Below, piece after piece: positions 1 through 33,714 of a DNA stretch of 33,714 nt (its first letter is position 1; every line of letters starts with the position of its first letter). The translations under genes were made by a program, and so were the position numbers. The stretch comes from a virus. The stretch covers positions 1 through 33,714 of the IMG/VR virus record IMGVR_UViG_3300042934_000204; one strand, 5' to 3'. The notes below the pieces were generated by a model. It was not told the DNA's origin, made no database searches, and worked only from the letters and a program-made list of their open reading frames with translations.

Positions 1-191
1 GTCGGTGATGGCGATAATTCTTTGAGCATGCGCTGGGTCAAGTTGGGCTCTTGTTCTTCCATGAACCACGCCGCCGGCGCCGGCGGTGGCAGGCACTGTG
101 CTGCAACTGGCTGAATCGTCGAGGAGGACTGACAGCCGCAAATCAGCAGTAGCAAGGCGATCGCGCAGGCGATCTTGATCACGTTGGGCAT
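1..191 (-). CDS. Rz1: Rz1-like o-spanin lipoprotein nested in Rz (partial)
   Basis: An ORF in a different frame inside Rz starts at ATG 191 and runs off the window edge (63 codons seen). The product starts MPNVIKIACAIALLLLICGC, a lipoprotein signal peptide with the Cys of the lipobox at residue 20. A mature part with a proline-rich stretch (CLPPPAPAAW) follows. Small, proline-rich, outer-membrane lipoproteins encoded entirely within Rz are the hallmark of lambda-type spanin pairs. No strong ribosome binding site is visible in front of this ATG, so expression may depend on Rz translation. Its stop codon is not visible. Confidence 0.82.
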   Translation of the reverse strand, partial: MPNVIKIACAIALLLLICGCQSSSTIQPVAAQCLPPPAPAAWFMEEQEPNLTQRMLKELSPSP

Positions 192-444
192 TGGTAAGTG
201 CTCGGTGGTGGGTTTGGTCGCTGGCGGTCAGCTGCTGTTCCAGGGCCAGGCGCTTGCCCTGCTCTGCCTGAACCTGGTCCGCGGCAGCGCTGCCGATCTT
301 GGCGAGGTCAGATAGATGGTCGTTGGCCTGCTCTGCCAGTCGCCCGCTGTACCGCCAGTCCTGAATCTTCCATGTCGCACTGATCGCCAGGATCAACGCC
401 ACAGCCGCGCCGGCGATGAGCAGCTTCAGAGTTCCAGGGCTCAT
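1..444 (-). CDS. Rz: Rz-like i-spanin (partial, runs off the left edge)
   Basis: Read by hand on the minus strand: 148 codons from ATG at 444 with no stop before the window edge. The product begins MSPGTLKLLIAGAAVALILA, a short N-terminal signal anchor (about residues 8-24). A long periplasmic helical region rich in Q, A, R and D follows. This is the layout of the inner-membrane spanin, which joins Rz1 to disrupt the outer membrane at lysis. The start has a Shine-Dalgarno AAGGA 7 bases upstream and overlaps the endolysin stop by 4 bases (ATGA), so the two are translationally coupled. A second ORF in the +1 frame encodes Rz1. The C-terminus is not in the window. The call rests on topology, position after the endolysin and the nested lipoprotein. 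Confidence 0.85.
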   Translation of the reverse strand, partial: MSPGTLKLLIAGAAVALILAISATWKIQDWRYSGRLAEQANDHLSDLAKIGSAAADQVQAEQGKRLALEQQLTASDQTHHRALTNAQRDQDRLRDRLATADLRLSVLLDDSASCSTVPATAGAGGVVHGRTRAQLDPAHAQRIIAITD

Positions 445-866
445 GGCACGTCCTTGAAGAAGATGTGATCGCCCAGGCGGAAGGTCTCGGTAGCATCCTT
501 GACCCAAGCCGGGGGCTTCGGCATCGAGGTCGCGTAGTAGTGCGTCGCGCCGCGGGTGATATCTGGCTCGGCGCTGGAGATCACCAGATCCGCCGCACGC
601 TGGGCCTGGGCGAACTGCTTCGGCGGAATTGGCTTGGCACCGCTCAGGTACGGATAGTTCGGGTCGTTCTTGTTCCAGCAGCTGAACTGGTACGGCTTCA
701 GGCACACGCCGGCGTAGCCCTCGCCCCACCAGGATTTTTCCTTGCCGTCGTTCACGCGGTTGCGGATCACGCAGGCCACGGCCACCTGGCCGGCGAAACT
801 CTCACCACGGGCCTCTCCCCACAGCGTGCGCGCGAGTATGTCGCGGTCTTTTTCGGTTGCGGTCAT
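441..866 (-). CDS. SleB-type cell wall hydrolase (endolysin)
   Basis: The 141-aa product matches the cell wall hydrolase SleB / Hydrolase_2 family, which cuts peptidoglycan glycan strands. The N-terminal ARTLWGEARGE motif (residues 12-22) holds the probable catalytic Glu18; QVAVACVIRNRV and the aromatic-rich WWGEGYAGVCLKPYQFSCW stretch are also typical. There is no signal peptide, so release would depend on a holin. The start has a strong Shine-Dalgarno GGAGG six bases upstream, inside a terminator-plus-RBS module. The gene lies between the tail fibre genes and Rz, and its stop overlaps the Rz start. The holin candidates are about 24 kb away at the start of the late operon, an unusual split of the lysis cassette. 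Confidence 0.9.
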   Translation of the reverse strand: MTATEKDRDILARTLWGEARGESFAGQVAVACVIRNRVNDGKEKSWWGEGYAGVCLKPYQFSCWNKNDPNYPYLSGAKPIPPKQFAQAQRAADLVISSAEPDITRGATHYYATSMPKPPAWVKDATETFRLGDHIFFKDVP

Positions 867-882
867 AACTTTCCTCCAGGCG

Positions 883-906
883 AAAAAAATCCCGCTCGGC
901 GGCGGG
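883..906 (-). terminator. Intrinsic terminator between tail fibre and lysis genes
   Basis: On the minus strand the sequence reads CCCGC, a 6-base loop, GCGGG, then a run of seven T after one A. The T run is followed within a few bases by CGCCTGGAGGAAAG, the ribosome binding site of the endolysin. Terminator and RBS are thus fused. The same layout recurs at 7353-7376. Confidence 0.75.
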
Positions 907-925
907 TTGCGGTATTGCAGGCGGA

Positions 926-1645
926 TCAGATGGTTTCTGTAGAAGCCAGCATCGGCGCAGCGATGATTTCTGTGATGGGCGGCTCAAGCGGCCAAACCGG
1001 CGCCTGATACCATGTCGGCTGAACCGTGACCTTGCCCAAGGCATATTTGTAGACCTTCCAGGCTTTCAGCGGCGCCGCCAGTGCAACCTGTTCCGCCTCT
1101 TCTTCTGGCGTGGCTTCTCCGACATCTATTCCGAAACCGATCGTGTCAATGCGATCCTGGATTCTGGCAATTTGCGTGGCCGCTCTGGCGCTGCGCGATT
1201 GCAGTTCTATCTTTGCCAGTGAGAGCGCCTGCGCGGCGATCGCAGCATCCTTCATGGCCTTTGTAATCAGCTGCGACCAGTCGATAACGCCATCCAATTC
1301 TTCTACGCCCGGACTCACCTCAGGCGGATCGTACGTCTGCCCATCGGGCATGTTTGGTGCGGGGAAAACCACAGGCCCATCCGGCACGTTTTCAAGTGGA
1401 ACCGGGAAGGCCTGCGCCTGGCTGTAGTTCCAAGGGTTTGGAAAAAGCAGAGTCAGTATCAGTTCGCCGTTGATGCGATCCACTGGCCCAACAAACCAGA
1501 GTGAGTCCACTGCGCCCTGCGGTAGGGTATCGCCCTCGCCTATTTGGGAAAGATTGAAAATGACTCCGTTGATTTTCAGTGTGTCACCGCTCTTGATAAC
1601 TTCGAATGGATCGTCTCGCCGTTGAGGGGATAGAAAAATTCTCAT
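926..1645 (-). CDS. Tail fibre assembly chaperone-like / tail protein
   Basis: A 239-aa protein with no transmembrane segment. It is likely a tail fibre assembly or accessory protein, because it directly follows the fibre gene with a 1-base TGATG overlap, the usual place for fibre chaperones. The N-terminus (MRIFLSPQRRDD) is followed by a beta-like region. Residues around 120-190 form an alanine- and glutamine-rich helical stretch (KDAAIAAQALSLAKIELQSR). The C-terminus ends with proline-rich segments (QAPVWPLEPPITE). A longer reading frame exists upstream, but the ATG at 1645 has GGAAGG before it and the coupled overlap. I do not recognise a specific family, so the function is inferred from position. 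Confidence 0.6.
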   Translation of the reverse strand: MRIFLSPQRRDDPFEVIKSGDTLKINGVIFNLSQIGEGDTLPQGAVDSLWFVGPVDRINGELILTLLFPNPWNYSQAQAFPVPLENVPDGPVVFPAPNMPDGQTYDPPEVSPGVEELDGVIDWSQLITKAMKDAAIAAQALSLAKIELQSRSARAATQIARIQDRIDTIGFGIDVGEATPEEEAEQVALAAPLKAWKVYKYALGKVTVQPTWYQAPVWPLEPPITEIIAAPMLASTETI

Positions 1646-2748
1646 CAGAACCACCTTCCCGTAGCTTTTAGATAGACATCCTTCACGTTGCCAGCGGAGA
1701 TCGCGATGCTGGCCCAGATTCGCCATAACGTAACTGTGGCGCTAACGGTTCTGTGATAACAGCCCATTACCAATGATGCGTCGTTCCGGGAAACTGTAGA
1801 GCTAATCGAAGGAGCCGCCACGAATGGCATGGGGTATGTCCACGATAATTCCGACCCAGCCTGGAACATCGACCCGGTACTTCCAGTAACTGCCTGGTCG
1901 GAGCCGTTCGCTTTAAGTGTGCAAATCATCGTGCCATCGGCGAACTTCACGTACTCGCCGTTAGCATTGCTGCCTCGCTCGATAATGGCGCCCGTTGGAA
2001 TACCTGAACTTTGTGAAACGGTGCCAAGGATATGTTCGTTGGATAACAGTCGCTCCCACGCGGTCCATGTTCCGCTGTTCGCTCGCCGCCACATTCTTCC
2101 ATCGGCGTCGGAGATCAGTATCTGATTTCCTCGGTACGGCGAGGCGTTTCGCTCTGCAACAATCACGCTGCCGTTGCTGAAGCCTGCCGGATACGTTCCC
2201 CCACCGGTAGATGCCGCCTGATAAATTCCGCTATGCAGGGAAGAGTCGATATTTACAACAGCGCTCGGACTTCCCAAACCGCAATATCCGACCGTGAGCA
2301 ATCTCCCGGCCGTGCTGTCAGTATTGGACGTCACAACGGTAGCGATCGAGGCATTACCCAAACCAAGGCCGGTGCGCGCGTCTGCCTGGGTTGCCCCTCC
2401 GGTTCCGCCCTTGATAACGGGCAAAATATCGTAGTTTCCAGTGGTTCCCAGCGCAGCTAGCTTGGTTCCGTAAGTGTTGACCAGGGCCCGAAGAGCGTCA
2501 GCCGAGTCCTTCACGTACCCCTGCATCGGCGCCAGTGCATAGACCCCGCTGGAGTTGGTCGAGCCCTGGTAGTTCGGAGAAATAGACAGTGCCGTATCGC
2601 TGGCGATGTTTGTAACTTCGTACCATCCGCCGTCCGGCCCGCGGAAAGCATCACCGACCCGGCTATTGGCGATGAATGAAGTGCCAGCGCCAATGACGGC
2701 GTTGGAATTTAGGGTGACAGAGACCGTTCCCGTTTTATACCAGGGCAT
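1645..2748 (-). CDS. Tail fibre protein
   Basis: A 367-aa protein. The N-terminal region (MPWYKTGTVSVTLNSNAVIG... about residues 1-80) looks like the small beta domain that anchors Pseudomonas phage fibres to the tail. The short helical YVKDSADALRALVNTYG segment follows. The glycine/threonine-rich VIKGGTGGATQADARTGLGLGNA motif (around 110-135) is seen in many phage tail fibres before the shaft. The rest is beta-rich and includes a segment like the fibre-tip domains that end in WRRANSGTWTAWERL. The role is probably receptor recognition, with adsorption specificity in the C-terminal half. It follows two smaller tail genes and is coupled to the putative chaperone. Confidence 0.8.
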   Translation of the reverse strand: MPWYKTGTVSVTLNSNAVIGAGTSFIANSRVGDAFRGPDGGWYEVTNIASDTALSISPNYQGSTNSSGVYALAPMQGYVKDSADALRALVNTYGTKLAALGTTGNYDILPVIKGGTGGATQADARTGLGLGNASIATVVTSNTDSTAGRLLTVGYCGLGSPSAVVNIDSSLHSGIYQAASTGGGTYPAGFSNGSVIVAERNASPYRGNQILISDADGRMWRRANSGTWTAWERLLSNEHILGTVSQSSGIPTGAIIERGSNANGEYVKFADGTMICTLKANGSDQAVTGSTGSMFQAGSELSWTYPMPFVAAPSISSTVSRNDASLVMGCYHRTVSATVTLWRIWASIAISAGNVKDVYLKATGRWF

Positions 2749-2771
2749 GAAGCAACTCCAATAATAATAAG

Positions 2772-3434
2772 TCAGGCCAGCAATTTGGCACAGAGGAACG
2801 GGCGATGGCCTTGATCAGTCCAAGCCGTGAAAGCAACGCTGTACATCATTATCCTGCCGGCAGAGTAATCAACACCAAGTGCGCATCCTCCGCCGGAGCC
2901 AGAGTTATGACAGTTCATCGCGAATGGATTCAACGAGACATATTCGCCGGCCCCAAGGACCTTGTTTATTCCCCATTTATAGCGCTGGGCATTGCTGACT
3001 TGCTCGGACCCTAGATACGTCCAACTACCTGATGCAAAGGTCACAACTACGGCTGGAGCACCGCTGTCGTAAACTAATGTAGCAGCTGTATCCCACAATC
3101 GCATACCGTATTGCGAGGTACCCATAGAAGCCCAGGCCGCAACAAAATAAAGCCCACTCAAAACCCCGTAAACAGACGAAGCTCTCATGGTAAACCCCGT
3201 CCAGCTTCCAGGCGCGCCAGAGAACCAGATCGATATAGGAACTTGTATCTGTCCGGTTTGATCTGGTCGAATAAAGACCAGCGGTGGGTCTTGGCTTGTT
3301 ATAGGTCTAGAAAAAACACCTGATGAAGTTCCAGTTCCAGAATATGTTCCCGTTGTCAGCAAACAAAGTCTTGGGGCTTCGGAATCTATTTGTACTATGG
3401 AGCTGTCATTTATGCTCTGAAAGCCGTATGTCAT
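2772..3434 (-). CDS. Tail tip accessory protein of unknown function
   Basis: A 220-aa, glycine-, serine- and aromatic-rich protein with no signal peptide or transmembrane segment. It is predicted to be mostly beta strand. It overlaps the gene before it by 4 bases (ATGA), so it belongs to the tail tip/fibre operon. Two cysteines near C176 and C185 lie in NCHNSGSGGGCALG. I do not recognise a family; similar-sized proteins sit between J and the fibre gene in other Pseudomonas siphoviruses. A role in the distal tail is inferred from position alone. Confidence 0.6.
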   Translation of the reverse strand: MTYGFQSINDSSIVQIDSEAPRLCLLTTGTYSGTGTSSGVFSRPITSQDPPLVFIRPDQTGQIQVPISIWFSGAPGSWTGFTMRASSVYGVLSGLYFVAAWASMGTSQYGMRLWDTAATLVYDSGAPAVVVTFASGSWTYLGSEQVSNAQRYKWGINKVLGAGEYVSLNPFAMNCHNSGSGGGCALGVDYSAGRIMMYSVAFTAWTDQGHRPFLCAKLLA

Positions 3435-3784
3435 GCCGCGTACCTTATTGCGTACCCTTTACAAATGACGCGGGTCTGACCAACAGCCGGACCCGCCGAT
3501 GGGTTCTTTGGAAGGATAACCACCTGACCTGCCGAGACGGTGACGAAAGGATAAGACTTCGCGTTTCCGCCCGAAGCCAATTCGGTGTCCTGAACATCTT
3601 GCAGCCTGGTAGGGATTATCATGAAAACGCAGTTGGCAGGATTAAACCCTGGAATGTTTAGGGTGTAGCTTGGAGTGCTACCGCTGAAATCAATAACTCC
3701 TTGCCAGATCACCTGGTAAGTGAAGGTGGTTGTGTCCATGGCGAGGTTTCCGTTTTCATCCCATACCCTTGCGCCGTAACTCAT
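3431..3784 (-). CDS. Small tail protein, DUF6453-like
   Basis: A 117-aa protein beginning MSYGARVWDENGNLAMDTTT. This opening (x-G-x-x-V-W-D-x-x-G-N) is typical of small proteins encoded right after the J-type tip gene and, from memory, resembles the DUF6453 group. It is beta-rich with no transmembrane segment. Its start overlaps the stop of J (ATGA, 3781-3784), and its stop overlaps the next gene in the same way. It is probably a distal tail component or decoration of the tip. The family name is a recollection rather than a checked match. Confidence 0.6.
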   Translation of the reverse strand: MSYGARVWDENGNLAMDTTTFTYQVIWQGVIDFSGSTPSYTLNIPGFNPANCVFMIIPTRLQDVQDTELASGGNAKSYPFVTVSAGQVVILPKNPSAGPAVGQTRVICKGYAIRYAA

Positions 3785-6700
3785 GCGTCGAGATCTCCAA
3801 GCTGCACCCGCTTAACGCCGTTCTGGTCAAAGACCTTGATGGCCCGGTTCGTCATGGTCAGGCGCCCACCACCAGGTGCCGGACCGTTGAATTCCAAATT
3901 CCCGGCCTTATCCAGGCGCCAGCCCTGCACGCCGGCGGTGTAATTGTCGGATTGCAGGTACTGACCGATCTTCAGCATCGTGATGCTGCCGTTTTCGATA
4001 AAGGCCGAGTTCATGAACACCTGGCCACCCTGTACCGCGAACGGAACCGAGACGGCTCCGCCCGCAAGCGTGTTCACGATCGCGAAACGGTCAGCGCTCA
4101 CCAGGAACTGGCTTTGCAGGCCGGCCGGCCCATTTTCGATGCCAAGGCCTACCCCTGCAGCGATGTACTGCCCGGTCCCGGAGTTGTATTGCATCTTGAC
4201 GGACCAGCTCGCCGAAACCTTGCCGTCCACGTCGTTGATGATCGAGGTGTTCTGCTGTATCGCGGTCTGCTGCTGTCCGACGGTGGTGCTCAGTTGGCTA
4301 AGTTGTTGCGCTGTGGCCTGCTGATTGGTCACTACCACTTCTTCAAGCAAGGTGACGTTCGCCGAGTTTTCCGCCACCTCTGCATCCAGAGTCGTCAAGC
4401 GACGGGCCGAAGCTTCGTTTTCCGATGCCCTGACCTTCTCCTCTGTCGCGATGGCTGCCGTGCTGGTCCACCCCTTGATGGCGTCGGCAAGGTCGCCCTC
4501 ACCGTTGTCATCCCTCCAAGAAGCTTGCAGCGCCTGGAAGGAGGTGGCCGTGGCTTCCAGTTCTGTGATGTTTACGGTGTTGGTCGCTACCTGCTGCGCC
4601 AGGCCATTGTTGGCTTCCACGGACTGCCCCACGTCGAGCCAGTAAGTGACGTTCGGCGGCGGCGTGTTGATCGGAACCTGGATTTTCGCCTGGTAGATGC
4701 GGCCATCCCCAACGACCATCTCTCCTGGTTCATACACTTCCGCCGGCTTGTAAGCAGAAAGCCCATCGAGCGCATCGATCTGGTCCTGAAGGCCCGGGAT
4801 CTTGTTGATCTCGTCCAGCAGCTCCTGGCCCAGCTCGGTTTCGGTGATCTGCCCCTCGATCATGTCCAGAATCGGACCCGCATCCGAGCTAGCCTGGCCC
4901 ATTACGCCATTGGCCACCGGGTACCAAGGCCCGATGTTCCCGGTCCGGTCGACCAGGCGCGCCCAGAAAAAGAACGTAGCCCCGGCCAGCAGGCTTTGCA
5001 TGCTGTAGTCGCTCTGGGGATAAGCTAGGTCCGCCAGCTTCGTGGCGTTCGTCAAGACGTTGGTTGGCCCGTACCAGATCTCGGTCCGCTGCGTGTCCTC
5101 GGCGCCAGCAGGGAAACCCCACTTCAGGCTGATGCCGAACAGCAACGACGTTGCCGTCAGGCTGGTGACCGCCGGCGGCAGGCCTTCTTTACCCTTGAGT
5201 TCGGTCAACACCGAGTTGCGCCAGATCGACGAGATGTCGAAAGCACTCACGGCGCGGACGCGCGCCACGTAAGAGCCGGCATAAATGCCGACCACGTCTA
5301 CGTTGGTGGATCCGGTGCGCTGGACCTTGATCCAGTTGCCGCTGTCCTTGCGCCATTCGATGTCATAGGCAACCGCGCCTTCCACAGCGGGCCAACTGAT
5401 GGTCATTGTGGCGACTGCCAACCCTTGAACAATCGAAGAGGTAGAAGCCAGCGTGACGCTCGCAGGCGCCGGAACGACGGTGATCGGGATCGCGCTGATC
5501 GGCCGGTCCTCCAATCGAGCACCGGTGTCGATGTAGGCGAACTTGCTCGGCTCGTACTGCAGAGCGCTGAACTCAAAATCGCCCTCAGTTGTGCGGCGAC
5601 GGCGCAGCACTCGGTATAGCGGGATCGCCAGATCGTCAGCATCGAGCGCCCACTGAAGCTGCGCCTGCGGCGCCTCGCTGTAGGCTACGGTCACCGTCAC
5701 GGCGCGGCCGGCCACGCTTTGCACGGTGCGCCCTTCAGCACGGCCGCCTGGCAGATTGATGATCAGCCGATCGCCCGGCTTCGCCAGTGTGTCGCGGTCC
5801 AGGGTAACGACCCGGCCAGCAGCAGCCGAGATCCGCCCGCCGATTTCGCGGCCGGCCAGCAGTGAGTCGGCGATCGGGATGATGTACCCAGGCAGAGCAA
5901 TCGCGCCCTCCATACCGGTCTTGAACGTGACGGTCCGGTCCAGGTTGTTGCTGAGGATGGCCCACTTACCGCGGCGCTGTGCCTCCGAGGCACGGGTGCA
6001 GCCGATGGCGCTCAGTTCGGTCGGCCGGTCGCCATAGCGGCGCTGGAGGTCCAGGTCCGAGAACGGAATGACGTCGGTGTCGAAGTTGTTGGCCGGGTTG
6101 TCGTAGCTGACCAGGGCCCGGGTGTAACGGGTCTTGGCCGAGGCGCTGCCGTACGAGAACTTCCCGTCGATGACGTTCGCCCGGGTGAAGACGTAGTCGA
6201 TATCCTGGGCGCGCGGCATGTCGGCCTGCATGATCAGCTGGCCCTGGGCCCAGTAGGTCATCCCGCGGTAGATGCCGGAGATGTCTCGCAGCAGCGTCCA
6301 GGCGTCAGCCTTGCCCTGCAGGTTCATGTCGCACAGGAAGCGCGGCTCGGTGCTGCCCAGGCCATTCGGAACAAGCTGGTCGCAGTACTGCGCGATCCGG
6401 TACAGCTCCCACTTGTCGACCATGAACGTCTTGATGCGCTTGCCCAGGCCGAAACGGTCCTCAGTGCAAATGCCGTACGTGATCCAGGCGGGGTTATTGG
6501 TCCAGGCAAGCTTCATGCTGCCGTCCCAAGTGCCGGTGTAGGTGCGGGCGATCGGGTCGTAGTTGCTCGGCACCTGCCATTTCCTGGCCTTGCACTTCAC
6601 GGTGACGGCCGGGATGTTGGTAAACTGCTCGGCGTCGAACTCGATGTAGATGAGCGCGGTGTTCGGGTAGCGCAGCTTCGCGTCGATCACCTCGGTGAAG

Positions 6701-7338
6701 CCGGCGATCAACATGGTGTCTGCGATTTTGTTGCTGTTCTGGTTGGCGGTCAGGCGGCGGACGCGGATCTGCCAGCCGATGGTGGCTTCGGGCAGGTCAA
6801 CACGGTTCGAGCGCTCATAACGGGTGGTGGTCTTGCCGTCAACGGCATCGGTCAGCACCTGCTGATAGGCACCGCCGTCGGTAGCGACATCGATTGCGTA
6901 CTCGATGCGGTAGCCGCCGATGTTGCCTTCATTGTCCTGGCGCTGGAGCGCGGGCCAGGCGAACCGCAGGCGCACGGCTGAAAGCTGGGTATTGGTGACC
7001 GAGCGAACCCATGCAGCATCGCTGCGCAGCTCGATATTCAGGGAGGTCTCGTTCTCGACCGAAGGAATCCCGGGGATGTATGTCTGATCGACCGAGCCCG
7101 AGCGCCAGTCCCACTTCACGTTCGGGAAGTTGACGTTGCCGCTGGCATCGTTGATCGGCGTGTTGTCCAGGTAGATGTCGGCTGCCGTCGGCACGCCTTC
7201 GAACTCACCCTCTCCCACCGCGATCAGCAGCTTCGCCAGGTTCGTCGAGCGCAGGCTGTCACTGGCTTCCCTCGGCGCTTTCGGTTTGCTGCTACCGCCC
7301 TTCTCGCCGTGGATATCGATCTTGCGTGCTGCGCCCAT
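3781..7338 (-). CDS. J: Tail tip / host specificity protein J
   Basis: At 1185 aa it is close to lambda gpJ in size and holds the same place, last of the M-L-K-I-J series. The N-terminus is basic and polar (GAARKIDIHGEKGGSSKPK). It is followed by the tip domain with the conserved AWITYGICTEDRFGLGKRI segment near residue 290. Two fibronectin type III-like repeats lie at about 620-810. A helical TNTVNITELEATATSFQ region and a DUF1983-like C-terminal part (about 1050-1160, with FMNSAFIENGSITMLKIG) complete it. The protein forms the tail tip and contacts the receptor. The start has GGAGG five bases upstream in a terminator-plus-RBS module. Confidence 0.93.
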   Translation of the reverse strand: MGAARKIDIHGEKGGSSKPKAPREASDSLRSTNLAKLLIAVGEGEFEGVPTAADIYLDNTPINDASGNVNFPNVKWDWRSGSVDQTYIPGIPSVENETSLNIELRSDAAWVRSVTNTQLSAVRLRFAWPALQRQDNEGNIGGYRIEYAIDVATDGGAYQQVLTDAVDGKTTTRYERSNRVDLPEATIGWQIRVRRLTANQNSNKIADTMLIAGFTEVIDAKLRYPNTALIYIEFDAEQFTNIPAVTVKCKARKWQVPSNYDPIARTYTGTWDGSMKLAWTNNPAWITYGICTEDRFGLGKRIKTFMVDKWELYRIAQYCDQLVPNGLGSTEPRFLCDMNLQGKADAWTLLRDISGIYRGMTYWAQGQLIMQADMPRAQDIDYVFTRANVIDGKFSYGSASAKTRYTRALVSYDNPANNFDTDVIPFSDLDLQRRYGDRPTELSAIGCTRASEAQRRGKWAILSNNLDRTVTFKTGMEGAIALPGYIIPIADSLLAGREIGGRISAAAGRVVTLDRDTLAKPGDRLIINLPGGRAEGRTVQSVAGRAVTVTVAYSEAPQAQLQWALDADDLAIPLYRVLRRRRTTEGDFEFSALQYEPSKFAYIDTGARLEDRPISAIPITVVPAPASVTLASTSSIVQGLAVATMTISWPAVEGAVAYDIEWRKDSGNWIKVQRTGSTNVDVVGIYAGSYVARVRAVSAFDISSIWRNSVLTELKGKEGLPPAVTSLTATSLLFGISLKWGFPAGAEDTQRTEIWYGPTNVLTNATKLADLAYPQSDYSMQSLLAGATFFFWARLVDRTGNIGPWYPVANGVMGQASSDAGPILDMIEGQITETELGQELLDEINKIPGLQDQIDALDGLSAYKPAEVYEPGEMVVGDGRIYQAKIQVPINTPPPNVTYWLDVGQSVEANNGLAQQVATNTVNITELEATATSFQALQASWRDDNGEGDLADAIKGWTSTAAIATEEKVRASENEASARRLTTLDAEVAENSANVTLLEEVVVTNQQATAQQLSQLSTTVGQQQTAIQQNTSIINDVDGKVSASWSVKMQYNSGTGQYIAAGVGLGIENGPAGLQSQFLVSADRFAIVNTLAGGAVSVPFAVQGGQVFMNSAFIENGSITMLKIGQYLQSDNYTAGVQGWRLDKAGNLEFNGPAPGGGRLTMTNRAIKVFDQNGVKRVQLGDLDA

Positions 7339-7352
7339 GCTTTCCTCCAGGC

Positions 7353-7376
7353 GAAAAAAAACCGCCTCATGGGCGG
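7353..7376 (-). terminator. Intrinsic terminator between tail genes I and J
   Basis: On the minus strand CCGCC, a 5-base loop and GGCGG are followed by a run of eight T, then CGCCTGGAGGAAAGC and the J start codon. This is nearly identical in its T run and RBS part to the module at 871-906. It lies within the late operon, so read-through is required for J expression. Confidence 0.75.
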
Positions 7377-7395
7377 CCTGCTTGCTGCTGTGTGG

Positions 7396-7986
7396 TTACG
7401 CTTTGTCTCCGGCATAGATCGATGCGGAAATGATCATCCCGCCCCACCGGCGTTCGCCGATGCAGATCGGGACGGGGTTACCGCTGGCCGTGGTGTTCTT
7501 GGCGCTGCCGAAGGCGTAGGAAGGTGCGTTCTCAGGCCCGGCGCTCTGCTTGAGGCCCGAGGCCTGGGGGCTGAGCATCTGGATTACGCCGCCGGCGACG
7601 AGACCGACGCCGAGTTGCACAGCCCAGGTCTGCCCGAAATAGGAGCCGGCGACGATCAGCACAGCGCCGATAATGGTCTGAAGAAGACCGGCCCGCTTGC
7701 TCCCGGAAACCACCGGGACGATGCGAATCTCTTGCGCTCCGCCGAGAGCAAAGTCCTTTTCGGCCACGTTCTGCCGGTTCCGGAAGATCGCGAAACGCAG
7801 GCCCTTTCGTTCAAGGTCCCTGATCGCCGCCTCAAATCCCTCCAGGGTGCACTTGAGCGCCTTGAAGGCCTCCCCCACGGACTTACTGCCAAGTTCACGA
7901 TAGTGAACACGGCCAAAGAGCTTGATAAGCGGGCCAGAAAGAAGAATGGTGGTCATGGCTGGGTTGTTGCTGAGTGTGGCTGCCAA
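7396..7986 (-). CDS. I: Tail assembly protein I, TTG start
   Basis: A 196-aa protein of the lambda tail assembly protein I family. The N-terminal ubiquitin-like half includes ILLSGPLIKLFGRVHYREL, followed by the LRFAIFRNRQNVAEKDFAL segment. A glycine-rich hydrophobic stretch lies at about 105-140 (LLQTIIGAVLIVAGSYFG, LGVGLVAGGVIQML). It acts in assembly of the tail tip and is not part of the lambda virion. The start chosen is TTG at 7986 because CCGGAG lies seven bases before it; an ATG ten codons later has no good ribosome binding site. A terminator precedes it and another follows it, so it forms an isolated segment of the late operon. Confidence 0.85.
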   Translation of the reverse strand: MAATLSNNPAMTTILLSGPLIKLFGRVHYRELGSKSVGEAFKALKCTLEGFEAAIRDLERKGLRFAIFRNRQNVAEKDFALGGAQEIRIVPVVSGSKRAGLLQTIIGAVLIVAGSYFGQTWAVQLGVGLVAGGVIQMLSPQASGLKQSAGPENAPSYAFGSAKNTTASGNPVPICIGERRWGGMIISASIYAGDKA

Positions 7987-8003
7987 TGCTTTTCTCCGGA
8001 CGT

Positions 8004-8024
8004 AAAAAAACCGCCCGGAGGCGG
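8004..8024 (-). terminator. Intrinsic terminator after the lipoprotein gene
   Basis: On the minus strand CCGCC, a 4-base loop, GGCGG and a run of seven T. It lies between the lipoprotein stop and the tail I ribosome binding site, again with the RBS (CCGGAG) a few bases after the T run. Confidence 0.75.
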
Positions 8025-8031
8025 CTTCTTG

Positions 8032-8430
8032 TCATTGCATGGTGGGTGATAAGTCCATGCTCATCGATGAGTCTATGGAAATTCTGAATTTCTTCGTGCT
8101 ACCGGCCTTGATTTCGGTTTCCCGCTCTTTCAGCCCACTCCCGCAGGATGATGCCGCGACAATGTGTTCACCTGGAGTAACACGGAATTTCGCGGTCTCG
8201 CCGGTACCGATTTCTGCCGCCCGGCGGCCGTCAATGCTCACCGTCGTATTGCAGCCTCCGCCCACGAAACCCTTGTCTCGAGTGACGACGAGCGTAGAAC
8301 CACCTGGCGCCGGAGCCTGGAACGCAAATAATCTGGACGATGGGACCGGGTCCGCCTCACTGGAAGGAACGGGAGAGGTCGCACACCCCGCCAGCAAAGC
8401 AACAGCTACCGCGCCTACGAACAATCTCAT
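8032..8430 (-). CDS. Moron lipoprotein with PEGA-like domain
   Basis: A 132-aa predicted lipoprotein. The signal peptide MRLFVGAVAVALLAGC has a clear lipobox (LAGC, Cys16). A Ser/Pro-rich linker and a beta-rich domain follow (GCNTTVSIDGRRAAEIGTGE...FRVTPGEHIVAASS, about 58-100), which resembles PEGA-like surface domains. The gene lies among tail genes but codes for an envelope protein. It is therefore a likely accessory gene, perhaps acting in lysogenic conversion or in blocking superinfection; this role is inferred. It is co-directional with the late operon, has CAGGAG before its ATG and ends in a terminator. No own promoter could be firmly identified. Confidence 0.75.
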   Translation of the reverse strand: MRLFVGAVAVALLAGCATSPVPSSEADPVPSSRLFAFQAPAPGGSTLVVTRDKGFVGGGCNTTVSIDGRRAAEIGTGETAKFRVTPGEHIVAASSCGSGLKERETEIKAGSTKKFRISIDSSMSMDLSPTMQ

Positions 8431-8570
8431 GGGGTCACTCCTGTGGAAGATGGCGCCAAGATATCACCACACGGGCTGTCTGGGCATCCAGCATGGACGA
8501 AAGCCCAGTAACTGGATTGGATCCGATAGTAGTAGCGTTGTGCCTCCTATTACGAGCGATGGATTTGTTT

Positions 8571-8822
8571 ATGGCGATCGTTTCAGATGAAACAGTGAAA
8601 TACCTCTCGCAAGTGAACAACCCGAAGGAGGAGCACTGGACGCACGTCTTTGAAATCGGCGAAACAGTTCCGGTTTCCGGAATTTATCGGTGCATCAATT
8701 GCGGTGACGAAATCACATCTAACAAAGGCGACCCCTTCCCGCCTCAAAACAAAGCCCAGCATCCCGCCCATACCAAGCCGATCTATTGGCAGTTGGTCGT
8801 GCTGACGCAAACAAAAGCGTAA
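8571..8822 (+). CDS. Protein L-like small zinc-ribbon protein
   Basis: An 83-aa protein on the strand opposite to the surrounding late genes. Its core FEIGETVPVSGIYRCINCGD, with EITSNKGDPFPPQNKAQHP, resembles small phage and bacterial proteins annotated as Protein L or YjzC-like. The CxxC pair could be half of a metal site, completed by His residues in QHPAH. The function is unknown. An in-frame ATG at 8559 is an alternative start; neither start has a strong Shine-Dalgarno. Being antisense to the late operon suggests expression from its own promoter in the lysogen, which I infer rather than see. Confidence 0.7.
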   Translation: MAIVSDETVKYLSQVNNPKEEHWTHVFEIGETVPVSGIYRCINCGDEITSNKGDPFPPQNKAQHPAHTKPIYWQLVVLTQTKA

Positions 8823-8828
8823 CAACAG

Positions 8829-8861
8829 CCCAGTCCTTCGCCTGCAAGCCCAAGGACTGGG
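8829..8861. repeat. Perfect 10-bp inverted repeat between two opposite-strand moron genes
   Basis: CCCAGTCCTT at 8829-8838 and AAGGACTGGG at 8852-8861 with a 13-base loop. It starts seven bases after the Protein L-like stop. No T run follows on the plus strand, so it is not a classical terminator there. It may terminate weakly, stabilise the 3' end or bind a protein. Confidence 0.6.
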
Positions 8862-8901
8862 ATTGCGCCAATTTCGGCGCGTTTATGACCTGGAGGTCAA
8901 T

Positions 8902-9150
8902 GTGAGTGAACAAAAAACAGTAGATCAGCGCCTAGCCGAGTTAGAGCTAGCACTCAAGACAGCAATCGTGTTCAACATGAACGCGGCAGCAGTGCTTGGC
9001 AGACGGCTAGCCTTCGGTAACGACGCCATCGCAAACGTCATTTCCCAAGACCTGAAAAACTTGAAGTCGGAAAAATACGAGGGTATCGATAAGGCACTGC
9101 ACGACAGCTACCTCGACAACCTGTCCCAGGCCATCACTGGTCGCGCTTGA
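8902..9150 (+). CDS. Unknown 82-aa moron protein, GTG start
   Basis: An 82-aa soluble, mostly helical protein: SEQKTVDQRLAELELALK and further amphipathic helices. I recognise no family. The start chosen is GTG at 8902 because TGGAGG (8891-8896) sits five bases before it; upstream in-frame codons lack such a site. It is the second plus-strand gene of the accessory island and follows the 10-bp inverted repeat. Its 3' end overlaps a convergent 45-aa minus-strand gene by 17 bases. A regulatory or anti-host role would be guesswork. Confidence 0.65.
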   Translation: MSEQKTVDQRLAELELALKTAIVFNMNAAAVLGRRLAFGNDAIANVISQDLKNLKSEKYEGIDKALHDSYLDNLSQAITGRA

Positions 9151-9271
9151 ATCCAGCGGCGAAATAAAGGCCGGTTTGAGGGTGCTTTACCATCGCCACC
9201 CTCCAGCCGGTTCCGGAAGACTCGACGCGACCAGTTGTACTTTCAGAATTTCTCGCCACTTTCTTATCCAT
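9134..9271 (-). CDS. Small 45-aa protein of unknown function
   Basis: Found by reading the gap between the tail K gene and the moron genes. The ORF starts MDKKVARNSESTTGRVESS, continues with GTGWRVAMVKHPQTGLYFAA and ends GFKRDQ. It has a good Shine-Dalgarno (AGGAGA, spacing about six) before the ATG at 9271, and follows the K stop by 25 bases in the same direction, so it may be translated from the late transcript. Its last 17 bases overlap the end of the convergent plus-strand gene. It is basic, with no membrane segment and no family known to me. Confidence 0.55.
   Translation of the reverse strand: MDKKVARNSESTTGRVESSGTGWRVAMVKHPQTGLYFAAGFKRDQ
9171..9210. repeat. Imperfect inverted repeat inside the 45-aa gene
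   Basis: CCGG-3-GAGGGTG at 9171-9184 pairs with CACCCTC-3-CCGG at 9197-9210, with a 12-base loop and a symmetrical 3-base internal loop. It lies just after the plus-strand gene ending at 9150 and could stop that transcript, but no T run follows. Confidence 0.4.
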
Positions 9272-9296
9272 AGTGCTCTCCTGCGGCCCCGCCGCC

Positions 9297-10061
9297 TTAT
9301 TTGGTTTGGTATGCAGCTTTGTGCCTTAGAATCAGTCGTGTACGGTCAAGCCAGGGCCCACCGAAGACGATTATTTCGCTCGGGCGCCCGTACAGGTGAT
9401 GCAGAAGAAACGGACCTTGGCCGAACGTCGCCGTATCCTCCCCAGGCAGCGCAGGATCAGTTCCGAGAAATATCCCGGCGTGGTTCGGGTAAACCGTCCG
9501 GCCCACCTCCATGACGACCATGTCGCCGCGCTGCGGCTGGTCGACCCGGTAGAAGCCAGCCGCCTCGTAGTTCGCCTCGTACAGGCTGGCGTTGTCCGTG
9601 CTCTCCCACCAGCCGTCGGCGCGCTTGAAGGCCTCGAACTCCAGCCCCCACTCGCGTTTGTACCAGTCGGCGCAAACCTGCCAGCAGTCCCAGGCGCCGT
9701 GCACGAAGGGGCGCTTGAGCAGCGGCGTCTCGCCAGTAGGTACTACCGTCCGCAAGTCACCCTCCGGCCAGCTCAAGATGTGCCAGGGCAACCCGGTCGC
9801 TTCGCACATCGCAAGATCACGCGGCGACGGCCGGCTGGTGGCGTCCGGGTGCGAATGAACGATGCCGATGATTTCGCCCAGGTCTTCAGCCGCAGCGTAT
9901 TCCTCCGGATCGATGCGGAACTCTTCGTTCGGCTCGGTCGCGGTGTTCGTGCAGGGGAAGTACTGCTGCTTCCGGCCCAGGGCCAGCAGCAGCCCGCAGC
10001 ACTCTTTCGGGTACTCGGCCGCCGCGTGCACCTGGATCGCGCTCAAGATGTGTTTGCGCAT
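9297..10061 (-). CDS. K: Tail tip protein K: JAMM domain fused to NlpC/P60 domain
   Basis: A 254-aa two-domain protein like lambda gpK. The N-terminal Mov34/JAMM half has the metal motif HSHP (69-72) followed by S79 and D82, with an upstream Glu in YPKECCG. The C-terminal NlpC/P60 half has GAWDCWQVCADWY (catalytic Cys126) and YPNHAGIFLG (His194). It probably opens peptidoglycan during tail assembly or DNA injection. The ATG at 10061 has GGAG six bases upstream; a longer frame exists but lacks this site. It starts two bases after the stop codon of L. Accessory genes follow it instead of gene I. Confidence 0.92.
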   Translation of the reverse strand: MRKHILSAIQVHAAAEYPKECCGLLLALGRKQQYFPCTNTATEPNEEFRIDPEEYAAAEDLGEIIGIVHSHPDATSRPSPRDLAMCEATGLPWHILSWPEGDLRTVVPTGETPLLKRPFVHGAWDCWQVCADWYKREWGLEFEAFKRADGWWESTDNASLYEANYEAAGFYRVDQPQRGDMVVMEVGRTVYPNHAGIFLGTDPALPGEDTATFGQGPFLLHHLYGRPSEIIVFGGPWLDRTRLILRHKAAYQTK

Positions 10062-10063
10062 GG

Positions 10064-10813
10064 TCAGCTCCGGGCTATCAGGGAAACGGCAGGAAACCCA
10101 CCGAATGGCAAGGCGTTGCCCTCGCCGAAGCGCGGGATGCACCCCCGGCCCAGCGTGGCATCACATTCGTCCAGCTCAGGGTTATCGGTGACCACGCCAT
10201 CCTTCGTCACGTAGGGCCCGGTGTATCCGCAGTTCGGGCCGCGGTAACCGCCAGTGAGGCACCAGTGGCAAAGCGTTGTGGCCTGGCGCCCGATTGACTC
10301 GCCGCCCACGTCACCCGGGCTGGCGAGCTCCCAGGTGACCGTCTCCCCGTCTTCGTTCGTCTTCTGGTCGATGTACCAGACCTCGATCGTCTCCTGGGTT
10401 GGGTCTGCCGTTGGGTTGCCGCCGGGGAAGTTCTCCGCGTCGAGGTACGTGCCCAGCGTGTGCCGCATGGTCAGCTTGAACTCGAGCAGGTCATCGAAAG
10501 CCAGGCACAGGGCTGTGATCCGGCCATTGACGTTACCCACCGACAGCGTGGGGCGAACCGCGGTGCCGTCGCCGTTGGATTCGATACCGTCGATCTGCAT
10601 CGGCCAGGCGCTGTACTCGTTGCCCTGCCAGTAAATCGGCTTGGCCGGCAGCTCATCAGCGGCGGCGCCGGCGGCGATCAACTCGGCAGGTGTATGCGGA
10701 ATCGCGTGCCCGTGGAAGCGCAGGATGTCCGCGCCGTAGTCCGACCCGTCCAGTTCAAAGAGCAGCACTTCGCTGCCAGGCTCGAGAGCCTGGATGTCAC
10801 TGATCAGCGGCAT
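10064..10813 (-). CDS. L: Minor tail protein L
   Basis: A 249-aa protein of the lambda gpL family, which forms part of the tail tip hub and in lambda carries an iron-sulfur cluster. The C-terminal third contains CHWC, then NCGY, DECD and GRGCIP (about residues 178-228), the conserved cysteines for that cluster. The N-terminal part (LISDIQALEPGSEVLLFELDG) is a typical hub domain opening. It lies between M and K in the lambda order. Confidence 0.92.
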   Translation of the reverse strand: MPLISDIQALEPGSEVLLFELDGSDYGADILRFHGHAIPHTPAELIAAGAAADELPAKPIYWQGNEYSAWPMQIDGIESNGDGTAVRPTLSVGNVNGRITALCLAFDDLLEFKLTMRHTLGTYLDAENFPGGNPTADPTQETIEVWYIDQKTNEDGETVTWELASPGDVGGESIGRQATTLCHWCLTGGYRGPNCGYTGPYVTKDGVVTDNPELDECDATLGRGCIPRFGEGNALPFGGFPAVSLIARS

Positions 10814-10822
10814 GGTTGCCCC

Positions 10823-11161
10823 TTATGGTTGGAAAGCACGGCTGAACGTCGCCGTGAGCTTGAAGACCCCGCCCCCGACGGGGGTTGGGACAGGGGCGGC
10901 GCAGGTGAACAACCCCAGCTCGCCAAGCGGCGTGGTCCAGAGGAACGCCTTTGCGCCGGCGTGCCGGTCGAAGAAGTCCATGACCAATTTCACGCTGGCC
11001 CGCGGGCCTGTGTAGCTGATCGGATAGGAGTCTTCCTTGTTGTTCGGCCCGTCGGCGGCGGTCTGCTTGTAACCGTCGCCGAACTGCGCGGTGCGCACCC
11101 GATAGGTAATCTCGGGCGCGTCTCCGTGCTGGGTGGGCCAAGTGAATGTTTCGATAGCCAT
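10823..11161 (-). CDS. M: Minor tail protein M
   Basis: A 112-aa protein of the lambda gpM / distal tail family. It begins MAIETFTWPTQHGDAPEITY and has the expected RTAQFGDGYKQ segment near residue 28 and FLWTTPLGELGLF near 75. It connects the tail tube to the tip. Its start overlaps the tape measure stop by one base (TGATG), so it is translationally coupled. Confidence 0.9.
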   Translation of the reverse strand: MAIETFTWPTQHGDAPEITYRVRTAQFGDGYKQTAADGPNNKEDSYPISYTGPRASVKLVMDFFDRHAGAKAFLWTTPLGELGLFTCAAPVPTPVGGGVFKLTATFSRAFQP

Positions 11162-14127
11162 CAGCCCCTCCCGTTGATAACGCGCCAGATGGCGCCGCCT
11201 GGCTGCAAGCCCCGGGCGATTGCCGTTTCAGCTTCAGCCTTGGCCGCTTGCTGAATGCCTTTGCCCAGCTGCGTCGTGTCTTCCGTGGTCGTGACGCCGC
11301 CGTCGCCGGTGGTCTGGACAGAAACAGCGACTGGGAAGTTGTAGATGTTGCCGCCGCCACTCCCGCCGCTGCTGATGGCCCGGACGCCCAGTTGGCCGCC
11401 GGCCGTGCGGGTCAGCGGCATGATGGCCTCCTCCCCTGCCTCGCCCATCACCCCAATCCCACCACCAGCCATGCCGAACGCTGTCGGCTTGCTCACGATG
11501 GAGTTGGCGAATGCTGCGCCGTTGGCAAACATCTGCACGCCGCCCGACCAGGCGCCGCCCTTGGCCTGAATGCTGCCAGGGGTGAATCCTGATAGGTCGC
11601 CGGAGTACCCGGCCTGGGTCGAGCCGGCAGATGAAGCGCCGCCGCCACCAAACCATGCGCCGAGAGCACTGCCAGCGATGCTGGACAAGAGTCCTGAGGC
11701 GGCCTGCCTGGTCGCGATCCGCGCCATGTCCGCCAAGATCGACTTGGTGAAGTCGGCAAACGAAAACTTCCCAGTCATGGCGAAGTTGACGACTGAATCC
11801 TCCATGGAGCTGAACGCGTTGGTGAACAGGTCCCGCGTCTGGCCGGCAACGTTGCGCGCGCTTTCCAGATAGTTGCTGAAGGCCGAGGTCGCACCTTTGC
11901 GCCAATCGCTTTGCGCCTCGGACATCTGCTCGTAGTTGCTGAGCACTGTTTCGCTCAGGTCCCTCTCGCTTTTGTTAATGGCGTCCAGCTTGGCCTGGTA
12001 TTCCTCGGCGCTCATGTTGCGCGCCTGGTCGGCCTTGTCGCGAGCCAGGTCCAGGCGCTGCTGGTTGGCTCGGTCGGCGATGCCGTTCAGCTCGCCGTTG
12101 ATGGCGTTCTCACGATCACCACGACCTACGCCATCCGCCGCACGGCTGCCAGCGCGCCGCAGGGCGACGTTCTGCTGGTCCAGGGCATCGGTGTAGCTCT
12201 TTATGGCCTGGGCCTGCTTGGCGAGCCTGCCCTGCTCGTTGGTCGCGATGACTTCGAGCTCGCTGTCGGCCTCCTTCTGCGCCTTGACCATATTGGCGCG
12301 GGCGTCGGCGATCTTCTGGTCTAGCTGAATGCGCTGGGCCGCCGAAGTGCTGGCCTTGCCTTTCGTCGATTCGAGCGCGGCGATCTCGGCCTGATAAGCA
12401 GTCGTTACTTCGTCCCGCTCGTTGCCGATCAAGGCCCGGCGCTTGAGTAGGTAGTCTTCCTGGCTGACCAGGCCAGCCTTCTGCGCCGCCTCCAGTTCCT
12501 TCTGCGCGTTTTTGTACTCGCCGAGGATCAGCGAAAGCTGGTTCTTCGAGTCGTTGAACTCGGTCAGGTTGACGGCAGTAGTCGCCGCCTTCGGGTCCTT
12601 GTTCTTGTCCTGGATGTTCTGAATCGTCTTCGTGACGACTGCTTCCTGGACGAGCGGATCGTTCGGGTTGGCCTTGCGCAGCGCCTCGACGTCCCGCTTG
12701 TACTCCTTGATCAGCTTGTTGCGCTTTTCCTCGTTGGTGAGGTTGGAGTCGCTGATCGCCTTCAGGCGAGTACTCGCGTCGATGCCCTCGCGTTGGATCT
12801 GGGCGTTCAGACCCTGCGCCTTCGCTATGGCATCTTGGGTGTTCTTCTGCTGGGTGAGGAATTCCAGTTCAAGCTTTGAGTTTTCGAGCTTGGCCTTTGC
12901 ATCGGTGTCGCTCGGATCGCCATTGACCATGCTCTGGGCAGCGGCTACGCGACGTTGAGCATCGGTAATCTGGCTCGCCAGGGCCTGCTCGCGGCCAATG
13001 TCCTTAACCGCGTCAGCAGTTGCCGAGATCTCACCCTTCAGGCTTTTCCAGCCACGCTCCCAGATGGACAGGTTCTCGGTTACCTCGCTGCTGCGGGTCC
13101 TGATCGTGTCGACGTAGGTGTCGGTGAGCAGCTTGGCCGCGCCGATGGCGTCGCCTTGGGACTTAAGCGCGACTATCTGGGCATAGGTGCTGACCGTCAG
13201 GAAGTTGTACTGGTCGTTCAGCTCCTTGGCAGCTGCAACCGGGTCCTTGCCGATCTTCACGAACTCAGCAATCGTTTCCTCGACTGCCCGACCGGTTGCC
13301 TTTTCCCAATCCAGCGCGGCGACGGTGATGCCTTCAAAGCTGCTGCTGACGATCTTTCCAGTTCCTGCCAGCTTCGTCAGGACCTCTGCGGCGGCACCAG
13401 TGGTGCCCACGGTTGCGCTGACTTGGCGGGCCATTTGAGTCAACGCGTCCGCCGAGATACCAGCAGCATTCCCGGTCTTTATCAGCTCTTCCCGATATCC
13501 AACGGCCTCCTCACTACCGGAATAGTAGGCATACGTCAGGCCGGCAATAGCCGCCGCAGCTACGGTGAACGGATTCACCAGTCCGAGCACATAACCGCCC
13601 AGAGCCCGGACCGCCGGCCCAATGCCCCCGAACATGTCCTTCAATTGGCCGCCCTGCTGAAGCAGAACAGTCAAAGGGTTCTGGCCGCCTTGCAGCGAAA
13701 CAGCGATATCCGTGAATTGCGCAGGCACGCCACGCAGTGCGTTTGCTGTCTGCTTGGCAGTGTTCCCTGTGCGCGTCAACGAATCATCGAACCGACCAAG
13801 ATTTGCCCGAGACTGATCGATCTTGGCCTGGTATTCGCTGAAGGTCGATGCGTCGAGCGCGCCGAGCTTCTTCTGCTTCGCCAGTTTGGTTTCGAGTTCG
13901 TCCAGTCGGCCTAGGGCCTTGACGGTCGGGTCAATCTCGCCCAGCAGATCGCCCAGCTCGTCCTTCTGCTTCTTGATCGAGGCCGTGGCCTTGTCAGCGC
14001 CACGGGCAACGCCTTCGGCAGCCTTCTCCGCACGGCCACCCGCCGCGGTGAGCTTGTCGAGGTCGGAGCTCGCCTGCGCAGCATCGGTCGAATCGACCTT
14101 GATGCCGAGTTCAGCAATAGAAGTCAT
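11161..14127 (-). CDS. H: Tape measure protein
   Basis: A 988-aa protein that sets tail length and is ejected ahead of the DNA. It has long alanine-, lysine- and glutamine-rich coiled-coil regions at both ends (for example residues 15-130 and 380-770). A central hydrophobic segment with ALGGYVLGLVNPFTVAAAAIAG lies near 180-205. The C-terminal glycine-rich part contains MAGGGIGVMGEAGEEAIMPL, a motif common at the C-terminal end of siphovirus tape measures. By tape-measure length rules about 988 residues would predict a tail near 150 nm. The gene follows GT and precedes M, as in lambda. Confidence 0.95.
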   Translation of the reverse strand: MTSIAELGIKVDSTDAAQASSDLDKLTAAGGRAEKAAEGVARGADKATASIKKQKDELGDLLGEIDPTVKALGRLDELETKLAKQKKLGALDASTFSEYQAKIDQSRANLGRFDDSLTRTGNTAKQTANALRGVPAQFTDIAVSLQGGQNPLTVLLQQGGQLKDMFGGIGPAVRALGGYVLGLVNPFTVAAAAIAGLTYAYYSGSEEAVGYREELIKTGNAAGISADALTQMARQVSATVGTTGAAAEVLTKLAGTGKIVSSSFEGITVAALDWEKATGRAVEETIAEFVKIGKDPVAAAKELNDQYNFLTVSTYAQIVALKSQGDAIGAAKLLTDTYVDTIRTRSSEVTENLSIWERGWKSLKGEISATADAVKDIGREQALASQITDAQRRVAAAQSMVNGDPSDTDAKAKLENSKLELEFLTQQKNTQDAIAKAQGLNAQIQREGIDASTRLKAISDSNLTNEEKRNKLIKEYKRDVEALRKANPNDPLVQEAVVTKTIQNIQDKNKDPKAATTAVNLTEFNDSKNQLSLILGEYKNAQKELEAAQKAGLVSQEDYLLKRRALIGNERDEVTTAYQAEIAALESTKGKASTSAAQRIQLDQKIADARANMVKAQKEADSELEVIATNEQGRLAKQAQAIKSYTDALDQQNVALRRAGSRAADGVGRGDRENAINGELNGIADRANQQRLDLARDKADQARNMSAEEYQAKLDAINKSERDLSETVLSNYEQMSEAQSDWRKGATSAFSNYLESARNVAGQTRDLFTNAFSSMEDSVVNFAMTGKFSFADFTKSILADMARIATRQAASGLLSSIAGSALGAWFGGGGASSAGSTQAGYSGDLSGFTPGSIQAKGGAWSGGVQMFANGAAFANSIVSKPTAFGMAGGGIGVMGEAGEEAIMPLTRTAGGQLGVRAISSGGSGGGNIYNFPVAVSVQTTGDGGVTTTEDTTQLGKGIQQAAKAEAETAIARGLQPGGAIWRVINGRG

Positions 14128-14137
14128 GCGGGCTCCG

Positions 14138-14832
14138 TTATTTCGATTCGCTCATCACGAGCATGGCTTCTGCTTCCATGACGCGGACGTCGTGAAAGGC
14201 TTCTGAGAGTTCGCGCCGCTTTATGCCCAGCATGCTGGCGACCGGTGGGAGTGCGTTGTAATCCAGGCCAGAGGCCCCGCCCATGCCGGTACGCCACTGC
14301 GTCGACATCGCCTCGAAGAGTCGGAAGGCTGACCAGTTATCCGGCCAGACCTCGTACTCTTCATCTGGGATGTCAGCGAGCGTCATGCCGAAGGCCGCCA
14401 GGTCCGCTTCGGACGGCCCCGGTTCGTACATGACGCGGGCGGCGCCGCTCAGTTTCCCAGGCGAGCCGGGTTGTAGGCGCTCTGGTAGGCATCCAGAACG
14501 GCTTGAGGCGCGCCGATGCAAGTGGTGACCAGCGCCGTCAAGGATTCATCCGACAGCTTCTCGTCGAAGGCCCAGCCGGAAATGATGTCCCGGAGCTGGG
14601 CTACCTGGATGCCGATCTCCGAAGCCGTAGCTTCCTGCCAACTCACGCCATCCTCCTTGACCTTGTTGGCGTGCTCGTCGCGTGCGCTGCTCCATTTGTC
14701 GAAGAGCGCAGAGAGAGCCAGGCGATCCATATACTTGAACTCGAATTCCACCTCTTCAGGCTTGCCGCCCACGCGGGGAATGGCGACCTTCGCCTTGAAA
14801 GTTGGGTTCTGGGAGATTCTGATCTTCGCCAT
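14138..14832 (-). CDS. GT: Tail assembly chaperone GT, made by -1 ribosomal frameshift
   Basis: The downstream reading frame (ending at 14138) has no convincing start of its own. Its conserved part (MYEPGPSEADLAAFG to the C-terminus) is DUF1799-like, as found in T domains. It overlaps the end of the G gene in the -1 frame. At 14452-14458 the G frame reads CTG GGA AAC TGA, which contains the canonical slippery heptamer GGGAAAC in register, followed at once by the G stop. Slippage yields a fusion of the 127 residues of G plus 104 more (LSGAARVMYEPG...), about 231 aa. In lambda the same arrangement (GGGAAAG) makes gpG and gpGT, both needed for tail assembly on the tape measure. Confidence 0.85.
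14449..14832 (-). CDS. G: Tail assembly chaperone G
   Basis: A 127-aa protein beginning MAKIRISQNPTFKAKVAIPR, a typical phage tail assembly chaperone that binds tape measure protein. It ends ...NPARLGN at a TGA stop directly after the slippery site. It follows the major tail protein gene and precedes the T frame and tape measure, the conserved siphovirus order. Its ribosome binding site is weak, so its translation may be coupled to the gene just upstream, whose stop lies three bases before its start. Confidence 0.88.
   Translation of the reverse strand: MAKIRISQNPTFKAKVAIPRVGGKPEEVEFEFKYMDRLALSALFDKWSSARDEHANKVKEDGVSWQEATASEIGIQVAQLRDIISGWAFDEKLSDESLTALVTTCIGAPQAVLDAYQSAYNPARLGN
14452..14458 (-). 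other. -1 ribosomal frameshift site (slippery heptamer GGGAAAC)
   Basis: The minus strand reads G GGA AAC in the G frame, exactly X XXY YYZ, immediately before the in-frame TGA. A slip to GGG AAA continues CTG AGC GGC in the T frame. The downstream GC-rich sequence (GAGCGGCGCCGCCCGCG) can form secondary structure that would stimulate slippage. Confidence 0.85.
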
Positions 14833-14835
14833 GGG

Positions 14836-15489
14836 TTACACCACTGCCGAGTAACGGGTTGGGCGGCCGGCCAGCGACAGGCTGATAACGCGGGTCATCA
14901 GGTTGTTGCGGGACAAGGCCGGGGTCGACGTGATGGTCACGTAGGCGTTGTAGAGGATGCTGTCGCCATTCGGCAGGTTCAGGCGCAGGACGCGGGTAAC
15001 CTTGTCTTCGTCAGCGGCCTCTACCACGGGCACGTACGGCAGAGCCGGGTCATCAGCCACGGTGACCGACATGCTGATCGGGTTCTTGGTGGTCGGGATC
15101 TGGCGATCATCATCGTCAGCCAGGAAGCCGAAGGTCAGGAACTGCTGGTCGCCGCCGCTGGTGGTAACGTCCGTGATTTGCGAGATCTCGACGAAGCTGG
15201 TCACTTCACGCACCGAGCCGATGCCGGAGCCGGCCGGGTATGGCTGCAGGTTGGTGGTGTTGATGTTCTCCAGCGCGAAACTACCGGTCAGGCTGTCCGA
15301 GACGCGCGCGGCGCGATCATTGAGGCGAGTCCAGCCAGAGGTCACGGCCAGGATGTCGCCATCGCTCAGGCCATGCGCCGCGGCCGTCGCTACGGCAGGA
15401 TTGGCATTGCTCAGCGCGGTAACCGGAATGGCAGCGCCATACGCCGCAGCGATTTGAAGGGTTGCGCCGTTGGGGAGTCGAAAGCCCAT
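14836..15489 (-). CDS. V: Major tail (tube) protein
   Basis: A 217-aa protein, beta-rich, starting MGFRLPNGATLQIAAAYGAA. It contains tube-protein features such as VREVTSFVEISQITDVTTSGGDQQ, and ends with a domain bearing NPISMSVTVADDPALPYVPV. Its place after the tail terminator and before the chaperones fits the major tail protein. The ATG at 15489 is chosen because AGAGGA lies about nine bases upstream; a start ten codons earlier falls inside the terminator region. A terminator just upstream suggests regulated read-through before this highly needed gene. Confidence 0.85.
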   Translation of the reverse strand: MGFRLPNGATLQIAAAYGAAIPVTALSNANPAVATAAAHGLSDGDILAVTSGWTRLNDRAARVSDSLTGSFALENINTTNLQPYPAGSGIGSVREVTSFVEISQITDVTTSGGDQQFLTFGFLADDDDRQIPTTKNPISMSVTVADDPALPYVPVVEAADEDKVTRVLRLNLPNGDSILYNAYVTITSTPALSRNNLMTRVISLSLAGRPTRYSAVV

Positions 15490-15517
15490 GGTTGTGTTTC
15501 CTCTGTGCAGAAATGAC

Positions 15518-15539
15518 AAAACCCGCTCAACGGCGGGTT
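15518..15539 (-). terminator. Intrinsic terminator before the major tail gene
   Basis: On the minus strand AACCCGC, a 6-base loop, GCGGGTT and a short T run (TTTTG). The 7-bp stem is good but the T tract is short. It lies just upstream of the major tail protein ribosome binding site. Confidence 0.6.
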
Positions 15540-15561
15540 CAGGGGTTGCCCAACGGGCGAA

Positions 15562-15978
15562 TTAGTTGGTGTCGGATCGATACTGGAACGATGCCGGGAT
15601 GGTGAAGGTGTTGCCGTCTGGTATCCCAGGGCCTGGCGCAACCGGAGTCATCACCAGGGCGACGAGTCCGCCGCGCGGGATACGCAGATTCAACGGGAAC
15701 AACGCGGCCAGCTCATCCACGATGCTGCTCGCCTCTGTCCGGTACTTGCCGGAGGGCGCCACGATGTTTACCTGAAACACGCCGGTGTACAGGCGATGGT
15801 CGCCGCCAAGCGTGTTGCTTGCAGTGTCCGCAGGCAGCGTGAAGGCCCGCAGGTACGTTTCTTCGGCGCCGGGTGTGTAGGTCTCGTTCTCCACCACCAC
15901 CTTTAGCGGCTTGGTGCGAACCTTTGCCCAGGCCAGCAGGCGCGACTCGAAGGCCGCGGCGATGATGTTGTGTGACAT
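15562..15978 (-). CDS. Tail terminator protein (gpU-like, DUF4128)
   Basis: A 138-aa protein starting MSHNIIAAAFESRLLAWAK. The layout, with YTPGAEETYLRAFTLPADT and the later GVFQVNIVAPSGKYRTEASSIVDELAALFP, fits the lambda gpU / DUF4128 tail terminators. These cap the tail tube and join it to the head. The ATG at 15978 overlaps the stop of the preceding 64-aa gene by one base (TGATG) and has GAGGTGG upstream. Assignment is from family resemblance plus position. Confidence 0.72.
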   Translation of the reverse strand: MSHNIIAAAFESRLLAWAKVRTKPLKVVVENETYTPGAEETYLRAFTLPADTASNTLGGDHRLYTGVFQVNIVAPSGKYRTEASSIVDELAALFPLNLRIPRGGLVALVMTPVAPGPGIPDGNTFTIPASFQYRSDTN

Positions 15979-16172
15979 CAATCCACCTCATAGGCGAGCG
16001 CCGGCGACACTCCATGCAAGCTCTGGGATCGATGGCAGGAGGCGCACTCATGAAGATATTGCGCGGGAAATGAGAGCAGCACGGGTGAGTTTTCCACCTG
16101 CACCAGCCGTCCACCGCACTCGCAAAGCGCGTATCGCATTACCGGTCGAACCGGCACGTCTTCGTATTTCAT
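15978..16172 (-). CDS. 64-aa protein with CxC...CxxC metal-binding pattern
   Basis: A small ORF found between two tail genes: start ATG 16172, overlapping the preceding stop by 4 bases (ATGA), and stop overlapping the next start (TGATG). The tight coupling on both sides supports it as real. The product starts MKYEDVPVRPVMRYALCECG and has CEC near 17-19 and CASC near 43-46, a likely zinc ribbon. It has no membrane segment. The function is unknown; it may be a small assembly factor or decoration protein of the head-tail junction. Confidence 0.7.
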   Translation of the reverse strand: MKYEDVPVRPVMRYALCECGGRLVQVENSPVLLSFPAQYLHECASCHRSQSLHGVSPALAYEVD

Positions 16173-16591
16173 ACCTGGTTGTTCCTGATGGCTTCTTCGA
16201 CGATCTGCTGAAAGCGGGCCTGGGTGATGCGCACCATCCCGCCCGGGGCCTGGTCGGAATGTCCGTACTCCAGTGGGATGGCATACGGCAGGTTGTTCAC
16301 AATGAAGGCTGTGGTGCCGGCACGGAACAGAATAGATTCGCCCGCGATACGCGCCGTAGCCTCGACCCCAGTCGGGTCGAGCGTGTTGAGTGTGCCCGCC
16401 GGCGGCACATCGATCGACATCTGCCAGTTTCCACGGAATCGACCGGTATCCACCGGGGACATCCGAATCAGCGAGTTGCCGATCTCTATGATGATCTCGC
16501 GCAAGCTGGCGTCGACCGCCTCCTTGGCCTGCTCTGCAAACTCTTCCAGCTGCAGCGCGAAGCTGCCCTGCTGTCCTGCGTATCTGTTCAT
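16169..16591 (-). CDS. HK97 gp10-like / minor tail protein Z-like
   Basis: A 140-aa protein with the family pattern SLIRMSPVDTGRFRGNWQMS near residues 40-58, and NNLPYAIPLEYGHSDQAPGGMVR near 98-121. These are signature regions of HK97 gp10-type and lambda Z-like proteins needed for tail completion. The N-terminal helix (LQLEEFAEQAKEAVDASLRE) fits as well. Its start overlaps the upstream gene stop by 4 bases. Confidence 0.85.
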   Translation of the reverse strand: MNRYAGQQGSFALQLEEFAEQAKEAVDASLREIIIEIGNSLIRMSPVDTGRFRGNWQMSIDVPPAGTLNTLDPTGVEATARIAGESILFRAGTTAFIVNNLPYAIPLEYGHSDQAPGGMVRITQARFQQIVEEAIRNNQV

Positions 16592-16953
16592 GAGCGCACC
16601 TGCAGTTCATACAGCAGCGGCGTGCCAGCCGGGTTAATCTCCTTGACGCTGATCACCGTCCACGTTTTGCCCTGTACGTCCGCTTTGATCTGCGGTTTCG
16701 GCTTCCAGTCCATGCCGAGCGCTGCGACCTTGAGCTTCTTGTCACCGCGCACAATCAGGGTGTCGTTCTGAAATTCAAGTCCGGTGAAGTCGAGCAGGAG
16801 GCCTTGGGCAGTTTGCTCAATGATCACTTCGCCGCCAGCGGGATTGTCCGGGTCGTATTCAGCCGGCTGGATGTCTCGAAGCGTTACCGGTTGGCCGTAC
16901 TGAGTAATCAACCGCAGAGCGGTGGCAGCCATGCGGTCGTAGAACTCACTCAT
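16588..16953 (-). CDS. Head closure / head-tail joining protein (putative)
   Basis: A 121-aa protein, beginning MSEFYDRMAATALRLITQYG. It has the small beta-barrel look of head-tail joining proteins: VTLRDIQPAEYDP and a C-terminal WTVISVKEINPAGTPLLYELQVRS. It lies between the connector-type gene and the gp10-like gene, where lambda FII / SPP1 gp16-type stopper genes are found. The family is inferred from length, fold hints and order. Confidence 0.68.
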   Translation of the reverse strand: MSEFYDRMAATALRLITQYGQPVTLRDIQPAEYDPDNPAGGEVIIEQTAQGLLLDFTGLEFQNDTLIVRGDKKLKVAALGMDWKPKPQIKADVQGKTWTVISVKEINPAGTPLLYELQVRS

Positions 16954-16956
16954 TGG

Positions 16957-17460
16957 TCAGGCCCTTATGGCGTAAAGCCCACGCTTCTGGAGGTAGTCGG
17001 CAAACTGCGTGCGGCTCGGGCGATCCGGAGCAGCCGGCAGAAGCTTGCCACTGGTGTTGGAGATCGTTGCGTATTCGACATCGACCGCGCCTTCTACCCT
17101 TTCTCGAACGACTGCGCCTTTGCGCTGGTCGATGGGGTCGATGTCGTCAATGTGAATCTCGCCCGCGAGGGCCATCTGCCCGTATTGGATACGTGCAGGG
17201 ATGTAATCCGATGGCTTGTTCTCGCCATCGATGCTGACCCCGCTGCGAGGCCAGGCCAGAGCCTGGTCGCTGTGAGCTCGGCATCCCTTCCATTTCATGC
17301 CGTCCATCGCCAAGGCGGCCCGGCGCAGTAGCGATTCCTGCGCAGGCTCCCCGTCAGGAATGGTCAAGCCATACCTTGCGGCATAACTGACCAGTTCCGC
17401 GACGGTGGAGTAGCTGTCTGCATCCGGCTTGCCGGTGCCGTCCTCGATGATGAGCGCCAT
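16957..17460 (-). CDS. Head-tail connector / DnaT-like adaptor protein
   Basis: A 167-aa protein beginning MALIIEDGTGKPDADSYSTVAELVSYAARYG. It resembles phage proteins annotated as DnaT-like ssDNA-binding or head-tail adaptor (gp6-like), with MDGMKWKGCRAHSDQALAWPRSGV near residues 52-75 typical of that group. The position after the capsid genes and before the stopper gene favours a structural connector role over DNA binding. No enzymatic motif is visible. Confidence 0.7.
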   Translation of the reverse strand: MALIIEDGTGKPDADSYSTVAELVSYAARYGLTIPDGEPAQESLLRRAALAMDGMKWKGCRAHSDQALAWPRSGVSIDGENKPSDYIPARIQYGQMALAGEIHIDDIDPIDQRKGAVVRERVEGAVDVEYATISNTSGKLLPAAPDRPSRTQFADYLQKRGLYAIRA

Positions 17461-17463
17461 TGG

Positions 17464-17976
17464 TTACTCCTGGGTGACCGGCTGAGCCTTCAGCAGTTCG
17501 AGCAGCTCGGCCTTGTTGGCAGTGGAAGAATACTTCACTTCCCTGGCGTCCAACTGCTCCTTGATTTCCGGGATCGTCAGGCTATCACGCGGATCGATGT
17601 TTTTTTCTCGCTCTGCCGCCAAGTCGGCCTTGGCTTGGGCAAGCTCAGTGGAAAGGCTTTCCATTCCTTCCTGCAAGCCGCTTAGCGCCTGATGAATTCG
17701 CATTGCCGGACCGTCGCCATCCGGCTCGATCAGTTCACCGTTCTCCAGGCCCTGGGCCAGCTTGGCTACAGCGTCGAGCTGTAGTGTTTCAATGCTGGGT
17801 TCGGCACCGCCACCGCTGTTGTGACCGCCACCTTCAGCAACGCGGGTGCGGGCATGGTCAACACCACCAGTTTCGCCGACCGTTGCGGGACCTACTGTAA
17901 TAGCGCCCTCGGTGCCGCCAAAGCCCCAGCGAGCCTTCAGCTCTGGGTCGATATGGTTATCTTTTTCAACTGCCAT
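17464..17976 (-). CDS. Head-region protein with C-terminal HeH/SAP-like motif
   Basis: A 170-aa acidic protein. Residues 40-60 are glycine-rich and disordered. A middle helical part with AQAKADLAAEREK (about 112-125) is probably coiled coil. The C-terminal DSLTIPEIKEQLDAREVKY with STANKAELLELLKAQ (about 130-165) looks like a helix-extension-helix or SAP motif, which often binds DNA or nucleoprotein. It is encoded directly after the major capsid gene with AAGGAG before its start. It may be a capsid accessory or fibre-like protein; the exact role is unknown. Confidence 0.6.
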   Translation of the reverse strand: MAVEKDNHIDPELKARWGFGGTEGAITVGPATVGETGGVDHARTRVAEGGGHNSGGGAEPSIETLQLDAVAKLAQGLENGELIEPDGDGPAMRIHQALSGLQEGMESLSTELAQAKADLAAEREKNIDPRDSLTIPEIKEQLDAREVKYSSTANKAELLELLKAQPVTQE

Positions 17977-18024
17977 GATGAATCTCCTTCAAATTCGCCA
18001 GCCCCCGGAGGGGCCAGCCAGCGG

Positions 18025-19041
18025 TCAGGCTGCTACGGTGGAAGTGATGAACGCCAGTGGCACCTGCTTGCGAGCGAACTTGCGCTCCCAGTTGGTCGCC
18101 AGCGCCAGATCAGCCCAGTTGGCCGAGATCGGCCGGGTGGTGGTCGGGGTGCCGGTGATGGTGGCGCTCAGGAACGAGTAGCCCAGTGGGTGCATCACGA
18201 AGTTGCGACGGTTCCACAGGGTTTCCGCACCACCGCCATTGCCGCGATCAGGGGTGCGATCGTATTCCAAGCCGTCTTCGCCAGGCGGGGTTTCCTCGGC
18301 GAAGCCAAGGGCGCCCGGGCCGAAGATCACCGACAGGTACTTGTTCGGCGTGCCAGTGATCACCGGCATCCCATCGTCGACCACGACGCGCATGCCCTGG
18401 AAGCGACCGAACTCTGGGGTCTGGTCGGCAATCGGGGTGAAGTCGATCAGGTTGAGAATCTGCAGCTCGGTCTGCACGGCCGAGTGCATTGCGATCACGC
18501 TGAGGCCGCCCAGCTGGCCGGAGTAGTCGCCCATGGTCGCTTTGGCGCGGATGATCGCTGCAGCAGTAATCTGGCCGCCGGCGTCCACCACCATGTCGCC
18601 GCCATTGGATGCTACGTTGTCGTTGTAGATGCCCACGACGGTAGCGATGGCGCGGCGCTGAGCCACACGGCGCCAGTAGCTGAGCAGTCGGCCCGCAACG
18701 AACTCCAGAGGATCCTGATTGGTGATGTTCTTCACCAGGTTCATGCAGTTCCAGCCTTCGTTGAGGTACGCAGCGCGCGCCTGCATGCTGGAACTGGTGA
18801 CCGACAGCGGTACCGCGATGTCGGTGTAGACGTCGTTCGAGTAGTTGGACTCGATGGACGCGTCCAGGTCAACCCACCACGGAATGGTGAAGGTGTTGGA
18901 CGGGCTGGAGAGCAGCGTCGACATGTCGCTGTTGCTGGTCAGGATGCCCGACTCGAAGAACGCGGTGCGCTCCACGCTGTTGACGGTGATGTAGTCGCGC
19001 AGTTCGTCGCGGAATACGACATCCGAGAGAATGGTTGGCAT
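18025..19041 (-). CDS. Major capsid protein
   Basis: A 338-aa protein starting MPTILSDVVFRDELRDYITV, matching the phage coat protein group that includes an N-terminal sequence like this and IPWWVDLDASIESNYSNDVY near 55-74. Later segments such as YLNEGWNCMNLVKNITNQDP and DGMPVITGTPNKYLSVIFGPGA are typical of HK97-fold capsids. The order scaffold then capsid supports this. No protease domain is visible, so assembly probably uses the separate scaffold protein rather than a delta domain. Confidence 0.9.
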   Translation of the reverse strand: MPTILSDVVFRDELRDYITVNSVERTAFFESGILTSNSDMSTLLSSPSNTFTIPWWVDLDASIESNYSNDVYTDIAVPLSVTSSSMQARAAYLNEGWNCMNLVKNITNQDPLEFVAGRLLSYWRRVAQRRAIATVVGIYNDNVASNGGDMVVDAGGQITAAAIIRAKATMGDYSGQLGGLSVIAMHSAVQTELQILNLIDFTPIADQTPEFGRFQGMRVVVDDGMPVITGTPNKYLSVIFGPGALGFAEETPPGEDGLEYDRTPDRGNGGGAETLWNRRNFVMHPLGYSFLSATITGTPTTTRPISANWADLALATNWERKFARKQVPLAFITSTVAA

Positions 19042-19055
19042 TGCGGCAGTTCCTT

Positions 19056-19772
19056 TTACTTGGCCTCAGCAGCGGCTTTCAGGCGCGCGTGCTCGGCGGG
19101 GTTGTTTCGGCGGAGCTCTACGCGCTCCATACCGGTAAGTTGGTCCCACGTTTTTGCGGCCCCGCCGCCTTTGCCACCGGTGGCCCCGCCACCAGAAGCC
19201 CTGCTTGAAGCGATCAGCGGCGCCAGTGCGGCGTCGTTGAACAATTGGGTCTTAAACTCATCCACCGTCAGAGCGGTAGGCCGGCGCTCAGCGTCCAGCA
19301 CCACGACGGTGGGCTTGCCTTCGCGCAGCTCCATGGAGAGGCGAGGCTCGATGATTTGTTGCAGCACGGCGGCAGAGCCCTGCACGGCCAGTTCTCCGGC
19401 CACGCGGGCGGCAGTAGCACCCACGGTCAGCGCGTGAACCTGAGCTTGTAGCGCGCTCAGCGTGCCGTCCTTCTCGGCCAGTGCAGCGGTGTGCTTTTCC
19501 TGCCAGCTGCGGTCGAGCGCTTCGGTGTCGCCGGACTTGCGGGCGGCATCCTCGGCAGCGATTCGCGCCGCCTCTTCGGCCTCGCGCGCCTTCGTCTTGT
19601 TGGCTCGAAGCTCGGCCAGGAGTTCTTCGTTCTTGGCTTTCAGGCCAGTGACGTCCTCGGGCGCTGGCAAGCCTTCCACCGCCAGCACGTAGTCCTCGCC
19701 TTGCGCCTTGTAAAACGCTTGCATGGATGGTTCGAGCGCGTCATATGCTGCTTTGTCGATCAGGTATTTCAT
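19056..19772 (-). CDS. Scaffolding protein
   Basis: A 238-aa protein with a strongly charged, alanine- and glutamate-rich coiled coil at about residues 38-125 (LKAKNEELLAELRANKTKAREAEE). A glycine-rich linker (SGGGATGGKGGGAA) lies near 195-210, and a basic C-terminal tail of about 25 residues is rich in Arg, Asn and Lys. This is the shape of phage scaffold proteins, whose C-terminus binds the coat protein. It lies between the gp7-like gene and the capsid gene. GGGGGAC serves as ribosome binding site. Confidence 0.85.
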   Translation of the reverse strand: MKYLIDKAAYDALEPSMQAFYKAQGEDYVLAVEGLPAPEDVTGLKAKNEELLAELRANKTKAREAEEAARIAAEDAARKSGDTEALDRSWQEKHTAALAEKDGTLSALQAQVHALTVGATAARVAGELAVQGSAAVLQQIIEPRLSMELREGKPTVVVLDAERRPTALTVDEFKTQLFNDAALAPLIASSRASGGGATGGKGGGAAKTWDQLTGMERVELRRNNPAEHARLKAAAEAK

Positions 19773-19812
19773 GCTGTCCCCCTGGGACTGGTTTACAGGC
19801 TCAGCCTGCGGA

Positions 19813-20892
19813 TCAGATGCCTGCGCGCTCGAAGGCCAAAGGCTCCAAGGCCTTCATCTCAACGAGTGTCAGTGGTTTGAAGTTGCGATCGAGTTGGAGC
19901 TCGGAGAAACGCTTAACGCTGAGCCCACCGTTGCGGAAAAGAGCGCCACGGGCCTTGCCAATGGCTTTGTCCTGAAACGATGCGGGCTGCTGCTTGAGCC
20001 AGTGGTAATAGTCGAGGTCGGCGCTGACTTGCGCTGCGCCATCGGCGCCTTTTGAGGCCCTTGTGGCGTCCTTCTCGAACATTTCGCTGAGGCGCGTCAG
20101 CAGCACGAAGGTGGTTCGGCAGTTCGGGTGGAACGGCGGCCTTGGCCCTGAATCGACAGGGAATCGGCGCTTATCCAGCGTCCGGCAAATCTGACTGGTC
20201 TTGCTGTCCAGCGTAGCAACCAGCTGGATCTCGGTGACGATGTCGGTGTTGGCCTTCGCCGTCTCCATTCGCGCCTGGCTGGCAACGTGCTGGATTGCAG
20301 TGCGCACCACCGTTGAGGCGTTGCGGTCAGTGATTGCCAGAATGCCGTCGGCGTACCCTGCTGCCTTCGTACCTCGAATGTTCTGCAGGATCTGAAAGTT
20401 CGTCTGCCCTTCGAAGAAGCCCTGCCGAATTGCGCCGGTGACACGCTCGCGCTCGACTGTCGTCCAGTCCTTGATGAATGGTTTGAGCAGCTTGCCTCCG
20501 TCCCGGATACTGAGCGGGTTGTTCATCACAGCCGAGCGAATCGCCGTTACAGAGGGAATCGCAGCCTCAAGGCTGATGCCTGCCGGTACCGCTTTCGTCA
20601 AGCTCGCTGCCTCGAACTGCGCCTCGTAGTTGGCCAGGTCGATCAGGTCCAGGGTGAGCTGGTCGGTGAAGCGGGTGAAGATGCCCAGCAGCAGGCTATC
20701 AACCTCGTCGAGCAGCTTCTCCAGCCGCTTGCGACTGAAACCGGTCAGATCGGACTTTGTCAGACGCTCACGAAGCGAGCGGTCGATCTCCTTGAGGAAG
20801 GGGGTGAACTTCTTCACCTCCCCCGCCTTCAGCCTTTCGAGGAAGACAGCGTGCCGAATGGTGGCATCAAGGATCGCTTGGTTTGCCGCCAT
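19813..20892 (-). CDS. SPP1 gp7-like head morphogenesis protein
   Basis: A 359-aa protein of the phage Mu F / SPP1 gp7 family. The signature is TLDSKTSQICRTLDKRRFPV followed by PRPPFHPNCRTTFVLLT (about residues 225-265), with the conserved C and H-PNC residues. It binds portal and helps retain or deliver DNA and minor proteins in the head. Several start codons lie within 21 bases; ATG 20892 is chosen because GAGGA sits eight bases upstream. The start lies within the end of the portal gene (26-base overlap). Confidence 0.88.
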   Translation of the reverse strand: MAANQAILDATIRHAVFLERLKAGEVKKFTPFLKEIDRSLRERLTKSDLTGFSRKRLEKLLDEVDSLLLGIFTRFTDQLTLDLIDLANYEAQFEAASLTKAVPAGISLEAAIPSVTAIRSAVMNNPLSIRDGGKLLKPFIKDWTTVERERVTGAIRQGFFEGQTNFQILQNIRGTKAAGYADGILAITDRNASTVVRTAIQHVASQARMETAKANTDIVTEIQLVATLDSKTSQICRTLDKRRFPVDSGPRPPFHPNCRTTFVLLTRLSEMFEKDATRASKGADGAAQVSADLDYYHWLKQQPASFQDKAIGKARGALFRNGGLSVKRFSELQLDRNFKPLTLVEMKALEPLAFERAGI

Positions 20893-22321
20893 CTGGGTTG
20901 TCCTCATCATCAAGGCCTAAGCCCACTGGATTCGCTTCAAGCTCGCCGCGGATGTCTTCGTCGGTTTTCTCTGGATCAATAACCCCGCGGTCACGCAGGT
21001 ACTGCCAGAAGTCCGACTCAGGCACGCGTCCGGCCTGCACTGCATTGAACAGGCTGGCCATGATTGCTGCGTCGAGGCTCACTTGCGTGAAGTCCTGATT
21101 CAGCTTCAGCAGCGCTTCGCCGGCGACATTCTCGAATGCACACATCCACATCAGGCACTGGCTGTAGGCCTCGCTGACGTTGCTCACTGCCAGCGACAGG
21201 ATGCTGTGCTCTGCCGCGCTGTCGTTGTCGGCCTGGGTGGCGGTCTTCACCGCGCTACCGCGCTCGATCAGTCGGGCGCCGAGCGAAACCATGTCCTCTT
21301 TCTTGCCGTCCATGGCCTCTTTGACGAGGGTGTTCGGCTCAGGCTGAGCAAACCCGCACGATCCATTGGCCGGCAGCGTCAGCGGTGCACGTGAGCCGAC
21401 ATAGATGCCGTTCTCTTCCAGGTGATCACGCCACGCCTCATCGAGGCCAGCAATCCAGAACTGTGGCTGACCCGAGAACCAGACCGAGTCCTCGTAATCC
21501 GCGCTGTTGTGGTAATGGCCGATGTTGATCTCGGCCATGTCGTAGAGAGGCGAGTCATCAATCGACGAATCGTTGTTCTCGCTGCCGACGAACATGAACG
21601 GGATCAGTCGCCAAGGCTTGCCCTGACCATCCAGAGGCGTTCTAGCCTCGGTTGCTGTCCAGTGCCCGCCCTCAGCCGCCCAAAGCTCTTGCTCGTACGT
21701 TCCGGCGCCGTTCAGGCGCAACACGCGGTATTGGTCTTTGCTCTCAACCCCGAAGCCATCTTCGGTGTCTTTGTCCACCACTTCCTTCAGCACCACCAGG
21801 CTGAGCAAGTGCTGTCCGCCCACCTTGCGGGTCTTCCAGTTGATGATTGCCTCGGCAGTGTAGCTGGCGATAGTTGGGCGAATCCCCAGTGCAGCGCTGG
21901 CCGCCTTGCTGGTTGACCCGGGCTCAACGCTCGGATAATCCACCAACAGACCGTGGCGGCCGACTTCGAGGATGTGCCCGATTACCGACTGCGCCTGCTG
22001 ATAAATGCTGATGCCTTGCCCGTCCACGTCTTTGGCAACGTATTCCAGCGCCGCAGGAACGGTTAGGGTTGGCCATGTGCGAAACACCGCTCCGACCAGG
22101 CTGTTCTTGGTCCGGCCGGTCGCGTTGTAGAAAACTGCCCGAGCCAGGTAGGTATCGAATCGAGCGACGTTTTCTTCGCTCTTGTCGTGGGGGTTCGGGC
22201 GAGGCAGATACACATCGCCACGGTCTTTGATCGTTTCGGAGCCCTTGCACACGTCGCGCACCAGCCGCCAGCGGGACTGTGCCGCGTCGTACTCAGGGCG
22301 GGTATAGGTGACGTCTGCCAT
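20867..22321 (-). CDS. Portal protein (DUF4055 type)
   Basis: A 484-aa protein beginning MADVTYTRPEYDAAQSRWRL. It matches the DUF4055 portal group, with PRPNPHDKSEENVARFDTYL near residue 40, LVGAVFRTWPTLTVP near 75 and QADNDSAAEHSILSLAVSNV near 400. It forms the ring at the DNA entry vertex. The ATG at 22321 overlaps the terminase stop by one base (TAATG); a longer frame upstream runs inside the terminase gene and is rejected. The C-terminal tail is very acidic. Confidence 0.9.
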   Translation of the reverse strand: MADVTYTRPEYDAAQSRWRLVRDVCKGSETIKDRGDVYLPRPNPHDKSEENVARFDTYLARAVFYNATGRTKNSLVGAVFRTWPTLTVPAALEYVAKDVDGQGISIYQQAQSVIGHILEVGRHGLLVDYPSVEPGSTSKAASAALGIRPTIASYTAEAIINWKTRKVGGQHLLSLVVLKEVVDKDTEDGFGVESKDQYRVLRLNGAGTYEQELWAAEGGHWTATEARTPLDGQGKPWRLIPFMFVGSENNDSSIDDSPLYDMAEINIGHYHNSADYEDSVWFSGQPQFWIAGLDEAWRDHLEENGIYVGSRAPLTLPANGSCGFAQPEPNTLVKEAMDGKKEDMVSLGARLIERGSAVKTATQADNDSAAEHSILSLAVSNVSEAYSQCLMWMCAFENVAGEALLKLNQDFTQVSLDAAIMASLFNAVQAGRVPESDFWQYLRDRGVIDPEKTDEDIRGELEANPVGLGLDDEDNPDGGKPSDP

Positions 22322-23808
22322 TAGCGTGCGAATCCCATTTTGATTGATTTGACCGGCTTCCTTGCGCTCTTGGCGACAGCGAAGTACCGGAATGCATCGG
22401 ACGGGTGAGACGCCCAGTCGTGAAGCGGCTTGTCTTTCCAGCAGCCCTTCTTGTCGTCCCACTCTTTGCGGTAGTTCTCCAGGGCGGTGATGCCCTCTTC
22501 GCACTTCACCTCGTCAAAGGCGCAGTGGGCGAGGATCTCCCGCGCCTGGTCGATGCCGTCGTCCACGCCGATCTTCGGCACGACCTGGAACGTCATGCTG
22601 TAGCGCTGACCGTCGATCTCGTAGCCTTCGCGCGCCATTTCCCGGCGGGTCTTGGCATCACTACCGAACTCGCGGTTGTCGATGTCGTGCGGCCCCCAGT
22701 GCTCGGAGTAGGTGTAACCCTTATCCTTGAGCACCTTCATGTAGTGCCGCAGGCCTTCTCCGCTGTTCTGGTAGAAGTCGATGACGTGGTACTCGTTGCC
22801 GACCTGACGCACGAACCAGATGGCCGTGGAGTCGCCGACACCGATGTCCCAGAAGGTCATCACCGGTAAGTGGCTGTTGTCTGGCAGCGTGCCGATGCGC
22901 TGTGAGCCGTAGAGCTTGGCGAACTGCCTGGCGTAATACGCGCCCTCGATCGATTGCTGAAACGCCTCGACAGGGATGGACGGGTATTCCCGCTTCATGT
23001 CGTCGCCGAGGGTCTTCTCCTTGGCGGCGTACCAGGCGCGCTGGCCAGGGTTGGTGTCGATCCCGTGCTTGGCGAACAGCTCGTCGAAGTAGTCGGTCAG
23101 GCGCTGCGGGATGACAGCTTCGGCTGGATCAAGCCAGTAGGCCTTGTTCTTCCACCAGCTGAAAAAGAAGAACTTCCAGTCCAGCTTGCCGAGCGGAGCG
23201 CCGGACAGCAGCTGCTTCTCTGCGCTCTGCGAGTAGTCGAAGAAGTAGCCCGCCCGCCCCTCCGCCGTCGATTCAATCGTGACGAAGCAATCGGTGGCGA
23301 CAGCCTCGAAGGCGCCTGTGACGATCTCTCTGGCCTTGTGGGGAAACTTGGCGCAGATCTTCCCGAACTCGGATACGTGCAGATACCGTAGAGTCCCGCC
23401 CCGGAACGAGGTGCTGACGTAGAGCGAGCCGCCCTTGCTGAACACCAGCTCACCAGCTGCGTCGTTGCTCGCAGGGTTCGCAGCGCGGATCTCTTTCGGC
23501 AGGTTGTCGTAGGCGTATTTCACCTTTTCCCGGAACAGGCGCTTGGCGTCGTTCAGGGTGTGGGCGATCAGCGCGCACTTGGCCGACTCAAACAGAGCCG
23601 CGTCCAACTGGATGATGCAGCACTCAGTGGTGAAGCCGAGCTGCCGAGCCTTCAGGATGATGTTGCGGGTGTGCATCCCATCGAAGTATTCAATCTGCTC
23701 GTCCGTCATCCGGAAGCGGACTTTCTTGCCCTGCTTATCGGTGATGAAGTAGAGATTGTTCAACCGCCAACGCTTATCCCGGAGCAGCTTCATGTGCTCG
23801 GGCTTCAT
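22321..23808 (-). CDS. Terminase large subunit
   Basis: A 495-aa packaging motor. The ATPase half shows a Walker A-like KARQLGFT at 53-60, a Walker B region RYLHVSEFGK at 141-150 with the catalytic Glu, and the coupling motif FVTIESTAEG at 175-184. The RNase H-like nuclease half begins near MTFWDIGVGDSTAIWF (about 313-328), continues with GPHDIDNREFG, and ends with HDWASHPSDAFRYFA. All expected acidic residues are present. It follows the small subunit at once, with a TGACATG junction. Confidence 0.95.
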   Translation of the reverse strand: MKPEHMKLLRDKRWRLNNLYFITDKQGKKVRFRMTDEQIEYFDGMHTRNIILKARQLGFTTECCIIQLDAALFESAKCALIAHTLNDAKRLFREKVKYAYDNLPKEIRAANPASNDAAGELVFSKGGSLYVSTSFRGGTLRYLHVSEFGKICAKFPHKAREIVTGAFEAVATDCFVTIESTAEGRAGYFFDYSQSAEKQLLSGAPLGKLDWKFFFFSWWKNKAYWLDPAEAVIPQRLTDYFDELFAKHGIDTNPGQRAWYAAKEKTLGDDMKREYPSIPVEAFQQSIEGAYYARQFAKLYGSQRIGTLPDNSHLPVMTFWDIGVGDSTAIWFVRQVGNEYHVIDFYQNSGEGLRHYMKVLKDKGYTYSEHWGPHDIDNREFGSDAKTRREMAREGYEIDGQRYSMTFQVVPKIGVDDGIDQAREILAHCAFDEVKCEEGITALENYRKEWDDKKGCWKDKPLHDWASHPSDAFRYFAVAKSARKPVKSIKMGFAR

Positions 23809-23809
23809 G

Positions 23810-24331
23810 TCAGGCGTCCTTCGATAGTTCGTCCATCATCGCGGCCAGGGTGTCGACTGTCTTGTCGCCCTCTTCCGTGTCGAGGTTGAATGCTTGGCGC
23901 TCGCCCTTGATCACCTTGAGCTGAGCGTCGACGCCAGCGTTGAGTGACCGCGCGAAGTCGCCGTGGTTTTCTGCAGTGACTTTCACGCCTGACAGGAACG
24001 TGCTGAGCTTGCTCGCAATGCCTCGCCACTGGGCCAACCCGGAACGGTGGGCAAGCACTACAGCCGCAGCCTTATCGGATGCCTCCTCGATAATCTCGGC
24101 ATCAGTGACCAGTTTCTTCTGGTCACCATCCGTGGTCACCGATCTGGTCACCTTGTCCTTGACGGCGGATCTGACCTTGCTCGTCAGGTCACGTTGCCAG
24201 CCTTCCTTCTCGGCGCGCTTCATGATCGTGTTGTGCGCTACTCCATGCTCTGAGGCAATGGCGCGCAGGGAAAGCAATCCAGCCCGGTAGGCTCGTTCGA
24301 TCGCCTCCCAGTCGGGTTGCTTGGTTGTCAT
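23810..24331 (-). CDS. Terminase small subunit
   Basis: A 173-aa protein beginning MTTKQPDWEAIERAYRAGLL. It has an N-terminal helix-turn-helix (SLRAIASEHGVAHNTIMKRA, about 20-39) for recognising the packaging site. A helical oligomerisation part and an acidic C-terminus that binds the large subunit follow. The start at 24331 has AAGGA upstream; the longer open frame to 24616 runs over the preceding zinc-ribbon gene and is rejected. It sits directly before the large subunit. Confidence 0.88.
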   Translation of the reverse strand: MTTKQPDWEAIERAYRAGLLSLRAIASEHGVAHNTIMKRAEKEGWQRDLTSKVRSAVKDKVTRSVTTDGDQKKLVTDAEIIEEASDKAAAVVLAHRSGLAQWRGIASKLSTFLSGVKVTAENHGDFARSLNAGVDAQLKVIKGERQAFNLDTEEGDKTVDTLAAMMDELSKDA

Positions 24332-24344
24332 GAGGAATCCTTGA

Positions 24345-24650
24345 TTATTGGAACCAGCCAGTTGCCTCTGTGCCACAGCCTCGGCAGAACACGGCGCCGT
24401 TCGCTTGGGTGCCCCGACGCATGATGAAGAAGTCTTCGGAGCCGCAGTTACACTGGTAGCTCTCCTCTCCCTCGCTCGGGCCATAGGGCCACTTGAATAC
24501 GCCCCGGTGCGAACTACAGGACGGACACTCCAGGTTTCTCTGGCCCGCCGGCGCAACTGCCACCCACTCATGCTTACAGTGGGTGCAGATGGCCTCGCCG
24601 GCCGAATGAGGCTCATCCGCCCGCTTGAACTCCAAAACCTTAACGGTCAT
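24345..24650 (-). CDS. Zinc-ribbon protein upstream of terminase
   Basis: A 101-aa protein with three cysteine pairs plus extra Cys: CTHC near 20-23, CPSC near 42-45, CNCG near 66-69 and CRGCG near 90-94. It thus probably contains two zinc ribbons. It begins MTVKVLEFKRADEPHSAGEA. The second ATG (24650) is chosen over the one six bases earlier because GGAG then has a six-base spacing. Similar zinc-ribbon proteins precede terminase genes in other Pseudomonas phages; the function is not known to me. A conspicuous palindrome lies just upstream. Confidence 0.75.
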   Translation of the reverse strand: MTVKVLEFKRADEPHSAGEAICTHCKHEWVAVAPAGQRNLECPSCSSHRGVFKWPYGPSEGEESYQCNCGSEDFFIMRRGTQANGAVFCRGCGTEATGWFQ

Positions 24651-24661
24651 ACCCATCTCCA

Positions 24662-24705
24662 GTGTCGCGACACAATTTGCTGATACGCGAAACGTGTCGC
24701 GCGCT
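24662..24705. promoter_or_regulatory. Operator-like module, copy 1 (GTGTCGCGACAC palindrome plus half site)
   Basis: The perfect 12-bp palindrome GTGTCGCGACAC at 24662-24673 is followed by AATTTG. A second, one-sided copy GTGTCGCG begins at 24694. The two centres lie 32 bp apart, about three helical turns. The same module, in the other orientation and with the same spacing, occurs at 30729-30768. It fills the gap between the membrane-protein gene and the zinc-ribbon/terminase genes. Confidence 0.6.
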
Positions 24706-25024
24706 ACGGTTTCTTCTCACAGTCCATGCAGTGCTCGCAGTTCATGGTCCGGCAGAGCCAGGCCTTCACGCGCAACCACCAGATGACCATGAAGATGTGG
24801 CGCAGGCCGGCCAGGGCCAGCGACATGTGCAGCGTCAGGCCAGCAGTGGTGGGGCCGAAGAAGATGTTCTGGCTACGGGTCATCACGACAAAGCCGCTGA
24901 TGGCGATGGCCGAATAAATCAGTTTGCCCAGGATGCCGTCTTTCACATCCCCACTCAGCACGCACCAGGTGGCCCACAGCGCGATAAGGCCGCAGGCAAT
25001 GGAGTTGATCAGTTCAAGACTCAT
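24704..25024 (-). CDS. Small membrane protein, putative holin or antiholin
   Basis: A 106-aa protein with three predicted membrane segments: about 6-23 (INSIACGLIALWATWCVL), 33-48 (GKLIYSAIAISGFVVM) and 66-84 (MSLALAGLRHIFMVIWWLR). A short cytosolic tail carries CEHCMDC. Size and topology fit a class I-like holin or its partner. It overlaps the preceding membrane protein gene by 4 bases, so the pair is co-translated. The pair precedes the terminase genes, a place where several Pseudomonas siphoviruses keep their holins. Function is inferred. Confidence 0.6.
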   Translation of the reverse strand: MSLELINSIACGLIALWATWCVLSGDVKDGILGKLIYSAIAISGFVVMTRSQNIFFGPTTAGLTLHMSLALAGLRHIFMVIWWLRVKAWLCRTMNCEHCMDCEKKP

Positions 25025-25359
25025 GGTGGATTGCCTCCCCCAAACCTCTGGCGAATCAGCGCCCAGAGGTCAGCGGCTTTTATCGCTCGGTTTATGGCAG
25101 CAAGAAGAGATCCGCCGAAGGTGCCAAGCAGGAAGCCGATACCGGCAACAATCTTTGGCTCGGTGACGTTCAGGTAGGCGCTCACCATGCTCGTCAGGTA
25201 CAGAGAGCAGGCGACACCGGTGATCAGGAACACCATCCATGCACGCCAGTCGGACAGGTCGTCCTTGTGCCACCAACTCGCGACAACGGCACCAATCAGT
25301 CCCGCAATCAACAATTCGAACCTGTCGATCTTGTCGAGCAGGCGCTGTAGATACTCCAT
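25021..25359 (-). CDS. Small membrane protein, putative holin
   Basis: A 112-aa protein starting MEYLQRLLDKIDRFELLIAG. Three membrane segments are seen: FELLIAGLIGAVVASWW (about 14-30), AWMVFLITGVACSLYLTSMV (41-60) and VAGIGFLLGTFGGSLLAAI (71-90), with a charged C-terminal tail. This matches a pore-forming holin that would release the SleB-type endolysin. The ATG at 25359 has CGGAG nine bases upstream; a TTG start 18 codons earlier has no ribosome binding site. It is probably the first gene read after the terminator at 25584-25612. Confidence 0.65.
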   Translation of the reverse strand: MEYLQRLLDKIDRFELLIAGLIGAVVASWWHKDDLSDWRAWMVFLITGVACSLYLTSMVSAYLNVTEPKIVAGIGFLLGTFGGSLLAAINRAIKAADLWALIRQRFGGGNPP

Positions 25360-25583
25360 GCGCTCGACTCCGGCTGTGCATGATTGAATAAAAGGGCCGG
25401 TGTGATCGGCCAAACGCTGGGGAGCAGCGGCGAAGTTGAATCAGCTCCAGCAACACTCCCAGCTCGGGGCAATGGGTGTGGCGGAGCCGAAAACGAAAAG
25501 GTCCCGATCATGTCGAGGCCCTGAATAGGGTCTATACATCCGGGAAAACTGCCACTGGGGTAGCGGCTTTCCTCGGAGGCACA
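25360..25583. other. Non-coding gap before the holin genes
   Basis: No convincing gene lies in this stretch. A 67-codon minus-strand frame and an 18-codon plus-strand frame exist, but neither has a ribosome binding site or protein-like composition. No strong promoter is seen either. It may be a leader for the holin message. Confidence 0.4.
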
Positions 25584-25612
25584 AAAAGCCCGGCGCGTAT
25601 GTCCGGGCTTTT
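25584..25612. terminator. Strong bidirectional intrinsic terminator
   Basis: AAAAGCCCGG and CCGGGCTTTT form a perfect 10-bp stem with a 9-base loop and T runs on both strands. It separates the small secreted-protein gene from the holin genes, so late transcription must read through it. Confidence 0.85.
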
Positions 25613-25631
25613 CTGTTGCTTCCAGGCGTGT

Positions 25632-25928
25632 TTAGCAGCGCAAAAGGCCGGCGCCGACGCCTTCAGGTGCCGGCTCAGCCGAGGTCATAACGAAGTGATT
25701 GCTGGATGCGCGCAGATTGGACGCCAGGGATTCGTCAGTGGTGTCGTTGCCCGTTCGCCACATGGCGAGGGTCAGCTCCATGCGCTGCAGCGCAACACCC
25801 TGGGGCTCAGCCATCACGTACGCGACGCGGTAGGCGCGGGCCAGCGGTTCGGCGAACGCCGACATGGAGAAACAGGACAGGCAGGCGGCCAGCGCCAGAC
25901 CCAGATAAGCAGAGAGTCGCTTAACCAT
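25632..25928 (-). CDS. Small secreted protein in the late leader
   Basis: A 98-aa protein with a clear Sec signal peptide: MVKRLSAYLGLALAACLSCF, then SMSAFA with probable cleavage after Ala26. The mature part of about 72 residues has no recognised domain (EPLARAYRVAYVMAEPQGVA and on). The ATG at 25928 has AAGGA seven bases upstream. Terminators bracket the gene on both sides (25963-25989 and 25584-25612). It is thus an insulated unit between the late promoter and the holins. A role in the periplasm, for example as a lysis or exclusion factor, would be a guess. Confidence 0.65.
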   Translation of the reverse strand: MVKRLSAYLGLALAACLSCFSMSAFAEPLARAYRVAYVMAEPQGVALQRMELTLAMWRTGNDTTDESLASNLRASSNHFVMTSAEPAPEGVGAGLLRC

Positions 25929-25962
25929 TCGGCATTCCTTCTGGTGGTTTTCTTCGGACAAT

Positions 25963-25989
25963 AAAAAACCCGGCGCAGTGGCCGGGTTT
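25963..25989 (-). terminator. Intrinsic terminator in the late leader (tR'-like)
   Basis: On the minus strand AAACCCGGC, a 6-base loop, GCCGGGTTT and further T bases. It lies some 40-60 bases after the proposed late promoter start, the expected place for the terminator that a Q protein overrides. Confidence 0.75.
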
Positions 25990-26031
25990 CGTTCGTCAGT
26001 CCTACACACGCAGGAATGACAGGATGGGTGA

Positions 26032-26061
26032 ATAATGCGACATGGCGACATGACATTGCAA
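26032..26061 (-). promoter_or_regulatory. Candidate late promoter pR' with tandem repeat in the spacer
   Basis: Minus strand: TTGCAA (26056-26061), an 18-bp spacer and CATTAT (26032-26037). The plus strand across the spacer reads GCGACATG twice in perfect tandem (26037-26044, 26045-26052). It lies directly after the Q-position gene and before a terminator. In lambda the Q binding element lies between -35 and -10 of pR'. Confidence 0.5.
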
Positions 26062-26080
26062 GCCCTTTTGAGGGACTATT

Positions 26081-26758
26081 TCACGCCGCCTCGCTTTCCA
26101 GCACTCCAGCCACTTCAAGCATGCGCTGCGCATCCATCAACGCCTCGTCCACGATCCCCTCCAAAGCATCCTTGATCGCCTTGTTCCAGCGCTGATAGGT
26201 CCGCTCCGTCAGGCCCTGACTGTCCCAGTTGGTCATGTCGTAGTTGGACGCAGCCAGGACGATCATTTCCCCGGGACGAGCCTCGGCAACAGTTTTCGCA
26301 TGACGGTTGGCGCGCTCGACCGCTCCCTGGGCCGCCCTGTTCCGCCAATCCCACTTCCCGCTGGCGTCTTGGATCTGCTCCGGCGCGACTGCCTGACGTA
26401 CCTGGCGCTGGATGCCCTTCACCTGCTGCGGAACGGCCCAGACCAGGACCGCCTGCTGGGTGAACCGCTGCGGCGCCGGGCTCTTGATCGCGCAAACGAG
26501 CCTACCGATCGAATCGACCTTGCGTCCCTTGTGAGTGCTGTACTTGGCGACCAGGGCGTTCCACTGCCGTGGCGTCAGTTGAGCATGCAACAGCTTGTGG
26601 ACGATGCAGTCGGCCAGCAGGGTGGCATCCTTACCGGATATCTCGCCCTTGAGCTTGCTGGTCTGGACCTTCGGTTCGAAGTCGCAGCCGCCGGCGGAAT
26701 TGATGGTCTCTGCGGCTAGGGCCCGGACCACTGCGGAAATAACGTTGCGATAGATCAT
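26081..26758 (-). CDS. Q-position late gene regulator (putative antiterminator)
   Basis: A 225-aa soluble, basic protein. The middle contains LTPRQWNALVAKYSTHKGRKVDSIGRLV in the flanks of a possible DNA-contact region, and the C-terminal GLTERTYQRWNKAIKDALEGI segment (about 183-203) looks like a helix-turn-helix. It lies last in the early operon after ninG and just before the proposed late promoter and terminators, the place of Q in lambdoid phages. It overlaps ninG by 4 bases. I do not see the cysteine pattern of lambda Q. The role therefore rests on position and DNA-binding look, and a transcription activator is an alternative. Confidence 0.58.
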   Translation of the reverse strand: MIYRNVISAVVRALAAETINSAGGCDFEPKVQTSKLKGEISGKDATLLADCIVHKLLHAQLTPRQWNALVAKYSTHKGRKVDSIGRLVCAIKSPAPQRFTQQAVLVWAVPQQVKGIQRQVRQAVAPEQIQDASGKWDWRNRAAQGAVERANRHAKTVAEARPGEMIVLAASNYDMTNWDSQGLTERTYQRWNKAIKDALEGIVDEALMDAQRMLEVAGVLESEAA

Positions 26759-27345
26759 GCTGCAGCCCTCTTCAGTTCGCGGGTCTTGGCCCGGTATTCG
26801 GCGGTCATCGCCTTCAGTTGCTCAACGGTGTACTTCTTGGGCTCATGAGGGCCTTCCAGCCACTCGACCGCCTCGGCGCCAATGCGCTTCACCAGTTCGA
26901 TGCGGTAGTTCACGATGTCGCCGGACTTGTGGTTGTTGCACGGGGCGCATTGGCGCCATACGTTGAGCGGTTCGAACCTGAGCTCAGGGTTTCCGCCGAC
27001 GGTCCGGTAGTGCCCGGCGTGCCATTGGCCGTTGTGATGCCTGCCGCAGCTCACACACGGCAACCCGACGTCCCTCTCGCGGATCCAGGCGTTGAAAGCG
27101 GTCTGTGCGTCCTTCAGGTGCTGGGCGCGGGACTTGATCTTCTCCTTGCGGACCTTAATGTCGCGGCGCTCGCGCTGGGCGAACGACTTGCGCTGCTTCT
27201 CCTGTCGTTGGCGGATGATCACCACTGCGCAGTCAGGCGAGCACCAGCTTTGAAATGGCTGAGCTGGGATGAAAGAGGCCCTGCACTCAGCAACGCGGCA
27301 TTTCTTCGGCCTGGGCGCCTTCTTTTCCTTGAGGGCTACGCGCAT
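26755..27345 (-). CDS. ninG: NinG/Rap recombination protein
   Basis: A 196-aa protein of the lambda NinG (Rap) family, a Holliday junction-cutting nuclease. It shows the N-terminal Cys cluster (KKCRVAECRASF and WCSPDC), a basic helical stretch, and the zinc/HNH-like core CVSCGRHHNGQWHAGHY followed by NVWRQCAPCNNHKSGDI. It has a strong Shine-Dalgarno (AAGGAGG, spacing seven). Its 5' end overlaps the preceding small gene by 10 bases. Confidence 0.92.
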   Translation of the reverse strand: MRVALKEKKAPRPKKCRVAECRASFIPAQPFQSWCSPDCAVVIIRQRQEKQRKSFAQRERRDIKVRKEKIKSRAQHLKDAQTAFNAWIRERDVGLPCVSCGRHHNGQWHAGHYRTVGGNPELRFEPLNVWRQCAPCNNHKSGDIVNYRIELVKRIGAEAVEWLEGPHEPKKYTVEQLKAMTAEYRAKTRELKRAAA

Positions 27346-27566
27346 GGCTCGGCCTCCTTCGTTACGATCACGGCATTCACCCAGCGAGGGCTGTGTTCGC
27401 CCATTACCACTACGACTGTGTAATCCTTGAGCCCAAGGCGGAAAGTTTCTCCAATCTCAGGTGGAGTTTCCTCCGCTGTTCTGATGATTGCCGTTTTGCC
27501 GAGATACCAGGTCGTTAGGTACTTGGTGAGCGCGTCGGCGATTGTGAAAGCTTTGGCCTCTCGCAT
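27336..27566 (-). CDS. Unknown 76-aa nin-region protein
   Basis: A 76-aa protein starting MREAKAFTIADALTKYLTTW, with probable helix followed by a beta-rich half (GETFRLGLKDYTVVVVMGEH). No family is recognised. It is tightly packed between ninB (1-base TGATG overlap) and ninG (10-base overlap), so it is very likely translated. Its place matches the variable small genes of the lambda nin region. Confidence 0.65.
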   Translation of the reverse strand: MREAKAFTIADALTKYLTTWYLGKTAIIRTAEETPPEIGETFRLGLKDYTVVVVMGEHSPRWVNAVIVTKEAEPCA

Positions 27567-27967
27567 CAGTACCGCCCTCCCCACTTGTCCTGCTCCGTCC
27601 AGCGAACGCCATGCTCGGCGCCGAAGGCGTGCATCAGCTCGAACAGATCGCTGAACCACTTCTGGGATTGCTTGCGGGTGGATACGCCCAGTACGACATA
27701 GCCACCGTCGATTCCCGGCACCACGTCCTGCTTCTGGAGCGCCGAGCTGAAGACGTGCTTCCAGTCCTCATCGTTGAGCTTCTTGCCGTACCACTCGACC
27801 TGGGTAGAGACGTCCTTGAGCATCGCCCACATCTTTCGATTGCAGACGTCCGGGCGCTTCTCGTCGCGGATGATCACCACCTTCGGCTTGGTCAGGTCGA
27901 TGGCGTGCAGTACTCCGGCCAGACGGTTTATATCGCGCTGGTCGCGAATCGTGTATTCCGGATTCAT
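27566..27967 (-). CDS. ninB: NinB/Orf recombination mediator
   Basis: A 133-aa protein of the lambda NinB (Orf) family, which binds single-stranded DNA and helps load recombinase. The pattern VVIIRDEKRPDVCNRKMWAM near residue 29 and the later WKHVFSSALQKQDVVPGIDG and STRKQSQKWFSDLFELMHAF are characteristic. It overlaps both neighbours. Its pairing with ninG marks the region as a lambda-type recombination module. Confidence 0.9.
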   Translation of the reverse strand: MNPEYTIRDQRDINRLAGVLHAIDLTKPKVVIIRDEKRPDVCNRKMWAMLKDVSTQVEWYGKKLNDEDWKHVFSSALQKQDVVPGIDGGYVVLGVSTRKQSQKWFSDLFELMHAFGAEHGVRWTEQDKWGGRY

Positions 27968-28422
27968 CCCTGCACCGCCTTGCTCATCGCGGCATCGACA
28001 AGCGCGTCCAGATCATCACCGATCATTCCCGCGGCATGCGGCCCGATCCATTCCACAACTTCGATGTGCCCGCTGTGTCCATGCTGAAGCCACCGATAAC
28101 GATCGGCGTCCTTGCGCAGCGCCTCGCACTCGGCCTTGAGCTGCTCAATTTCCTTGAGCGTCCCGGCCTTGGCGTCAGCCGTTGCCGCTTCGGCAATCCC
28201 CTTCACCGCTTCGGTAACCGCTGCCCGAATGATCTGGCGCTCCGGCGATGCGGAAAGACGATCGTTCTCGGCCAGCAGCTCCAACGCCACCTCCTCAAGC
28301 GTCTTCTCGCCCAGGAACTCTTGCAGCGCCTCGGTGTTGCGCTTCCAGTCTGCACAGTCGGCACGGAAGGACGCAGCCTCGGCCCACAGCAGCTTCTGGA
28401 GTTTTTGTTTGTCGATGGTCAT
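27964..28422 (-). CDS. Unknown coiled-coil protein (Ea22-like C-terminus)
   Basis: A 152-aa protein with a helical, charged body (LEEVALELLAENDRLS, KEIEQLKAECEALRKDADRY). The DADRYRWLQHG motif near residue 105-115 recurs in many phage early proteins often annotated Ea22- or Ead-like. Function unknown. It overlaps the ninB start by 4 bases and follows the helicase loader by one base. Confidence 0.65.
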   Translation of the reverse strand: MTIDKQKLQKLLWAEAASFRADCADWKRNTEALQEFLGEKTLEEVALELLAENDRLSASPERQIIRAAVTEAVKGIAEAATADAKAGTLKEIEQLKAECEALRKDADRYRWLQHGHSGHIEVVEWIGPHAAGMIGDDLDALVDAAMSKAVQG

Positions 28423-28423
28423 G

Positions 28424-29236
28424 TCAGAAACCCTCCTTGCCGCGCTGTGATTCCCACTCGAACGGGATCACGATCACGCCGCCCTCTCTTAGGCGATCTG
28501 CGCAACGATCACCGATCGCCGTAGCCAAGGCCTTCGCATCCAGGTTGGAAACGATGACGGTGGGCCGCAGCTCCTCGTACCGGCCGTTGATGATTGCGAA
28601 CAGGGTAGTCAGCTCGAAGTCGCTGGGCTTCTCCTTGCTCACCCCGATTTCGTCCAGGATCAGAAGCGATGGACTAATCAGGCTCGACAGGATTTGGCTC
28701 TCGCTTTTCTCGCTGGCGTTGTCGTAGGTGGCGCGGATGGCCTGGAGCACGGAGCCGACGGTGCGGTACACGGCTGTTGCGGTGGTGGTCGCCATGATCT
28801 CGTTGGCGATTGCCACCGCCAGATGCGTCTTGCCGGTACCGGGCTTGCCCAGCAGCAACAGGCACCGGCCGCTCTCGGCGATGTCCACGAACTCGGCGGC
28901 GTACCGGCGGCAAGTGTTCAGGGCCTTGCGCTGCTCGGCGGTCTTGGCGACGTACTGGTCAAAGGTCTTGCCGGCGAAACGTTTGGGGATCAGCGCCGAA
29001 CCAAGCTTTTCGGCCATGCGGATGCGCAGCGCGGTCGTTTCCTGGATCTGGCGGCGAGCCTCTTCCTCCTCGGCGCGAATGCGGCTGCATTCCGGGCAAC
29101 CAGAGCGCAGGTCACGGCCCAGGACCGAATAGACCTTCTGCTCGTACTCCCCATGGGTTTCGCAGGTCGCTGGCTGAATCCGAGTGCCTGGTGGGTAGGC
29201 CGGCGCCGGAATGGCGACAACGTTTTCAGAAGGCAT
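28424..29236 (-). CDS. DnaC-like helicase loader ATPase
   Basis: A 270-aa AAA+ protein related to DnaC/IstB, corresponding to lambda P by position. It has an N-terminal zinc-like module (CETH at 25-28, CPEC at 47-50), Walker A GKPGTGKT at 130-137, Walker B SLLILDEIG at 190-198 and a sensor motif VIVSNLD near 230. It loads the host replicative helicase at the phage origin, together with the O-like protein encoded just upstream. The two genes overlap by 11 bases. Confidence 0.9.
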   Translation of the reverse strand: MPSENVVAIPAPAYPPGTRIQPATCETHGEYEQKVYSVLGRDLRSGCPECSRIRAEEEEARRQIQETTALRIRMAEKLGSALIPKRFAGKTFDQYVAKTAEQRKALNTCRRYAAEFVDIAESGRCLLLLGKPGTGKTHLAVAIANEIMATTTATAVYRTVGSVLQAIRATYDNASEKSESQILSSLISPSLLILDEIGVSKEKPSDFELTTLFAIINGRYEELRPTVIVSNLDAKALATAIGDRCADRLREGGVIVIPFEWESQRGKEGF

Positions 29237-30005
29237 AGGTACCGTCCTCCCGACGAATCAGGCCGGCGGTGTAGTCGCGGTCAGCGAAGCCGGTGTGGCG
29301 GGATGCCGGGAACGGGTGGACGTTGCCGATGGCCTTCTCGGGGAATATTCCGGTCCAGCCGTTGGCGATCGAGATTGCGAGCACCTGGTCCGGGGATGCA
29401 TGGCCCACCAGTGACTTGGCCTGTTGTTCACAGCTCTTGGCGGTCAGTGGCTTGCGGATTTCCTTGCGGTGCTGGCACCAGTCGGCCCAGGCCTTTTCGG
29501 AAACGTTGTCGGGCTTGGCAGTCAGCGGATCGAACTTGCCAGACTTCGCCGGTGCGCCAGCACCTTGCTTTTGATCTTGCTCTTTCTTCTCTTCTCTTCT
29601 CTTCTCTTCTCTGGTCCGCAAACTGTCCGCATCCGAAGCGGACAAATTGCGGACAGGGTTTTTCCGCTCGTTTCGTTTGCGTTCAGAGTCGTTGGCGCGG
29701 CGCTTGGCGCTGGCCCCGTTGTGCTCGTCAAAGCGAGGCATTACGAGGCTTCCATCGTCCTCAAGGGCCGCCCACTCAACGTCGATCATGGCCTGGGTGA
29801 AGCCCGGCCAGCCCACCACTGCATCCATCGCATCCACGGTGTAACCCACCAGCACACCATCGTGCGAGTGGGTGTCGAAGATGCTCCAGGCGACATGCAG
29901 TCCGCCGATAATCCTCAATCTGTCCGCTTGCAATGCGGACACCATGCGGAACACTTTCGGATGCGTCTGAAGGTCGATTCGCATTTTTATCCAGTCCCCG
30001 GCCAT
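29226..30005 (-). CDS. O-like replication initiation protein
   Basis: A 259-aa protein. The N-terminal half (about 1-100: DWIKMRIDLQTHPKVFRMVS, HVAWSIFDTHSHDGVL) is a DUF1376-like or winged-helix domain. A charged linker REEKRREEKKEQDQKQG (about 130-146) joins it to a DnaT-like C-terminal half (VSEKAWADWCQHRKEIRKPL). It likely binds the origin and recruits the helicase loader. ATG 30005 overlaps the antirepressor stop (TAATG). The gene carries iteron-like repeats and a purine-rich tract within the coding sequence, as lambda O does. A much longer frame upstream is a shadow. Confidence 0.8.
   Translation of the reverse strand: MAGDWIKMRIDLQTHPKVFRMVSALQADRLRIIGGLHVAWSIFDTHSHDGVLVGYTVDAMDAVVGWPGFTQAMIDVEWAALEDDGSLVMPRFDEHNGASAKRRANDSERKRNERKNPVRNLSASDADSLRTREEKRREEKKEQDQKQGAGAPAKSGKFDPLTAKPDNVSEKAWADWCQHRKEIRKPLTAKSCEQQAKSLVGHASPDQVLAISIANGWTGIFPEKAIGNVHPFPASRHTGFADRDYTAGLIRREDGTYAF
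29587..29612. repeat. Pentanucleotide CTTCT tandem repeat in the replication gene
   Basis: The plus strand carries a run of CTTCT units (about four and a half) within an uninterrupted pyrimidine stretch. On the coding strand it gives GAAGAGAAGA and encodes the charged linker. The unit length is not a multiple of three, so slippage would shift the frame. Confidence 0.7.
29613..29655. other. Candidate replication origin: nested 11-bp phased dyad A
   Basis: TCCGC begins at 29615 and 29626; the inverted form GCGGA begins at 29638 and 29649. Each pair is 11 bp apart. The centre is TGTCCGC-N7-GCGGACA (29624-29644). It lies in the middle of the O-like gene, directly next to an asymmetric purine/pyrimidine tract, as in lambda ori. 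Confidence 0.55.
29901..29952. other. Second phased repeat cluster B in the replication gene
   Basis: TCCGC (29901), TCCTC (29912) and TCCGC (29923) are spaced by exactly 11 bp. They are followed by inverted GCGGA at 29935 and 29946. The centre is again TGTCCGC-N7-GCGGACA (29921-29941), as in cluster A. Confidence 0.5.
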
Positions 30006-30802
30006 TACGCGGCCCTCAGTGCTTTGTCGTGGGTGAACAGGCCGTCCCAGGTCTTCTTCATTGGCAGCTCGCCCGCCAGGTACAGGTCGTACAGCCGGGC
30101 GGCGCCCTTCTTCAGCAGGACAGGCGTGTAGGAAATGAAGGCGTCTTTGCCGTGAGGAGTGACTTCGTGCTGGTGCTCGGTCATGTACTTGTCGCGGGCA
30201 TAGGACGCCACGCGCAGGCGCAGGCCGGTCTTGCTCTCGTTGTAGAGCCAGTTCCGGGTCTCCAGATACTTGCCAACCTGCATCACGTTGACCCCATTCA
30301 GGCCCTTGCAGAACTGGGTATGGGTCATGCCTTCCTTGAACAGGTTTTCCATGGAGTGGATCTTCGAAGCCTGAGCTTCGACCTGGATCGCCAACTGAAG
30401 ACGCTGCTGCTCGGCCTCGAAGGCTATCTGGATGAGATCCATGCGGGAGAGTTCGCGCGGCTGAGACAGTGCATTGATCTTGGAGACGACCGAGCGGCGA
30501 ACTGCTTTCGATTCCCGCATCGAGATCAGGAGGCACTGATCCTTGGTCAACATCAAAGCCTCAGAGGCTGGGCCGCGCTGATTCCTTACTACGAAAGTTT
30601 CGTAGTATTCGCCGTCCAGTTCGTCGCGGCAGCGCGCGGTGAAATCATTGCGACGAACCTCGCTTTCGCCGAACTCCTTGCGCGCGGCGTTGACTAGGTC
30701 GAGCAAGTCGAAGCTGCTCATTTTTTCACGCGACACGTTTTCGCCGTTGCCAAATTGTGTCGCGACACTGGCCGGGGGGTTGATGTTTGTAGTGGTTTGC
30801 AT
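30005..30802 (-). CDS. Rha / antirepressor-type regulatory protein
   Basis: A 265-aa protein. The Rha domain spans about 28-115 (MSSFDLLDLVNAARKEFGES, VRRNDFTARCRDELDGEYYE, LTKDQCLLISMRESKAVRR). A coiled segment (EAEQQRLQLAIQVEAQ) and a KilA-C/ANT-like C-terminal domain follow (FCKGLNGVNVMQVGKYLETR). Such proteins act as phage regulators or antirepressors. ATG 30802 has only a weak ribosome binding site (GGGACA). ATG 30721 (28 codons later) is an alternative start. A palindromic module lies between the two starts. Confidence 0.78.
   Translation of the reverse strand: MQTTTNINPPASVATQFGNGENVSREKMSSFDLLDLVNAARKEFGESEVRRNDFTARCRDELDGEYYETFVVRNQRGPASEALMLTKDQCLLISMRESKAVRRSVVSKINALSQPRELSRMDLIQIAFEAEQQRLQLAIQVEAQASKIHSMENLFKEGMTHTQFCKGLNGVNVMQVGKYLETRNWLYNESKTGLRLRVASYARDKYMTEHQHEVTPHGKDAFISYTPVLLKKGAARLYDLYLAGELPMKKTWDGLFTHDKALRAA
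30729..30768. promoter_or_regulatory. Operator-like module, copy 2, within the antirepressor 5' end
   Basis: GTGTCGCGACAC at 30757-30768 and a half site CGCGACAC at 30729-30736, with centres 32 bp apart. The minus strand shares CCAGTGTCGCGACACAATT plus a further TG, and AAACGTGTCGCG, with copy 1 at the same spacing. It overlaps the first codons of the antirepressor gene. Confidence 0.6.
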
Positions 30803-30807
30803 ATAAT
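30780..30807 (+). promoter_or_regulatory. Sigma-70 promoter pointing against the early operon
   Basis: TTGATG (30780-30785), a 16-bp spacer, then a perfect TATAAT (30802-30807). Transcription would start near 30813. The -10 box overlaps the antirepressor start codon on the other strand. Confidence 0.5.
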
Positions 30808-30813
30808 CTGTCC

Positions 30814-30858
30814 CACAGAGATGTTTAAGAGAGCCAGGCCACGAACCTGGCTTTTTTT
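30814..30858 (+). ncRNA. Candidate oop-like short antisense RNA
   Basis: The interval between the plus-strand promoter and the plus-strand terminator would give an RNA of about 45 bases, complementary to the leader in front of the antirepressor gene, including its weak ribosome binding site. The lambda OOP RNA has a comparable place between cII and O. No homology was seen; the call rests on the promoter-terminator pair. Confidence 0.35.
30833..30858 (+). terminator. Intrinsic terminator on the plus strand
   Basis: GCCAGG, a 7-base loop, CCTGGC and seven T. On the minus strand the hairpin is followed only by TCTCTT, so it could act as a weak tR1-like stop there as well. Confidence 0.8.
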
Positions 30859-30896
30859 CGTCCCGGGAAAAGCAGCGCCTGCCCCGTTTGCCGCAA

Positions 30897-31109
30897 TTAG
30901 CCCCGTTCGAGGCCCTTTTTGTGTTCAACCAGAGAAAGCAGAGGCGCCTTGCGCTTCATCTGCTCCATCTGGGCCTGGATCGCGAGCGACCTACCTGCCT
31001 TCAGGTATTCTTTCGTCGCGTATTCGAGGCTCCATCCGAGCTCGACACTTAACTGTCTAACCTCGTCCTGAGCCCCTTCTTCCAGTAAGTCGAAGGTTCT
31101 TTCAGGCAT
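30897..31109 (-). CDS. Unknown 70-aa early protein in the cII position
   Basis: A 70-aa protein beginning MPERTFDLLEEGAQDEVRQL. It is mostly helical and ends in a basic stretch (MKRKAPLLSLVEHKKGLERG). It has GGAGG four to five bases upstream of ATG 31109. No helix-turn-helix or known family is seen. It lies between the ribbon-helix-helix-like gene and the oop-like promoter, where lambda has cII, but the sequence does not look like cII. Confidence 0.6.
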   Translation of the reverse strand: MPERTFDLLEEGAQDEVRQLSVELGWSLEYATKEYLKAGRSLAIQAQMEQMKRKAPLLSLVEHKKGLERG

Positions 31110-31127
31110 AGGTCCTCCATAGGGCCC

Positions 31128-31337
31128 TTAAGCTGATTTATCCTGTGCGCAGGCATTCATCTCTCGGATCAGCTGGGCGGCACCCAAGCGGCGGGCAACC
31201 ATCGACAGCTCATGGATATAGGTGGCGAGCTGCATGCCGGCCTGCTTCGCCTCCATGCGCAGGTAACGCAGGTCCTCCGGGGTGTAACGCGCCTTGATCA
31301 CGGCGCTGCGTTTGTGTGCTGGATCGTCGTATGCCAT
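31128..31337 (-). CDS. Ribbon-helix-helix-like small protein
   Basis: A 69-aa protein beginning MAYDDPAHKRSAVIKARYTP. The VIKARYTPEDLRYLRMEAKQ segment followed by AGMQLATYIHEL has the pattern of ribbon-helix-helix DNA-binding or MobC-like proteins: a short beta strand followed by two helices. The chosen ATG has AGGAG about nine bases upstream. A longer frame runs into the Cro-like gene and is rejected. It may be an early regulator. Confidence 0.65.
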   Translation of the reverse strand: MAYDDPAHKRSAVIKARYTPEDLRYLRMEAKQAGMQLATYIHELSMVARRLGAAQLIREMNACAQDKSA

Positions 31338-31366
31338 TGGTGAGGCTCCTCGGTTGTTCGAAAGGG

Positions 31367-31615
31367 TTAAGCAGCTGAAAGTGATTGGCTGGGCGAAGAA
31401 CTGATCTGCGCCCATGGAAACGATGGGCAAAGGTCGGCCTTCTTGATCTGGCCTTCGGTTAAGGCCTCGATTTGCAGGGCACGCTTCGCCGGGACTGCTC
31501 GCTCACCGGAACACCATTGGTTCACGGTGGGTGCTGTTACCCGCAGCAGGCGCGCCATCTCCGCCTGGCTGCCCAGCAAGCGGGATGCTTCTTTGGCTGC
31601 TTCTGCTGATTTCAT
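31367..31615 (-). CDS. cro: Cro-like repressor (YdaS-type helix-turn-helix)
   Basis: An 82-aa protein starting MKSAEAAKEASRLLGSQAEM. The helix-turn-helix is SQAEMARLLRVTAPTVNQWC (about 16-35), with the trailing VPAKRALQIEALTEG as in YdaS/Cro-type proteins. It diverges from the cI-like gene and is the first gene from pR, with AGGAGA before its start. It should repress the maintenance promoter during lytic growth. Confidence 0.85.
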   Translation of the reverse strand: MKSAEAAKEASRLLGSQAEMARLLRVTAPTVNQWCSGERAVPAKRALQIEALTEGQIKKADLCPSFPWAQISSSPSQSLSAA

Positions 31616-31641
31616 GAGTTCTCTCCTGGAGATTTGGGATG

Positions 31642-31670
31642 AATATAAGGCATTACCTTATCGCAAACAA
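31642..31670 (-). promoter_or_regulatory. Early promoter pR
   Basis: Minus strand: TTGTTT (31665-31670), a 17-bp spacer and TATATT (31642-31647). An operator-like palindrome, TAAGG-N5-CCTTA, fills the spacer (31646-31660). It drives cro and the early operon. Confidence 0.6.
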
Positions 31671-31718
31671 GCCATTGCCTAACCGATATGCCGATAGGCC
31701 TAATTAGGCAATGCTTAC
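31646..31718. promoter_or_regulatory. OR operator cluster (three related 15-bp sites)
   Basis: Sites: TAAGGCATTACCTTA at 31646-31660; TTAGGCAATGGCTTG on the minus strand at 31668-31682; TTAGGCAATGCTTAC at 31704-31718, overlapping the repressor start codon. The same motif recurs at 33543-33581. Confidence 0.7.
31675..31704 (+). promoter_or_regulatory. Candidate pRM with leaderless start
   Basis: TTGCCT (31675-31680), an 18-bp spacer and CCTAAT (31699-31704). The start of transcription would fall at about 31711, the A of the repressor ATG. No Shine-Dalgarno precedes that ATG, as expected of a leaderless message like lambda cI from pRM. Confidence 0.45.
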
Positions 31719-32553
31719 CGGACCGGATTTAGGCGCCGCCATCGAGGCCGCGCGGATAGCCAAGGGCGTATCCAAAAAAAGACTCGCAGACGACTTCCAG
31801 GTGAAGCCTCCGTCGGTGCAGGGCTGGGTAAAAAACGGCCGTATCGACAAGTCGAAGCTGATGGATGTGATTGCCTACTTCGCCGATGTTGTGAGTCCTG
31901 AGCACTGGGGGCTGCGACCAGGCTTCTCCTACGAAAACATCCCCGATGATTTGGGTGCTGCGGTCGACCAGGGCCCCGCTCTTTCTGCGTCCGAACTGGT
32001 TCGCGGCATGTTGTCATCGCAAGGGAAAGGGCTTTCGGAGGAGTCTCGTCGTCGCCTGCTGGCTGCCGCCGAGGCTGATGATGGTGGCGGTGTAATCGAG
32101 CTGGATTATTACCGACCAGGTGCGGTGGGTGATGAGGTGTGGATCGCCCACTACGACGTTCGGGCGGCGATGGGTGGCGGACAGATCCCGCACGACTATC
32201 CTGAAATGCTCCAGGACATCCGAGTTAGCCCCCAGCACTTGCGCGAAATGGGCGTCGAATTCAAAGAACACTTCCACCTGAAGATGGTGACGGGCTGGGG
32301 TCAGTCAATGGCGCCAACGATTAAGCACCGCGACCCGCTTCTGGTGGACGTCAGCATTCGTGAGTTTGTTGGTGATGGGATTTACATGTTCACCTGGGAC
32401 GGCCACCTTTACATCAAGCGGCTCCAGTGGCTAGGCGACGACCAGCTCAGCATGATCTCGGATAACGCTCTTCATCCGCCACGGACAATACGTGCCGAGG
32501 ACGCCTACATCCAGGCGAGAGTTCTCTTGGTGTGGAATGCAAATTTGGTTTAG
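31711..32553 (+). CDS. cI: CI-like repressor with S24 peptidase domain
   Basis: A 280-aa protein. The N-terminal helix-turn-helix is SKKRLADDFQVKPPSVQGWV (21-40). The C-terminal LexA/S24 domain has GWGQSMAPTIKHRDPLLVDV (Ser199) and GHLYIKRLQW (Lys236). In the linker the usual Ala-Gly or Cys-Gly cleavage pair is absent; the aligned segment reads VRAAMGGGQ (150-158). Self-cleavage may therefore be weak or use another bond. An operator overlaps the start codon, which suggests autoregulation. Confidence 0.9.
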   Translation: MLTGPDLGAAIEAARIAKGVSKKRLADDFQVKPPSVQGWVKNGRIDKSKLMDVIAYFADVVSPEHWGLRPGFSYENIPDDLGAAVDQGPALSASELVRGMLSSQGKGLSEESRRRLLAAAEADDGGGVIELDYYRPGAVGDEVWIAHYDVRAAMGGGQIPHDYPEMLQDIRVSPQHLREMGVEFKEHFHLKMVTGWGQSMAPTIKHRDPLLVDVSIREFVGDGIYMFTWDGHLYIKRLQWLGDDQLSMISDNALHPPRTIRAEDAYIQARVLLVWNANLV

Positions 32554-32590
32554 CCCGGCGCGGCCGTGGCGTATTCGAGGATGGATTGGC

Positions 32591-33073
32591 ATGAAAGGAT
32601 TCGGGGCCGTAGCGCTTATGTTTGGCTTATTCACGGTATCGTTCGCCGAGGCTGGAGTATTTGAAGACGCAACCGATCGTTTTACCGGGGTTAGATCGGT
32701 TGCCTGGAACACGATACCCACAGAGCCAGAAACCTTTGCAGTTGCCACGTCGGCTTACTATTCGAAAGGCTCGCCTGCCCCCAACGAGTACCTCGTGCAG
32801 ATCATCACCTATTCGGACTCCGCACAGTTTGACCGGTGTCCATATGTCGACTGGTTGGTGGATGGTGAGCCCCTGGCGGATCTTCGGACAACATACAGTC
32901 ATGACAGTGGCGGGCTGGCAACAATCGAGCGATTCGTACTGAAGCCCGACCGAGCTATGCTGGCAAAGCTCACAGCAGCAAAACTGGTGGAATTCAAGGT
33001 CTGCAACGTCGAAAGTTCGATCAGCCGAGACGACATAGACGGCATGCGCAAGGTCCTCGAAAAAACCCAATAG
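32591..33073 (+). CDS. Secreted protein downstream of cI (lysogenic conversion candidate)
   Basis: A 160-aa protein with a signal peptide (MKGFGAVALMFGLFTVSFAE, cleavage near AEA-G). The mature part of about 138 residues is rich in acidic and aromatic residues and has two Cys (FDRCPYVDW and FKVCNVESS) that may form a disulfide. I recognise no family. It follows cI by 37 bases in the same direction and ends at a terminator, so it is likely co-expressed with the repressor in the lysogen. ATG 32591 is chosen because the signal peptide starts there; a longer frame overlaps cI. Confidence 0.7.
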   Translation: MKGFGAVALMFGLFTVSFAEAGVFEDATDRFTGVRSVAWNTIPTEPETFAVATSAYYSKGSPAPNEYLVQIITYSDSAQFDRCPYVDWLVDGEPLADLRTTYSHDSGGLATIERFVLKPDRAMLAKLTAAKLVEFKVCNVESSISRDDIDGMRKVLEKTQ

Positions 33074-33084
33074 ATACCTCACAG

Positions 33085-33109
33085 AAAGCCCGCCGCATCA
33101 GCGGGCTTT
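33085..33109. terminator. Bidirectional terminator between convergent genes
   Basis: AAAGCCCGC, a 7-base loop and GCGGGCTTT, with six T on the plus strand and AAA on the other side. It ends the cI operon and the convergent DUF1654-like gene. Confidence 0.85.
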
Positions 33110-33116
33110 TTTAATG

Positions 33117-33425
33117 TCAGAAGGGCGCGGCCTCCTCTACCCTCTCGATCAGCTCGACCGGCCGATCCTCTTCGGCGCACGCTTCCCACCTCAGCGTCAC
33201 CGACTCATCGTCGTTGAACGTCATGTCTATACCGTCCGTCTCGGATAGAACACCCATAACCTCCTCCCACTCCCGATCCCCGTCGCTGTCCAGGCGATAA
33301 ATCGTCACCCAGCGCTGAATCTGCGCCACCGGGTGGTTGATCATGTTCGAAAGCCTCAAGCTGAGCCTATCTAGACCGGTCATTTCCCGCTGGGATGCTT
33401 CTTTTTTGTCCGCCTGCTTCGCCAT
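33117..33425 (-). CDS. DUF1654-like protein under a LexA box
   Basis: A 102-aa acidic protein beginning MAKQADKKEASQREMTGLDR. The core LDRLSLRLSNMINHPVAQIQ, then RWVTIYRLDSDGDREWEEVM, matches what I know as DUF1654, a family largely restricted to Pseudomonas and its phages. The ATG at 33425 has AGGAGGTG six bases upstream. A LexA box (33444-33459) covers the promoter region, so expression should follow DNA damage. It lies next to OL and converges on the cI operon. No enzymatic motif; a role as an SOS-induced regulator is inferred. Confidence 0.78.
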   Translation of the reverse strand: MAKQADKKEASQREMTGLDRLSLRLSNMINHPVAQIQRWVTIYRLDSDGDREWEEVMGVLSETDGIDMTFNDDESVTLRWEACAEEDRPVELIERVEEAAPF

Positions 33426-33443
33426 TCCACACCTCCTATATTG

Positions 33444-33459
33444 CTGTATATCCATACAG
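33444..33459. promoter_or_regulatory. LexA box (SOS operator)
   Basis: CTGTATATCCATACAG matches the LexA consensus CTGT-N8-ACAG, with the A/T-rich alternating core preserved at all but the two central C positions. It lies 19 bases upstream of the DUF1654-like start codon. Confidence 0.8.
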
Positions 33460-33532
33460 GTTTAGCAAAGCCTATCTCAGTGGGCCAGAAAAGTAACCCC
33501 TCCCACAGGGCAATTCTCGAAAGGAGAAAAAC

Positions 33533-33694
33533 ATGAAAATAATTAGGCATTACCTATTTACAGATATTAGGCATTGGCTTATTGTTCATCCATCGAGACG
33601 CCACAGCGACTCGCCAGGGCCTCAACAGACCCACCGCTCTTTAGATCCACCCCCTGCCGGATTACCACCGGCCCAGATTCAAAGGCAGCGATGA
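33533..33694 (+). CDS. Possible 53-aa ORF spanning OL
   Basis: ATG 33533 has a near-ideal Shine-Dalgarno (AAGGAG, 33521-33526, spacing six). The frame runs 53 codons: MKIIRHYLFTDIRHWLIVHP, then an Arg/Pro-rich tail. Both operator sites are read in the same frame and encode the repeated IRHYL/IRHWL. The predicted pL start lies after this ATG, so another promoter would be needed. It may be a remnant or chance frame. Confidence 0.3.
   Translation: MKIIRHYLFTDIRHWLIVHPSRRHSDSPGPQQTHRSLDPPPAGLPPAQIQRQR
33543..33581. promoter_or_regulatory. OL operator cluster (two related 15-bp sites)
   Basis: TTAGGCATTACCTAT at 33543-33557 and TTAGGCATTGGCTTA at 33567-33581, centres 24 bp apart. They share the motif of the OR sites. 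The second lies between the -35 and -10 of the proposed pL. Confidence 0.7.
33557..33585 (+). promoter_or_regulatory. Candidate pL promoter
   Basis: TTTACA (33557-33562), a 17-bp spacer and TATTGT (33580-33585) on the plus strand, pointing out of the window. The spacer is filled by an operator site, the same arrangement as at pR. Confidence 0.55.
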
Positions 33695-33712
33695 ACCGGC
33701 CTTAACGGTTCA
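33692..33712. repeat. Inverted repeat downstream of pL
   Basis: TGAACCG-N7-CGGTTCA, a perfect 7-bp stem at the very end of the window. It would be near the 5' end of the pL transcript. Whether a T run follows cannot be seen. Confidence 0.5.
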
Positions 33713-33714
33713 GA

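Follow-up and report, generated by a model that had tools for sequence, protein, structure and literature searches.

DUF1654, a protein family preceded by a conserved LexA box, as a candidate SOS signal for the induction of Pseudomonas prophages

Introduction

Coliphage 186 Tum is a LexA-controlled antirepressor of a temperate phage with a proven function, and the repressor that phage 186 carries is not known to be of the S24 type. The Gifsy antirepressors of Salmonella (GfoA/GtgA class) are also LexA-controlled (PMC3121763), and the Tum precedent is cited in PMC9700832. Small SOS partners of S24 repressors have been described as corepressors, that is, gp7 of GIL01, which partners LexA (PMC4551915), and DdrR, which partners UmuDAb (PMC11332147). 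Here we analyse a viral DNA of 33,714 bases (the window, meaning this whole stretch) in which a gene of the DUF1654 family lies in the immunity region behind a LexA box, and we propose its product as a good candidate for the signal that wakes Pseudomonas prophages on host DNA damage. DUF1654 is named in one open-access paper, and in the open-access literature we found no assignment of function.

The immunity region of the window

The features on which the analysis relies are as follows.

31367..31615, minus strand: cro-like gene (YdaS/P22 Cro), from a profile search
31646..31716: OR-like operators, between the repressor and the cro-like gene
31711..32553, plus strand: CI-type repressor, helix-turn-helix and Peptidase S24 domains (PF00717, 58.6 bits)
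32591..33073, plus strand: accessory gene between the repressor and the DUF1654 gene (phrog_36853), apparent signal peptide
33117..33425, minus strand: DUF1654 gene, 102 aa, acidic, tail ...VEEAAPF (PF07867, phrog_2707)
33432..33437, minus strand: ribosome binding site AGGAGG of the DUF1654 gene, assigned from sequence; G-rich in the family consensus
33444..33459, minus strand: LexA box preceding the DUF1654 gene, CTGTATATCCATACAG on the plus strand and CTGTATGGATATACAG on the minus strand
33462..33474, minus strand: possible weak extra operator TAGGCTTTGCTAA, 3 mismatches, beside the LexA box; tentative
33543-33556 and 33567-33580: OL-like operators TTAGGCATTACCTA and TTAGGCATTGGCTT, repeating the OR motifs

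An earlier note, made from the letters of this DNA, had placed a small acidic DUF1654-like gene next to OL, and both parts of that description hold. The product is a full family member (84.7 bits against the PF07867 profile, for which the curated cutoff is 27) with a pI of 4.4, it matches phrog_2707 (annotated as function unknown), and its gene adjoins the OL-like operators at 33543-33580, which repeat the motifs of OR. Both sets of operators are kept in phages that share the N-terminus of the repressor. The gene starts at the ATG at 33425 on the minus strand, in the order box, AGGAGG, ATG; the in-frame upstream ATG at 33455 is an unlikely start because it lies inside the LexA box. In the AlphaFold model, residues 17-80 form an ordered core (pLDDT ~88, order a-a-b-a-b-b) and the tail is disordered. 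The fold, considered as a clue to function, has no match in PDB or BFVD at E<=0.001 and no solved relative; profile matches were to DUF1654/phrog_2707 only, with no homology to a known antirepressor family, and no membership in a defence system or an NCBIfam family was found.

The possible operator at 33462-33474 is identical in locus L022 and less alike elsewhere; in L086 its sequence is closer to the operator, and in L016, L044 and L078 it is partly kept. CI or Cro might through it also touch the DUF1654 promoter. The phrog_36853 gene (32591-33073) encodes a small protein that is rarely present in relatives. Downstream of the cro-like gene, at 30005-30802 on the minus strand, lies an Ant-like antirepressor gene with KilAC similarity (phrog_63), so that the repressor of this phage may be the target of two regulators.

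A conserved LexA box

The near-ideal LexA site that the earlier note had put upstream of the gene sits exactly at 33444-33459 and agrees with the LexA consensus CTGTATATATATACAG at 14 of 16 positions, against at most 10 for the 18 other CTG-N10-CAG sequences in the window. CTGTATATCCATACAG is the sole match with 3 or fewer mismatches in the 33,714 bases, where dinucleotide shuffles give an expectation of 0.08. Across 243 phage and prophage loci, drawn from viral contigs, GenBank phages and GTDB Pseudomonas genomes, a CTG-N10-CAG stands at the same site before DUF1654 in 239. Among the close viral relatives it is found in 79 of 80, mostly at -31 to -40 from the start of the match. A chance origin of the box was considered and is ruled out by the shuffles, the consensus scores and this conservation.

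Only four loci are without the box. In L053 and L173 the 5' end of DUF1654 has been swapped for foreign sequence, L135 lies at a contig edge, and L182 has the near-box CTGTATGGATGTACAT. The replacement in L053 and L173 covers the promoter and the first residues and runs antisense to an integrase-like open reading frame; these two loci have a LexA-like box ~0.8-0.9 kb upstream of DUF1654. LESphi3 has a second strong LexA-like box, CTGTATATACAGACAG, near the 3' end of cI (L083:7020).

As the box occurs in 239 of 243 loci and comparable boxes number 25 elsewhere in the same 3.07 Mb, we regard it as near certain, judging from sequence, that the DUF1654 gene of Pseudomonas prophages is under LexA control; the SOS control proposed earlier for this gene is thus very strongly supported by a box conserved family-wide. 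A sigma-70 scan gave no promoter-like pair for the gene.

Pairing with the repressor

Wherever an S24 CI was found (235 of the 243 DUF1654 loci), it is convergent with DUF1654, and the same gene order recurs in the named phages F116, LESphi3, phi297, AUS531phi and VW-6S. Viewed from the repressor, DUF1654 is nearby in 77 of the 80 loci whose CI is closely related to that of the window; in the remaining three the contig continues for only 0.2-1.6 kb downstream, so that with enough downstream sequence the count is 77 of 77. In the sister CI clade (UFJF_PfDIW6 type, Met-Gly), by comparison, DUF1654 is present in none of eight loci, and these eight have no strong LexA box.

Given that the DUF1654 gene is always convergent with cI, one could envisage that its LexA promoter works mainly by antisense transcription into cI (that is, by interference), with the protein secondary. 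We hold this to be very improbable: the protein is conserved across the family, with invariant residues, kilobase gaps between cI and DUF1654 are common, and in the window a stem-loop with a T-run at ~33085-33113, recognized by eye, separates DUF1654 from the convergent genes.

Pairwise distances between DUF1654 proteins follow those between CI C-terminal domains (Mantel r=0.60; 176 loci, with phi297-like loci removed), and it is the DUF1654 core domain that carries the correlation (r=0.63). In a thinned set r is 0.59, with a permutation maximum of 0.17. Unrelated neighbouring gene families of the same loci give r of -0.14 to 0.42 against the same domain, and only open reading frames that overlap CI or DUF1654 exceed the DUF1654 value. 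The CI C-terminal domain correlates less well with its own N-terminal domain (r=0.47), a comparison to be read with caution since helix-turn-helix types differ among the N-terminal domains, whose distances therefore saturate. Between IAHYD and IPQYD, two very different subtypes of the C-terminal domain, DUF1654 differs barely more than it does within them. Host relatedness or general linkage was considered as the cause of the correlation and rejected, as other genes of the same loci lack it.

Another possibility is that DUF1654 is an SOS-controlled accessory (moron) gene that is carried along with the immunity region and plays no part in the switch, in which case shared inheritance of a block would account for the co-variation. 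The slot between CI and DUF1654 is indeed highly variable among relatives (37-6720 bases) and holds accessory genes, as a passenger would allow. We nevertheless judge this distinctly improbable, given that the other genes of the region do not co-vary with the C-terminal domain, that DUF1654 is virtually never missing, and that the correlation shows no steady fall with distance (r=0.53, 0.72, 0.57 at 1.5-3 kb and 0.42 beyond 3 kb, in order of increasing gap). A link between DUF1654 and the repressor is supported by their strictly convergent order, by the presence of each gene with the other and by the co-variation of DUF1654 with the C-terminal domain, and a partnership with the CI C-terminal domain is likely. 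The simplest reading of these patterns would be that an induction module (that is, the CI C-terminal domain plus DUF1654) is exchanged apart from the recognition module.

Repressor cleavage

The earlier note had argued that the repressor lacks an obvious cleavage dipeptide and that the DUF1654 protein could for this reason be the inducer. The first point stands in so far as the window CI has neither Ala-Gly nor Cys-Gly, the dipeptides by which membership among self-cleaving S24 repressors is judged, and carries Met-Gly at the position that Ala-Gly occupies in HK022 and mEp460. It was overstated in that the catalytic pair, Ser (GQSM) and Lys (YIKRLQ), is intact in the window and is kept in all readable relatives. 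Among the 232 readable DUF1654-linked repressors (three more were unreadable) the dipeptide is Met-Gly in 217, Leu-Gly in 8 and Ala-Gly in 7. Open-access literature yielded nothing on Met-Gly cleavage.

A clean rule by which a non-cleavable repressor needs an inducer was tried and rejected, since Met-Gly repressors occur without DUF1654 (Marin, UFJF_PfDIW6 and AP1) and Ala-Gly CI occurs together with DUF1654 (F116/LESphi3 type). DUF1654 is therefore not simply compensating for lost cleavage and, with the dyad intact as well, the premise of a non-cleavable repressor is weak. Judged by its distribution, Met-Gly is a marker of a repressor clade and alone no call for an antirepressor. Because the dyad and the glycine are conserved, cleavage of the window CI may still be occurring.

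Such persistence would also suit a protein that acts as a brake, that is, one that binds the repressor (or RecA), restrains its cleavage and delays induction until damage is severe. The same CI-DUF1654 pairing speaks for it, as do the retained dyad and glycine, with which cleavage probably still occurs, and gp7 provides a precedent by enhancing LexA binding and inhibiting LexA cleavage (PMC4551915). However, gp7 acts on host LexA and not on a phage CI, and we consider a brake improbable.

The C-terminal tail and the core-chromosomal copies

The phage proteins commonly end in a motif that follows a variable disordered linker. An EExAPF-like C-terminus is present in ~175 of the 243 phage copies (VEEAAPF in the window), with proline at -2 in 187 and terminal phenylalanine in 194. 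It resembles the DDDIPF tip of the SSB C-terminus (PMC5872125) in having acidic residues and then a terminal Pro-Phe, which suggests a host DNA-repair partner for many phage copies. The motif is absent from core-chromosomal copies, from F116 and LESphi3 and from nearly all phi297-type proteins. In L127-L131, a phi297-type DUF1654 body carries an SAPF tail and stands with an IAHYD-like CI C-terminal domain; in this natural recombinant the tail has changed along with the repressor type.

DUF1654 was found in 130 of 150 Pseudomonas genomes. In the class sample 1 of 369 genomes had it, namely the centre genome, and on this sampling the family is confined to Pseudomonas. Its core-chromosomal members form a clade separate from the phage clade (100/100 support). 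They are like the phage proteins in having the same PF07867 domain, in being acidic and in having a LexA box upstream (in 30 of the 31 sampled copies, L252 and L254-L283), but they differ in clade, in lacking the EExAPF tail, in often lying by endA and in having no repressor near; no CI was found in the core loci (3.2 kb each). The endA gene (endonuclease I) is near about two thirds of the core copies, which often adjoin it on its upstream side, and core DUF1654 and endA are likely to form an SOS operon. As this SOS paralogue has no repressor nearby, the DUF1654 domain can, it appears, act away from phage repressors.

These observations define the main rival to an action on CI, in which the targets of DUF1654 are DNA-damage proteins of the host (SSB-interacting proteins, RecA or nucleases), EExAPF imitates the SSB C-terminus, and the phage protein is a version of the core SOS protein that helps the phage to replicate or repair its DNA while it is being induced. 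The tail, the SOS-boxed paralogue often beside endA and the confinement to Pseudomonas are all consistent with it. Yet it leaves the strict convergence with CI, the reciprocal presence and the co-variation with the C-terminal domain unexplained and, as the motif is missing from the core copies and from the phage types named above, we regard it as rather unlikely.

Proposed model

Our tentative preference, at somewhat under even chances, is for DUF1654 as an SOS-induced protein that acts on the CI C-terminal domain and promotes derepression. DNA damage would lead to LexA cleavage and a burst of DUF1654, which would bind the C-terminal (S24) domain of the convergently encoded CI; the bound repressor would lose oligomerization or undergo Met-Gly self-cleavage more easily, and its inactivation would bring derepression at OR and OL. 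Antirepressor action is plausible. Direct binding to CI is what we infer from the pairing, and that the protein would be an inducer rather than a brake is suggested mainly by the analogous cases of Tum in phage 186 and of the Gifsy antirepressors. The points in favour are the box (239/243), the convergent CI (235/235), the reciprocal presence (77/80 against 0/8), the co-variation (r=0.60) and the precedents of Tum, the Gifsy antirepressors, gp7 and DdrR; those against are the IAHYD/IPQYD subtypes, the Ala-Gly and Met-Gly exceptions, the core clade without CI and the SSB-like tail.

A broader scenario, which we think quite unlikely, would make DUF1654 a class of SOS-induced proteins, found across Pseudomonas, that regulate S24 repressors. 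In it the phage clade would have arisen from or alongside the core SOS protein and would pair with the Met-Gly CI C-terminal domain as an interchangeable induction module distinct from the module for DNA recognition, the SSB-like tail coupling the switch to the state of host single-stranded DNA.

If the preferred model is true, it gives a function to an uncharacterized family of many Pseudomonas prophages (P. aeruginosa, P. fluorescens, P. putida and P. syringae groups), accounts for the response to DNA damage of repressors whose cleavage dipeptide is unusual, and implies that the induction module is swapped independently of the recognition module, which comprises the N-terminal domain, cro and the operators. 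The SOS-boxed core DUF1654 would extend the Pseudomonas SOS regulon by one gene.

Comparison with known systems

The closest likeness is to the Gifsy antirepressors, which are small prophage proteins directly under LexA and are proposed to inactivate repressors after DNA damage (PMC3121763). The two systems differ in that the Gifsy repressors are ~136 aa long, without a cleavage signature and uncleaved, whereas the window CI is a full-length S24 protein with an intact dyad; in that the DUF1654 gene is located within the immunity region and the Gifsy antirepressor genes are not; and in that no family match links the proteins. With 186 Tum the likeness is LexA control in a temperate phage, the antirepressor role being proven in the case of Tum, and no sequence-family link was found. 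The small DNA-damage-related partners of S24 repressors, gp7 and DdrR, are each narrowly distributed, as DUF1654 is, but they are corepressors, and no family match links DUF1654 to either. LexA-controlled antirepressors and small partners of S24 repressors are thus known already; what would be new here, judged against open-access papers, is an unrelated family, a full-length S24 repressor as its partner and a paralogue in the core genome.
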